From the NCBI GenBank assembly GCA_027603065.1, contig JADGJP010000008.1:660665-724664 (forward strand): DNA of 64,000 nucleotides, given 5' to 3'. Positions 1-64,000 of the stretch are shown in pieces; within the stretch, counting starts at the first letter, position 1; every line of letters begins with the position of its first letter. The notes under the pieces are model-generated. The model made no database searches and was not told where the DNA came from. It saw nothing but the letters and a program-made list of their open reading frames with translations. Origin of the DNA: Geranomyces variabilis (lineage: Eukaryota; Chytridiomycota; Chytridiomycetes; Spizellomycetales; Powellomycetaceae). The translations under genes were made by a program, and so were the position numbers.

Positions 1-420
1 TCCATGGGTACACCCTGCTCCATGACCTATCGTGCCCGAAAAATTCGCCGAAAAGACGTTTAGAGAACAAGTCCAGCAGCGGACATCCCCTCCGCCGTGT
101 CGCCCGCACGCGTACGCATACCCTTTCATAAGGGACAGATGCGCGGATTTTGCAGTATTCCCACACGTCCGCCCAGAAGTCCTCGTACTTGTCCACGGAC
201 CACTTCCACAGGCCGGCATAGTTTTCTGTCAAGAAAGAGCGAGAGAAAGAAATGAGACCCTTGTCCCAAACTTTTGACGCATCGTTTTTCCTTTTCCCTT
301 TCTGCGCATACCAAGCGAAAGCGAGTGCTTGCGTTCGACAAAGGCCCGGAACTTTTCCATGTGGGTGTCCTGTGGCCGGGCGGGACGCCAAAGCAACTCT
401 GGCTGGTGGTGTGCCGACAT
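1..420 (-). CDS. AACS: Acetoacetyl-CoA synthetase, N-terminal part (runs off left edge)
   Basis: This enzyme ligates acetoacetate to CoA using ATP in the cytosol (ANL adenylating family). Only the first ~79 codons are present. I read exons 420-312, 225-122 and 26-1; introns 311-226 and 121-27 both start GTATGC and end CAG/TAG, and all phases agree. The protein begins MSAHHQPELLWRPARPQ, then has LWKWSVDKYEDFWADVWEYC, the signature acyl-CoA synthetase N-terminal segment in the AACS form, followed by VMEQGVPMD where AACS proteins have the strand before the substrate domain. An in-frame ATG at 507 could extend the N-terminus, but homologues begin near the LLW motif, so 420 is preferred. The catalytic motifs lie outside the window. 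Confidence 0.85.
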
Positions 421-1101
421 GGCAGCAGTGCTGTTGTTAACCTGACTGGGCATTCGTATGAGAGTCGCAGAAAGAGGGATGAAGAGAATGAAGAGAGAGC
501 TTCCCAACGTTTGTTGTTGAGCAAATAAGTGCGAGACAGGGAAGAACGGAAAGTCGGTCGGTCGGTCGAGTCGCGCACGGTATACACCAACAGGCCGCGT
601 CTTAAACCTGCCTAGATTTAGGATGGCGCGCAGCAGGCCGGGGGACAGCGAGTGAAAGCGTGAAAATTCAACAAGACCGCAGAACTATAGTCGCTATGTC
701 GTTATTAAATCCAACTCGCCGCGTTATATAGCAGTGCGCATGTGCTGCTCCTTTTCATTAACGCAGGCGCGTCGCCAGCATTGAGAAAAAGCATAACAAT
801 GAAATGATCACTTGAGGCTTATCACAGCAGCAATAATATCGTCATTTTACACGCAGCTGTCAGACACGCCGCACCGCCATCCTAACGCGTGTGCGCAGCC
901 ATTTGGGGCCACGCGTCTGCGCGCGGGCTGTCGGCTTTTTTCCAGTCTGTAGGCTGTCGACGGTCGGTCTTGCTTCTCCCCGCTGCGAATCGTATTTACA
1001 TCGGTACTTTTACACACTCTCTCCCTTTACTCGCTCACTGCTCGTTTGTTCCATCTGTTGTCTCGCATCCATATACCCTTGCTAACGGCACATCCTTAGC
1101 C
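421..1101. promoter_or_regulatory. Divergent upstream region (AACS / PH-domain gene)
   Basis: This is a 680-bp gap between two start codons pointing away from each other, so it should hold both promoters. It contains a short GGTC tandem run near 553-570 and no convincing ORF on either strand. Pyrimidine-rich sequence at 1010-1080 precedes the PH-domain gene. I recognise no specific factor site. Confidence 0.4.
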
Positions 1102-2505
1102 ATGATTACAACCGCTCACCGCGAGGACGACGACCTCGACTCGCACCACTACCACGCACGAACATACTCCTCCTCTTCCTCCTGTGACCGATACTCGCCA
1201 CTTACACTCCCGCCGCATTCTTCCGCCAACAACCACCACTCCGCCGCTGTCGACGGCCACAACACCGACATTGCTTACACTAATGACACATCCATATACC
1301 AATCTCACCCTGAAAACAACGATGGCGCGGACGGCGAAGACTGGCGCAACTCTCTAACAGATTTGGTCAGCATGTACTGTACGCCCGCTTTTGAGGATGA
1401 CGACAAAGTGCCCATGTCTGCGCCGCCGATATTGACGCGATCCAGGTGCGTGCAGTTGCCTGCCTGCCTGTCTGACAGTGCTTTGAAAGTGGTTTTTAAC
1501 CATAAAACTATTTTTCATCGTGCAGAAGTGTAGCCAGTATTACCCGCGCCAGCAATCTTAAGCGCCGAAGCACGACAGTTGGCCGTAGCCGCATACTTCG
1601 CCCACCTGCGGATCGTGAAGGCATTCTTTTATTCCGCACTCAACATTCCGCGCCTTGGCGGTCCCGGTGGTGCGTGCTGCGCGCTAATGTCGTTGCAGTG
1701 TACAGTTCCGAAAAGGTATGCGTTGGGAAAAACCAATTCTGTGGAGGAAAGACGATTCATTCTTACGAGTTTTCGTTTTCCATTTTTTTTTTTTTTTCTC
1801 CAACAGATGAGCCGCGAGATCGCGGTTATCCGCCTGCCGCCGGACCTTCTCGTTCTACCGTCACCAATACAAACATCTGGAACGCAGGCGTCGAACGGAC
1901 CACCAGCAATCTACGGATTCATGACGCTTGCAGTACAGCCAATGGCAGGACCCCGTCCCATCCCCTACTTTTTCGCCGCCGAGTCGCGCCTGGACATGGT
2001 GCAGTGGATCTCACACCTCGTGCGCGCGGCAAAACACCCATACGGAGAAGAACGCACCTTGATCCCAATCCCAGCGGGTCCGGCCTCGGCGCCGGCGGCA
2101 CCTGCGTCTGCGTCGGGAAACGCTGTTGGTACCAGCAAGCAGAGTTTTGACAGCCGGGATGCGATTGCACTGCCGCCGGTAATGACGCAGACAACGGCGT
2201 CTTCATGGCCGACAACGGCGACAGCAAACACATCTTCCTCAACAACCCGAAGCAAGCGTTTTACTTTTGCGCAGCTGACGCAGCGAATGCGGGGCATGGC
2301 TGCGCCAGTCAAGCGACACACGGCGCCTGCGGATGCGAGCAAGAGCGGTGGTGGAAAGGTAGTAGGAATGGGCGCAGCGGTAGCGCCACAGATTATGATG
2401 CCCGGCAGTGGCGGCGGAGGCGCAGAAGGGGTGTCAGCGCGCGAGGGCAAAAAGGGCGGTGGAGGGCTGACGATTGTGACTGACAAATGGTACCGACCGA
2501 AGTGA
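1102..2505 (+). CDS. PH-domain protein, otherwise uncharacterised
   Basis: Exons 1102-1445, 1526-1715 and 1807-2505 give 410 residues. A pleckstrin-homology domain spans about residues 145-265: it opens with REGILLFRTQHSAPWRSRWC (the G-x-L-hydrophobic ... W-x-x-R-W-C/F-V-L pattern), continues through IAVIRLPPDLLVLPSP, and ends in a helix with the invariant Trp, SRLDMVQWISHLVRAAK. The domain is split by the second intron, which has a long T-run before its CAG. Flanks are Ser/His-rich (N-terminal) and Ala/Gly/Lys-rich (C-terminal). PH domains bind phosphoinositides or proteins at membranes; no other domain hints at a role. ATG 1102 (MITTAHRED) is chosen because upstream sequence looks like 5'UTR. 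Confidence 0.75.
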
Positions 2506-2762
2506 GGATTACTGGAAAGAGTCCATCAAAACGAGCAGAGCATATTCCTTGTACATATATATGTAAACTTGCAAAGTTTTTGTGGGCAGCTGTCCAAAAA
2601 CGAGACGAGGTGGAGTATGTCTTGTCAGCGCTGTATGCTTGCTTACGTGTGCTTACGCAATGAGAAAAAGAATCGCGTGCGCGTGGGAAGCGAGAGGTCG
2701 ACGGACCGCACTCGCCCCGTTAATGCCCGCTGCCCGTTCCAACATCCCAGCGACCGCTAATC

Positions 2763-5266
2763 ATGAGCTCGTCGTCGCAACAGCAGCACAGCCGCCATCA
2801 TAAATCCACCGGCAAGGGCGCTTATCAGGCAGGCAATCGCGCTGCAGGTGATGCTTCTGCGCCCGCGTCTGTCACTCCCACTCGCCCAACATCAGCGAGT
2901 ACAACACCATTCCAAACCATACGGTTCAGGACAGAGCCACCATCACGGCCACCGTCTTCGGCTGCTTCGGCCGCGCCCAATGAGCAGCAGCATCAGCAAG
3001 CCAAGCAATCGCGGCAACAAAGCAATGTAAAGCCTCGTCTCATTGCTCCACAGATACCGTCAGTGCAACCGGCGCCGCTGTTGCCCTCTCAGTCCGTACC
3101 CACCTCCTCCGCACCATCTCTCCGCCGCCGCTCTGTCCCAATTCCAACGTCAGCAGCATACATATACGTCGGCGCAAATCAGCATTATGCTGTACCCAGT
3201 GATTCACAGGCTTCAACACCGGGAGCAACGACCGGTCCGGCTGCGAAGAAGGGCCTGCAACCGATTGTCCCCGACTTGATCACAGCGAATGCCCGTACCT
3301 CAGCCCAGCAGCTGCAGCAACTAGAGTTTTTCCGCCCGCAGGTGGATTACCGCGGTCCTGTGGTGCTGGCGGCATCACCTCCGGCATCGGCTGCTGCCGC
3401 GGCAGCACGTAATGCCAGTTATGCAGTACCTGCGGTGTTGCCGCAGCATACTCACAATACGCGTGGTCGGCGCACGTCTAACGATGTTGCTTCCGCGTCG
3501 GCGGCCAGTGCCGCTGACGCTACTGTCGTGCGCCAAATGACATTTGTAACCGAATCTGGACAGCAGAAACTTCTCGCTGCCGGGATACGGCCTACGTCGC
3601 GGATGCTGCCGCAGCCGCAGCATGCAGGGCCTACAGAGCTTGCGCAGCGTGCCAAGCTGTCAGCGGCGCAACCTGCAGCGGGAGCTGTAGACAAAAACGG
3701 CGAACCGTGCCGTGCGGAACCTGCTGCCGCTGCTGCCATCGTCCCGCGCGCTGCGTCGTCTCCACCAGACCATAGAGAGACTAAAGCGGGATCCTCCGCG
3801 GCTCAGACACCGTTGCGATCGCCTTCCATGCAGCAACAGCGCCCTGCGGCCCCGTCCGCGCTGTTAGTACTTCCTACACCAGCCGCGACGCCAAACACAT
3901 CGACGCCTGTCTCACCTGCGCCAGCCGCAACGCCGACGGCGCCGACGCAGACCACCACGACCACGACCACCACTTCCACTGCCGCCGTTACATCATCGCG
4001 CGCAAGAAGCATAAGCAAAACCTCACCCTCCTTACCATGGGCCCCAACCCTCCCACCCGCAATCCTCCAATCCCGTAACCCCATCAGCCGAGACGAATTC
4101 ATGAAAGTTCTCGACGCGCACGTCGCGGCCGAGAAAGCCGCAGCAGCAGCAGCCGCGTCCGCGGCCGCGATGACATCAAATGGGACGATCGTTCTCGCGT
4201 CGGCGCTGCCCCCTACACACCACATCAAACCCGCGCCACCGGCGCTGACGATTGAGCAGCCGAATCCGGCCGCGTTGGCGGTGTTGGGGAAACGCAAGTG
4301 GGAGGATTTTGCGGCGGCGCATGAAGCGTATCTGGTCGGACAGAGGGAGGCGGCGGCGGCTGCTTCTGTGGCCGCTAAGCCAGCGCTTGTTGGTTCCCCG
4401 GCGGTTGTAGATAAAAAGAAGGATGAAGAGGCTCGTCGAAATGCTCGAGAGGCGGAGGAAGCGGCGGCATTGCAGCTGCGCGCACCGTTAATGGAGGGTA
4501 TGCCGAAAGCGCGAGAAGGAGAAGCTACGGAAGTCTTTGCAGAGCGATTGAGGGTGTGGACCGAGGGTGTCGCGCGGCGGATTATTCAAGGTAAGAGAAA
4601 AAGAAAACAACGGAAATATCATGTAGCGCTGGAATAATTTAATGCCGTGTCATCTTGGTATTAAATCTTTATCGCCCGTTATTAGACGCGACCACGCTAC
4701 TTCATGCACACTCGACAACACTGCAAACGCGGCTTCTCTCCACGTACCGCGCACACGGGAACGCAGCCGCGACGCTCGCGTCGCTCCACGCAATGTTGGA
4801 CGCTGAACGCGCAGAGCATGCGCGATTGGTAGAGGAGAACGCGCGCGCGCCATTGCTGGCTGCACGAGCAGGGCAGCTGGAAACAGCGCTCGTGGACGCG
4901 GTTGTTGGCCGCGTTGCTAAAAAACCGAAAGCGACAGAAACCACAACAACAACGCCGATGGATGTTGATCAAAAAGAAGAAGACCCGCAGCACGAGCTTG
5001 TAGTGTTGCAACGACAGGTGCGAGAGGCCGAAGCGCGGTGTTCAACGCTAGAGGGCGCTCGACAGCGAATCGGAGCTGCGGCTGCTGCAACTTCCCCTAC
5101 AGCGGAGGGTACTAATGGGCTGGGACCCGCCGGAAAGCTGCTTGCGCGACTTTTGAGCGGCGGGTCTGCGGCAGCTGCGCGTGCGACAGCTGGCGATGCG
5201 GTCATGTCGTTGCTTGCTAGCGAGAACGGCATTGAGGAATTGATGGAGGCGTTAGACATGGTCTGA
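2763..5266 (+). CDS. Ala/Pro/Gln-rich protein with C-terminal helical region
   Basis: Exons 2763-4590 and 4686-5266 (intron GTAAGA...TTAG, phase 1) give 802 residues. The first ~480 residues are low complexity: Gln/His, Ser/Pro and Ala tracts plus a Thr run. From about residue 480 the chain becomes ordered and helix-prone, with KRKWEDFAAAHEAYL, then AEVFAERLRVWTEGVARRII, then, after the intron, a heptad-like stretch LLHAHSTTLQTRLLSTYRAH and ARLVEENARAPLLAARAGQL. It ends with a short conserved-looking LASENGIEELMEALDMV. I do not recognise the family. The layout (long disordered N-terminus, C-terminal coiled coil) resembles transcription or nuclear scaffold proteins, but that is inference only. 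Confidence 0.65.
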
Positions 5267-5453
5267 ACGTTGCAGTCGGCGTATAAAGGCGAAGCAACAG
5301 GTTTGGCTGCTGTGTAGAATCCTTTTGTCGTGTTTGTTTTTTCATTACCCTCATGCGTAAGCCGCTTAATGTAGCTCTTTTTGTAAATAATACACACTAT
5401 CCAAAATTCATCCTGATCGATTTTACGGAGACATAATATGCCCAGCGCCGCAT

Positions 5454-6299
5454 TCAGTCAGCCATGTCAGCAGCCTCTAGATCATCAAGGATCTTTTTCA
5501 AATCCGCAAACAGCTTCACCCTCGCATCCCTGGTCCAACCGACCACTCGTCCAGACGTCGAAGGGACTACGAACAGTTTCGTTGTGCCATACGCCCGAGG
5601 TTGCAGACCAACTTCGGTTTTCTCCTTCACGACTTTTTTGCCCTCTTGCCTCAGCATGAATGCGCGGAACGCCTCCCACACCGCTATGCCCACAAAGCAG
5701 GCGATGCGCGGCGTGCATTCGTCTAGGATCTTGCACAGCGGGAGGCATCCTGCTGCGTACTCGGCTGCCGACAGGTCGGAGGAGGATGGCGTGGAACGCG
5801 ATATTATGTTGGTAAACCCGAAAGAAAAGTCCTTGACGCACCTTTCATCATCTGCAGCAAGGCAGGGATTATCCATATGAATACACGGGGACGTGGGGGG
5901 GGGGGCCAACTCGAAAGCGCAGAGCCTCGCGCCCTAACCTTCATAGGTAACCACCTCCCCGCCAGTGAGCCCGCTCTCGCTCATACATTTCCAGAAAAGG
6001 TTGCCGCCGTGCGCATAATGGTGGCCAGTCGCCGCCGAGCGGGTCCCCGGATTGAACCCGATGAAGAGAATGCGAAGGTTTGGCGCTAAGAGGTCCGCGA
6101 CGGGTTTGCTGGGGTCCTTTCGCGTTCGAGGCGGAGACGGCGTTCGCTTGCGCTTTGCAGGACGTGGAGACTGTGGTGCGGTAAACGCAAAGCGCGAGAC
6201 GAGGGAGCGGAAGGCGACGTGAGCGGGGGCGGCGGTGAGATTTGTTGTTGCGTCGGGAGCAGCGGGAGGAAGGGGCGTTGGCGATGGTGTGCGGGACAT
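5454..6299 (-). CDS. TDG: TDG/MUG-type G:T/U mismatch-specific DNA glycosylase
   Basis: This nuclear base-excision repair enzyme removes U or T mispaired with G. Exons 6299-5939 and 5851-5454 give 252 residues; the intron starts GTTAGG and ends CTGCAG. Residues 1-75 are a basic, Pro-rich tail (AKRKRTPSPPRTRK). The catalytic domain starts LRILFIGFNPGTRSAATGHH, the GINPG-type active-site motif with its essential Asn, followed by HGGNLFWKC. After the intron come FSFGFTNIISRSTPSSSDLS, the central GFTN-x-RPT-like motif, and LFVVPSTSGRVVGW, the VPSTSG-type insertion loop. An upstream in-frame ATG at 6386 could add 29 residues. It is tail-to-tail with the Ala/Pro-rich gene. Confidence 0.88.
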
Positions 6300-6421
6300 G
6301 AGGAAGGACCAACTGCCAGTGCGGCGAAATACGCGACACGGAGTGGACTCGCGATTTTCCGGCGAACACAAATGCGGGATATTCAAAAGTGGGTTTATGC
6401 TTTCATTTTATGGCTTTCATT

Positions 6422-7430
6422 TTATCGCGATGCTATAGTATTTGACGGGGTCTGAGGGGTATCTACGACTAGCGAGCGGGCAGACGAGGATGACTCTGAC
6501 GGTCGATGTGATTCAGCCGAAGACGGCCGGGTTTGGGACCTGTCTCGTTCTTCCTCCTGTGGACATTTTAGAAAATCAGAGAACGAAGCACATCCAATTT
6601 TGTTAAAAAAAATCGAATTTGGTCGTCGCCAGATTCGCAGTTCGACCAGTCAACTCACGAGTATTTTCTGCTGAAGCAAAAACCACGACGGGAGTGATCG
6701 TGGCAGCGTGACGAGATCCGTGTCAAACAGTTCTATGAACTGCTCGTTGATGCAGCGGCCCTGTCCTCCAGTGTAGCTTCGGTACTACAAAAACATGCGA
6801 TGGAACGGGGAGTAAGCCAAGAGTGACGCAGGACAAGCGGGACAAATGGCAGCTTATTTCGGTCCCGTCCGGAAGATTCATGACACAAACCTCGACAATG
6901 GTTGAATTGAAGTTCCAACCTTGCATTTTACGGAGGCATCCGATCAATGTGCCTGTATCGTGCAATCCCGTTCTGAGACAAAAAAAAAGCCAAAAGTGTC
7001 AGCACCATCCCCCAGATTCTCTCCGCGCGGGACTCACATACATACGCACAGATGACCATCATTGGGTGGTTATTGACATTTAGCATTGCCTCGAGACCCT
7101 CTTTGACCAGCTCCTCGCTGACTGGCCGCCAGCCAATATTTGGCCGCCATGTCTGCACGCCTAGCGGGAGCTAGAAGAATACACGAAGACAGATTAGGCG
7201 CGGCCAGTAGAGAGACCATAGCAGAAGACGGACAAACTAACGGTGACAGCTCCTGTTTCGTCGCAAAAGGCTTGCAGTGACTTTGAGACAGTGTCTGTGG
7301 AGAGCAGCAAGATAGTGCGCAGGTTGAGGGAGCGGAGAAAGAGGAAGTTGGTGGGATGGATGGGGCCAGTGCGGTAGAGGCCGCGCTCGACGAGGCCAAA
7401 GGCGTCTGGCGGGGTGTACATTAATGCCAT
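6422..7430 (-). CDS. OCA/Siw14-type atypical dual-specificity phosphatase, catalytic Arg replaced
   Basis: Five exons (7430-7242, 7170-7046, 6972-6891, 6784-6659, 6556-6422) give 218 residues with consistent phases. The protein has the plant-and-fungi atypical DSP layout: FGLVERGLYRTGPIHPTNF, FLRSLNLRTILLLS, then the P-loop region and LIGCLRKMQGWNFNSTIVEY, RCINEQFIELFDTDLVTLP. Siw14 members cleave inositol pyrophosphates; in yeast several OCA paralogues are thought to work as a complex. The usual loop is C-x5-R-T-G; here it reads CATGLHDTG, so the Cys is kept but the Arg is Asp. It may therefore be a pseudophosphatase or structural subunit (OCA6-like). The Ser-rich C-terminal 45 residues look disordered. 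It is divergent from NBS1 with only 96 bp between starts. Confidence 0.85.
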
Positions 7431-7526
7431 CTTTGTATTGTTGCGAGAGAGAGAGAGAGAGAGAGAGACGCGGGGCAAAGTCGAATCTTCGTGAAAGGTC
7501 TTTTTGACCCTACGCGTTCGAGCTCC
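7431..7526. promoter_or_regulatory. Very short shared promoter with (GA)n run
   Basis: Only 96 bp separate the start codons of the OCA-type phosphatase (-) and NBS1 (+). The interval holds an uninterrupted GA dinucleotide run at about 7446-7466. The two genes must share this space for transcription initiation or start inside each other's 5' regions. Confidence 0.5.
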
Positions 7527-10184
7527 ATGTGGGTATTGCGAGGACATTCGGAAGCATACGCCGGTGCGTTTCCGGTGCGTTGCCTGTGGCGACGTGCGAT
7601 TTACCTCGAATAAGGCTCTCTGTGCTCAAATCCTACGTTTTATTACAGGCATTTCGCTCTGGCTGCGACTCAATTGCCCGCTTACAGTGGGCCGCAAGGT
7701 CGCAGACCTTATCCTCCCGAACGAAAAGTCGGTTTCCCGCAACCATGCAGTATTTCATATCAACGCTGATGATGCAGACGCTGTCCGGGCTCAGGTAAGC
7801 AGACTTTTCGGCCTGCACGGCCAGCTCAGCAGGCGCGACACTGACAGCGTCGACTACTAAATAGACAGACCCGAATTTCCGCTATTCTGTGACGCTCCGC
7901 GATGCGGGCGCAAAGTTTGGAACATATCTGAACGGCCGTAATCGGCAGGTCGTGGAAGAGATTGTCAATGATGGCGACGTCGTTCAATTTGGAACGGGGA
8001 CGGCGTCCTTTCGGTAACTGTGCTCACGATTTGGCGGCCTGCTATGCTGGATTTTTCAAGACTTACACCTACAGGCCTACTGCTACTACCATATAGCCTA
8101 ACCTGGATACCAGTAGTCCTTACTGCGTCCGGGCTTCGCACGGCAGAACGCAATCAGACAAAGGCATTGGCGCGCAAATATGGTAATAGATCGGTTCGCT
8201 CTTACACGCGCCAAATGTTTGGGAAAGAAAGAACTAAACCTCGCCGTCAAGACATTTGCTTCGTAGACACGTTCTCGCCCGCCTGCACACATCTTGTTTC
8301 TCAGACCATCAAGAGAGTCAACATTAAAGTGGTGTCGTCGCTTCTCAACGGTTGTCATATTGTGACTCCTGCATGGGTTCACGCTTTCGAGAGCGTTGAC
8401 CCCAAAAATTTCGCTCTACCTGCCGAGCCGGACTTTCAGCCCTTCATCGCAGAGGAGAGTGGTGGGGTGGGTCTAGGACCTCAACATCTGCCTCCCGACC
8501 CGGAGAGAAAACGCGTTCTTCAGGGGTGTCAGTTTGTGGTTTTTGGTCAGGTACTGGCAGTTTCTTGATTCATTTTACCCCAATTCCTACAGCCATGTTG
8601 ACCATCCGCTCCCGATAATGCAGATCGAAGGACTTGCAGGAATCGTCGAAGGCGCGGGTGGGTCCTTCGCCACCTGGGCACTTCCAACGACTCCAAGCGA
8701 GGAAGCTCTCCTTGCTGCACGATTGAGCGAGCTGCATCACCCATGCGTGGTTGCACCGCCAGACGCCACAGTGGAGCAGCTGGCATCCTTGCAGCGAGTG
8801 ATGCAGGCGGCCGGTCTGAAGCTTTTGGAGATGGACGATGCGGCAAAAGCCGTAATCTTTGTGGATCGCGACAGATTTTGCCGGTCACGGGTCGAATCTG
8901 TCGAGTCTGGAACGCAGGAAAGGCCGCATGGATCACTTCGCGATCCGACAGCATACGCCGCTCCTCGGTCGCCTCGTCCGGCTACACCGCCCATCGACGT
9001 GGGGAAATCATTAACTCAATCTCAGGTTTGATTTTCATAAGCACTTTGCGTAACACTACGTCAAGTGCCAGAGCTTACTAACCGGATTGACTCGCGCAGC
9101 AACTACATTCGAGCCAAGAGGATATCCTTTCCATCCTGTTTGGCGATGATCCTCCTCCTCCGCCACGGCGGGCCAGTCCGCCGCCCCAGCCGCCCGTAGC
9201 AGCTGTCTCGGAGCAAATCTCGCAACGAATATCTCTGGCCTCTCAGCTTCGGTTGGGGTCGCGCTCCGCAAGACGCCTTGAAAGCCAGCAACGTATGGAA
9301 CACAACGCGAGTCAAGCTGCTTCGCCGAGCCGCAAACGGGCTAGAGAGGACGAGGCGTCGCAAATGGGCTCACAATCACAGCTGGACTTGATTGGCCCAC
9401 CGCCGGTCGCAAAACGTCTGCGCGAGAATGCATCAGATTTAGGCATAGGCAGTAGTACTTTACCCGCTGCCGCGCCGTCGTTGCGTGTCCGGACGGTGAA
9501 GGCTGCGACGCCACCGCTTCCTTGGGAAGTGCCGATGGAACCACCTTCGCCCCCGCAGCCGCAACCAGAAATTCGTCCACCCTCGCCCCCGCAGCCTGAT
9601 CCAGAGATTCTTCCCCAACCCAACACAGAGATTCTGCCCCAACCCAACGCAGAGATTCATCCTAGTTACCCCGTACCGCTAGCGGGGGCTAGGAGTCAAC
9701 CTCTCGTCCCGCGGAGCCTTCCGACAGCAGATCAGGCCCCCTTACCCGGAGCATCCACCGCCGTGCCAGAGCGTGCGCCACGCTCACCCGCTGCAAGCAA
9801 TGAGGACAGTGGCAGAACTGACGTTGTCGAAACACCTAAACAGCTGACCGTTGTTGTGGCGGCTCCACTTCGGCGTCAATCCGCGGCTCCTGTCAGCGAC
9901 GATGTCGTCGTTCCTGCGACGGGAGTACCAAATTTCAAACGCTTCACAAAGACTCGAAATGGACCGCCGTCTAGTGACGTTGATGCGCGGAACGGCACCG
10001 CAAGCCGGCGACTTTTTCCGAGACGAAAAAGGGTGGGCCTTATAGGTGAGGAGTCTAGCACCGCGGGTTATTTGTAGGTATATATAACATAATAACACCG
10101 TCACCATTTGCTCCAGAGCACGATCCGCTGGCCCGCGAAATTGCGATGGACGCCACAGATCATGGGTGGGTGCAACAGCTTTGA
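7527..10184 (+). CDS. NBS1: NBS1 (nibrin), MRN complex subunit
   Basis: NBS1 is the regulatory subunit of MRE11-RAD50-NBS1, which senses double-strand breaks and activates ATM/Tel1. Seven exons (7527-7563, 7649-7794, 7865-8013, 8061-8550, 8624-9025, 9100-10045, 10117-10184) give 745 residues, close to human nibrin. The FHA domain (about 10-110) has LTVGRKVADLILPNEKSVSR plus NHAV, and ends DGDVVQFGTGTASFR. Tandem BRCTs follow (about 125-400), including ACTHLVSQTIKRVNIKVV and HIVTPAWVHAF. A disordered region with PSPPQP-type repeats leads to VPNFKRFTK near residue 685, the MRE11-binding NFKxFxK motif. The last exon encodes an acidic C-terminus where the ATM/Tel1-binding tail is expected. Exon 4 may hide a frame-neutral 69-bp intron (8181-8249 region), so its middle is less certain. 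Confidence 0.88.
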
Positions 10185-11277
10185 ACTACCACTTGTCGGA
10201 ATTAGGTTTTTTCTTCTTGTTTGGCGTGTACTCCCTGCATGAGCTTTGGGGAAGTCGCATTTTGCAATATCACGTCTAAGCACCTCAATATTGCATAGCC
10301 ATAGTTTGTGCACAATACAATTTAATAATATTCATCTACCCGGGCGCCGCCCATCCAGCGGAAGAGCGCCGTGTAGAGTGGTTTGCCGTCATGTGATGCA
10401 AGATGAGTCATCCGCAACTTTTGGACATGCAGGCATTGGAGCAAACCTCCTCCACGGCCCCTTTGACATTCGGCATAAGGAGACTCAACAGCGCTATCTG
10501 CACTGCACAATGCACAACCCAAAGAGGAAGGCTCCACATTGGAAACCAGCAAGGTTATTCCTTAGTTTGAGTCTTGTTACAAGCAGTACTTACCATTTGC
10601 CCTTCCGAATATCAGCCCATGGTCCAGCATCAACAACGAAACGACGGCCACACATAGAAAAAATCATGGAACTAATTCCAGTGTTTTGGGGCATTACAGA
10701 TATAACCCACAGTTTCCTGCATCTGACCTTAAGTCCTTCATAGTCCAGCGGATTGAAACACAGGGAGATCACTGGAACTAGTCCTATGTTTGAGGGGTCA
10801 CAAAGATAATTCACGATTTCCTGCATTAAACATCAAGCCCTTCATGGTCCAGTCAATGGAGACGAAGAGGAAGTAAGGTTTGCAACATGGTTCCAAGATT
10901 ACTCACAGTTTCGTACATCCGATATCAAGTCCTCTATGGTACAGCGGATAACAACTCACAGGGAAATCAGGAGATTTATTCCAATGTTCAAGGTATCACA
11001 AACGTGTAAACATAATTCCTCAGGAAATCCGTTCGAAATCCTACTGATTGAAGGGGTAACTTTTTGCCGTATCTGGGCTCAGGCAGACCAGGGCTAAATC
11101 TTCAATTCCGAGAGGAAGCCTTTTAGATGCAGGGTCGTGGGCGCAAGCTGCTTATGCCTGTGCAAGCGTTGAGCGAAGTGAGCATGCAAGTCATTTGACG
11201 CGCGAGGGTCACGGTGAGGGCAGCCACAGCGGCCGAGAACACGCCTTCTCCCCGTCAACCTCTCGCACATTTCCACA
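10185..11277. other. Gene-free interval between NBS1 and GOS1
   Basis: This 1.1-kb stretch contains no ORF with recognisable protein character on either strand. Apart from the degenerate repeats at 10665-11015, I see nothing specific. The last ~200 bp should carry the GOS1 promoter. Confidence 0.5.
10665..11015. repeat. Degenerate ~100-bp tandem repeats (about three copies)
   Basis: Three related segments occur here, anchored by AAGTCCTTCATAGTCCAG (10731), AAGCCCTTCATGGTCCAG (10835) and AAGTCCTCTATGGTACAG (10927), that is, spacings of 104 and 92 bp. Each is preceded about 20 bp upstream by CACAGTTTCCTGCAT-like sequence (10709, 10811, 10903). A weaker match (CCATGGTCCAGCATC, ~10617) may be an older copy. 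The copies are diverged. No ORF uses them and no transposase is present. Confidence 0.6.
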
Positions 11278-12340
11278 ATGGCATTCCGCTCGGCCGCCTC
11301 TTCGTCATACGCTCCTGTTCCGGATACCATCATCTCCATCCCGTCAAATGCTTCTTCCACCGCCGTAGGCGCACCACCAATACCGGAAAGCTGGGAGTCT
11401 CTCCGCCGCCAGGCCCGCACTCTCGAAAATGACACCGAGGCCAAACTTGCGCAATACGCCAAACTGTCTGCGTCCGCTGCGTCGGCGTCGTCGTCGTCAT
11501 ATGCGTCTGGACTTCCACCATCACAGCAGCAGCAGCAACAGCCGCCACCAACGGCCGCAGCGGCGGGCGTCGAATTGGAGCTTGCAGATCTTTTGGCGCG
11601 GCTGACTGCAGTCGTCGCAGGCATGGCGCAGTGCTTGGATCAGGGTGTGGGCGGTGGCGGGAGCAATATGCATATGCTGCAGCGGCATCGGGATATTCTC
11701 TATGAATATTCCAAAGAGTTTAAAAAAACAAAAGTAAATGGCGCAAACGGGGTCTGCGGCGAGTGTATGGCTGTTTTGCTGACCGCGGAGTGCTGACTTT
11801 AGGCAAATATCAAAGCAGCTAGGGAGCACGCGGAGCTGTTAGGGACGAATCGGGATAGCGGGAGGCAAGTACCCCACACTTGAGAGCGCAGAAGTGGTGT
11901 AGGCGAGCGAGAGTGTTAAGCTTACACACCCGGTTCTCCTCAGTTTGTACAAAGCGGGGATGACAACCAGTCAAGACATGCTATTAAACGAGCGCTCACG
12001 CATTGACACGTCGCACCGTATGGCTGATGAGGTTCTTGAAGCGGCGTATGCTGCCCGCGGGGACCTGAATGACCAGCGCAGTATACTGTACGGCGCTAAA
12101 GGTCGCGTGGGTGGGGTTATCGGTAAGCAAGAGAAGGGTCACGGGGATCTGGCAAAAGTCCCTGAGGGTATGCTTTGAGTTGAGTATAGCTGACGCAGTT
12201 GTTTCGCTGCTGCAGCTCGGTTTCCACTCGTCAACGACCTGCTCTCGCGCATCCACACGCGCAAACAGCGCGACTCACTCATCATGGCGGGCGTTATCAG
12301 CGCGTGCGCGTGTTTTCTGCTGTGGTACTGGATGCGGTAG
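11278..12340 (+). CDS. GOS1: GOS1/GS28 Golgi Qb-SNARE
   Basis: GOS1 is a tail-anchored SNARE of intra-Golgi and endosome-to-Golgi fusion. Exons 11278-11733, 11803-11864, 11944-12122 and 12216-12340 give 273 residues. The N-terminus has WESLRRQARTLENDTEAKL, the GOS1 Habc start. Then come MLQRHRDILYEYSKEFKKTK and the SNARE helix with LLNERSRIDTSHRMADEVLE. The tail is LVNDLLSRIHTRKQRDSLIM plus a 17-residue hydrophobic anchor ending WYWMR. The second intron (11865-11943) starts with GC rather than GT: exon ...GGGAG followed by GCAAGT, the classical GC-AG donor context; no GT site keeps the frame. A Ser/Gln/Pro-rich insert near residue 75-95 lengthens the Habc linker. Confidence 0.92.
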
Positions 12341-12830
12341 TTTTGCTTTGTGCGGAACAATCGCCCACCGCAGTGCCGATCGCCACAAACACGCATATCT
12401 CATTTGACAGCTCAAATGTGGAGGTGCCCAGGATCACATCGTCTCGAGCGGGCCCCAGCGGTGCTCCGCGCTGACACTATATCCTGGCGCCGCGCCTCAT
12501 GATGATTAGAAGTATTGACACAGCGAGGGTGATTTCTGGGCCATCGAGGGATGGGGTTTGACTACCCGCAAACCTTTCACTGGAAACTCGGACTGGCAAC
12601 GACGTAGCGAACTCAGCTATTTCATTTTAAGCAACACAAGAGAAAAAAAATACATTATACGCATAAGAAACGCATGCAATGAGCGCGGCGAAGGTTGCGC
12701 TGCAAGAAAGGGTATATGGACGGACACATGGTCGCGCGGTTGGGGACGCCTTTTGGAGGGAGTTGTGGCGTGTCGGAGGCTGTCTCGTTTTTTCGCTTCG
12801 CTGAGGCGTAGAGACTGACTGTGATCTGCT
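12341..12830. other. Convergent 3' interval
   Basis: This 490-bp gap lies between the GOS1 stop (+) and the stop of the orphan membrane protein (-). Short ORFs exist but none resembles a protein. It presumably holds both 3'UTRs and polyadenylation signals. Confidence 0.4.
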
Positions 12831-14766
12831 TCAATACCGGCGGAAATCAAAAATGCTTTGGAGTTCCGTGACTGTTAGCCAGACCCATTCCTGCGCACAA
12901 CGAAAAAGTTCGCCAGTGTCAGCAAGAGTTGTCTGGTCGACGGTGCGGGTGAGTGAGTGAGAGCGCATACGCTTACCTCCTTATTTCGTCGCCATTCCCG
13001 GCGCACAAATCCAAACCACGCGACCTGCGCCGCCACCCCACTCCATACACATAGATCCACGACACTCGCCCACCCGTGCAAGCCTGTCGCGACATCATCA
13101 TTCCCGCCGCTGCCGACATCAACCCACCACCACGGCGGCACAACACATACTCGGTCCACATCCCACTCGTCGTTTACACCGCCGCTGCTATATTTCGCCG
13201 CCACTGCAGCCACCGCGCGCGCAAGCACCGACGGCTCGAGCAACGCGGGGAGTGCAAGCACGGCCGCGATTAACGCGACGAGTTTGGTGGACAGAGTCGG
13301 ACCGTCGGGGTGGTGCGACGAGGTTGATGTTCGCGGGTGGCGGGACGAGGAGGACGGTGTGATCGGTGGTAGAGCGGGCGCAAGTTTGTACTTTTCGGTA
13401 AGAATGTAAATTGTAAGGATGTATGGCGGCAGACGTTGAATGAGCGAAAATGCGGTGCTGAGGTACAAAAAGAGGCGCGCGGGGTTGGCAGATATGTGGG
13501 GTGGATTGCTGTCAAGGCGGTAGAAGAACAGTTAGTATATTCGAATGCGCATGATGTCCAAATTCCTTTGAAAATGAAGGGTTGCGCTTACACGTCGAGA
13601 TAAAGTGCCACGAGATTGAGAATTAAGAGTGCGAATGAGAGCATGCCCCACCCGGCAACTACGCGCCCACCGCACGAGCACCACCATCGCGTTGCCCGGC
13701 TGGTGCCAACACACCATCCGTCGTCGTCGCTGTCTCCATCATCATCGTCGCCGAGATCTGGAGCAAGCGTAGCAGGGTTGCGGTGCGCGTCAAGCAACCC
13801 TTGCTCTTCGTCGGGCACATTGCGACGCGTGGATGACGGTCTAGTTGCGGCGATGACGCGTGGTGTCGGGAGCGGAGGATGCTCAACATCGGCCGCAGGG
13901 CCTTCGCTTTCGTCGGAGCGCCGGCGAGGCTGGATCGGCGACGACGACGGAGTGCTGTATGTGTGAGGATATGAGGACGGGCGGCGGTGAGAGGAGGTTG
14001 TGGATGAGGTCGTTGAATCTGCGCGGCGGCGGCGGGCGCTGTCGGCCGGTGTTGGCCGATCTCGGAGAATCGCTATGGCGTGAAAACGTCAGGTCAACGC
14101 TCTTTCCGGGAAGCCACATGTCCGTGCACGCCTGCGCCCTTACCATTTGAGCGATATAACAGCTGGTGATTAAGGGCGAGAGCAAGCAGACATACAGCAC
14201 AACTACGCAGCACAGCGGACGTGATTAGCAGCCACGCATCAATGACGTGTGGCTCCACCGTCGTTTCTTTGCGTGTGGACCTGGGCGAGACACCGACAGC
14301 TGCCGAGGCGTCTGGCGGCGTTGGCATCGGCTTTAGAGTCGGCGTATTTGCCACCCGGTGAGGCAGATCCAGTGCGTAGCGAGCAAAATCAATCAGAAAG
14401 CTACATGGGTCATGTTTAAGAAATGGAAAGACCAGTGAGACAAAAAAGTGCCGATGCTATCGAGTGCTCCGGCGTCGACCCGACGGAGCCAAAGACCACA
14501 CACACAGGCACACACCTAAGGCCCACCAGGGCAAAGTACGCAGCCCAGCGACCATTCCGCACCGAGCTATCAGCGACCGTGCGGTTAAACACGCGGGCGC
14601 CGTCGTAGCGGGTTTTAACAGCGATAGCTAATGCGACACACAGCGTGCCGGCTACGAGATGGGGCAGGGCCACGTTTGGCGAGGCCAGCGGGAGAAAGGA
14701 GAGGGTTGACGACGGATACGGACATGACGGGAGCGGGGTCCCACCGAGGACGTCGTGCGGCAGCAT
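12831..14766 (-). CDS. Orphan multi-pass membrane protein
   Basis: Five exons (14766-14516, 14400-14144, 14072-13592, 13508-12977, 12890-12831) join in phase into 526 residues. Hydrophobic segments occur at LVAGTLCVALAIAV, AAYFALVGLSFLIDF, WLLITSAVLRSCAVCLLALA, GWGMLSFALLILNLVALYL, FLYLSTAFSLIQRLPPYIL, LVALIAAVLALPALLEPSV and a final segment before VAWFGFVRREWRRNK, so about seven membrane passes are likely. A ~120-residue Ser/Arg/Asp-rich loop lies between the third and fourth. I do not recognise the family; the layout could suit a 7TM receptor-like or small transporter-like protein, but no motif decides it. The start at 14766 (MLPHDVLGG) could be moved upstream to 14853. Confidence 0.7.
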
Positions 14767-14959
14767 GGAGGCGAGGCCCGGTTCGTTGGGCGGATTGTGG
14801 GTGTGAGGGAGGAATGCACTGGGAAAAGAACGTGACGCACGCGCCAAAAACAACCACCCTGCCCATCTATTGTACCGACCGCATTTGCCTGCGCTTTTCC
14901 CCCGACTCGCACTCGCTCCTTCGGTCGTTCCTCTTCACCGCTCGTCTCTCACATTCCCA
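14767..14959. promoter_or_regulatory. Divergent promoter (membrane protein / TSR3)
   Basis: 193 bp separate the two start codons. The TSR3-proximal part is C/T-rich (14890-14955), as often seen before highly expressed ribosome-biogenesis genes in fungi. I recognise no factor site. Confidence 0.4.
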
Positions 14960-16403
14960 ATGGGCAGAGGAACAAAGAACGCTCGGCACAGAGGCGGAGG
15001 AGGAGGAGGAGGAGGAGGAGGTCGTGGCGGTGGCGGAGGAGGCCGCAGCCACAGGCAACACGCTGCCTCGCATGCCAATGCCTGCCTGAGGTATGCGGTT
15101 GCGGAACTCTTGTGCTTCACAAGAAAAGTTCCCGGATATCTAAGACGGCACATTCTTTTCTAGCGACGAGGAGACTGCACCGCTTTCGGACTCGGACGTA
15201 AACTCGCCTGCACTACCAGTTCCTCTGGCAATGTGGGATTTCGACCACTGCGACCCAAAACGCTGCTCAGGGCGCAAGCTCGCGCGCCTTAACATGATAA
15301 AGACGCTACGGGTGGGCGGTACCAAATTCAAGGGCATCGTGCTGTCGCCAAAAGGCGCTATGAGTGTCAGCCCTGCCGACCGCGCTATTGTCGAAAGCGG
15401 AGGCGCTTGCGTGGTGGACTGCTCGTGGGCCCGCGTCGAGGAGGTACCGTTTGACAAGATTCGGAGTCCGCACGAGAGACTGCGTGAGTGTCCCTTTTAG
15501 CGTCGGCAGCTGCGTGAAGAGGTGACTCGTATGTCGAAACATACAGGTCTAACGGGCCCTTTCGCGTTTTCTTCGCGTGCCTTACTCCTCAGTGCCGTAT
15601 CTGGTCGCTGCAAACCCAGTCAACTACGGCAAGCCATTCAAACTCAATTGCGTTGAAGCACTCGCCGCATGCTTCTTTATTGTCGGTGTGTAATACCTTG
15701 AGGCCCCTGAAGTTCTCGCTTTAGGGAGCTGAAATCTTACGCGCGTTGTCCCTCCCCGCACACAGGCTTGGAAGAATACGGCCACATACTACTCTCAAAG
15801 TTTAAATGGGGCCACGCCTTCTGGGATATCAACGAATCATTATTCAAGCGCTATCAGCGCTGCACATCGTCAACCGAAGTTGTCGCTGCGCAAAACACGT
15901 ATATTGCGCAAATCGATGCCGAATACCACGCTCAGCGCGATGCAAAACTCGCCGGCGGGGATATCCTGCACGCGAATGTGAATCACCGGCCACGAGACCA
16001 GAGCGAAGACGACGAGGAGTCGTCAAGCGGGAGTGAAGTGGCAGTGGATAGGTTTGGAAACAGGATCGTGCCTACGAGTGACGAGGAAAGTGGTAGCGAG
16101 GAAGAGGATGAGGATGAGGATGAGGAGGAGGAGGAGGAGGTTGAGGTGGACAAGTTTGGCAATACGGTGCGAAAGGGTGGGCTCAGCGAGGAGGCGAAAA
16201 GTGAGTCTAGTGACGAGGAGACCGAGTCAGAGGATGAGGACTCTGGAGCCGAGTCAGAGGAGCCCGCTCCGTCAACGCGACGAAAACCACGCCAGACCAC
16301 GCCGTCTCACGCGGCGCCAACGACGGTGGAAATGACCCAGCCGTCGCTGGTCGAGCAGTTCCAGCGCGCAGTAGCCATTACCAATCAAAAGCGGGAAAAG
16401 TAG
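14960..16403 (+). CDS. TSR3: TSR3, 18S rRNA aminocarboxypropyltransferase
   Basis: TSR3 transfers the aminocarboxypropyl group from SAM to the hypermodified pseudouridine of 18S rRNA (acp3 step) late in 40S maturation. Exons 14960-15090, 15164-15483, 15593-15685 and 15766-16403 give 393 residues. The core is unmistakable: [74 protein letters not shown] and [19 protein letters not shown]. The N-terminus has a long glycine/arginine stretch. After about residue 250 there is a long acidic Glu/Asp/Ser tail, longer than usual, within which the element VDRFGN/VDKFGN is repeated. The tail ends [19 protein letters not shown]. Confidence 0.95.
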
Positions 16404-16981
16404 TTGAGAATTACGTAGCTAGCACATTTTGATAGTATTTATTGTGTAGATAGGGGCATGCCGCGGGCGACAAGCTAGTAAACAAGTTTGTACAATAATA
16501 GAGCGAGTGGCATTTCGGCGACGTGCGGACAGTTTAATCCAGTAGCTCGCATGCCGAGACTCCGCCTCCGCGGCCGAGAGCCCGAGGAACCAATGGCGGT
16601 GGCAAGTCAGTGAAGGGCGTTGTTATTGCACGCGAGCGAGTGCAAGCGGCCGCTTTAAGGCTAGAAGACGTGCGAGGATGACGTCGACAGGCCAGCGCAG
16701 ACCGGGGTGATATGCGGGCGCATGCGACCGTCAACCGGTGTCGGAGGTGAAGTGGAATGCGGGTTACGTGCCCTTGCTGTAGATATCTCCCAAAAATGTT
16801 ATTCGTTCCACCATCCCATGCCGCGCTGGCGACTATCTCCCACGCCCCATCCGCCACGTCGGGCGAGATCGGTACAAGGTACGAACGATTGCACTGCAAG
16901 CAACGTTGAGGTTGTTTTTGCAAAATTTGCAGTGCATGATCCTCCTCCAAATTGGGTTGTCGCCTTATTGTGGGTCTCTTT
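16404..16981. other. Convergent 3' interval
   Basis: This 578-bp interval lies between the TSR3 and PEX4 stop codons. ORFs open on both strands here (for example 16534-17046 minus) but overlap the last PEX4 exon in the wrong frame and have no domain character. I see no RNA gene. Confidence 0.4.
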
Positions 16982-17649
16982 TCAAGTCCGCCTCGCCTTT
17001 CGCTCCGCCTGGACCACCTCGCCCGTGCTAGGCACCGCATGCACAAGTGTGCACATGCGCACTAACGAGTCGTAGCCGCGTGTATCGCCGCACCGCAACA
17101 GATTTGCCGCGTCGCAGTTTAGCGGGCTATCTGGTTCTGGACTCTGAGAAAAGAGGTAACCAGAACTGAGTACAGATCACTTTGTTCCCCAGTTGGAATT
17201 GCTCGGAATTTACAGTTAACAGCGCTCCAATTGCAAGACATGCCGATTGCAGCGTCCATGCGGGACTCCATGCGGTTTTGAGCAAGTCGAGGCATATTTC
17301 GCCCGTTTTGAAGTGCACGTTTGGATGACACACGCGGCCGACAAAGCGTATTGTCGGCGGTTGCATCGGATAGGATGGTGGAATGGCAATATCCAAATCA
17401 AAGCGGCCACCTGAACACACATCAAAGAGACAAGGATGAGGCGATGGAGTTTGCGACATTGCGGCGATAACAGTAAGACGGCCAATTACCTTCATATGCG
17501 GAGCCCTGTGGCCCTAGAATTGCAGCTTGCCACAGCATCAGGTCCGAGTCTGACACGGGTCCGAGCGACGCAACAGTGAGAGCAGCAGCAGTGGGCTCCC
17601 GGCGGTAATCGCGGAGCTCCTTAAGCAATCGGCGGGATACGGCGTCCAT
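16982..17649 (-). CDS. PEX4: PEX4-type peroxisomal ubiquitin-conjugating enzyme
   Basis: This E2 mono-ubiquitinates the PTS1 receptor PEX5 for recycling at the peroxisome. Exons 17649-17490, 17410-17214 and 17143-16982 give 172 residues. E2 features in order: RRLLKELRDYRREP helix, WQAAILGPQGSAYEGGRFDL, YPMQPPTIRFVGRVCHPNVH with the HPN motif, GEICLDLLKTAWSPAWTL with the catalytic Cys, then SPEPDSPLNCDAANLLRCGD. The last element, followed by YDSLVRMCTLVHA, is the C-terminal form characteristic of PEX4 rather than UBC4/5. It is divergent from MGR2 over 234 bp. Confidence 0.9.
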
Positions 17650-17883
17650 CGAAGTAAAGCTGCTGTGCGGGAATGGCTTTCGTCTGGCAACGAGCGTTTA
17701 ACGTCCAAGTTCGCAAGGTCTGACGGCACAATAGTGAAAGAGGACGGTCGGAGGAACGGAGCTGTCGGTCGGCGCTGAGCCACTTGTACGTTCTCCGAGT
17801 GCCCCCAGACAGACAGAGCCGACGAGCGACGCTTGCGATCACCAGCCACCGCATCACCACTTTCGCCAGATCATCCTATAATC

Positions 17884-18768
17884 ATGTCTATGCAACGGCC
17901 CCAAGAACCGCACTGGTATGTCGCTCGTGCGCGCTACCGAAGATTATGCTCATCCATGCAAACTGAAAAACTCAATGGTGTTGTTTCCTAGGACGGACAA
18001 GGTATAGCCCAGCCCGTCTTTTTCCTGGTGTCCCGCTCTGTCCGAAAATGTCTGCACAAATGACTGACGGCGGCGCCGTCTCATTTTCATTTCCACGTCA
18101 TCTCTACTTGGGGTCGCCTTTTGTCGCCTTTTGCAAAGGCAAAAATGGGTGCGTAGTGCTCTTTGCTACCTCCGGCTCTCCGGGCGACTCAGAAGTTCTA
18201 ATGAAGCACGTTGACGGCAGGCTTTCTGATGGGTGGTTCAGCGGGAATGTGCGTTGGGTTCTTGTACGGCTCCATGACGGTGTTGAGGTAAGACTGACAG
18301 CTGACATCAATCTGGTCCGCGTATGTTTGCGGCCAAGGCTAAAGCTAACGACTGCGAAACCTGCCTATGCAGAGCCGGACCGGAACCTGGATAGTAAGTT
18401 TTAAAGAGCCTGTGCGCTCAACTTTTGGATATTCGAGACAGTGAATTGATGTTTTGGCGACTTCAGCGGATACATGTCTACGGTCGGCAAATACATGCTG
18501 CAGCACGGCGCCATGCTCGGCTTCTTCCTCAGCATCGGTTCGCTTTTGGTGGGTAAATGGACTTGAAAAGCGGACATGAAATGGGCGGCACTGGGGCTTT
18601 TGGACGGATGATTGCTAAAGCGTATTTCTTTGTACCTTCTCATAGCGATCCGACGACGAGACCCGCAGCGACCCGTTCCCACGCCCGACATCGTACACAC
18701 CTTGGGGCGCACGGCGCTCACGCCTGCCAATTATCATTGAGCCGCGGACATTCCGGATTGAAGCCTAA
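17884..18768 (+). CDS. MGR2: MGR2/ROMO1-family subunit of the TIM23 translocase, with 10-nt microexons
   Basis: MGR2 couples the TIM23 core to the PAM motor and gates lateral release in the mitochondrial inner membrane. Seven coding exons: 17884-17915, 17992-18001, 18139-18148, 18221-18287, 18373-18393, 18467-18548 and 18646-18768, total 114 residues (yeast Mgr2 is 113). The joined protein reads QRPQEPHWTDKAKMGFLMGG, then MCVGFLYGSMTVLRAGPEPG, then TVGKYMLQHGAMLGFFLSIG, matching Mgr2 helix 1, loop and helix 2 throughout. Exons 2 and 3 are only 10 nt each (GACGGACAAG, GCAAAAATGG) and exon 5 is 21 nt; every junction is AG|GT and the phase only works with all of them. The C-terminal tail (about 40 residues) is Arg/Pro-rich. 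Confidence 0.88.
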
Positions 18769-19009
18769 GATAGCCTGATAGCCGATGTTGTCTTGCCTTT
18801 AGCTGGAAAGCTGGAAAAGGGTTGCACGGTGGAGGAAGGCCAACGGGAGGCGTACTGCGAATTATGAGGAAACTTTCATCCTGAGAGATGGCGTTTCTTT
18901 CTCGTGTTGTGTTTTAGTGCAAGCAAAATTAGCCATGGAATAGAACTTGCTGACTCGGGACGTTTCAAAATGCGAGTTGCACAATTCACGAGATCGCGTC
19001 TATAGGCCC

Positions 19010-19095
19010 CACATACCTCCTGGCCTCGGCCATCGGGCTCGCGCCTCCACCACCATGCCAGTCCCGCGACCGCCACCACTCCAAGCAGCATACCT
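19010..19095 (-). pseudogene. Fossil of the apyrase 3' end
   Basis: On the minus strand a short stretch encodes VVAVAGLAWWWRREPDGRG followed by YRRD, nearly the same as the C-terminal membrane anchor and tail of the intact apyrase at 22135-24718 (VVAAAGLAWWWRREPEVRK ... VRRD). The DNA is also alignable over ~85 bp. No other apyrase sequence remains and there are indels, so this is a broken partial duplicate. It sits just upstream of the ATRIP start, about 3.1 kb from the intact copy and in the same orientation. Confidence 0.75.
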
Positions 19096-19139
19096 TGTGA
19101 GTGCAATTTCCGACTCTCAGTTTCCAGTCGCGACGGAAC

Positions 19140-22090
19140 ATGGCGCCGGCTTACGACGGTCCACAGGCTCCTGCTGCAGCTCAGCATTCTGCTACTGGAT
19201 GGACGAATAACGAGGCCGGGGAAGTCCAACCGACCCTGTACACGGCGTACGACGAGGACAACCAATATGACGATTTTGGGGAAGACCAATTCAATGAGCA
19301 AGAGTTCGATCTCCTCTGCCAGGCTACGCAGCCAGAGGCCTTTCCAGCACCGGCAATACAGGTATGGCTCAGCGGTGCGCTGGGCCTCAAAACCAGCCAG
19401 CTAACAGTTATAGCAGAGCGATGTTTGCACTTACGAGCAGCATCAGACTTTTGAAGACGAATTCGCGAACCCGGTCCTTTCGACAGCCGAGGGAAACGAC
19501 GTCGCGGAACCGGACCTTTCGACAGCCGAGGTATGCGTCGAAGGAGTGCAGATAGTGATGGCAGGCCGCAGTCAGTCTCTCACAACTCAAAAGATTCAGG
19601 CAGCAGAAGAAAAGGCACGGCATGCTGCAGAATTGAAGCGGTTGGAGGAGGAACGAGCTGAATTGGATCGCAAATACCAAGAACTTGTCAACGAGCGGTT
19701 TGCGAAAGACGGAGAGATCAAAACCACGCGCAAAAGATTGGAGGAGGTAAACCTTGTTTGTGGAGGCTGCAAGTCTCCGTCTTGACTTCAACATTTTATT
19801 TCCTTAAAATACAGACCGAATCAGAAAAGGAGGATCTGGAAAGGAAACTTGCAATACAATCATCCCAGGCCGCGAAAGAGAAAGCGGAGATTGAGGAGGA
19901 ATGTAAACGGAAAATAACGCAGATGCAGGACGAGCTCCGATTCTATGTAAACCGATTGCTTGAGAGTGTTCGACTTTTGACCTGCTCTCACACGTGGCTT
20001 ACTCCGAACTACGCTCAGGAGCATGAAAAGGAAAATGCAGCTTTTCATCAAAAGTCACAGAGAGTTGCGTCCACGCCGACATGCTCACCATCTAAGCTTA
20101 AACGAAAACATGATACTTGGCCAGGCAAATAAAGTGGAGCTTGGTTGAAGGTCGGTGATGTCCATCTTTTAACGTGAGTTCTTTCAGACGCTGGAAATGA
20201 AGTATTCGTGGTAGCAGCAGAGGAAGAAGCACCCGTGCATGTTCCTGCGAAACCCTCGGTAGATGTTGCTACGGAAATGTCCCAACCTCCTCGTGAAGAA
20301 CATCCTGTACCAGTCTTAAGGGCAGGGCCGCAGCAAGCCTCCGATGCCGTGCTGGTGCGTGTTGTGTTTGTTTACACCTGACAAACTCGGATTCTCACTG
20401 ACCAATGCCATTTTTAGTTTGTGCAAAACTTCGTGTCTGAGCCAGACACCCTCGATTATATTCTCACATCGACACGTCGCGGCAGTGCTGAACTTTCTGA
20501 TACACTCAGCGCTGACATTGGTAGGGTTGTTTCCGCCCGCAAAGCTTGGTTAAAGATCTAACATTGCCATACGTCATATAGCTGGCTTGACCTTTGACCA
20601 GAGGGTTGCATACCAGGACGGCCTGCAGAGATTGATGAGAAATCTTTCTCGTGTTCTCACGGGGGCGTCTGAACATCTTTCCACTCTTGTGCCATCCCTC
20701 GAATGGCTGCTCGAATTTTGTGTCGAGCATACCGTGTTACGGCCTCTGCATGTATTCTTGCGCATTAGCTGGCTAATATGTCAGCATTGCAAACGGTGCT
20801 GCAAGGAGCTACTTGCATCTGACAGCAATGGTAAGGCCAGGTGCTCAGTTTTTGCTGAGACTCACCACTAAGCGGCCCAACTCTTCAATACCAGGTCGGC
20901 CGAAAGTCATGATGCAATGCTTTGAGCGGTTGCTAAAGACATTAGTGGCGTATCCGCGTAGAGACGAATGGGACGATAGCAGCTTGCAAGCCTCGGCGCA
21001 CTATCTCTTCCAAATTCTGGGCGCTCTTGCTTCTAGCGTTCCCCATGATACAAGGCAAGTGCAAGGCCGTTCTGCGGATCGATGCAGAACGTTTTCGTAC
21101 TAAACCACTGCATCCCTACCAGCAATTATAAGCTCTCCAATCTGATATCCGGCTCAGATATGAGCTGCATACTTGGCGACCGCCAGGATCCTAGAACGTG
21201 CGCCGATGCGCTGGAATTCTGCTTTTATTTGGTTCCAGACCGCGAGTTCATCAAGATGTTATTGGGACCTGGATTTCAGGCCACTGGCAGGGATTCAGCT
21301 CTCAGCCAGTTATGCAAGCTGCTGTCCCGGCAGCTGACCGCACAGAAAAGACAGGTATATTTTGGTCGCAGAAGATAGTTTGATCAGTCTGTAATACTGA
21401 CGGTGTATGTATCAGCTGCGGACGCTCAAAATGGTCGTCGTCCGCCTGTTGTCAGCCATCACCACACAACACTCCGACAGCGTAGCGGAACTTTCTCAAC
21501 TACAGGTAGCTAGGTGACGAACTCAAGCACTCCTTCCCAGCGATGGCTTCTCACTTTCGATTGAACTCCAGATTATCAGCAGTTTAATCGCATACATGCA
21601 CGTTGATCACGGTGGCATTCCACCGCATGCGGCTTTCAGCGATGAGTGAGCTCAAAGAGTCTCAGGGTTCCTCGTAATACGCAGCGTGTTTTGTCACTAA
21701 TGGCTATTCCCTGTGCGCCTTCCTTTAGCCTGCAAGCCTACCTTGGCGCTACTCGTCTTCTCCTTAGAGCCATAAGCGCCAGACCGGATAAGATATCCAC
21801 ATTGAACGAAATATCCCGACATCGTCTCATCGCCATCATAAGCAAGCTGCTTCTATTGGACGCTACGGGCAAGCCCTTTGCGCGGCAGTTAAAAGGTATA
21901 TACAGGGCGAATATTGAATTTTTTTTGCAACAAAGTAGTTGATCTTCATGTACATTCGCCAGACGCGGGCAGGGAACTTCACGGCCACGTCATGGACGAC
22001 ACAGATGCGAGGCTAATCGGTACTGAATCCGCCACTGCGGAGAACGCGCTACCCGGCCTCCGACCTATGTACGGCATCATCCGCACATAG
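19140..22090 (+). CDS. ATRIP: ATRIP/Rad26/Ddc2 homologue, ATR checkpoint partner
   Basis: ATRIP recruits the ATR kinase to RPA-coated single-stranded DNA. Fourteen exons: 19140-19361, 19417-19530, 19600-19746, 19815-19946, 20019-20124, 20188-20354, 20418-20520, 20582-20830, 20895-21054, 21123-21354, 21416-21505, 21572-21645, 21729-21895, 21963-22090; 696 residues, all phases consistent. An acidic N-terminal motif DDFGEDQFNEQEFDLLCQ resembles the RPA-binding element. A coiled coil (about 115-225) includes LVNERFAKDGEIKTTRKRLE, the ATRIP/Rad26-type basic-DGEI motif. The rest is helical, HEAT-like. Introns 5 (20125) and 9 (21055) begin with GC (GCAAAT, GCAAGT) because no GT keeps the frame. The family call rests on motif and architecture, so it is slightly less certain than the gene model. 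The stop is 44 bp from the convergent apyrase stop. Confidence 0.8.
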
Positions 22091-22134
22091 CTATGTTCAA
22101 ACCTGAGGTACCAGCGAATATGTGTGGCTGTACG

Positions 22135-24718
22135 CTATCTCGGTGTGTCGACTGCAATATCGACGAGGCCGACGGTATCGCGCCGGACGGCCACGTACTT
22201 TCTGACCTCCGGCTCTCGCCGCCACCACCATGCAAGACCCGCCGCCGCGACCACAGCGAGTAGCAGACCTATTAGCACCACCCTCGCGGTCTGAACGCTC
22301 ATAAGTCTTGAATCTTCCGCGTTCTGGGCGGAATCCGGTCGTGTGGGGATTGTCGCCGCGACATGCATGACCATCGCGCCAAGCGTCCAGCTGACACCAA
22401 ACCTCCCGATCTCATTCACGCTCTCGAACGCGGCCCCGCTTGCGCCTTGACCGACCACACCGACACCACTTCCAGCTTCGTCGTCGTCGCCCGGTACGCG
22501 CACCTTCTCCTTAGGGACACCCAGCCCGTCATGCAACACCGTTAAAATCCACGCGCTTTTAAAGCACTGGAGATGCAGCCGGTCGAGCATGCTCCCTACC
22601 GCGGGCCACGCACCTTTGGCGTGCAGTGCCTGGATCTCATCCCACGACTGTGCGCAAAACTTCTCGGTGCTGCGCAGAAACACGGCGTGGTCGTATGCGC
22701 CTCCCAGCCCGTACACGTCGGAGCTTGTGTACCAGTACTCCGATACGCCGAGGAAGCTCAGCGCGTCGGAAATGGGAGCGTGAACGCCGTTGAATAGGCA
22801 TGGCAGTTCTGGGCACGGGAGGGATTTGTTGAGGAGTGGGAGAAGTGATGCAAGGCAGGTACGGAAAACACCGGTGCCGTTGTACTGGACTGCTGCGCCG
22901 GTGGCCGTGTTTGAGGATGGTAGAGTGACGACCAGCCCGCGCGGGAGGCAGGGTTCCGCAATCGTGAGCGCCGCTGAAGCGGGTAGTGCCGGCGTAGTCG
23001 TAGTGTTTGTCGTAGGTAGCCGAGAATCCGGCGGCGAAGGCGTGGAATCTGCTGGAGCAAGGGCCGGCGGTGGTGCTGGTAAAGCCGCGCGGTCAACCGC
23101 TGCCGATCCCGCCTTCGCTGCCGTGCCGCTGCCAGTAGTAGCGGCTGCAACCAGTCCCTCTAAATATCTTCGCCTAGCCTCGTTCACGCCGAATCCCAAA
23201 AACGTGCTTACAAACACGCGATATGAAACCTCCTCCCCGCCCAAAAACCGGAGCTTCAGTCCCGTCAGATCCTCTTTATGTGCGATTGCCATGTCCGGAG
23301 TAGGCTCAAACGCAATTTGCGTCGACGCGCCGCCCATATCCAGAAAACCGTAAGTATGCCGCGCGGTTCCATTAACGCTCACCGCTGCGTCGAAACCACC
23401 TTTGAGGTAGTTAACTGTGATCCACCCATATATCCCCTCCAGCTCGCCAGAGATGACGCGAAAGTGTCGCGCACAACCGCCGAGCGTTGCAAACGCGTAG
23501 CGCGTCCGCACAAACTCGCATGTCTCTGCCATTATTGCATCGCGGTCCGCGTCACTGACCAGCCTCATCCCCGCCGTGGCCAGTAGGTATATTGGCGTGG
23601 ACGCGTGGAGCTTTTTCGGTACGACTGACTCGGCAAAGTCCAGTAACGGTCTGAGATGTCCGGCCACCGTACCGGGCCGGCCGGCGAATGATGAGATGCC
23701 GGGTTCTTCTTTCATCTGCCACCGCGCTCCCGCCTCATCAGCCTTGTCGATAATCGGTAGCGAGCGTTGTTCCGCCCCAGGTCGTGTTTGTAACGGATCA
23801 ATCCACGAATATACTTGTACGCGTGAGCCAGAGCTGCCGGCGTCAATGACAATCCCGTACTGCCGATGAGCTGCCCAACCCGTCGTTTCTTGGACATTGG
23901 AGCGATCTGCGCTTGAATCTAACGGTGGGAACCCACTTTGCAGATTGAGGACCGCCGAATCAGGGTCGCCGATAGGGAACTCGGTGGCAGGGTGTAGCGC
24001 TGGAGGGGTATGGCTTGGTGACGCCAGGAGCACGTATCCCACTAAGGCCACGAAGAAGAGAAACCCGATGGACGTGCCTCGGCGAGATGCTCGACCTGGA
24101 ATTTACGGCGTCTTGTGAATACGTTGCCCGTGCATTGCCAGATCAAAGCGCAATCGGCGGCATGATTCCCCATAACGCACCAACCAGCATGCGCTTTGCA
24201 GCGACCCAATACCGTCCCACAGTGCCGCCACCTCGCCGCCGCCCGACATCTGCGAACATCGGTAGAGTGCCTGCGGCGGCCACATTGATTCCCGTGTTCA
24301 GAGGCCTGCCCGCAAAACCGGCAGCGCGCCCACTTGTGTTGGACCCGGGCCGTCCCCAAGCAGGCGAGCCGCTGCCGGTACTTTGCGAGGGCGCCGGCGG
24401 CGGTGGGTATTGAGCCGACGCGAGCTTCGCGGTCATGGAGGAGGAGAAGGAGGCGGTGCTCTCTATTTGTGGACGTTGCGGCTGTTGCTGCAGTTGTTGA
24501 ACGGAGGACGAGGGTGCGGCGATCTGAGTGGCATTTCGGACTGGCGCAGGCGAAGCGCCGCGGAACATGACTGGCGATGCCGACCGCAATGAAGAATGCA
24601 GGCCAGCCGATGAGTTGGAGCGCTGCATGGGAAAGGACCGCTGGGTTGGGTAGTCACCAGTGTGAGCGTGATCTACGGTACCGTAACGCGAAGTTGCAAT
24701 TCCCGCTTTCTTCCCCAT
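22135..24718 (-). CDS. YND1: Golgi apyrase, GDA1/CD39 family (YND1-like)
   Basis: This enzyme hydrolyses nucleoside di/triphosphates in the Golgi lumen, supporting nucleotide-sugar exchange. Exons 24718-24181 and 24095-22135 (intron GTGCGT...CCAG) give 832 residues. Residues 1-180 are a cytosolic Ser/Gln/Pro tail; a signal-anchor FLFFVALVGYVLLAS follows. Apyrase conserved regions: DAGSSGSRVQVYSW (ACR1), YLLATAGMRLVSD (ACR2), GELEGIYGWITVNYLKGGF (ACR3), FLDMGGASTQIAFEPTPD (ACR4). A Pro/Thr-rich insert of about 60 residues interrupts the C-terminal lobe. A second membrane helix, GLLLAVVAAAGLAWWW, precedes the cytosolic end; two anchors fit the YND1/CD39 type rather than GDA1. An upstream ATG at 24751 would overlap the MED18 start. 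Confidence 0.9.
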
Positions 24719-24729
24719 CCATTTTGACA

Positions 24730-25936
24730 ATGACCACCCTCGCAGGCGCATGGTTGCCGTCCCTTTACGACCAGCTACAGCTTCTCGCCTCGTCATCATC
24801 CTCGCTCAATGCTTCGACCATCCAGCACCCACCAGTAACGGCGGCGCCGGAGAGACCAGCGGGACACATACACTGCTCGCTCCACGCACGCTGCCCTAAC
24901 GACGTTCTGCCCAAACTGTTTGAGCGACTCATCGCTCTATGCGGTCGCATTGATTTTGACTACAAGATGGATTTGTGGGATCATGATATATGCTACCGTC
25001 CTGAAGGTTGTGCGGTCGCAGTCGGCTAAGGGCAGGGCGGACAACTATGCGCGCGTTTCCTGACAGATCATAATCCTTCCGTCCTTAGCTATCACACCAT
25101 TCGGAGGGCCACGGAACGAAGACACAGCGCTACGGCTGCGTGCCGACGTGCTCAATCCCGATGGTGATTTCGTAAAACTGCACGCCCGCAAGTGGTGAGG
25201 ACGAATGTTGGCGCGTTGCGAAATTGTTCGCCTCTCATGCGAGTTAACGCCATACCATCTCAGGCGTCTCTGCTGTGACGGCGCACCCGAGCCGCCAAAG
25301 CCGGGAGACCGAAATCGCGTGACGCAGCGCGTCATGTACGAGTCGGTCATTGAGGGCGATGCATTGCGATACGTCGAGATGCTGGGATACACGTAAGGGA
25401 ATCTATAGCTTCCGGCTGCACGTGGCCGCCCGTTGATGGTTTTCTACACACCTACAGATTCAGCTTTGAGCTCGTGCGAAAGGGATATCGCTTTGCATAC
25501 AACAATCTGTTGATTGAGATCTTTCAGCCGTTCAAGGTTAGCCTGACTCGCCTACTGCCACACACGCGCTTTACCAGCGCTTCTTCATTCGCGCACTGCT
25601 GATCTCCTTCTATTCGGAACTGGTACCTCCTATTTCGATTGTCTTAGTTGGAAACGCGACATAAAGTGACAACGGCAACGCTTCTCGATTCAGAAGACAA
25701 CGCGTGGATAGTACAGGTCGGCGCTGGCGGCGCCGCAACCGAAACCGCACCATTACTGGCCGCAGAATTGCATGCATTTGCCGAGCTGGTCGCGGGGTGA
25801 GTACCCTGCTTCGCAACCGCTTGAGAGGGATAACACTCAACGTTTGGTTCTTGTTGGGCGGCTCAGGCTGATCTCGTTACAGGTTGTGCCGCATACGGTG
25901 CTACGAAATCGAATCTATTACCCGGAGGATCGGTAA
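24730..25936 (+). CDS. MED18: Mediator head subunit MED18
   Basis: MED18 pairs with MED20 in the Mediator head and contacts RNA polymerase II. Exons 24730-25006, 25089-25194, 25264-25392, 25458-25536, 25648-25796 and 25867-25936 give 269 residues. Family features: an N-terminal strand-helix HIHCSLHARCPNDVLPKLFE with RLIALCG; ALRLRADVLNPDGDFVKLH; VTQRVMYESVIEGDALRYVE then MLGYTFSFELVRKGYRFAYN, which is the R-x-EG-x(n)-LGY-x-x-x-E/F-x-x-x-G-x-x-F core of MED18; WIVQVGAG; and a short terminal VVPHTVLRNRIYYPE. The start is 11 bp from the divergent apyrase ATG at 24718, so the 5' regions of the two genes overlap. Confidence 0.8.
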
Positions 25937-25966
25937 AAGCTGTTACTCCATCAATAAACTAGAACG

Positions 25967-25998
25967 CCGGCAGTGCAGTGCACACTGCACACTGCCGG
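25967..25998. repeat. Imperfect inverted repeat (hairpin) just after MED18
   Basis: CCGGCAGTG at 25967 pairs with CACTGCCGG ending at 25998; inside it CAGTG pairs with CACTG around a 2-nt loop, with a 2-nt bulge. The hairpin begins 30 bp after the MED18 stop, so it would lie in the MED18 3'UTR and could affect 3'-end formation. It may equally be chance. Confidence 0.6.
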
Positions 25999-26488
25999 TA
26001 CCGCAAAATGTTGAGGAATGGTTGGGACGAAGCGAGCTTCGATCTAACACGCGAGCTGGGGGCTTCTGGCCACCGTATGTGTGTGCTGAAACAACAGTCC
26101 GCTTTCGCAACGCAGGCCGCGATTCTCGATGGCGACTCCGCTCCATCGAGCGTGCAACTGTGATGAAACCGATGCAGTCGCCGCAAGTTCGCGACCACCG
26201 CTCGTTGCAGCGGCCATCGAGAGAGTCTTTCAGTACAATCTCCTCAGGGAAGAGGCATTCCCCAAAAAAGAGTTCGAAGTTCGTTCATCTGCCCGAGGCG
26301 GGGTTGCGGCCACAACGCGGGTTTGTGGACGTCGCTTTCCATACCCAGAGCCGGTCAATTATGCCGCGTGCAACGGTGCTACGGGGAACCGACACCGTTC
26401 CAAAGTGCAGGTCTGTTGGGTGTGAAATGTATGTGTACCAAAGGTTGAAATGAGTTTGCAAGCTGTCTCGGGTGTGTTATAATTACTC
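25999..26488. other. Convergent 3' interval MED18 / COG7
   Basis: 490 bp between convergent stops. A 189-codon open frame (25884-26453, +) crosses it but overlaps MED18's last exon and is Arg/Ser-rich without domain features. I see no supported gene here. Confidence 0.4.
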
Positions 26489-29398
26489 TTATGGATATCT
26501 TGCAATCCCAATACCCCTCATCCTACCAACTCTTTCCACCAAGTCTCTCTCCTTCTTGCTCCTCGTCGTGCCCACCAGCGTTGCCAGGCCACCGGCATCC
26601 ACCTCCAACACGTCCAGCAGCACGCGGAACAGCGACGATCGGTCCACGTCCATCGCTTCAAACACATTGCCGAGGTAGCGTACATCGGTCGCGAGCTGTT
26701 TCGCGCCGTCGGCAGACAGCCGCGAGATTGCGCTCGCGCGGTCAGTGTACAGCGACATTGTGGCCAAGGAAATCGATTTGATCCATAGGTATGTGATGTC
26801 GTCATCGTCTTGCTCCTCGTCGTCGTCCTCGTTGTTGTTATCGTCGCTTGTCTCGCCCACTTCGCGCGCTTCAGAGCTCACTCCAGCGCTTTGCACTCCC
26901 GGGTTGGCGGTCTCTGTTTTCAAGAAGGGCAACCGCTCGATCTCACATGCCAGCGCCTCGTCCCCAACGTACAGATCCAGCTGCTGCGGCAACGTGAGCA
27001 GATGCTCGCCAACGCGCGTGACGTAACTGCTGGGCGACAGGCTGAACTGTGGAACGTCAAGGTCGAATGGCCCTGCAGTCGTACGCGCGTCGGCGGCCCA
27101 TGTGGGCATGGAGGGGAGGGTGGCGAGCTGCGCGTCAATGAGCGAGAAGAGCGTGTCAAAAACAAAGCGCTGCGATGCAATGGTAAATGCGAGGAGGGCT
27201 GGGTGGGCACGGCGCAGAAACGAGTCCGCAGGCGAACCCGTGGTGGTCGTTGATGTTACTGATTCGACTGATGCAGCGGCACCCTCACCCGTCATCGCGT
27301 CCAGGACGTTTCGCAGCTCATAACTGTTGAGCGTCGACGTGCGCAGCGCTACAAAGCTGGCCATGCAGTCGTCACCGCTTCCAACGTTCTTCTTTTCCTC
27401 CAACCAAAACTCGGCTGGCGTGCGCCACCGCGCGGCAAGGGCTTTCGCGCCAGCAGCCGCCAAGGCGCGGCTAGCAGCCCGCTCAAACGCGTCCACACGT
27501 TTCCGCAGCGCGCCGCACACGCCCAGGACTTTGAGACCGACTTGGAAATTGCCCCACTCTTGCCGACCCAGCTCTCCGCCTCCAAATTCATCCGTGGACA
27601 CGAGCGCGCTGCTGCCAAAGTCCACGGCACGCTCGCGTTCTGTCGTGGCAAGGCCAATCTCGCCACGCAGATGCAAAAGTAGCGCATCGTACCGCGCAAA
27701 CGCAGCCGTAAAAAACTCGTCAAGCGCGGACACTAGCTCCGCGGTTCCGAATCCTGCAGTGAAAACCCGGCAACGCAGAACTGCCGCTTCCGCACACGTT
27801 ATGAGTTTTGGTGCTGCGTCGGCCATCGCGCGAGTGATTTCCATATAGTCGGACGTGCGCTCAGCAGCCAGAAGGTTATTGGCGAGAAAGACAAGGTGGT
27901 CTCGCTCGAGCTGTCCATAACGCTGCTGGTAAGCGAGAAACGCGTCGAATGGCACGTCACCCCATTTGGCCAGCTCTTCGACAGTAAAAGGTGCAACGGG
28001 CGGTGATGGCGGGAGGTCGGTTTGGCGTGACGGGCTTGTTGGCCCTGGAGATCGGACACCGTCGCTTCCGCATAAAAGGCGCTCGAGCTTGAGCCCAAAC
28101 TGCACCGTCGCTTGGTACGCTTTCACAACAGTCAACAAACCTGCCTCGCCCATTCGGTCGGCTAAAGCGCGTACCCGGATTTCGAAAGATGGGCGCAGGG
28201 AAGTAAACAGATTACGCACCAGGTCGTGCACGACGCGTTGCGGGTTGGGAAAGACGTAGCCGCACCACGGCAGCTCCTTTCCAAGGATGCGCAGGACTTC
28301 GTCGTAGAATTGTGTGAGCCATTCGGCAAGCTCGTCATCATTGCCAGCCTGCGCAGCACGCAACGTGCTGTCCTCGTCATACTCTTGCCAAAACCGCAAC
28401 AAGCCCGTCATTTGCGTGGCATTGTAGTGTTTGAGAAAGTCGCCGCTCTTTTGTATTCGGACAAATACTCGGTACAGCTTTCTCGCAGCTTCAGCGTCGT
28501 GGTCCGTAAGCACGGCCATAGCTCGCGGCTCGATCGTAGATTGGAGCTTGGTCTGCAGCTCGAGGAGAAGCGCTTCGCGTTCGGCATAGTCGGGGGTGGC
28601 CGAGAGCATCGTCAAAGATCTCTGCGCTTCTTCCAATCTCATGGACGCCTTTTCAAAATCTTCCGCAGCAAAGATTGCGTCCATCTCTCCTGCCAGAGTA
28701 CTCCAGTTTTCCGCTTCTTTGAGTGCTAACCGCGTCGCAACCATCCGTCCTCGCACAAGGTCGAGCTTGACCAAGTCCTTGAACGCGCCGCCGCCGCCGC
28801 GTTCCGCGCGGTCAAAATCGCGCTTGCCATCCACGAGAGCTTCGCCAACCTTTTTAGCGTCTTTCCGAATAACTTCAAGGTCGTACAGCGCGCGCGGCAT
28901 GTTGCGCACAACCTCGTCGCTTAGTTGCTCAAATTTGCTCGATACATCCAAGGAGAGCAGCTGGAGTTTCAAAACAAGGCCAGAAGCTACTTGGTCGATA
29001 TTTGCTGTGCGACTGCCAGCAGCGGTTGACAGAGATGACAGCGATGATTGCCGACTGAGGGCCCGCGGGAGGGACTCTGCTGATGCTGAACGGTCGTCGT
29101 TCTTGTCGGGCAACGCTAGTTGCGGCTGCACACGGAGAGCAGCGCTGGCAGTGGAGCCTGTTGCAGATGCGGGTGGTGGTGGTGGAACAGAAAGGGCATC
29201 GTTAACCCACTTCTTTAGATTGAAGTCTGGGGCAAGGAAGGCGTCAATGTTGATGCCATAGGCGGCAGCTGGGGAGGACGCGAGGGCGCTGCCGGACAAG
29301 GTGCGGCTCACAGCAGCTGGCGGTTGAGATATTGGCGACGATGATGTTTGGGCAGACGATGGATGCCGTGGCGGCTTGAGCTGCTCTGCAGTCGTCAT
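26489..29398 (-). CDS. COG7: COG7, conserved oligomeric Golgi complex subunit 7
   Basis: COG7 belongs to lobe B of the COG tether, which directs retrograde vesicles within the Golgi. It is a single uninterrupted frame of 969 residues, longer than animal COG7 (~770) because of an N-terminal Ser/Pro tail and loop insertions. The family start motif is clear: INIDAFLAPDFNLKKWVNDA. It is followed by LVLKLQLLSLDVSSKFEQLS, VRNMPRALYDLEVIRKDAKK, KLDLVRGRMVATRLALKEAE plus NWSTLAGEMDAIF and ATPDYAEREALLLELQTKLQ, in the order seen in COG7. The acidic insert DDNNNEDDDEEQDDDD lies near the C-terminus. No intron is needed, unlike nearly all neighbours. Confidence 0.9.
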   Translation of the reverse strand: MTTAEQLKPPRHPSSAQTSSSPISQPPAAVSRTLSGSALASSPAAAYGINIDAFLAPDFNLKKWVNDALSVPPPPPASATGSTASAALRVQPQLALPDKNDDRSASAESLPRALSRQSSLSSLSTAAGSRTANIDQVASGLVLKLQLLSLDVSSKFEQLSDEVVRNMPRALYDLEVIRKDAKKVGEALVDGKRDFDRAERGGGGAFKDLVKLDLVRGRMVATRLALKEAENWSTLAGEMDAIFAAEDFEKASMRLEEAQRSLTMLSATPDYAEREALLLELQTKLQSTIEPRAMAVLTDHDAEAARKLYRVFVRIQKSGDFLKHYNATQMTGLLRFWQEYDEDSTLRAAQAGNDDELAEWLTQFYDEVLRILGKELPWCGYVFPNPQRVVHDLVRNLFTSLRPSFEIRVRALADRMGEAGLLTVVKAYQATVQFGLKLERLLCGSDGVRSPGPTSPSRQTDLPPSPPVAPFTVEELAKWGDVPFDAFLAYQQRYGQLERDHLVFLANNLLAAERTSDYMEITRAMADAAPKLITCAEAAVLRCRVFTAGFGTAELVSALDEFFTAAFARYDALLLHLRGEIGLATTERERAVDFGSSALVSTDEFGGGELGRQEWGNFQVGLKVLGVCGALRKRVDAFERAASRALAAAGAKALAARWRTPAEFWLEEKKNVGSGDDCMASFVALRTSTLNSYELRNVLDAMTGEGAAASVESVTSTTTTGSPADSFLRRAHPALLAFTIASQRFVFDTLFSLIDAQLATLPSMPTWAADARTTAGPFDLDVPQFSLSPSSYVTRVGEHLLTLPQQLDLYVGDEALACEIERLPFLKTETANPGVQSAGVSSEAREVGETSDDNNNEDDDEEQDDDDITYLWIKSISLATMSLYTDRASAISRLSADGAKQLATDVRYLGNVFEAMDVDRSSLFRVLLDVLEVDAGGLATLVGTTRSKKERDLVERVGRMRGIGIARYP

Positions 29399-30152
29399 TC
29401 CGCCGACTTTGCCAGCTGCGAGATGGAAGAGTCAAGACGAGACGAGAGGGCGCCGAGCGGCAAACGCGCGCTAACTAACTGCACAGCCACCAAGGCTGCT
29501 GCGCAACTCTCATTTCCTGGCTCGAGCCGGTCCGCCCATTTAAGAAGAAAACGCCGACGCTCGTTTCTCTCTTCGTCTCGCAATTTCACCCCTCAATCTT
29601 TTCAGCACGTCGTAACTCTCGTTCAGTGCAGACCGCGGGACACAAACTGCAGCAGCCTCCGTATGCGCCGCATCCTGCTGTCGCTTGCGCTTGTGCTGCA
29701 CTTTGGTCTTTTGTTCCGTCCCTGTCGGGAAGTCCGGACGTTTGCCTTTCCCTGGTTACTCCCAAGCGACATCCCGCAGAGGGAGATGTATACCTTTCTC
29801 TGATTGCTCTCATGCGAGCGACCTGCATTATAAACGCATTTCATTAGTAGAATGGGCTGTCACTTCAATGGCATCGCTTCATGGGACAAAACTTGCGAAG
29901 AGCTACTGTTTTTCCGTTATATTTCTTCGCTCACAACAAACGCCCCTCGTTGTCGTACATCTGCGAGGCGGCGGCTCTTGCGCAAGATATACGGCATATT
30001 TCTCCAAGAGCTTTGAATTGAGATCCTGCGTTCTGGTCAGTCTGTTTGATGTCCTGCCTCAGTATTTGAACAGACTATGAAACGAATATGAGTTGCCAAT
30101 CGGGGAGATGGAGGAGGGAGGGTTGGGATGTTTTAATTCTTAGCAAGATGAT
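29399..30152. other. Interval upstream of COG7 and downstream of the GPCR
   Basis: This 754-bp region should hold the COG7 promoter and the GPCR 3'UTR. A short + frame from 29662 (MRRILLSLALVLHFGLLF...) looks like a signal peptide of a 46-residue peptide, but there is no other support. I annotate nothing here. Confidence 0.4.
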
Positions 30153-31556
30153 TCAGCGTAAATCAGAGGATGAACGAGAACGAAGCTGTTTGTCTTGCAC
30201 CAGCTTTGGATTCTCTTTGCGCTTGGGACGGCTTAGGCTTGGCGGCTCGAGTTTCTCATCGTGATCAGTAGCTATCCTCAACGCTCGCCTCGCGCACGCT
30301 AGCACCCTCTTGTCCAACGTAATGAACATGATCGGATTCATTACCGCTAAGAGAGTGGTGGCGCGTGTGGATGCGAAAGTTAGTATTTGGACGCGATTCG
30401 ATTACTCCAAGTAAAGTTTACCATTAATCTGTGTGCCAAAATACGAGGTAATGTCGAACCCCCACGGCACCGTACGTCGTGATAGAATTTGCTGGTACAA
30501 CATCATGCACGCATATGGGGACCAGGCGATTAAAAATACCATGCTAATAATCACCTATAAAAAAGGTAAAGATTGACTTAATGGACAATGGCCGGGCAGT
30601 TTGAGGCTAAGTTTCCATACCCCTTTCATCATCAGACTTTTCTCAACTTCAGACATGATCGACTTCATTCCTCGAGTTGCTGGTGCAAGGCTTTTGTTCT
30701 CTGTCTCAGATGCTGCCATCGTAATGTTTTCTTCTGACAGGTCACTATAGATCTTAGAAATTGCAATTCAGCGAAGAGTCCAAGGAAGATGCTCCACTTG
30801 CTCAAAAGAAGCTCACCCGCCTGGCATGGAGCCAGATAAGAAAATAGCCACCGACCAAGGCAGCGATAGTAGCGCCAATAGTGGACAGAGCGATAATGAC
30901 TTGCGTTCTGCCCGCAGGTGTACTGTCCGCCCAATCAATCAAGCAATAAAGGCCCGACGATTCCAGCACAAACGGCGTATTTGGCGTGCCCTTGCCAGCG
31001 GCTGCGACTAATGGCAGCAAAATCCCCATAATGGGAGCCGCCGACCAGATCGCTGCGACAACAAGCCAGGTTTGTCGCTTCGTGATCGAGTATCCCCGCA
31101 CGATTGCTGCCCAGCGCTCCATGCTGACAGCCGACAGTGAGAACCCGCTTATGTACACCGAAGTCAGGGGCAATGCCCCGAAAATCTGACATCCAACATA
31201 ATAAGAGGCTGGAAACCCATTATGCGAGAGCAGTATTGAAATTTCGACCACGCGCGGAAGGCACATCAACGCGCCGTCCCTAAAGGTTTTGGGCGCAAAC
31301 ATCAACGTAAACCCTGGTGATTACGCGAGAGGCAAAGTTGAGACTCTCACCCAAGGCAAAGCGACAGGATCAAAAGATTGGATGGATACCGGCGCAGCGA
31401 CTCATGGCGGTAAAATAAGAAAGCGACAAACAGGTTGGCGAACAAGCCCACCGTCATCAACAACAATTCAACGATGGCTGCGGCCCGCGTTTTTGCGTCA
31501 AAAAAACGTGGGAGTCCAGCCTCCGCAGCATGTAGCTCCCATGCATTCGGAGGCAT
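30153..31556 (-). CDS. Rhodopsin-like (class A) seven-transmembrane GPCR
   Basis: Exons 31556-31351, 31279-30817, 30752-30621, 30554-30422 and 30346-30153 give 375 residues. All class A landmarks can be placed: TM1 Asn in GLFANLFVAFLF; TM2 Asp in LILSLCLGDGALM; TM3 Cys in YYVGCQIFGAL and ERW in place of DRY (SMERWAAIVRG); TM4 Trp in AAIWSAAPIMG; ECL2 Cys in SGLYCLIDWAD; TM6 FLIAWSPY (C/A-W-x-P); TM7 INAVMNPIMF (NPxxF). The ECL2 and TM7 style resembles opsins, but the residue six before the NPxxF Asn, the retinal Lys of opsins, is Gln here. The ~65-residue third loop is spread over exons 3-4. The basic tail LDKRVLACARR suits helix 8. Ligand and G-protein partner are unknown. Confidence 0.85.
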
Positions 31557-31854
31557 GAAAAAATTACCGGTAACGAAGGAAATCAAATAAGAATTTAAGA
31601 AGGTTTATGAAATCCATTTGGACCTTGGGATGCGAGCAAAGTGGGGCTGTCGCCTCAAATGGATTTCCGCCCTGATTTCCGCCGGGCCAACGCTCGTCTC
31701 TGTGGTCACACACGGCCTCCAAGTATATCCCATATCTAGCATCGAGAGTCCAGTCAACACCAACACTTGGCCCCCTTCTCCGGGCACAGGTCGGCAGCAG
31801 CGTACGATTCCATTCAACTACTTTCATCCGCAGTTCACTCACTCTTCTGCAACA
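31557..31854. promoter_or_regulatory. Divergent promoter (GPCR / M17 peptidase)
   Basis: 298 bp between head-to-head start codons. A C/T-rich stretch (31760-31845) precedes the peptidase start, whose context AACAATGG is favourable. No specific site was recognised. Confidence 0.4.
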
Positions 31855-33793
31855 ATGGTCCTGCCTCGTCTCATCCCTGTGCTCGCGCCAAAGATCGCTG
31901 ATGCATTCTCGGCCGCGTCATCGTTTGACGGCTTGCTCGTGATCTTCTCAAAGCTGTCCGCAACTACGAGCCTCGCGCCGCTGCAACCCTTCCAGTCCGC
32001 CCTTAACGCTGTTGCCAAAGCGGATGCGTCAGCCGACAAGGCTACTAGCCTCGTTATTGCACCGAATGCACCAGGCTCCAGGATTATTCTGAGCCCTACC
32101 GGCTCGCTCCGCGGCGACGTGGTATGTTAGATGTCACTCTCCGCCGTTACTGCAATGTTTCTGAGCGAAGACTCCATTGATGCACGCTAGGATGATGTCC
32201 GTCGCTTTGCCGACGCAGCTCGCTCTGGCTTGGCAAAGAGCCGTGCCGCTGGCGTCAAGAAGCCTCTTGTTTTCCTCGCGAACCCGTTTGCCGACGCAAG
32301 CGTTGCATCTACCCCACGCATGAAGCGGGATTACGCCAAATACCTCGAGGTCACTCTCCTGGGTCTGTTCGCCGAGGCATACCAGCCTCTTCAGGCGCGT
32401 GAGCATTTCACCGCTCAGGGCAAGCCCGAGGAGTCGTTTGAGGAGATTGGTATCGCCGTTGAGGATGGCGAAAATGCCGAGCAGGCAATCAAGTTTGCCA
32501 CCGCGGTCGAGCAGGGCCGCAGGCTCGCAAAGGATGTGGGCGGCTCTGACCCTGAGCGTATGACTCCCCTTCGCGCCGCAGAGTACGTCGAGGCCGCGTT
32601 CGCCGGAACTGACGTCAAGGTGTCGGTCATGCGCGACGTCGACCTTATCAAGAAGGAATACCCGTTCCTTCACGCGGTCACTCGCGCGGCACTCGCGGTC
32701 CCGCGTCACTTCCCTGCTGTCGTGCGCCTCGAGTACCACGCGCCTGACCCGTCGAAGGTCAAGGAGAACGTCTTTTTGATCGGCAAGGGCGTGACTTACG
32801 ACACGGGAGGTCTGGACATTAAGGCCGGTGGTTACATGCGCGGCATGTCGCGCGACAAGTGCGGCGCGACTGCCGCCGCGGGCTTCTTGAAGGTCGTTTC
32901 GATCCTCAAGCCTACCCACGTGAACGTGATTGCCGACCTTGGGTTTGTGAGGAACAGCTGCGGAGCCGATGGTTACGTGTCTGACGAGATTCTCCTCTCA
33001 CGTGCCGGAGTCCGCGCTCTCATTGGTATATGCGATGATTAGTAGGCGCGATGCGGTCTCTGCGCCATTGTTAATTTAGTAACTCCTTCCGCAATAGGCA
33101 ACACTGACGCCGAGGGCCGCATGGTCATGTGCGACCTGCTTTGCGCCGCCAGAGAACGCGCTCTTGAGCCTCGCTACGCGTCTGTTCCCACCCATCTCAT
33201 GACCATCGCGACCTTGACTGGTAAGACCTCTGCGCAAATGCCTACTCGCCGCCTTGGGAGCTGAATGCTAACGGATTTCGCTTTTCTTGTCTTCAAAAGG
33301 TCACGCCGTGCGTGCCGTCGGTCCTTATGCGATTGCGCTTGGAAACGGCCCGTCTAGGGAGCAGGGTATCCCTGACAGACTTTTCAAGGCCGGCCACCTT
33401 GTCGGCGACCCGTTCGAGATATCTACCCTCCGTCGCGAGGACTACGAGGTAGAGTGAACAAACTGATGCAACATGTCACTTTTATTCTCTCTACTAAAAT
33501 TTGCGAATCTCTTCTTTCCATCACTGAAGTTCGGCGCACCCGGCGCACCGACAGAAGACGTTGTGCAAGCGAACGACAAGGCCAGCACCATGACCAACCG
33601 TGGACACCAGTCCCCGGCGGCGTTCATGGCTGTTGCGTCGGGCATCGCCAAGCACGGCCTTGACTCGGAGGCGCCCGTGTCGTACACCCACCTTGACATT
33701 GCTGGTTCGGCCGAGGAAGGCGGCAAGGGCTTGTCCCTTGCGGCTGTCACTGGCTCGCCCGTTGCCGCCCTGGCGCAGGCGTTTTTGGCGTAA
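31855..33793 (+). CDS. M17 leucyl-aminopeptidase family protein (NPEPL1-like)
   Basis: This is a cytosolic metallo-aminopeptidase of the M17 family, removing N-terminal residues from peptides. Exons 31855-32121, 32191-33025, 33098-33220, 33300-33448 and 33530-33793 give 545 residues. The two-metal site is intact: IGKGVTYDTGGLDIKAGGYM (Lys, Asp, Asp ligands) followed by SRDKCGATAAAGF, and after the second intron NTDAEGRMVMCDLL (Asp, Glu ligands and catalytic Arg). Other features: FLHAVTRAA and LTGHAVRAVGPYAIALGNG. The fit is to the NPEPL1/W07G4.4 branch rather than classical LAP. Codon choice is strongly C/G-ending in exon 2, suggesting high expression. Confidence 0.92.
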
Positions 33794-34070
33794 GAAAGTG
33801 GCTAGTTAGAGTGTGGGAAAAGCATATGGCATATCTGGACCTGTTTACATATCATATCATACATTGACGCCAAATATGGACATGTCTGCACATGTGAACG
33901 AAAGCGTCCTCAATGCCTTCCACACTGTTATTTTCATGTGCGGCAAGCCGGAGGGTGAGTCATCATTGACTCGCCCACATGCGACTCGCGCACCAGCGTC
34001 CTCCTTCTCCACCGTTGTTTTAAAACCCTGCGTCGCCGCCGGTCTGCTCTTTGGAAAATTAACATACCTG

Positions 34071-36257
34071 ATGACTCCGGAACAAGCTTCTCCCGCACCC
34101 GTTGCCAATCGCCCAGCCACGGAGACACCGACCAGCGCGTCTTTGTCGTCGCGCCCACCACAAAAGCCGCGGCCACCACGCCGATGCAAGTTCTTCGTTT
34201 TGGAAAGCGGCTGTCGCGCAGGAGAGGCCTGTGCGTTTCTTCATCAACAGGACCGTGCGCCATCTTCTCGTGAAGCAAGAGTTCGGAAACAGCAGACGGA
34301 GGGTACCACTGTGAAGGAGGAGAATGCGGCGCGGGCCCCGAAACCCCGCTCGCGCAAAGGTCGTGCGGTCACCACCGCCGAACGTGATACCGTGGGCGAT
34401 AAACCGGGAGTCTCTGGTGCAGCCGAGTCTATAGACGTAGCTGCAGACCAAGCGCTGCCTGCGGATCAAATGCCGCCACCACGGAAAAAGTCGTCGCGGG
34501 CTCGCCGGCCGCGTTCGGTGAATGTGGCAAAAGATGGACATAATAAGCGCGCTGGACGTGTTGCGGACGACTGCCGCAAGAGCGCCGTAGAAGCTGTAAA
34601 AAGTGAAAGTACTTCGAAGGGCGCTCAACCACAAAACGTCTTGAATGAACGACCGCCACAAGCGGGCCGCTCACAACCTGCGGTTCCCACTAGCCGGCCC
34701 GCTGTATCCCGACCGGCGCCACGATCGCTTGAAGACAGACTGGCTTCGACTACGGACCCCATTTTGCAAGCGGCTTTGACGCGCTCGCTAGATTTGGAAA
34801 AATTAGAGCGCCGGTTCCGGGCTTCTGGGTACCAAGTCGTCTCTTCGACAAAAATCAGCACCATCATTGCGGCGACCGTCGTCCCATCCGATCCGGACTT
34901 TCCTTATGACCTTCCTGGTCTGGAGCTGGAGATCACGCTACTCGGGAGCTATCCCTTGACGCCAGCCGCCATCTCAGTCAAGAACGCAGAAATTCCTGCG
35001 CCACTGAAAAAGGGGATAGAGAAAGCGTGGGCCAAAAAAGCTGCTGCAGCCAAAGTGGGAATCTTGGCTATGATCAATTGGCTTGATCGTCAGCTGGAGG
35101 AGCTTTTGATTGAAAACGACGAGCCGGTGGAGACTATCAGATTTGTGTCGCATGCTAAGACAGAGAAGCCCGTTGCGTCGCGAGAGCTGAGTTTGGGCGT
35201 GATGCCATCACCTACCGCGGTCGCCGAGAACTCTGTCGAGAGCTCCGACAGTGAAGGCACATCTTGGACTGAAGCTAGCGACAACGACGCCGAATCTGAC
35301 AGCGCGCCAGTATCTGCACCACCACCGTCGGCTGTGTCACAACACAAAGGTTTACAGATCCGGCTGCCGCTGATTCGACTTGTAAACATCGCTCTCATTC
35401 AATGTCTTTCACTCAATATTGTTGTTCGTTGCACGCGTTGCAAAAACGCCGTCGACATTCTCAACCTGCTCCCGGACGCTCCTCAGCCTCGTTGGACGGC
35501 TTGCCCGCAATGTAACTCGGAGCTGGGCGTGCGCTACCGAGGCACACCGCTTCACCCGACTGCACCTTCTATCGGATATCTCGACGTTGAGATGTGCTCC
35601 GCGTACGATCTTCTGCCATCAAACTATGTCGCAACATGCGGCTCCTGCGCAACGCCGCAGGCTTCTCCCGGCGGATTTCGAGCCGTGATTCGCGGATATC
35701 CTACCGACATGCGCTGCCACACGTGCAATGTAAACATGACCCTCGGGATCGACGACGTTAAATTCGTCAATCTTCAGCCCACGACGCTACCGCACAACGC
35801 GGGACTGAAACTGAAAAAGAAGCCGCGCAAGGCGAAGGATGATGTGGCGCTCGTGGTGGGGACATCGCTCCCGCGCAACGGCGCCTGCTCGCACTACAAA
35901 CAGTCATACCGCTGGTTCCGGTTCCCATGCTGCGGAAAATTGTTCCCGTGCGACGAGTGCCATGCAGCCGCTGCAGGCGCGACATGCGCGCCAGACGCGG
36001 ATTCCGGCCGGCCACGCCTTGCGACACGCGTCGTGTGCGGGTTTTGCTCGCGTGAGAGCGCGTACGCGCCATCAGTTTCAACTTGTACGTGTGGCAAAGC
36101 CATGGTGCGGGAGCGGCATCCAGGCGGGTTTTGGGAAGGTGGAAAGGGTACGCGAGATCGTCAGCGGATGAACCGGAATGATCCGCGCAAGTTTGCGGGA
36201 TTGAGCAAAACTGTGTCAATGAAGAGCGCTAGAGTCGGCAAGAAGCACGATGGTTAA
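34071..36257 (+). CDS. CCCH zinc finger + RWD-like + CHY zinc finger protein
   Basis: A single exon of 728 residues. The start at 34071 (MTPEQASPAP) is chosen because the frame upstream looks like UTR; the open frame extends back to 33813. A CCCH finger sits near residue 43: CKFFVLESGCRAGEACAFLH. Residues 70-220 are basic and disordered. A region around 245-345 (LEKLERRFRASGYQVVSSTK ... GSYPLTPAAISVKN ... MINWLDRQLEELL) fits an RWD-like fold. The C-terminus is a CHY zinc finger: GACSHYKQSYRWFRFPCCGK, FPCDECHAA, VVCGFCSRESAY, CTCGKAM. CHY fingers occur in PIRH2-type E3 ligases and in fungal Hot13-like proteins; the CCCH finger suggests RNA contact. The biochemical role is unknown. Confidence 0.85.
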   Translation: MTPEQASPAPVANRPATETPTSASLSSRPPQKPRPPRRCKFFVLESGCRAGEACAFLHQQDRAPSSREARVRKQQTEGTTVKEENAARAPKPRSRKGRAVTTAERDTVGDKPGVSGAAESIDVAADQALPADQMPPPRKKSSRARRPRSVNVAKDGHNKRAGRVADDCRKSAVEAVKSESTSKGAQPQNVLNERPPQAGRSQPAVPTSRPAVSRPAPRSLEDRLASTTDPILQAALTRSLDLEKLERRFRASGYQVVSSTKISTIIAATVVPSDPDFPYDLPGLELEITLLGSYPLTPAAISVKNAEIPAPLKKGIEKAWAKKAAAAKVGILAMINWLDRQLEELLIENDEPVETIRFVSHAKTEKPVASRELSLGVMPSPTAVAENSVESSDSEGTSWTEASDNDAESDSAPVSAPPPSAVSQHKGLQIRLPLIRLVNIALIQCLSLNIVVRCTRCKNAVDILNLLPDAPQPRWTACPQCNSELGVRYRGTPLHPTAPSIGYLDVEMCSAYDLLPSNYVATCGSCATPQASPGGFRAVIRGYPTDMRCHTCNVNMTLGIDDVKFVNLQPTTLPHNAGLKLKKKPRKAKDDVALVVGTSLPRNGACSHYKQSYRWFRFPCCGKLFPCDECHAAAAGATCAPDADSGRPRLATRVVCGFCSRESAYAPSVSTCTCGKAMVRERHPGGFWEGGKGTRDRQRMNRNDPRKFAGLSKTVSMKSARVGKKHDG

Positions 36258-36539
36258 CGATATAGCGCATTCGTTCCTAGCCTAGATTAGATATACGGTG
36301 AAATGATAACATTGCTAGATTTAGTCAGGTCTACCAGACGCCTGAAATAATCCTTATGCTGGCTGACCCGCGGCGGTGGAACAACAAGTTGCGCTTTCGC
36401 AATTACCTGTGAGCGCCTTTCCGCTCGCAGGAAGGATGAAGCACAAGTAGCAATATCGAGCTGTCTGCGCGTCCTGTGCGCACGGAGTGTAAACAGAGCA
36501 CAAAATCATCTTTGATGCTTTGATACTAGCTAACTGTTA
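36258..36539. other. 3' interval after the CHY protein
   Basis: AT-richer than the genes, with no ORF of note. It presumably carries the 3'UTR of the preceding gene. Confidence 0.35.
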
Positions 36540-37097
36540 TTACGAATCAACCATGGGAATGTAGGACAAACGCATCCGTGGGAGGGCGATTTTTACACGG
36601 TTGCATTTGACTTGGCCGCTACCGCAGAAGATGGGTTTGCTCTTGTCATGAAGACGTTCCACAATGGATGTTTGTTCAGCTTGCGAGCGCGAGCGCTTCG
36701 CAGCATCCTTGAAACTTGGAGCGCGGATATATCCCTTCTCGCACGCAATTCGCTCGTCGGTGGATGGTGGCTGGAAAGGAAGTCTAATCCGTTCTCGCGG
36801 AACGTTCTCCAGAGGTGGCCCGTCAAGCTCAAGCGACTGAATACGCCTACTCGATGATTGATCGGTTCCGTTACCATAGTGTGTCCCGTAAATGACTATA
36901 ATGACCAGGGCTTCCAATGTGGGCAGGGCAAGCGGCTATTGAAAGCATCAAATGTTAGCGGCGGCTGTCCACTGGCGACCAACGAGGCGAGCCTCCTCGA
37001 GAGCTTCTTCAGCCTATGGGTCGGGCAGGCGCTCCGCTGCGAGACATTTGAACGCGTCGCAAAGGACTTCTGTTGGAAGACCGGAGTTGATAGTCAT
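36540..37097 (-). pseudogene. Possible F-box protein relic
   Basis: On the minus strand one frame reads, from ATG 37097, SGLPTEVLCDAFKCLAAERL, then a TAG at 37016, then AEEALEEARLVGRQWTAAA, two further stops and ALPTLEALVIIVIYGTHYG, SRRIQSLELDGPPLEN, ending at 36540. The L-P-x-E-V-L ... A-x-L-V-x-R-x-W spacing fits an F-box, and all parts lie in the same frame. Three stops interrupt it; introns could remove two of them only with weak sites. I read it as a decayed F-box gene. It may also be a coincidence in GC-rich DNA, since a plus-strand frame is open over part of it. Confidence 0.3.
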
Positions 37098-37354
37098 GTT
37101 TGTGGAGAAGACGATGCCGAAGCGAGCTACTGTGCGAGCGTGGGTGTCGGCGATGAAGCACCCTTGAGCTTGGGAAATGTGAGTCAGAGGTCAGAGGCCC
37201 CCGCGTTGTGTTTCTTTTTTCTTTTTTCTTGCTTCCATTGCTCTCATTCCGATCACATTCCAAAGGCCGGCGCTCGTCGCACACACACCACTTCGCTCTA
37301 CCATCCTACCAGTGCCCTCCAGCCTCTTCCGCGCCGACCGCACCCTCACTCGCA

Positions 37355-38427
37355 ATGCCCGCCACCGACCCCGCAGATATCAAAAACAAACAGAAGCGGT
37401 CCGAGGTCGTCAACCGGCTCAAGGCCGAAAAGGCCCGCGCAAAGCTCAAGCGCCGGCAGCAAACCGCCAAAGATGAGCAGGAGAACCCGGCGCTGAAGGA
37501 GGAGCGGTTGAAGGACAACCAGCCAAAGACGCTCGAGTCCATGCGCGAGTTTGACGAGACGATTGTTGGAGAGGATGAGGAAGTTTTCGCCGAGGAGGAC
37601 ACGGACGAGTTTGCCCAGTACTTTAACGGCCAGCCGCCAAAGATCATGGTGACGACGTCGAAACGGCCGAGCGCAAACGTTTATGAGTTTGCCGAGGAAT
37701 TTGTTTCCATCTTTCCGGACGCTGAACTCGTCAAGCGAGGGTCGCAATTTGAAATTAAGCGGATTGTGGAGCTGGCGATAAAGAGGAACTATACCGATAT
37801 TGTTGTAATCAACGAGGACAAGAAACAGCCGAATGCGGTCACAATGATTCATCTCCCGCATGGCCCAACAGCTCACTTCAAGCTCAGCAGCATCCGTCTG
37901 AGCAAACAGATCAGGGTGAGCATGGGATCTGAATGCCGTCAACGACAGTCTCACCAACACTCGCAGTCGCATTGGGACTAATTTTGCTTCCTTATTAGGG
38001 ACACGGTACGGTCGGCCCTCAAAAACCCGAATTGATTCTTAACAACTTCTCGACCCGACTCGGCCACACCATCGGTCGCTTCTTTGCCGCTCTCTTCCCG
38101 CACGTCCCCGAGTTCAAAGGCCGGCAGGTCGCCACTTTCCACAACCAGCGCGACTTTATCTTCTTCCGACGTCACCGATACATCTTCAAAGACGGAGAGC
38201 GATGCGACCTGCAGGAACTGGGTCCGCGGTTTACATTGAAACTTCGGTGGCTACAAAAAGGAACATTTGACACGCGCTTTGGAGATTACGAATGGATGCA
38301 CAAGGTAATTAGACAGCGGTGGTCGTGGAATATCGTGTGGGATACCCGTACTGATCATAATGTTACCTCCTCAACCTTGCTCAAACAGCCGGAGTTGGAT
38401 ACCAGCCGAAGAAAGTTCTTCCTGTAA
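37355..38427 (+). CDS. RPF1: RPF1, Brix-domain 60S biogenesis factor
   Basis: This nucleolar factor is needed for 27S pre-rRNA processing and 60S assembly. Exons 37355-37915, 37999-38304 and 38389-38427 give 301 residues (yeast Rpf1 295). The N-terminus is a basic helix, [20 protein letters not shown]. The Brix (sigma-70-like) fold starts [19 protein letters not shown] and continues [20 protein letters not shown] and [12 protein letters not shown]. After the first intron come [59 protein letters not shown] and a short C-terminus, [12 protein letters not shown], on its own 39-nt exon. Its start ATG is preceded by C/T-rich DNA. Confidence 0.95.
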
Positions 38428-38598
38428 TTCAAATCACACATACATATGGAAAATCAGGAAAAGACGAAAATATTCCCGACATGCGTATTGTGTGTCTGGC
38501 CGGCATGTGCTACGTAATGTAAATAGATTGTGAAAAAGTGTTTTTGAAGCGGGATAGGGAGTATGTAACAGATGGATGCTAGAGCACCGGCTAATTAG

Positions 38599-40179
38599 TT
38601 ATTTGCCCTGGACTTTGAGAATTTGCACCACATCTTCGTCGGCGAGCTGGTGCTCCTTGCCAACTTTTTGTGGGTTGTGCTTAACCGACGAACCCCACAC
38701 CAACGCGTTTCGGAAATCCTTCAAGATGGACTTGTGAATGGCGTTACAGAAATCTTCGACGGTGCACTCGCTGCGGCGCATGACGACTGGTGCGCTGTAG
38801 TCTGGCAGCTGGCCCTTTGGCTTGGTGTAAATACGGGCCAGGTCCAGATATGTCCACATCTGCAAAGTTGTGAATCGAAAGTGCGTCAGCAGACTGGCTA
38901 GCTGCATAGCCATGCGGGCGCATTCCTCTGACCTTTTCCAGCAAGTCGTCAAAGTTCCATTCATGGTGCGAGCTGATTGGAATCGAGTGGGGAATTTTGT
39001 AGATAATGTCAAGCTCCTCAATAGAGATTTGGTCGATCTTGTTGAGGACGTAAATGCACGGAATGTAGATTCGGTTTCTGAGTAACAGGAAGTCATCTTG
39101 TAAGAACCACGCTCGAAGTATCGACAGATCCGAGTTGCGACTCACCCTTCCATCACATCGATGAGTTCGTCCGAAGTCGCGTCACATCGGAACATGATGT
39201 CGGCATTGTGAACTTTGTACTCAGATAGGATGGCTTTGACCAGGTCTTGGTCGAGGTGGGTGAGGGTTACAGTCGAAGTCATGTTGATACCACCTTTCTC
39301 CTTCTTCCGGAAGGAAATAGCTGGCGGCTTCTTGTTGAGCCTGATACCAAAGCCCTCCAATTCGCGCTCAATAATCGACTTGTCGCCGAGTGGCTTGAGA
39401 ACGTCCAACACAATGAAAATAAGAGAGCATGTCCGTGCCACCGCGATAACCTAAGAAGCACGAAACGAATGTCAGTCCTCCGCTGGTGCCGGCAAAATGC
39501 GACGCAGGCGCGCTATTCGTTGGCTTTCCGGACGACAGATAGCGAGCGCCGCCGTGCCGACGTTAACGTTTTGCACTGCACTCAAATTACCTGTCGACCA
39601 CGACCCTTGCCATCCTTGGCACCCTCGATAATTCCAGGCAAATCCAAGATCTGAATCTTAGCGCCCTTATATTGGATCACACCTGGCACCGTCGTCAGAG
39701 TCGTGAACTCGTACGCTCCGACTTCGGAGTGGGTGCCAGTCATTTTCGACATGAGCGTTGATTTGCCAACCGACGGGAACCCGACGAAGCCGACGCGAGC
39801 TACTCCAGTTTTTGCAACATCGAAACCGACGCCAGCGCCGCCTCCGCTAGAGCCCACAGGTGTGAGCAGCTCTCGCCGAAGCTTGGCTAACTTGGCTTTC
39901 AGCATTCCCAAGTGCGCCGAAGTCGCCTTGTTCTTCTGCGTCCGAGCCATCTGCACACGACGAACAAAACGGAAACGTTGTTCCAATTTGACAATCACAA
40001 TCAGCATCTCCGTGAGTCTTCCTCCCGCTCTTCATTATCCACTCCGCGCACCTCGGTCTCGATATCTTTGATTTTCTGAAGTCATTTGGTAGCGGGGCAA
40101 TTGTTAAACAAACTGAGGTTAGCGGTTGCAGATCACATTGGCCAAATTGCAGCAACCAATATACCTCATATGTAGACAT
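38599..40179 (-). CDS. RBG1: DRG1/RBG1 developmentally regulated GTPase
   Basis: An OBG/DRG-class GTPase that binds translating ribosomes with Tma46/DFRP1. Exons 40179-40165, 40075-40052, 39950-39591, 39450-39146, 39077-38933 and 38859-38599 give 369 residues, the standard DRG1 length. The first two coding exons are only 15 and 24 nt (MSTYE and KIKDIETE) before [21 protein letters not shown]-motifs: [19 protein letters not shown] (G1), [20 protein letters not shown] (G2), [10 protein letters not shown] (G3), [16 protein letters not shown] (G4). The TGS domain closes the protein with [18 protein letters not shown] and [13 protein letters not shown]. Confidence 0.96.
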
Positions 40180-40771
40180 TTTTGCAAAGTGTACAGACGG
40201 TAGGCCTTCCTGCTCGTTGCAAGGTAAATATGGTGACGACGCTCTCGCTTAGAGGAGGGTAATTTCCAGAGGGTGGGCCGTCCACGTGACTTTTCCATGG
40301 ACCGGGAACTATTGTTCCAGCGCAGCAGCCTTCCTCCCTTTCAGCCTCTATAAGCCCGTTACTCACTTGAAAAGAAGGATCACCATTTGTCAGAAAAAGC
40401 AAAAAAGCTGGATAACCGATGGCATGACTACGACTCATGTCAGCGCACTGCTGAAAGAGGAGAGGGGACAGATTGAACGGTACATACAAAATTAGAGAGC
40501 TGCAGTAACAAGGTGACTGAACATACGTTGTGTATGCTAAAAGCTTAAGCCAGCAGACATTGCCCGGTGTAATTAAAACGGCAAGCCTGTTTAAAGCGGC
40601 ATAGACGAGGGCCACTCGCCGCCGAAGCATATTGGCGAGTTGAGCCAGTCGTGGCGCAGGAGGTTCGGAGTTTTCGGCGCTGTCAGTTTTGTGAGTTGCC
40701 CGCCCAACCTGAATCCCATTCTTCATCCTCAGTTAGAGACTCCCTCGGCCCGAGCGCTTACAGTCCGCGGC
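40180..40771. promoter_or_regulatory. Divergent promoter (DRG1 / WDR97-like)
   Basis: 592 bp between head-to-head starts. No domain-bearing ORF; a 186-codon minus frame (40166-40726) overlaps the DRG1 first exon and looks spurious. It presumably contains both promoters. Confidence 0.4.
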
Positions 40772-43700
40772 ATGGCAGCTTTATCTTATCCAGCAAGCAG
40801 CAAAAGTGCACCTACTCCGCTGAGTCGACTTTTCATTGACCGTATCCCACTGTTTGCCGACAATGACAACGACGACGAGGGCACACAACAAGCCGAACCA
40901 TCCTACAGCCGCCGCAAACGTCCCGAAACCACAACCCCGAGCGACGTGCTCAGGCTGGGAAACCGTCATCTTCACCGCGAGGTGTCTACCGACGACGATG
41001 GCACTGGTACCTGGTCTTGGGCCAAAGTCCGACGGGAGATCGCCGCGCTGCTCGGCGTCCGGGTTCCGCCAACCGACGTCCGGCACTCCACGACAGGTGG
41101 AGACGGTGAACATGGCTCGCGAGATTCGCACGTGCAGCGCAAACCCGCAGCGCTGCCAGCTCGCGAATCTCTTACCATCCCGCACGGCTTGCAACTCCAG
41201 CATTCGATCCCGACGGCGCAAAGTGTGAAGCACGTTTTGCATGTGCCAGCGGGAATTAGCCCATTCAACTATGCACCGACGCAAGAGATATGGGCTGTGT
41301 GCGATGAAGCTGGAGTCGGCGTCTGGTGTCGCGGCCGCGGCAGACGCATCACTGGAGCTTGGGTTGCAAAGGGAGTTGTGGGATGGAAGGCATTAGGCGG
41401 ATGGGTTGTAGTCGCGGGTGGCGATATGTGCTTGAGGGTATCATTCAAAAAGCGATGTTTGGGAGCCGTTTGCTTTTGCAAGCTGTGCCTTGCAGCGTCT
41501 AATCGTCATCTCCCGTTCCTGATCAAATCTAGGTTCTGAATCAAAAGTTTGAAGAGCAATGCGTCGTCAGCGTAGGCAAGCCCGTCCTGTTGTAAGATTT
41601 ATGTAAATATTCAGCGGAATTTCAGAGGGGCATCCATAACCAACTTCTGTTTCCTAAGTCTCGACTGGATACCCGAGCGAAACGAGCTGGTCACCGGTGA
41701 AGTAGGCTCTGTCACGGTATGCGCCATCTTTTTCGCAATGCATGTTTCCAAAACATACGAGGACAGACTCTCAATGATGCTGGGAATTCTCTAGTTCTGG
41801 ACGATAAGAAACTCGACGTAATTTATGGATGCTTCGCATTATAATATGGTCACCACGCTCATTCTCGGCCGTCTTTCACCTGCCCTGGCATCAAACACAG
41901 AATCAAAGGTCGCGAGTGCCCGCAGCCATGCGCAATCCGCAAAATCACTGATCTCGCTGATGAGGAGTGGGTCTCGTATATTCTTTATGACGGCACCGGC
42001 GAACGCTGCTTCGCTGCTGTGGATTCGAGCGTGTATGTACGTTTCTTCGCGCCGATGTCAGCACAGGTTTGCCAAGGTGGTCTGCAATATCTAATTGTTT
42101 GTAATCTTTTTGGCTATGGATAGGTGTATGACTGGGCCACTTGCGACCGCCTCGAAGCGCTGCAAAACGTTCATGAAATGAGTGTCACCTGCTTGGCGTT
42201 TCATAAGCGGCTGGGCTATCTCATTTCGGGTTCCAAGGACGGCGAAAGCAAGTGCGCTCTTAACTGCATCGTTGACCCACCCATTGACATCGGGCTGTCT
42301 AACATTCGACTTTCCTTGCAGTCAAAGTCTGGTCTTCGCAGTCCTTACCAATATACTCGTTCCGCCACACCAATGCTGTGACTGCTCTGCTCCTTCCGTA
42401 TCCCAACACTCCCACGGTCATGTCAGGCTCACTTGACGGCTCCATCCGCATATGGGACCTTGACCGGGGCAAGCAGACGTACAAGGTCAATGCCTTGGTG
42501 GACATCAAGGGCATAATGTGGGTTGGAGCGGACGCGATCGGCGTATGGGGCAAGAAAGATGTCGGGGTATGGACGCTGAGTAGGGTTGGCAGCTGTTTTG
42601 TTGGCTTGAGGTATGGGAGTAGTTTGCGGTTGAACAAAACGAAAGACTGCTGGGCTCACAGTTTCAATGCCGGCACAGCGCGAACCCGCAATCTGTTGCC
42701 ATTCTCCGCCACCCGCTTCACCCGGCGCGCGCTATCTCATCTCTCTCCGACGGCTCAATCCGCATCTTTTCTCCTGTCACGGGCTCAACGCTTACAACAT
42801 GCTTTCCGGTTTATAAGGACGTCGCTTTGCGCGACGCTGTCGGGGATTTTGAATACGGCACCGTGTATGGAATCTTGAGTTCAGGAGAAATAGGGGTGTG
42901 GGACGTTGCGAATGGGATAAACCCGGGGATCTTAAAACATGTTTGGGAGGAAGTCGGTGAGTCCAGAGCGATCAGAGTACTGTGCCTAGCGTCCGAAGCC
43001 CGGGACTGATGTGTTTTTCAAATTTTTCGAATATCCAGTGGCGCACGACACCATTACTGCGTTGACTGCGATTGATATCTACAACCATGTGCTGACGGCT
43101 GGCCAGCCAGACCTCAGTGATCAGTACCTCCGGCGGTTTTATCTCGGCGTTGGAATGGAGAGCGGTGGTATCGGATGGGTCAATGAAAACGGTAGACTTG
43201 AAGGCTCAGCTCAGGCTCATACCGCAAGAGTTGTATTCGTCCGATTCGACCCGAAGCGTTTATGGCTGGTTTCAGGCGGCGAAGGTAGGCGACATGGGTG
43301 GGTCCCGCGTAACAGTCATGATGACTCATCATTGCATTCGCATCCTGCCAGATTTCACGATCAAGACCTGGTTCTTTGCGCCACCAGCCGATGCCACCTC
43401 TGCCGTTCCATCCTCGCGCATCCCTTCGCTGATTCATCTTACCACGATAACAACCGATGGAGCACCTCTTCCCGCAATTGCGCTTTCTACAGAACGCGTC
43501 TTACTCGGGGTTCCCGCCCGCGGGTCCGTCAAAGGGTGCCGGTACGATGCGGATGCAACCCTTGCCACTGCCGGAAGGAAAGATGAAGACGAAAGCGCGA
43601 ATCTGGGAAATGTGAGGGCAGTAGACTGGTGCGAGGCGTGGGGCCTCTGGGCTGCGGCTGTCGATCGGGCTGTGCGGGTGTGGGACGAGGCTGGGCTGGT

Positions 43701-46700
43701 CAGGTAAGTCCGCCGGTAATGCAAAGTATGACTGAGAATGACTCTTAAAAAACGTTGATGTTATGCAGAGAAATACAGTTCATGGATACCGTTCGCACCC
43801 TTTGCTTTGGCAATGAGCGAGGCGATATCTTCGTTGGCATCGGAGACCAGATCTCCCTCGTGCGCATGCAAGACTGTACGTGCATCAGGGCGCAAATCAC
43901 ATAAGCGTATCCTACTCACTTTTTGAAGCATCTTTCCTCCTCAGACCTTCCGCAACATCTGCTCAGGGTCGCTTTGACACGAACGTTTGCAGACGACGTG
44001 AAAGAAGAATCGCGGCCTTTTGACTCGTCGGTGGATTTCTGGGAAGGGGTGCTAGAAAAGAATCTCCGTGAGCGCGGAGAGGTTGGATACTGGCATGTCC
44101 GGCGGTAAAATAACAGCGTTGCTAACCCGGTATCAAAGACAGAACTCCTCTGTACTAATAGACTTTTTCTTTAGGAACTTGACCAAAATGCCGGCAGCAT
44201 TAACCCGTGGTGGAGAGACTGCATGGAGACGGCGCGAGGATGTTGACAGAGAAACTATTATGGTATGACTGGCTGGGGCTGCACCACTTCCTTTGATTCA
44301 GGGATATCTCACACCATTTTCAGCGCCGGAATCGCCGCTTGTTTCTAGCCCGAGAGCAGCATGTATTCAACTACACGCGCCAGCACAACCTTCTTTTAAG
44401 TCAGATTCGTGATCGGTTCGTTAACGTCATGGAAGACGTTGGTGGCGCCGGCGGCGAGGACTATGTGGTATTGGATCAAGTGGAGAGTGAAGAGCTTATG
44501 TTACCTCATTTGAGAGTGAGAAGCCCAAGCGAAGAGGTAAGCGAATTAAACGAGCTATGCTAAGTGTTTACTTCTAGGCTGACGTCCAGTCCATGACATC
44601 TCTCTAAGGAAATTCCTGAGGAGATTCCCTTGCCACAGTCTATCCTCCCAAAATACAGTAAGCCACTTGGTAGCCATGACCGCATCCGCTTTCGTTTTGC
44701 TGTTTTTAAACTTTGTTCCTGATTGCTAGTTCCGAAAAAGCCGAAAAAGAACATATACATCAAGCCTCCTTCCCGTCGGCCTGATTCTAGCCTGCAGCCA
44801 CCTAAAAAACCTGACGAGCCGCAGCTTACCAAGGAAGAGCTCGAGGCTCGGCGTAAGGAGGTTCGCAGGAACCTCCAATCGCAAGGCGTGACGTTACCAA
44901 ACTCGGCTGTCACTCAAGAAATTGCGCATAGCCAAACATCACCATTTAAAATGGTACGCCCACCGGTACATCAGCCTCCACCGCCTCCCGTCAAATATAT
45001 TGTTCCAAGCTCTCGTGCCCGTGGAAAACCGGTCAAGGAAGAGCCAAAATTGTGGGCCGCTCCTGGACTTTCAGTGGCGGATCTGCTTGACGATGATAAA
45101 GAGGAAGACAAGCCGCCGCCACCTCCACCACCCGCTGCGAAAGAAGAGGATATGCCACCGCCACCGTCGCCGCCCATGTTTGCCGAGATTGAAGTTGCCA
45201 GGCCGAGGCGCAAGGCTAAGAAGAAGCCTGTTAAGAAGGCAAAGCCGAAAGCCGCAAAACCTCCGCCGCTCATTCTTCCGCCACCTGCAATCAAAGTATC
45301 GGTGCCACCGCCGGTGCCTGCTAGGCGACCACAGATCCCCAAAGTCTCGCATCCCCATGTGGTAGTCTCGGAAACAAAGGTCCTACCAGCATACCAGCCC
45401 CCAAAGCCTAAGGCGATGCCAGATTTCAGTAAATTCCAGCCACCGCCAATCGTTCCACGTGCCATCGTTCCTCTCGCCACGCCCACCCGGCCACCTCCGC
45501 AGCCGGCTCCCGTTCCGCCAAAGCCCGCTACACCACCACCGCCTCCGATAGAAGTCAAACCAGAGCCGCAAAAGCCGCCCACACCCGAACCTATCATCGA
45601 GCCGCCCGTACCGGAAGTCATACCGGTTTGCGAAGAACGGGCACCACCGCCACCACGCACGCCAACGCCGCCGCTCCCGACTTTTCTATCGTCGCAGCGC
45701 GCGGACGAAGCTCACGCAGCCGCCTTCGCTTGGAATCTCATCGCCGTTCGCGAGCTTGGCGTGGACTCTGACGTTCCTGCTGAGCTGAAAAATATGATGG
45801 GTGCTTTCTGGTTCCCGACTCTTCGAGGGAAGAACACGCTTCAGAGCATCGTCGCCGCCCTGATGCAGCTCTTGGATGTCGGGCTGTGGTTGGAAAAGGT
45901 CGAGGCGAGCAAAGCTTTGCTGTTTCTGTTCAAGACGTTTTCCAACGATTTCTTGGACCCAATGACGGTGCTCGTGCGGCCGCAGCTTGAGCACTTGGTT
46001 GATGAGAACTGGCAGGTTCGTGGTTCACTTTGCACAAACATCGCACAATATGGCTTAAGGAACACCGAGATTATGGCGGGCTTCATCAAACTGTTAGCGG
46101 ATCCGGTTGAGTTTGTCAGGTCGGAGATAAGAGATTAGTTGCACTTCAGACAGGCTGGCAAAATTTCTGACGTTCCTCCGAAACAGAGTAGCGGCAGTCA
46201 AGGCCTTGGCCGAGTTTGGTGTGCACAACAAGATGCATCTGGAAGCGGCTATGCGACAGTGCGGACTGCTTCCGTCGCTCGACAAGGATTCTCAGCTCGA
46301 CGCTCTTACTGTAAGAAGGCAGATGTCTCTGATTGTGTTTTTTTTAACGCAGCTGATAAGATTGCTCCTCTTAGGCCCTTCTCATGCAAGAGCAGATCCG
46401 CCTCTTTGGTGAAGCTAAGAACACTCAAGCATTGATTGACGCCTGGCTCTCAGCGGTCGTGCCCAGCTTTGACAAGTCAGGCACCGTACACACTCGCCGC
46501 AACAGCTATTTTGAACATACGGCAGGAAAGTTTTTCCCTCCAGACGGCAGCACCGCAGTCCGGGAGCGCATGGTGGCTCCTATAGCAGAATGGGACGGCG
46601 GCGCGCCAAAGGGATGGGACACAGAACACAACATCTCTTCGCAGCAGAAAACCAGCGATCGCTCGCGCGCTCCGCCGGCACAGGGAATGGTTGCGATGGC

Positions 46701-47052
46701 CTTTGCGGCCGCAACGCGCGCACAGCCGCGGCCAGATTCTTGCCCGCAGGTTCTACGTCGCTCGCGCGCAAAGCGACCATATCGATGCGCGACCGCGGCA
46801 ATGCGGCCATTGACGGCCGGCGCAGTGTATGCGCACGGCGGACGTTCCGAGCTAGCTGCCGAGGTGCCTCAACCGGTTATTGACCATGGCCCACCTCGGC
46901 GGCCAGTGACTGCGCCAGCGGCCAAGTCTGCGGAGAGGGAAGCACTGGAGGTAGTCATCGCCTTGGCTGCAAAGAGGGGATGGGCAAATACCTTGCGCCC
47001 GACGCTGCCACCTGTAGATCCCGAACTGCACGACCGGCCGTTTCGGACATGA
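40772..47052 (+). CDS. Large WD40 + HEAT protein, WDR97/WDR87-like, probably flagellar
   Basis: Eighteen exons: 40772-41437, 41533-41591, 41659-41716, 41795-41817, 41901-42036, 42124-42247, 42322-42610, 42679-42956, 43039-43284, 43352-43703, 43769-43875, 43945-44067, 44198-44262, 44324-44536, 44609-44657, 44730-46119, 46187-46310, 46375-47052; about 1,659 residues, similar to human WDR97. WD repeats run to about residue 800 (ISGSKDGEIKVWSSQ, VMSGSLDGSIRIWDLDRG, ISSLSDGSIRIFSP, SGGEDFTIKTW, AVDRAVRVWDEAGL). Next is a 250-residue Pro/Lys-rich linker with PPPPPP runs, then HEAT-like helices (PVEFVRVAAVKALAEFG) and a disordered tail. Intron 6 (42248) has a GC donor. The junction 44067/44198 is the least certain. 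WDR97/WDR87 relatives belong to ciliated lineages. Confidence 0.75.
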
Positions 47053-47226
47053 GTTCACAGTGGACGTTGTGACTCATAGTCGGTCATACTTTGCCGGAGC
47101 GTCAATGCGCATGTCCCGGATGGACAGCAGCAGTGAGGGGCTTTTTTTCCGCCTGCCTTGCGCATCAATTAAATTGCATAAACATACAGCAAGGAGAAGT
47201 TAGGGTGCGGTGATCTATGAGCCAGC

Positions 47227-49516
47227 CTAGCGTCCAGGAATAATGTTGCCTTCGTCGTCAATCTCGTCTAATTCCTCAAAGCCCTTGCCTTCCTCATTTT
47301 TGAGCTTCGCCCCCGCATTGGCCTTCTGTTCGATCTTGTACGCCGGGAGCGGGGGAAGACGACCATCAAGAATCTTGTGAGCAGCCTCCAATTCCGCCTT
47401 TTGCTTCTTAAGATTGGCGCGCTGATTCTCGACCGTCGCGAAAACCTCAAAGGCGGCAATCACGCGCGCATCATCGATATCCTTTTGGGAGGCGACGAGC
47501 CGTTTCTTGAGCTCCTTCATCTGTCGCAGGGTACATTTACCGATGTTATCAATGAATCTGGGTCACGAGCATTAATATATCAGTGGCAAATACAGGTGGG
47601 CTCGACACATTCCAGCTTACCCTTTGCAGAAAACATTCCAGTACGCATAAAATGAGCAGATATAAGTGCGCGTCTGCGCCTTCAAAATCTCAGATCATTT
47701 GAATAGGGCCGCGATTTCCTGGTCACCGTTGAACACTTTCATCAGAGAATGTTTTTTGTCATCCTTGGAAGCTGCGATATGGTTGAGTGTGGTGGTGTAA
47801 CTTTTGATGTCGCAAGTCCAGATGCTGGCTTTCTCGTCGATCACGATGTCTGTGAGGCGCTGGCTGATGTCGTGGACGGCGAGATCAAAGACACGGGTCA
47901 CCTCAGCGAGCGTCAGCTCGTTACAATCGGTGTACGGGTTTCCCGCCATGTCGTCATCCAACTTGACTTGAACCTTGGCTTTGACGTTATTCATGGCTTT
48001 TTGCACGAGCAACTCCATTTCCTTTATTGTCAGGCTGGCGTACACCTGAATGACTCCGCTAATGAACGCGTTGAGCGGTGGGAACGGCATGAAGTTGGGA
48101 AGAATGCTTCCCGTGTGGCGGACGAGGACCTGTGCGAGAGTGACTCAGTATGTTGTTGGTAAAGGATGCGACGTGCGGTGTGTGCAATTACCTCAACGAG
48201 CTTGCCCATTTGTAAGTTGGGGTGGCGTTTTCCCACGGTCCCTTTCAACACGGCCATGGGAACCTTGAGAAGTTTCTCGGATAGGCGCTCGCACTTGTCG
48301 TGCACTTGCTTCACAACGCCATCGTAGACGAGCTCATCGACAACGCTTGCAGTCTGCTGCCATATTTGGGAGAAGCGGGCGTGGGGCGATACGGCCTCGG
48401 GCAAGCTGTCCAGAGACCGTTGAACTTCTTGACGCTTGGCAATCAGAGCTTGACGGAGTGGACCATGTGACTTCTGAACAGCAATCGAGTACATGTCCTG
48501 AATCTGCGACAGCAAAGCGGTCGTACTGGTCACCCGGCCGTACTTGCTCTGTGGGATTAAAGGCGTCGTGTCAAAGTAGTCTCGCTCGGACTGAAGTGCG
48601 TTAGCGTGCGAGATGGTGTCGTGGATGCTTGAGGCCGGGTTGACGACGGCGATGTACTTGACCGGCGGGGAGGCCGTGCCCGCCAGAAGATCAAGTACAT
48701 TGCTTTGCATCATGACCGGATCTGTGATTAGGTCGACGTGCGTCAGGACGCAGAGCGTTCGCTGGCCGTGCTTGTCTACTTCCCGAGCCATCTTGAATCC
48801 TTCGTTGGTGTCGGTGTGAACTGTCGCATTGTGAACAACCAGAATGATGGCAGAGGGCGGCTCAATGTACTCGCGGATAAGTGCCTGCACAGTGTCACGT
48901 TAGAGGGAGCCAACGAAAGTGTCATGCCCTCAAAGCGCAACGCACCTTAATGCGGTCTTCCGCCGTCTTGTCGTCATACTTGATTCCCGGGAGGTCAATA
49001 AGCGTCACGTCGGGGAGGTCGGGTTTCTCGATGCGGATTGTCATGGGTTGGTTGACGATTCCGGTCGGGTTGCCAGCCTTCGACTGCTCATCATCCGTTC
49101 GTTTGGTGTCCTGGCTCACGCACTTGGAGATTTCCTTCGCGCTGATGCTGATGGGCTTTTCGCGAGCGGCGCCCTGAAAAGTAATGGTTTCTGCAGATTT
49201 GTCGGCCGCGCGGCGAAGTTGCATGACAAGCGGTCGCTGGGAATTTAAGGAGAGCAGGAAACAATAAGCTGCTGAGCACGTCAACCCCAGTGGGATCAAA
49301 TGGATAGCATACTTTGGTGACCATGCCAGTTCCAGCCGGGAGCTTGACCTCGGCGGCGGCTTCAAGCACAGAAGACTTGCCGTGGGACTGGGCGCCGACA
49401 ACGACGATTAACGGGACGAGGTTTTGAAAGTCAGTGCCGCCGACGACAGCGCGAACCTTATCGTTCTTGTCGAGCAGGTCGCGAACATGGTCGTTGTTGA
49501 GAGTGCCGCCGAGCAT
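47227..49516 (-). CDS. Dynamin-superfamily GTPase with in-frame TGA before the GED-like end
   Basis: A large membrane-remodelling GTPase, closest in layout to Mx/DRP types without a PH domain. Exons 49516-49313, 49236-48946, 48884-48192, 48129-47621 and 47557-47227 read as ~675 codons. G1 is VVVGAQSHGKSSVLEAAAEV, the switch-I Thr lies in GMVTKRPLVMQLRRA, G3 is VTLIDLPGIKYDDKTAEDRI and G4 is VLTHVDLITDP. The stalk follows (KVPMAVLKGTVGKRHPNLQM, FISGVIQVYASL). A TGA at 47697-47695 interrupts ...EIAALFK / SEILKAQTRTYICSFYAYWN, while the frame stays protein-like and splices on to GFIDNIGKCTLRQMKELKKR, the GED-like helix. Either the TGA lies in a frame-neutral 48-nt intron (donor AAA|GTGTTC, acceptor GAG), or the gene ends or is broken there. 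Confidence 0.8.
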
Positions 49517-50993
49517 ACTGGTGGTTCGTCTATGTATGCGTGAACAATTGCAGAGGGAGCAGAGGGCGGCAGCAGTCTTTTATACTTCTGTCGTCTTCCT
49601 GACACGTGAGCCCGTTGCTGTTGTTGTTTTTCCGGCGTAAGAAAAGGGACATGGGGCGGACAAGCGGCAGACACATGGCACTGGTGTGACCTGTCATTCC
49701 TTTGAAGTATCAATGAGCGTAACTTTGACTGGCAACGACTGACACGTTCGCAAGACAATACAGATGTTGTTAAGGTTGACGATGCACCTCCTTGATGTCC
49801 CCACACTTTGGAAGGCGGGTGGAGTGATTGGGTGCGGAGCAGTGCGACCGCGCACGCCGTCGCTGTCGAAAACCCATCTCCTAATCGCCGGAAACCGCGG
49901 CAACTGTCTATGTGGACGATCCATATTTCCGGCCAGATTGATCTGCTGTGCAGGATCAAAAGGTCTTGTCTATTCTAGTCGGTTCTCGAGAATAACGCAT
50001 GTGTGTCCTGCAGCGAAGAAAAGAAAAAAGGTGAATGCCCACAACGAACGCGCAGTCACCGCGCCACTCTTACTTGGCATAGCAGCTTTTCAACTTATAT
50101 TCCCACCCCTTCAACCCACGCGGCCTTGTTTCACGAAAAAGACCTGAAAACACATGAGCATATTTGTAGAAGGCTAGAAAAGTCTTCATGTTAGGTGCTA
50201 AAGCAACGTCGCACTCGAGGTAAGAAATTCCGTAGAACGCACGGGATCCGCGAGCAACCGCAGTTGCATAACTTGGTAGTATGTGCAATGAGGTGGTATA
50301 TTAGAGGTCGAGATTCCTGCGCAGGGCTCGTGGAGCGCTATCACATGCGATGTGGGGGTCAGGCGATGTACCACAGTTGTTCTGCTTTTTGTGGAAAGCG
50401 GTCGCTTTGCGGGTCAGCTTCGATGGTTCTCGCGGTTTAACAGCTACTGCGAACATTTCGGACATGGAGAAGGATAAAGTATGTAAATTGCGTGGGGAAG
50501 TTGCAACTCCGCGTGTCCACACGGAGCCGCCCTTGTATGAGTCACCGTGCGTCACCCTAACCCCGTTTTGTAACCAGTCCTATTCCCACCACCAACCCAT
50601 GTTCTGTATTAGATGGCACAATGTTCTATGTATTCTGTGCCTCTAAAAACCGGCCTCTTTACCAAATCAGGGAAATTTGCAAATCTGATGAGCGCTTGCT
50701 TTGGCCTGAACTTCCGACAGGTCCGCAGAACAAGTATCGCTTCCTAACCGGCTGCCCCTTTCGCATGTACGACAACTTACAAAATAAACAAAGCAGCCTT
50801 GTTATCCTGTTATCGGCTGCGTATATCAGTTTTTTGCAAGGCAGAAGGGGAGTTAGATCCAACCAAGTGTGACTATTTTTAGCCTGCCAGGAAGACGCGC
50901 CGACGATAGTTACGCCGAGGTTTCTTTTTACTCGCGAAGACATTAACACAAAGAGTTAGTCAAATTTGGAAAACGACACGAGCGGCAAGCATC
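49517..50993. other. Gene-free interval, 1.5 kb
   Basis: This separates the dynamin start (-) from the orphan membrane protein start (+). Several open frames of 60-180 codons exist on both strands but none shows domain, signal-peptide or splice logic. I see no tRNA, repeat or mobile element. Confidence 0.45.
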
Positions 50994-52617
50994 ATGGCCA
51001 CTGTCTGGCGGCGTCTCACGTTGTCGCTCGCGCTGCTGGCCCTTTGGATAGTCGGCTCGGAAGCCGGTACATGTTTGCGTTCGCGCTTCTCCCCGACCGG
51101 CCGCCATTTAAAGCTCACTCTCTTTTCGTGTCAACAGACATCTCAATATGCTGCATGACGCAAGACACCGACTCATCAAAAACACTGTTGAATTTAACCG
51201 TCTACTGGTACGAGGCCGCAGCATACAACTACGCCTATAAAATCAGCGTCAAGTTTCCTGCCGCGTATACCGTTCCGTCCGCACAACCATTTCGACGACC
51301 AAAGGGAAATGTCGCCTGCGTCCAGAGTAGCAACAACACTTTTGCCTGCTCTAGCACGGATATTACGGGTATGGCGGGTTGCGCTTATGGTGGTGGGACA
51401 GTGTTCAGAAGGAACTAAATGCGGCTCTGTTGTCTTGTGTTGCATGCGCAGAATTCTTTGCGGAGTTCAACATGATAGCGCCGTCATCATATGTTGCGTT
51501 AAGCGCAAATGTCCAAGTATTTTCCTCAAGCTTGACGTGGGTCCCATGCGATCTGTCGACGTCGTGTGCCGCGGTGCCTTCCGAATCACCCACGGCAGGC
51601 ACGCTTGATTTCGGGCTCTTTGGACGGCGACCAAAATGGTTCGCCGTTGTGCTTGCTGCGGCTGGCGGCATTATTATCGCCCTGCTCGCCTTTGCCGCTC
51701 TGGGAATCCGCAACCAAATGTCCGCACAAGGGTCCGAGGCGGAAATTGCAAAACGCCATGAAATGACACATGGTACGATTGCCACGGATAAGGCGATTGC
51801 GCGCGCGGAAAGTATACGCCGGGCGCCTACGATCCGTCAGGTGCAGCACGACCGCACTTTTGGCGCGAGCGGAACGCTGGTTGGAGGATTGGCCGGGGTT
51901 GCGGATATTCGAGAAACCCGTACGCACGGGACCGCCCGCACGCTCGTTGACAACATTGTCCAGTCAGCGCATCACAATGCCGAGGGTGTTGTGCCGACGC
52001 CCATTGGCATACAGCGGGAGCGGAGCATGCGGTCTCGTGCTGAAAGTCCAATAATAAGGCAGGCCGCTGGTGGTGGTGTAGCCGGCACAACCGGCAACGG
52101 CAGCCTGCTCGGTTCTCCTGTCGTCTCTGAATCCCGGAAGCAGTCATCGCGCCGCGCACGAAAAGACGGCGGCGAACACCCGCACTTTATATCTATGGAC
52201 CCTTACCGCCGCGGCACGGGCGAGGACGACGGCACAGGCTCTGCAGCATCGCAATCACGATCTCGCGGTCCGCGGTCCGCGCTTGCTATAGATATGCCTC
52301 CAATTACTCCGACCACACCAAGCATCACGACTCTTCAACGACGGCTGCCCATCCCGGAGGGCAACAACGGCAATACTAGCGCGCTCAATCTGGCAGATTT
52401 GCAGCGGCTTGCCGACCAACAGGATCGGCATGTGAAAATGATGCGCGACCGTGCGCCCAGCGGCACGACCGTAGCGGATGTTTTACCTGTGCATGGCAAG
52501 ATGCGGGATAGGACTTATAGTTCGAACGATATCAGAGGCAAAAAGAAAACAGACAAGAGTAGTGATGCAGAAAAAGGGACGGCCGGTCGGGCAAAAGTCG
52601 CGCCAAAAGATGCGTAA
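50994..52617 (+). CDS. Orphan type I membrane protein
   Basis: Exons 50994-51066, 51138-51368 and 51452-52617 give 489 residues with consistent phases. The first exon encodes a clear signal peptide (MATVWRRLTLSLALLALWIV then GSEAG). The ectodomain of ~160 residues has Cys pairs (ISICCMTQ, GNVACVQSSNNTFACSS, VPCDLSTSCAAVP) and Asn-x-Ser/Thr sites. One membrane helix, WFAVVLAAAGGIIIALLAFA, follows. The ~275-residue cytosolic tail is Ser/Arg/Gly-rich and disordered, with many RxxS-type sites. I do not recognise the family. The layout suits a cell-surface sensor or adhesion protein, but there is no homologous motif to support either. Confidence 0.75.
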
Positions 52618-53040
52618 GACGCAGTACTCGTATTATTGTATTGAATATGCTTTCTGATGCTTCTGGGAAAATTAAGCGCTGTCGAATTTCCGGCGGTGAC
52701 ATATTGCTGTGCCAAAGGAACACTCCCCATGCTTGTTGGTAGCTGGCGTGACGGTGCAGCAACCTTAAGGTTACATGAGGCGGTCACATTAATCAGGAGT
52801 TAGGAGGAGCCTCCTGATCAAGCGGACAATGGGGGAAAGATAGTGAAGGCGCATGCTGTCCGCAAACCAGAATCGCCGCGCAAAGATTACGAAAATGCTG
52901 CATATAGCGTTTTTTTTCCGAACTCCACCACCAAATTGGTTTTGCGGCACGGTTGTTTATCATGCAATAGCTAATGAATTTATTGTTGTCCCGTCTCATT
53001 TCAAGCACCAAACCCTCGTCCCAAATTCCAGGCAAAATCT
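52618..53040. other. Convergent 3' interval
   Basis: 423 bp between convergent stop codons of the orphan membrane protein and ETF-QO. No gene seen; AATAAA-like and A/T-rich patches occur on both strands. Confidence 0.4.
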
Positions 53041-55191
53041 CTAAGTGTAAGAGTACTTGGGACCGCCGCCGCCCTCAGGTACTATAACAAGACAAAGGAG
53101 CGAGTCAGCGAAACCGTTCACAGCTTCTCTACAATATCGTTTCCATTCGCGGAGTCAGAAAGCCTTACCATTCCAGTCGATGTTCTGACTCGGGTCTTTA
53201 ATATCGCATGTCTTGCAGTGGATGCAATTTTGTGCGTTGATCTGGAAGCGCTTCTTGCCAGGGTTGGCCTCGTCATCGAGGTATTCGTACACACCGGCTG
53301 TAGGAAAAGCAGGCGTTAGGACTGCCAATCCAACTGTTTGCAAACAATGCTGGCGCGCTGTTTCAATATGTTTTACCTGGGCAGAACTTTTGCTCCGGTC
53401 CGCCGAACACGGGGTAGTTGTGGTCAACCTGCTCTGACTGGCCGCGCTGCAGCTTCAAGTGGCTCGGCTGGTCCTCGGTATGGTTAGTGCCGGTCCTGCT
53501 GACATTCTCCAGTAATTCGAAGGAGATGACGCCGTCGGGCTTGGGGTATTCGATGGGCTTGACGTCCTTAAGCGGCTTGAGAGTCGCGTAGTCGGGCTTG
53601 GGGTGCGAGAAGGTCCATGGCGTGCGGCCGCGCAGAATCAGCGTGTCAAGGCCGGAGTATGCGACGCCTCCCCACATACCAAGGAAGCTGTGGAATGATG
53701 GCCGGACGTTACGGACTTGGCGGAGCTCATCGTACACCCATGAGCCTTCGATTGTCTTTTCGTAAGCGTCCAGAGTGATAGGCGCTGACGGTGCCTCGCC
53801 TTCTGGAATCTTGGCAATCACATCGTACGCGGCGTCAGCAGCAATCATGCCGCTCTTCATTGCCGTGTGGGTGCCCTTGATCTTTGGCACGTTGAGGAAG
53901 CCCGCTGTGCACCCAATGAGGGCGCCGCCGGGGAAAACGAGCTTGGGAATGCTCTGCAGACCGCCCTCATTGATTGCACGCGCACCGTAGCTGAGAATTT
54001 TGCCGCCCTCCAGGTACTTTCGAATCGCGGGGTGCTGCTTGTAGCGCTGGAACTCCTTGTACGGCGACAGAGTCGGGTTCTCGTAGTCGAGAGCAACGAC
54101 GTAACCAATGGCGCACTTGTTGTCCTCAAAGTGGTACATGAACGAACCACCGTAGGTCTTGTAGTCCATTGGCCAGCCGATAGAGTGAAGGACTAATCCA
54201 GGCTCGAACTTTGAGTCGTCCAACTCCCAAACCTCCTTCAAGCCCAATCCATACGTCTGCGGCTGCGAGTTTTTACGCAAGTCAAACTTGCGGGCAAGCT
54301 TTTTGGTCAGATGACCGTGGCATCCCTCAGCAAAGAGCGTAACTTTGGCGTGGATCTCCATGCCGCGCTCAAAGTTGTCCTTTGGCGCGCCGTTCTTTGC
54401 GATGCCAACATCGTTGGTGGCAATGCCCTTTACACTGCCGTCCTCGTTGTACAGCACCTGTGGGCCAAAAAACGCAGATAAGCAAGGCGCTCAGAAGACA
54501 CAACGCATCTACCAAAAGTGTTTACCTCGCTAGCGGCAAAGCTCGGGTATATCTCAACTCCGCACTCCTCGGCCTGCTCGCCCAGCCACCGGACAAAGTT
54601 GGACAAAGAAACAATGTAGTTGCCCTTGTTGTTCATCTGCGGCGGGTGCGGCATAGGAATAGCGTGCTTTTTGGTCAAAAACAGCATGCGGTCCTTTGTA
54701 GCAGGGGTGTTGAGCGGAGCGCCCTTGTCTTTCCAGTCGGGAATCAGCTCGTCAAGGGCGCGCGTTTCCAGGACAGCGCCAGAGAGGATGTGCGAGCCCA
54801 CTTCAGAGCCCTTTTCCACAAGGAAAACACGCAGCTCCTTGCCTTCGGCATTTGCACGCTGCTTCAGGCGGATGGCAGCACTCAGGCCTGCCGGACCGCC
54901 TCCAACAATGCAGACGTCGACTTCTTCGGCAAAGCGCTCCTCAGTCAACTTTGCGCGCTGTTCCTCGGTAAGATCAGATGCAGAAGCATTGCGAGAGACG
55001 GCTGCTGATGAGAAAGCGCGGGGAGCAAAGAGCGAGGAGGAGGCCAAGGCGGGGCGGGAGGCGGTCCGGCGAAGAAACGCGGCCGAGGAGGCTGAAAGTG
55101 GGATAATGCACGGTGCACTAGCAAGAGAGGCGGGCCTGGCGGCACGCAGAGCGAGTGCGGCGGGGCGCAATGAGCGCACGAAGGCTGGCAT
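53041..55191 (-). CDS. ETFDH: Electron transfer flavoprotein-ubiquinone oxidoreductase (ETF-QO)
   Basis: This inner-mitochondrial-membrane flavo-iron-sulphur enzyme passes electrons from reduced ETF to ubiquinone during fatty- and amino-acid oxidation. Exons 55191-54526, 54457-53377, 53297-53169 and 53081-53041 give 638 residues. The first ~70 residues are an Arg/Ala/Ser mitochondrial presequence. The FAD motif is [20 protein letters not shown], followed by [21 protein letters not shown] membrane-loop and quinone region includes [19 protein letters not shown] and [20 protein letters not shown]. The 4Fe-4S ligands are in EQKFCPAGVYEY and [20 protein letters not shown]. It ends [13 protein letters not shown] on a tiny last exon. 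It is strongly conserved and complete. Confidence 0.97.
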
Positions 55192-55630
55192 TGTGGTTGG
55201 AGTTGCTGGGGGTGTGGGGTAGCAAAACGCCAATGGCCAGTTGTCCAAGATGAGCCTGGCCGGCCAACTTGCGTGGGTGTGGGGTCGGTTGCTTCGGCTG
55301 CAACCGGGTGGCTGTGCAGGTCACGTCCTTGAAGTGCGCGGCTATTGTATGACACTTTCCGATTTGTTCCGGCCAGCCAGCTGCGCCCACTCCGCCAAAG
55401 CGGCCGGACACACCGCGCCTCTTGGCGTTCAACAACTGCCGCAATGGCTGGAGAATGAGTGCAGCAGGCCAGACAAACTTTTTACTACAAAAGCCATCTT
55501 GGCCCGGTCGACTCCGTCAATTACAGATTCCGAATCTTCTTTCCTCACGTTTGGCTTTCTCGTTGCAACTCGAAATCCCGGCGTTACAGACTCCAAGCCT
55601 CCTTCTCTCATTTATTGTCTGAAAACATCA
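55192..55630. promoter_or_regulatory. Divergent promoter (ETF-QO / LOR-like protein)
   Basis: 439 bp between start codons pointing apart. Open frames cross it but lack domain features. It includes C/T-rich DNA just before the LOR-like gene start. Confidence 0.4.
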
Positions 55631-56290
55631 ATGGGAAACTCGCAATCCTTCAACGTCAACGCGCCACTACTGCCATGCAATCCGCCGGTGGCCGCGGTCG
55701 ACCCGCGCTTCATTGCCCAGCGAGAGACCACGCTTCTGCTCAAAGAAAAGATCATGAGCTTTAGCGGCGACGACTTTTCCATTAAAGAAGTCCAAACCGG
55801 ACAGCCGTATTTTAAAGTCGACGGCCGCAATTTCTCGTTACGACAAAAGAAGCAATTTCTCGACGCATACGGGGTACCGGTCTTCAACATGAAAAAAAAG
55901 CTTCTCAAGGTTGTCTCGACGCAAAACATCTACAAAGCCGACTCCTCCGACGAAAAGCTCTTTGTCATCGAATCGACATTTACGTTCATGAAGCCAAAGA
56001 TCTTCGTCGCGTTCAAAGACCTCGTTACTGGCGAGCAGTGCGAGGTTGGCTTGAAAGGAAACTGGATCGCTCGACAGTGTGTGATGTGGATTGACCGCGG
56101 GTGCCGAGGCAAAGACAACCAGCAGATCATCGGCTACATCCACTCGGAGTGGGCGGAGGCGCGGAACCTGCTGTTTGACAAGCAGACATATTTCCTTCGC
56201 ATTGCGCCTGGGGTCGACATGGCGCTTATGGTCGCTATTTGCGTTGCGCTTGACGAAAAAGCGCACGAGAACCAGAATTCTGCTATCTAG
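55631..56290 (+). CDS. LOR/tubby-C-like domain protein
   Basis: A single-exon protein of 219 residues of the LURP-one-related (PF04525-type) family, a 12-stranded barrel with a central helix related to tubby and scramblases. Visible features: TTLLLKEKIMSFSGDDFSIK, YFKVDGRNFSLRQKKQFLDA, YGVPVFNMKKKLLKV, YKADSSDEKLFVIES, and the final helix VDMALMVAICVALDE, typical of the family's C-terminus. The protein starts MGNSQSF, which fits an N-myristoylation signal, so membrane attachment is likely. Function is unknown in fungi; plant members act in defence and bind membranes. Confidence 0.88.
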   Translation: MGNSQSFNVNAPLLPCNPPVAAVDPRFIAQRETTLLLKEKIMSFSGDDFSIKEVQTGQPYFKVDGRNFSLRQKKQFLDAYGVPVFNMKKKLLKVVSTQNIYKADSSDEKLFVIESTFTFMKPKIFVAFKDLVTGEQCEVGLKGNWIARQCVMWIDRGCRGKDNQQIIGYIHSEWAEARNLLFDKQTYFLRIAPGVDMALMVAICVALDEKAHENQNSAI

Positions 56291-56605
56291 AAGGAGGCTG
56301 GGGCCCGGTGCGGCTCACCCCTCTTAAAAGTTTTTGGCGGATTTTAAACCATATGTAAACACGTTTATAACGCGCGACCCAGCGCAAAAACCGCCTCGTA
56401 CATAGTATGATCGTACGACACGCGTCACTTTTTAACATTCCTGCGGCGGGGAACGAATATGTCTTCAATATAAAGGCCCATGTCCCTTTTGTTCCCCGCA
56501 TTTCGTCTAATTTCAAGCAGAAATCTCGCAGCTGCACCCCCTCGGACCTCCTGCCTGCTTTCATCATTAATCGCCCGTCCTTGCTCCCGCCGCTCCTTCT
56601 TAAGT
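56291..56605. promoter_or_regulatory. Upstream region of FPP synthase
   Basis: 315 bp between tandem genes. C/T-rich from 56520 to 56600, immediately before the ERG20 start. No other feature seen. Confidence 0.35.
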
Positions 56606-58089
56606 ATGGTTTCCCCTACAACTTCGGCCACCTCTGAACGCGAGTCTTTTCTCGCCGTTTTCAACACCATTTCCACGGACCTCGTTGCGGAGCTCAAAAG
56701 CTACAATGTGCCGCAGGACGGAGTCGAGCATGTCAAAAAGGTGAGCCACGTGCCATGTGTGATTATGACGTAAAAAGGCTGCGAAACTTACAGTGGTTAT
56801 AGATGCTCGCATACAATGTCCCGGGCGGAAAACTGAACCGTGGCCTTACGGTCCCGTCCGCGCTGCAATCGCTTCTCAAGCGCTCGCTTACCAAGGATGA
56901 GCTGCTCAAATCGCAGATCTTGGGGTGGTGCATTGAGCTGGTATGGAGGAGGCATTTGCTGGGGAGAAGAGACAACGGGCATGCCCGTTAACCCACAACG
57001 GTTGCTCGTCAGCTCCAAGCCTTTTTCCTGATCTCGGACGACATCATGGACGGTTCTATCACGAGGCGCGGCCAGCCGTGCTGGTACAAGCAGGTGAGGA
57101 GCATTTAACCCTGTTGCATGACACCTTGTGCTCTCCAGCTAACATTTTGCACTAAGCCCACCATTGGCATGATTGCCATCAACGACGCTTTTATTTGCGA
57201 AGGCGCCATCTACCGCCTCCTCAAGCAGCACTTCCGCGGAACTCCATATTACGCAGACCTGCTCGAGCTGTTCCACGAAGTCACCTACCAGACCGAGCTT
57301 GGTCAGATGATGGACCTGATTACCGCGCCCGAGGACAGCGTCGACCTGAACAAGTTTTCCATCGAGAAGTGAGGACATATCCTTGCACTTGCGCGTGCCT
57401 TATGATGAGGAGTCTGCCCATTCTGACTTTCTATCGCCCGCTCAGACACGCGTACATCGTCGAGTACAAAACCGCGTACTACTCCTTCTACCTCCCGATC
57501 GCCCTCGCCATGCGGATGGCGGGTATCCAGGACGAGGTCGCATATCAGCAGGCAAAGGCCGTGCTACTTCCGCTCGGCGAGTACTTTCAGGTGCAGGACG
57601 ACTACCTCGACTGCTACGGTTCGCCAGAGGTGATTGGCAAGATTGGCACCGACATTGAAGACAACAAATGCGGATGGTTGATTGTGCAGGCTTTGGAACG
57701 TGCGAGCGCCGCGCAGCGCAAAGTGCTTGATGTATGGAAAGAGCTGTACGCGCGTTACTACTTTCTTCCGTCCTCCTCCTGATAATGCTACTATTCTCGC
57801 AACAGGAAAACTACGGACAAAAATCGCCCGAGAATGTGAAGGCGGTTAAGCAGGTCTACGAGGAGCTCAGGATCGCGGACGTGTACCATGCGTACGAGGA
57901 GGCCAGCTACGCCCGTATCTCAAAGCTGATTGAGGCTATTGATGAATCGCTGATCCCGCGGGAAATGTTTGTCGTATTTATGAATAGGTAAGTGTAGCCG
58001 AATGCCGCCCTACCGCCCTTTGTCTGCGAGGACAACTATGTTGACACAGATTTGTTTCTATCTGCAGGATTTACAAGCGCAAGGTTTAA
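56606..58089 (+). CDS. ERG20: Farnesyl pyrophosphate synthase
   Basis: This enzyme condenses IPP with DMAPP and GPP to give FPP for sterols, dolichol, haem A, ubiquinone and prenylation. Exons 56606-56740, 56803-56940, 57013-57093, 57157-57368, 57446-57731, 57806-57987 and 58068-58089 give 351 residues, as in yeast Erg20. The first Asp-rich motif is [20 protein letters not shown] with Phe-Phe before it, which fits a C15 product; the second is [13 protein letters not shown] followed by [20 protein letters not shown]. Other family signatures are [10 protein letters not shown] and [17 protein letters not shown]. The terminal IYKRKV keeps the basic C-terminus that closes the active site; it sits on a 22-nt last exon. 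Confidence 0.97.
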
Positions 58090-58348
58090 GACCGTGCGAG
58101 CATGGTCTTTTGCAATTTTCGGACGGGCTCTCCCCGTCGCGCTGGGCCGCGGAGTGGACTTGAAGGCGTAGATTTTGAACGTATCCCTGGTCGACGTAAC
58201 TAGATAGCCAATATACAGTACTTTTCAAAGAATGGCTTTCGGAGCCCCTCGAGCTGCGCGCAAGCTGCCTATTGCGCGTAGGAGCGGGCGCGCCAAGTGC
58301 GATGACGGCTGACCCCCGATGGTTTTCAGGACTTGGCTCCTCTCCCCT

Positions 58349-58838
58349 TCAGGTCGCCTTTGATGGTAAAGGTTGAGCTGGGGGTGGATTTGATGCCCCA
58401 GATGCTGCCGGAGGTGCATTCAATGCCGCCAACGCGGCTGCTGCCCTTGCGTCATCCTTTTTCCGCCAGTCGTTCCATGCAATCCCACCAATGAACGCAG
58501 TCAGCGCCAAAACTTGCGAACCGACCCGCATGCGCTGAGACTTTTGAAAGCCTATGCGGTCGTTGCGTAAGAGTGTCGAGGACATGCGAAAGATGCTCCA
58601 TGTGGTGAGGATGACAGCTGGTAGGTTGATGAAGTTTAGCAATGGAAGAGGAGAGGAAATGAGCGAGGGCGGCCAAGGCAGAGTACCGGGGAGAATAAAC
58701 GGGTTTTCGGCATTCTTGCGCTTCGTGCGGGCCCAAAAGCCCTCTTTTGTGGAGAAGCGGGGTTAGAGAGGCGTGCGGAGGGGCGAATACGTATTTCTGC
58801 GGTGCCAAGTCCTCACCCTCGTCTGGGAAAAATGACAT
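58349..58838 (-). CDS. RCF1: RCF1-type HIG1-domain protein (respiratory supercomplex factor)
   Basis: This small inner-membrane protein modulates cytochrome c oxidase and supercomplexes. Exons 58838-58817 (22 nt), 58743-58687 and 58617-58349 give 115 residues. The joined N-terminus is MSFFPDEEGFWARTKRKNAE, then NPFILPAVILTTWSIFRMSS, TLLRNDRIGFQKSQRMRVGS and QVLALTAFIGGIAW, which is the HIG1 hairpin with the Q-R-x-R-V-x-x-Q motif. Reading through the second intron instead would insert about 23 residues after ILP and break the first helix. The C-terminal 35 residues are Ala/Pro-rich. It is head-to-head with histone H4 over 119 bp. Confidence 0.88.
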
Positions 58839-58957
58839 TGCTCTCGGTTGAGCGGGGGCAGTGAAAAGTGTGGAGAGCCACAAACAAGCTCAGCTTTCTT
58901 CCCAACTGAAGCGCGACATTCAACCTCGACCGCTCCTACACCACCTCCACCTCTCGA

Positions 58958-59416
58958 ATGGCAGGCCCTTCCGGGAGCAGCTACCGCGGGCTCGGCAAGG
59001 GCAAGGGCAAGAGCGTCGACTCTGGCCGTGCAGGAAAGGCACCCTATGAGACTAGCGTCCGACGAAAGCGGGCTATGCTCTTGAGAGACAACCTGTTGGG
59101 AATCACAAAGCCTGCGATCCGCCGTCTTGCCCGCCGCGGCGGCGTCAAGCGCATATCCGCCGGAATCTACGACGAGACCCGTAGTGTTCTCAAAAGCTTT
59201 CTTACCAACATTCTTCGAGGTGACTAGGCCTGCGCGCGTGATGTCCCTACCGACAGCCCGCCACTGGACCGACTTTTTTCCACGCCAACTTTTCTGTTTC
59301 TCTTGTCAGACACCGTCGCCTACACTGAACATCGCAAAGCCAAGACGGTGTCAGCCATGGACGTCGTTTACTCGCTGAAGCGCCAGGGCCGCACTCTGTA
59401 CGGCTTTGACACCTAA
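58958..59416 (+). CDS. Divergent histone H4 with extended tail
   Basis: A nucleosome core histone. Exons 58958-59219 and 59310-59416 give 122 residues against the usual 103. The fold is fully H4: [39 protein letters not shown] and [10 protein letters not shown]. Unlike canonical H4, the tail is ~19 residues longer ([18 protein letters not shown], then a Ser/Asp/Tyr-containing insert), the K20 position is Met (KRAMLLRDN for HRKVLRDN), SGLIYEETR is [17 protein letters not shown] is FLTNILRD, and the end is FDT. So it is best called an H4 variant. Whether canonical H4 genes exist elsewhere cannot be seen. Confidence 0.93.
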
Positions 59417-60481
59417 CCGAAGAACGACGTCGACGCTCGCACGAGACAAAGGAAACACGCCGTCAAAAGAACAATACGCCGAAATAACGAAACCGTGTTT
59501 TGGCCCATCAACACGCACCCCACCTTTTTTTTGCCGCACATCCTTTTATATGGAATAGTTACTGGGAACGCGGAATTTGAATTAATTTGCAGTTTGTCGC
59601 TGTTTTCGTATCACGTGCTTGCGGAGAGGGGTGAGGCGACTTGTGCAGCTTCTCGGCGCTGCCGCCTCATTCAAATTGGTAGGTCTGGATCAGAACGTGG
59701 ACTGCGCAAGACTGTGCATGAAATTCGCTGGTGGATCGCAGATGGGCCCCTATTAGGCGCATAGAGCTCGAACTGGTCCGGGCGTAGACGGCGTCTTGAG
59801 GATTTGAAACATGGGCAGAGCGTGCGTGCGGTGTGCAAAAACACATATCAAATCACCCATAGGGATGGGTGAAGAAGGCTCACGTATGGTGTCGGCAGGC
59901 ATTCTCGCGGGTTTTTGTCTCTGGTTCACGGCGATCGTAACAGGCTCGCTCGTGCGAAAGCTTGTTGAGCAGAAGGGACTGAGACGATGAATGAGCGTGG
60001 CGGAAAGTGGAATCCGTAAAGCAGAAGGAACCTGCAGATCCATGCGGGTACTGCCACTCTGATAGCCGCAGAGCGAAGCTCCGTGACAGAGAGGAGGTCC
60101 AAGAGGGTGCATGGTTACCCCTTCAAGACAATGTAGGAAAAAGCGACACAAGGTTTTGCGCAACGCTACCGCCCCGCTTTTGTTTCAGTGGCGCCAGCTG
60201 CAAGCGGCAACCTGGGAGCGTTCACATCGGAAACTGGATTGCGAGCCCAAGCTTAAGGGCTGTCGCCTACTAATGTAACGTGAGTCACAATCTTGGGCCG
60301 TGTGTGAGGCTGGGAGCGCCAACAAGGAACCAACCACAGCCATCGCAGGTCCTCATTTCCGTTAATATGCAAAAATCCAAAGTTGCAACCTGTGGGAAGG
60401 CGGGGGGTTAGAGGGGGGGGGGGCTTGCCTTCCCTCGGTAGAGCAGATATAAGCGATCGCTCACGGGGCTGTCCAAATAAG
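59417..60481. other. Gene-free interval between H4 and tRNA-Pro
   Basis: 1.06 kb with no convincing gene; a 136-codon minus frame (59753-60163) has no domain features. It ends in a G-rich patch at 60402-60423. Confidence 0.45.
60402..60423 (+). repeat. G-run
   Basis: A 6-G run, TTAGA and a 12-G run lie within 22 bp, 60 bp from the tRNA terminator. It could form a G-quadruplex. It is not a telomere array: the TTAGGG-like motif occurs only once. Confidence 0.6.
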
Positions 60482-60490
60482 AAAAAAAAA
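60482..60490 (-). terminator. Pol III T-run terminator of tRNA-Pro
   Basis: On the minus strand an uninterrupted run of nine T follows the tRNA 3' end by about 9 nt, the standard RNA polymerase III stop signal. Confidence 0.8.
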
Positions 60491-60499
60491 ACAAAGCTG

Positions 60500-60571
60500 G
60501 GGCTCGACCGGGGCTTGAACCCGGGACCTCTCGCACCCGAAGCGAGAATCGTACCACTAGACCATCGAGCT
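60500..60571 (-). tRNA. tRNA-Pro (anticodon CGG)
   Basis: A complete intronless cloverleaf: D arm GGTCTAGTGGTACGATTC, anticodon stem-loop CTCGC-TTCGGGT-GCGAG with CGG at 60539-60537, T arm CCGGG-TTCAAGC-CCCGG. Internal A box (TGGTCTAGTGG) and B box (GGTTCAAGCCC) are intact. The acceptor stem pairs AGCTCGA with TCGAGCC except the first pair, which is A1 opposite C72. The first 24 nt are repeated in the adjacent array. Confidence 0.92.
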
Positions 60572-61013
60572 CACTATGACTCTGAGAAATCATTCTGCAA
60601 CGTGAGTCTGAGAAATGCAGACTGTGTATCTGGCGCTTGCTGTCTTCTCCGCTCGAGATCGTACCACTAGACCATCGAGCTCACTATGACTTTGAGAAAT
60701 GCTTCTGATAGGTGACGCTAAAGAATGTGGGCTGTCTCTTTTGCATAAGCTGCTTTTCTCCGCTCAATATCATACCACTAGACCATTGAGCTCCCTATGA
60801 CTCTGAGAAATCACTCTGAAAGGTGACTCTAAGGAATGTACATCGTCTATCTTGCGCATGCTGTTCTTTCCGCTCTATGACTCTGAGAAATCACTCTGAA
60901 AGGTGATGCTAAGGAATGTGGGCTATGACTCTGAGAAATCACTCTGAGAACTGAGTTTGAGAGATGAAGGCTGTCTCTTTTGTGCATGCTGTTCTCTCCG
61001 CTTGAGATTGTAG
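60548..61013. repeat. Tandem array built from the tRNA-Pro 5' half plus flank
   Basis: Units of about 110 bp: 60548-60656 (starting inside the tRNA), 60657-60767, 60768-60874, and a composite 60875-61013. Units 1-3 each carry the minus-strand tRNA 5' end (forward strand GTACCACTAGACCATCGAGC, with TACCACTAGACCATTGAGC in unit 3), then CACTATGACTCTGAGAAAT, a GTGACTCTAAGGAATGT-like segment and CTGTTCTCTCCGCTCGAGAT-like ends. Unit 4 lacks the tRNA part but repeats CTATGACTCTGAGAAATCAC twice. So the duplicated unit is a 5' tRNA fragment with its upstream flank, including the A box but not the B box. Confidence 0.85.
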
Positions 61014-61416
61014 CAATTTTTAGTTTTTTTTGGCCATCATATGATTACAACCTTTCAATAAAGCCAGAAGTATTTCTATTCTGTATTTGCTGGATATGAA
61101 AGAGAACAAACATAAATACTTGCGCACAATTTCCGCTGTGTTGTAGCCTCGCATCCGCTGGAAGTCCAAATGTCATTGCGTGCTTCCGACAGCGCATGGA
61201 GACTCTCCCCAGGCGTGGTCACGTGATGCCCGCGGCTCAGCCACCGCGACCGGATCCCGGCTTTCGTCGTCGCCCGTCAAGCATCCTCTGCCAGATCATC
61301 AACGTCCACTCGACACCAGCCCCGAGCCCGCTGAACGCACTGACTATTATATACCCGGCTGGCCTGTAACGTATGTCAATCTTGCATCGAACAAGCGCCG
61401 CCGCCCGCACTTTGAA

Positions 61417-63644
61417 ATGAGGCGCGCAGATACCCCGTCGGCGCCGCGCCAGCCGGACAGCCAACAGCCAGTAGACAACGCAACGCCGGAGCAGAGCCGC
61501 CAACAGCCTCACCATGGGCCGTCTCAGCAGTCTCAGCAGTCTCGGCAGGGCTCGCTTGCGGTCGAAGAAGTTGGCAATATACCCACGGCACGCAAGCGGA
61601 CCCTACCTGATGCCTTTGATCCGCCAGGCGGCCTTCAACAGCCAGTGCGGCCGGCAGTGGATCACCTTATCACCGGGTATACCTACTGATTAAACACCTG
61701 GTCTTGGACGGTGTATTTCATGTGCATAGTCCCTGATCTCTTGTCTCGCGCAGACCCTCTTTCCGCCCGTATTCAGCTTCGATGCAATCACCGTACAATA
61801 CGATCCCACAGGCTGCGGGTTCGTATAATACCGCCCATCAACCTGCCAACATGCATCATCACCATCATCATCATTCCTTTGGAAATTTGAATGATCCCCA
61901 GCATCACCAGCGGCTGCTTCCGCAGCTAAATTTCAGTGCTCAGCGTCACCAAAACTTTCCCGGCAGTTCTGGTGTGTCTAGCTATACCCCCCATGCGCCG
62001 CAGCAGCAGCATCATCAGCAGCGCCTGCCGTATACCCCACCATCTACATCTTTCGGCAACCCGGTGTTTCCTGCGCGCGCTCAACAATATCCGTCTCTGC
62101 AGCCGCCGCTGGCGCAACCTGCACAGCAATCTCAACATCAGCATCAGAAGGCGGAATCGGTTTCGTCACACAAGCTGGCGAAACTGACGAGTAGCGATAA
62201 CATTACGGCTGCGGCTGCCGAGGCCGATGCCCTCAATATTGGTGGCGAGCATGATTCACCAGAGCCGGACCCAAGTAAACGCGTTAAAGGGCTCCGCCAC
62301 TTCAGCAGATGCGTGGCAGAAAAAGTTCAAGCCAAAGGAACTACAACCTACAATGAGGTTAGCAGAAGACGCAAGTGGCTGTTATCTGCGTGTAGGATTG
62401 TGGGATGCCAATTTTCGGCTTTTGACTGAGCCACGTAATAAAACTTGGTGTCCAGGTTGCTGACGAACTAGTGGACGAGTTTACTACCCAGGCGCGCAAT
62501 GCTGACTCGGTAGGCTCCGACCGCATTCAATTTCTACCGGTTGGCGCAGGATTAATTAATTAATCGCTTGATTTGCCAGTACGACCACAAAAATATCCGC
62601 AGGCGTGTATACGACGCGCTCAACGTTCTGATGGCGATGGGCATCATCGCCAAAGCCAAAAAGGAAATCCGGTGGATCGGACTACCGACGGAAGGTTCTT
62701 ACCAAAGGGACTTGGAAGCGCTTCAGGTTTGTCGCGTCTGTAGCGGCTTATTCCTCAACGCGCTGCCATACTCACCAACTCTTTTCTCTTAGCGGCGCCA
62801 GAAAGAGCTTCTCGTACTCACGGCAGCTGAGCGAGAGGCCGGGGAAATCTCCGCCAGAAGGGTAATAAATTGCTCTCTTGGTTTACTCATCCTCTTATTT
62901 CCCCCTTTAAATGAGATTTTTTCTTTTTGATTAGCAATACCTACTCAAAATGCTTGCTAAACGGAATAAGCTCGAGCAAACGCAACGAGCCAATCTCCGC
63001 ACAGAAAACAGTCTTGAGCCGATCCTTGGCCCCCAGGAGGCTGGCGAAGGCATTATGTTGCCTTTTCTCCTACTGCGGTCCACTTGCGATGCTCACGTCG
63101 AAATCGAGAACACCGACGATAAGTCTCAATTCATGATCAGCTTTTCGAAACCATTCCATATGGTTAAGGACATGGAAGTTGTGTCGTCACTTTGTGAAGG
63201 TGATTATGAGAGGGGCAAATCCTTGCTCTCCAGGTCTCCGAGCGAGAGTCAATGGCAGGGCAGTCATACACCGTACCCCTTGGACCCGGGCACTCAGATT
63301 GATTCAGAAGTGTATCAACAACGGGCGCAGCAAAAGAGCTTTTCGAACGAGTCGCGGAACCCAGCTGGTAGGCGAATATGGCAGACTTATCATGGTTCAC
63401 GGGACGCTAACTGTGTGTCATTGCAATTGCAGTTTTTGCTGTACCTTTTCCTGCACGAGTTGGAAGCGTAGCGCTAAGTACTCCCTTGATATCTTCCGCT
63501 GCCCCGCCGGTTTTCGTGGAGCCCAACCCGCTGGAGATTGGCCGCACCTCCTCGCAATTCGATTTCTCGCAGCCCATGCAACAATCGACGAGCGTTGGTC
63601 ATTCGAGAAGCATCCGCTCGAGATCCCCCGACTTCTTCGGGTAG
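61417..63644 (+). CDS. TFDP: DP transcription factor (E2F dimerisation partner)
   Basis: DP heterodimerises with E2F to control G1/S genes. Exons (61417)-61676, 61754-62357, 62456-62509, 62580-62726, 62793-62861, 62935-63367 and 63433-63644. The winged-helix domain reads [55 protein letters not shown] and KEIRWIGLP, diagnostic of DP ([11 protein letters not shown]) rather than E2F. The dimerisation region follows: [15 protein letters not shown], then [20 protein letters not shown] and [12 protein letters not shown]. The N-terminus is His/Gln-rich and the C-terminus Ser/Pro-rich. The start is unsure: the frame stays open and protein-like back to ~61180 without an ATG, so an upstream first exon is likely; 61417 is the first in-frame ATG. 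Confidence 0.9.
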
Positions 63645-63710
63645 CCGCAACGTCGATTGCCTCTCTTTCATTCCCATACTCTTGTTTTCACCTCAAAGCG
63701 CTGTATACCC

Positions 63711-63731
63711 GCTCGGGTCTTCGACCCGAGC
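63711..63731. terminator. Perfect 9-bp hairpin in the DP 3' region
   Basis: GCTCGGGTC and GACCCGAGC flank a TTC loop, 67 bp after the DP stop codon. It is stable as RNA, so it may act in 3'UTR structure or 3'-end formation. Position and perfection are the only support. Confidence 0.4.
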
Positions 63732-63950
63732 ACACGCCGCCTCTACGATGGGGCTCCGGCACCATGCGCTTTTTTTCTGACATTTATCTTTCTTTTTGTG
63801 TTTGCTTGCTTTTTTCATTTGATACCCCCTTGATACCCCGTTCTTCCTATCCGCACTTTTGTTTTTCGTTGATTTTGGTGAGGTGCGAGTGAGCAGCGGA
63901 ACGATCAGATACAAGCCCAGGGCGCGGCGTTGCCGCCCCGCCTGTAAACA

Positions 63951-63966
63951 GACCAGTATACTGGTC
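63951..63966. repeat. Perfect 16-bp palindrome
   Basis: GACCAGTATACTGGTC is a full dyad near the right edge, as expected of a site for a symmetric dimer. Nothing else nearby identifies a binding protein. Confidence 0.5.
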
Positions 63967-64000
63967 GGGTGCCACAATCCTTGCGAAAACAAGGGCGGAA

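What the first reader, a model, noticed from the sequence alone, without database searches (positions are those of the whole stretch)
60500..61013. Tandem repeat seeded by the 5' half of a tRNA-Pro gene
Next to an intact tRNA-Pro(CGG), ~110-bp units repeat the tRNA's first ~24 nt (with the A box but no B box) and its upstream flank three times, with a fourth partial copy. It looks like repeated duplication of a breakpoint inside the tRNA. This may reflect stalled replication at a Pol III gene, a tRNA-targeted insertion scar, or an emerging SINE-like/minisatellite family, and could yield 5' tRNA-half transcripts.
Basis: seen in the sequence. Interest (0 to 1): 0.72.

Follow-up and report, generated by a model that had tools for sequence, protein, structure and literature searches.

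The report
Tandem arrays seeded by tRNA starts
In this small eukaryotic genome the front parts of several different transfer-RNA genes have been copied again and again, head to tail, just upstream of the intact gene, which suggests that these genes repeatedly trigger local DNA duplication.

Summary
The array is real: units of 110, 111 and 106 bp plus two partial pieces run upstream of tRNA-Pro(CGG), and each full unit carries tRNA nt 1-24. It is not a one-off. The same array opens contig C27, while C32 ends at an identical tRNA-Pro(CGG). Arrays of the same build lie upstream of tRNA-Arg(ACG) (67-nt units), tRNA-Trp(CCA) (49 nt) and tRNA-Arg(TCG) (about 113 nt): ten array loci and two remnants. 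In 56 evaluable tRNA genes, upstream copies outside a Lys cluster were sense 5' parts of the gene's own amino-acid family; two weak cross-matches apart, no 3' or antisense copies were seen. Searches with Pro, Arg and Trp arrays found copies only at such loci, so it is not a SINE. Best explanation: recurrent cis tandem duplication with one break in the anticodon arm (clear for Pro, Trp and Arg-TCG, uncertain for Arg-ACG), then minisatellite-like growth; slippage at a TFIIIC-bound gene is the likeliest trigger, but inferred. A selected Pol III role is less likely: nine arrays are nearly terminator-free, the tenth is not. Ten paper searches showed no description of it.

The parts
60499..60571 (-). 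intact tRNA-Pro(CGG) gene that anchors the array; its 5' end is at 60571
   Evidence: ARAGORN; Rfam RF00005 47.2 bits; identical gene at C2:314178-314250
60548..60657 (-). unit 1, 110 bp: tRNA nt 1-24 (belonging to the intact gene) plus its 5' flank
60658..60768 (-). unit 2, 111 bp: second copy of the tRNA head (24 of 24 nt identical) plus flank (61 of 86 identical to unit 1)
60769..60874 (-). unit 3, 106 bp: third copy of the tRNA head (22 of 24) plus flank (67 of 81 identical to unit 1)
60875..60923 (-). partial unit, flank part only, no tRNA head
60924..61015 (-). distal partial unit, flank part only, ending in GAGATTGTA near the unit boundary
60797..60830 (.). 13-bp subrepeats inside the flank part of a unit
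   Evidence: TRF row; family D2

Best explanation
These are cis-acting, tRNA-anchored minisatellites. At a tRNA gene a segment running from a point in the 5' flank to a point inside the tRNA was duplicated in tandem, leaving an intact tRNA at the downstream end and a copy truncated at its 3' side upstream. Later slippage, unequal exchange and gene conversion multiplied and homogenised the units, sometimes as dimers (Arg-ACG types A and B, Trp types T1 and T2) and sometimes losing the tRNA head. Shown: tandem anatomy, sense orientation, own amino-acid family, 5'-part content, recurrence at tRNA-Pro(CGG), tRNA-Trp(CCA), tRNA-Arg(ACG) and tRNA-Arg(TCG). The break lies in the anticodon arm for Pro, Trp and Arg(TCG); for Arg(ACG) it is uncertain. 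Inferred: the trigger, most likely a nascent strand that has copied the upstream flank and the tRNA's first 25-35 nt, is halted at TFIIIC-bound DNA ahead of the B box, and slips back to the flank. Inferred too: that the arrays are mostly by-products.
For: Upstream head copies in 7 of 56 evaluable tRNA genes outside the Lys cluster (Pro CGG 1, Pro TGG 1 and weak, Trp 1, Arg ACG 4); no own 3'-half copies upstream outside that cluster. Head copies belong to the gene's own amino-acid family and none is reverse-complemented outside the Lys cluster, at score 15 or more, with one cross-match to a Ser head and one to an Ala tail, both in one Arg array. Arg(TCG) on C89, not among the 57: TRF 114 bp, 3.0 copies, ending at tRNA nt 31; head score 24 against at most 13 in 1000 shuffles. 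Spacing: Trp 49, Pro 110/111, Arg(ACG) 67 at C12, C32 and most of C27. Searches with Pro, Arg(ACG) and Trp arrays match only tRNA loci, contig ends, unread bases or decayed units farther upstream of the C32 Arg gene; the tool skips simple repeats and scores only best candidates. Similarity to the tRNA ends at nt 24-29 in 4 of 4 Pro units, is first maximal at nt 33-35 in 5 of 5 Trp units and at nt 31 in 2 of 2 Arg(TCG) units. tRNA genes as fork barriers and fragile sites in yeasts, with pausing in rrm3 mutants lost when TFIIIC is removed: PMC5368702, passages read.
Against: The same passages say that budding-yeast tRNA barriers arrest forks moving against transcription, which would copy the 3' half first, that the pause sequences may not be highly recombinogenic, and that wild-type fission yeast tRNA genes are no recombination hotspots, though their barriers are non-polar. 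In Arg(ACG) the extension gains score beyond nt 35 in 8 of 15 units, reaching nt 48-61, with 0 to 8 of 60 shuffles gaining as much; a banded test gives joint p = 0.011 though a tRNA-Thr scores slightly higher. The Pro(TGG) remnant aligns from nt 8 to 47 (15.0 against at most 14.5 in 1000 shuffles). So some units may be longer decayed copies. Units nearest the tRNA are not consistently the most tRNA-like, and spacing is irregular at C4, C33 and part of C27. Array-free Pro(CGG) and Trp genes exist.
Confidence: 0.5

Rival explanations
1. The arrays are selected Pol III regulatory cassettes: each unit supplies a start-site-like CAA(A) motif and an A box upstream of the single B box, either loading extra TFIIIB or giving 5'-half RNAs.
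For: Nine arrays hold one TTTT in 3746 sense nt against 9.6 expected from dinucleotide shuffles, 0 of 300 shuffles as low. In 25 Arg(ACG)-type heads G10 and C11 never vary and position 9 is a purine in 24, while 12 and 13 vary. Pro units 1 and 2: head 24 of 24 against 61 of 86 for the rest, Fisher p = 0.0016.
Against: The tenth array, at tRNA-Arg(TCG), holds two TTTT per unit, six in all, so freedom from terminators is not general; I lowered this rival from 0.2 to 0.12 for that. Copies are related, so the counts are not independent; heads were selected by similarity to the tRNA, and one of the 25 is out of register; conversion by intact tRNA genes would also preserve heads. Units 1 against 3 show no significant head excess (p = 0.35). 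Array-free Pro(CGG) and Trp genes exist. No fold signal in units, but the intact tRNA itself gave only z = -0.98 in that test, so it is weak.
Confidence: 0.12
2. A mobile element targets the anticodon arm of tRNA genes and duplicates the 5' half at each insertion; the spacers are remnants of the element.
Against: That p is the best of 12 cross-family pairs; the other three Pro-Arg pairs give 0.08-0.28. No spacer copies away from the arrays in the searches made; no longer insert seen in the arrays read.
Confidence: 0.08
3. tRNA-derived SINE family at an early stage.
For: A box and tRNA-derived head; A-rich ends of several units.
Against: No B box in Pro and Trp units, no dispersal found, head-to-tail only, arrays tied to their own tRNA.
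Confidence: 0.03
4. Assembly artefact.
For: The second Pro array lies at contig ends (C27 start, C32 end), and the C33 array runs into unread bases.
Against: C78 units differ from unit 1 by 18-29%, and the C78, C15, C89 (two), C12, C4, C27 (43 kb) and C32 (199 kb) arrays are internal to contigs.
Confidence: 0.02

Closest known systems
Minisatellites (VNTR arrays)
   Same: head-to-tail units of 49-114 bp, apparently non-coding, internal subrepeats (Pro), higher-order dimers (Arg-ACG, Trp), decayed distal units (C32)
   Different: one end of each array is fixed inside a tRNA gene, and this recurs at four isoacceptors of one genome
tRNA-derived SINEs (features recalled)
   Same: tRNA-like head with an A box
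   Different: no B box in Pro and Trp units, no dispersal found, cis and own-family, tandem only
Permuted or split tRNA genes (recalled, not searched)
   Same: separated tRNA 5' part in the genome
   Different: an intact gene is present, no separate own 3' half seen, several 5' copies
tRNA genes as replication-fork barriers and fragile sites in yeasts (PMC5368702, passages read)
   Same: Pol III genes as places of fork pausing and rearrangement
   Different: the passages I read do not describe tandem arrays built from tRNA 5' parts

Membership tests
Minisatellite | tandem head-to-tail units of roughly 10-100+ bp | tested here: met
Minisatellite | copy number varies between individuals | not testable with these tools
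   one assembly only
tRNA-derived SINE | internal A and B boxes | tested here: not met
   units hold the tRNA head with the A box; extension ends at nt 24-35 for Pro and Trp; Arg(ACG) has at most a decayed B-box remnant
tRNA-derived SINE | dispersed copies across the genome | tested here: not met
   for Pro, Arg(ACG) and Trp arrays; not searched for Arg(TCG); the search scores only best candidates
tRNA-derived SINE | target-site duplications and a shared 3' tail | not tested
   no isolated copies to test
Permuted or split tRNA gene | 3' half encoded separately from the 5' half | tested here: not met
   outside the Lys cluster no own 3' half within 700 nt upstream of 56 evaluable tRNA genes; one weak tail-like match (13) downstream of L070
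Structured non-coding RNA family | more stable fold than shuffled sequence | tested here: inconclusive
   z from -1.9 to +2.0 for units and dimers, but the intact tRNA gave only -0.98 in the same test; Rfam at gathering scores finds only the tRNA in the window

The most novel reading that the evidence does not exclude
The genome carries a class of Pol III promoter arrays: tandem A-box-bearing tRNA 5' parts upstream of tRNA-Pro, tRNA-Trp and two kinds of tRNA-Arg gene, kept by selection and either read through into the gene or ended at internal T-runs, giving a reservoir of 5' tRNA-half RNAs or tuning the downstream gene. (Lowered from 0.15 to 0.1 because the Arg-TCG array is rich in terminator-like T-runs.)
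Probability: 0.1. Interest if true: 0.85.

Novelty: new variant of a known kind. Interest (0 to 1): 0.6.

Why it matters
If tRNA genes repeatedly seed duplications with the break in the anticodon arm, this genome holds a natural record of where replication or repair fails at Pol III genes, readable from sequence alone in relatives and strains. If the A-box heads are selected instead, it would be an unusual multi-A-box Pol III promoter and a genomic source of 5' tRNA halves.

Tried and rejected
SINE: disfavoured on dispersal and B box. Structured RNA: no fold signal in units, but the tRNA control was weak too. Shared mobile spacer: only weak similarity; within a family, Arg A and B spacers do resemble each other (0 of 1000 shuffles) and Trp T1 and T2 marginally (p = 0.046). 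Full-length decayed tRNA units: no support for Pro(CGG), Trp or Arg(TCG), open for Arg(ACG) and the Pro(TGG) remnant. Exact 24-mer of the Arg spacer in viral contigs and genome contigs: 0 matches each (viruses, and bacteria and archaea, so this says little). Two further genes, which I read as tRNA-Asp and tRNA-Glu from the anticodon, showed by eye no head copy in about 200 nt upstream. A first split of arrays by fuzzy regular expression under-split them, one script stopped on an error, one BLAST script printed nothing, and one Pro unit was lost to a slicing error; redone. Ten paper searches: nine worded for this phenomenon, of which seven listed nothing and 32 and 58 listed unrelated papers (a fission-yeast genome; mostly mitochondrial tRNA papers); one search was for background. 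From those listings I read passages of one paper only. Only open-licence PMC papers were searchable.

Full report
Observation. The minus strand at 60499-60571 encodes tRNA-Pro(CGG). Upstream of it, that is rightwards on the + strand, lie head-to-tail units: 60548-60657 (110 bp, containing the gene's own first 24 nt), 60658-60768 (111 bp), 60769-60874 (106 bp), then two partial pieces without a tRNA head to about 61015. The head is identical in 24 of 24 positions between units 1 and 2 while the remainder is identical in 61 of 86 (Fisher p = 0.0016); between units 1 and 3 it is 22 of 24 against 67 of 81 (p = 0.35).

Genome context. The window is G000:C78:660665-724664 and ends at the contig end; the genome has 23.83 Mb in 91 contigs. 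It is eukaryotic: the window encodes COG7 and an E2F/DP domain at 62580-62726 whose only PDB match at E up to 0.001 is transcription factor DP-2 (1cf7_B). From memory E2F/DP is absent from Dikarya, which would suggest an early-diverging fungus or another small eukaryote; the species is not established.

Second Pro locus. A unit search finds only C78 and the first 321 bases of C27 (with the C27 array gives the same two contigs). C27 begins inside an array of three units, the first cut by the contig end; their tRNA heads share two changes from the gene. C32 ends at nt 2 of an otherwise identical tRNA-Pro(CGG). The two ends probably flank one broken array, but this is inferred. Another identical tRNA-Pro(CGG), C2:314178-314250, has no array in 1500 nt upstream. 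tRNA-Pro(TGG) on C17 has one upstream remnant (head score 13.5, 0 of 1000 shuffles as high; against the whole tRNA it aligns from nt 8 to 47, 15.0 against at most 14.5 in 1000 shuffles).

Recurrence. I took 57 ARAGORN tRNA genes from fetched loci and asked whether the first or last 30 nt recur in up to 700 nt on either side. One record (L044, at a contig end) was not evaluated. Of 56, upstream head copies were found in one tRNA-Pro(CGG), one tRNA-Pro(TGG; weak), one tRNA-Trp(CCA) and four tRNA-Arg(ACG) genes, and in a cluster of complete tRNA-Lys genes, which also gave tails and antisense hits and is ordinary. Own tail copies were otherwise absent upstream; the nearest thing to an exception was a tail score of 13 downstream of L070 (head shuffles there reached 10.5). 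Comparing 33 distinct heads and 36 distinct tails with the upstream regions at score 15 or more gave, outside the Lys loci, heads of the gene's own amino-acid family in sense, plus one Ser head (16.5) and one Ala tail (15.0), both in the L069 Arg array.

A fourth isoacceptor. The Trp search also hit C89:527362.

Anatomy of the others. Arg(ACG) arrays alternate two 67-nt unit types, A and B. They occur at C27:43 kb, C32:199 kb, C12:397 kb and C4:312 kb beside tRNA-Arg(ACG), at C33 where the array runs into unread bases so that no tRNA is visible, and as a remnant lacking the first part of the head at C14. Spacing is 67 at C12 and C32 and for most of C27, irregular elsewhere. Decayed units reach 2.2 kb upstream at C32. 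Trp arrays of 49-nt units, T1 and T2 alternating, lie at C15 and C89:179 kb; a third tRNA-Trp at C34 has none in the 368 nt upstream that I hold. That makes ten loci with arrays (two Pro, two Trp, five Arg-ACG, one Arg-TCG) and two remnants. In 290,931 nt of held sequence (loci mostly chosen for tRNAs, some overlapping, C89 loci not included), TRF gave 21 rows with period 30 or more, by my count 13 distinct arrays, of which 7 are these.

Breakpoints. By anchored extension (which redoes) the similarity to the tRNA ends at nt 24-29 in 4 of 4 Pro units and is first maximal at nt 33-35 in 5 of 5 Trp units; one search gives nt 31 for 2 of 2 Arg(TCG) units. For Arg(ACG), 7 of 15 units gain nothing beyond nt 35, and 8 of 15 gain 1 to 5 points, reaching nt 48-61; 0 to 8 of 60 shuffles gain as much. 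A banded test of the consensus A and B 3' parts gives joint p = 0.011, but a tRNA-Thr scored slightly higher than tRNA-Arg. Arg(ACG) units may therefore have begun as longer copies whose B box decayed; I leave it open.

Is anything under selection? Nine arrays hold one TTTT in 3746 sense nt against 9.6 expected from dinucleotide shuffles (0 of 300 as low); upstream regions of 43 array-free tRNA genes hold 0.67-0.92 per 100 nt, and the arrays' own distal flanks 0 to 1.19. But the Arg(TCG) array holds six TTTT, two per unit, so this is not a rule. In 25 Arg(ACG)-type heads (one, C12 -316, evidently out of register) G10 and C11 are invariant, position 9 is G 13, A 11, T 1, and positions 12-13 vary. 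Copies are related, heads were chosen by similarity, and conversion from intact genes would have a like effect. Units do not fold better than shuffled sequence, but neither, clearly, does the tRNA in that test (z = -0.98).

Mechanism. The sense, own-family and 5'-part pattern is what a local tandem duplication leaves when the copied segment ends inside the tRNA: the intact gene stays at the downstream end and every further unit ends in a truncated head. A nascent strand coming from upstream, halted ahead of the TFIIIC-bound B box and slipping back to the flank, gives this directly. Fork pausing at tRNA genes and its dependence on TFIIIC in rrm3 mutants are in the passages that I read of PMC5368702; those passages also say that budding-yeast barriers arrest forks moving against transcription, which does not fit this direction, that the sequences may not be highly recombinogenic, and that in wild-type fission yeast, where the barrier is non-polar, tRNA genes are no recombination hotspots. 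I hold the duplication model at about 0.5 as stated with its trigger, and more firmly without it.

Novelty. In ten searches of open-licence PMC papers I saw no description of tandem tRNA 5'-part arrays upstream of tRNA genes. Subscription papers were not searchable. I class it as a new variant of a known kind: minisatellites with one end anchored in tRNA genes.

Noticed in passing
L086 (C89:527300-528000): tRNA-Arg(TCG) carries a third-kind array of 113-114-bp units ending at tRNA nt 31, with two TTTT per unit, unlike the other arrays.
   Followed up: partly
window 60499-60571; C2 and C17 tRNA-Pro genes: The tRNA-Pro genes read begin with A where my reading of the acceptor stem pairs it with C (A1-C72); the C32 copy is cut before nt 1. 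Rfam score of the window gene is only 47.2 bits.
   Followed up: no
window 62580-62726: E2F/DP winged-helix exon (Pfam PF02319 E 1.2e-11; PDB DP-2 E 1.2e-16), about 1.6 kb from the array.
   Followed up: partly
downstream of tRNA-Arg(ACG) in L067, L069, L070: A hairpin-like run of G and C (GGGGGCTTNCGCCCCCC followed by ACACCCCC) follows three tRNA-Arg genes, suggesting shared ancestry of these loci.
   Followed up: no
L083 (C33): A 50-bp array made of the Arg B spacer without most of the tRNA head, about six copies, runs straight into unread bases.
   Followed up: partly
L070 590-984 (C32): A separate 66-bp, six-copy tandem array about 1 kb downstream of a tRNA-Arg gene, with a different consensus.
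   Followed up: no
G000, RVT_1 search: Sixteen reverse-transcriptase matches in the genome (one under the curated cut-off), five in frames over 1000 aa.
   Followed up: no
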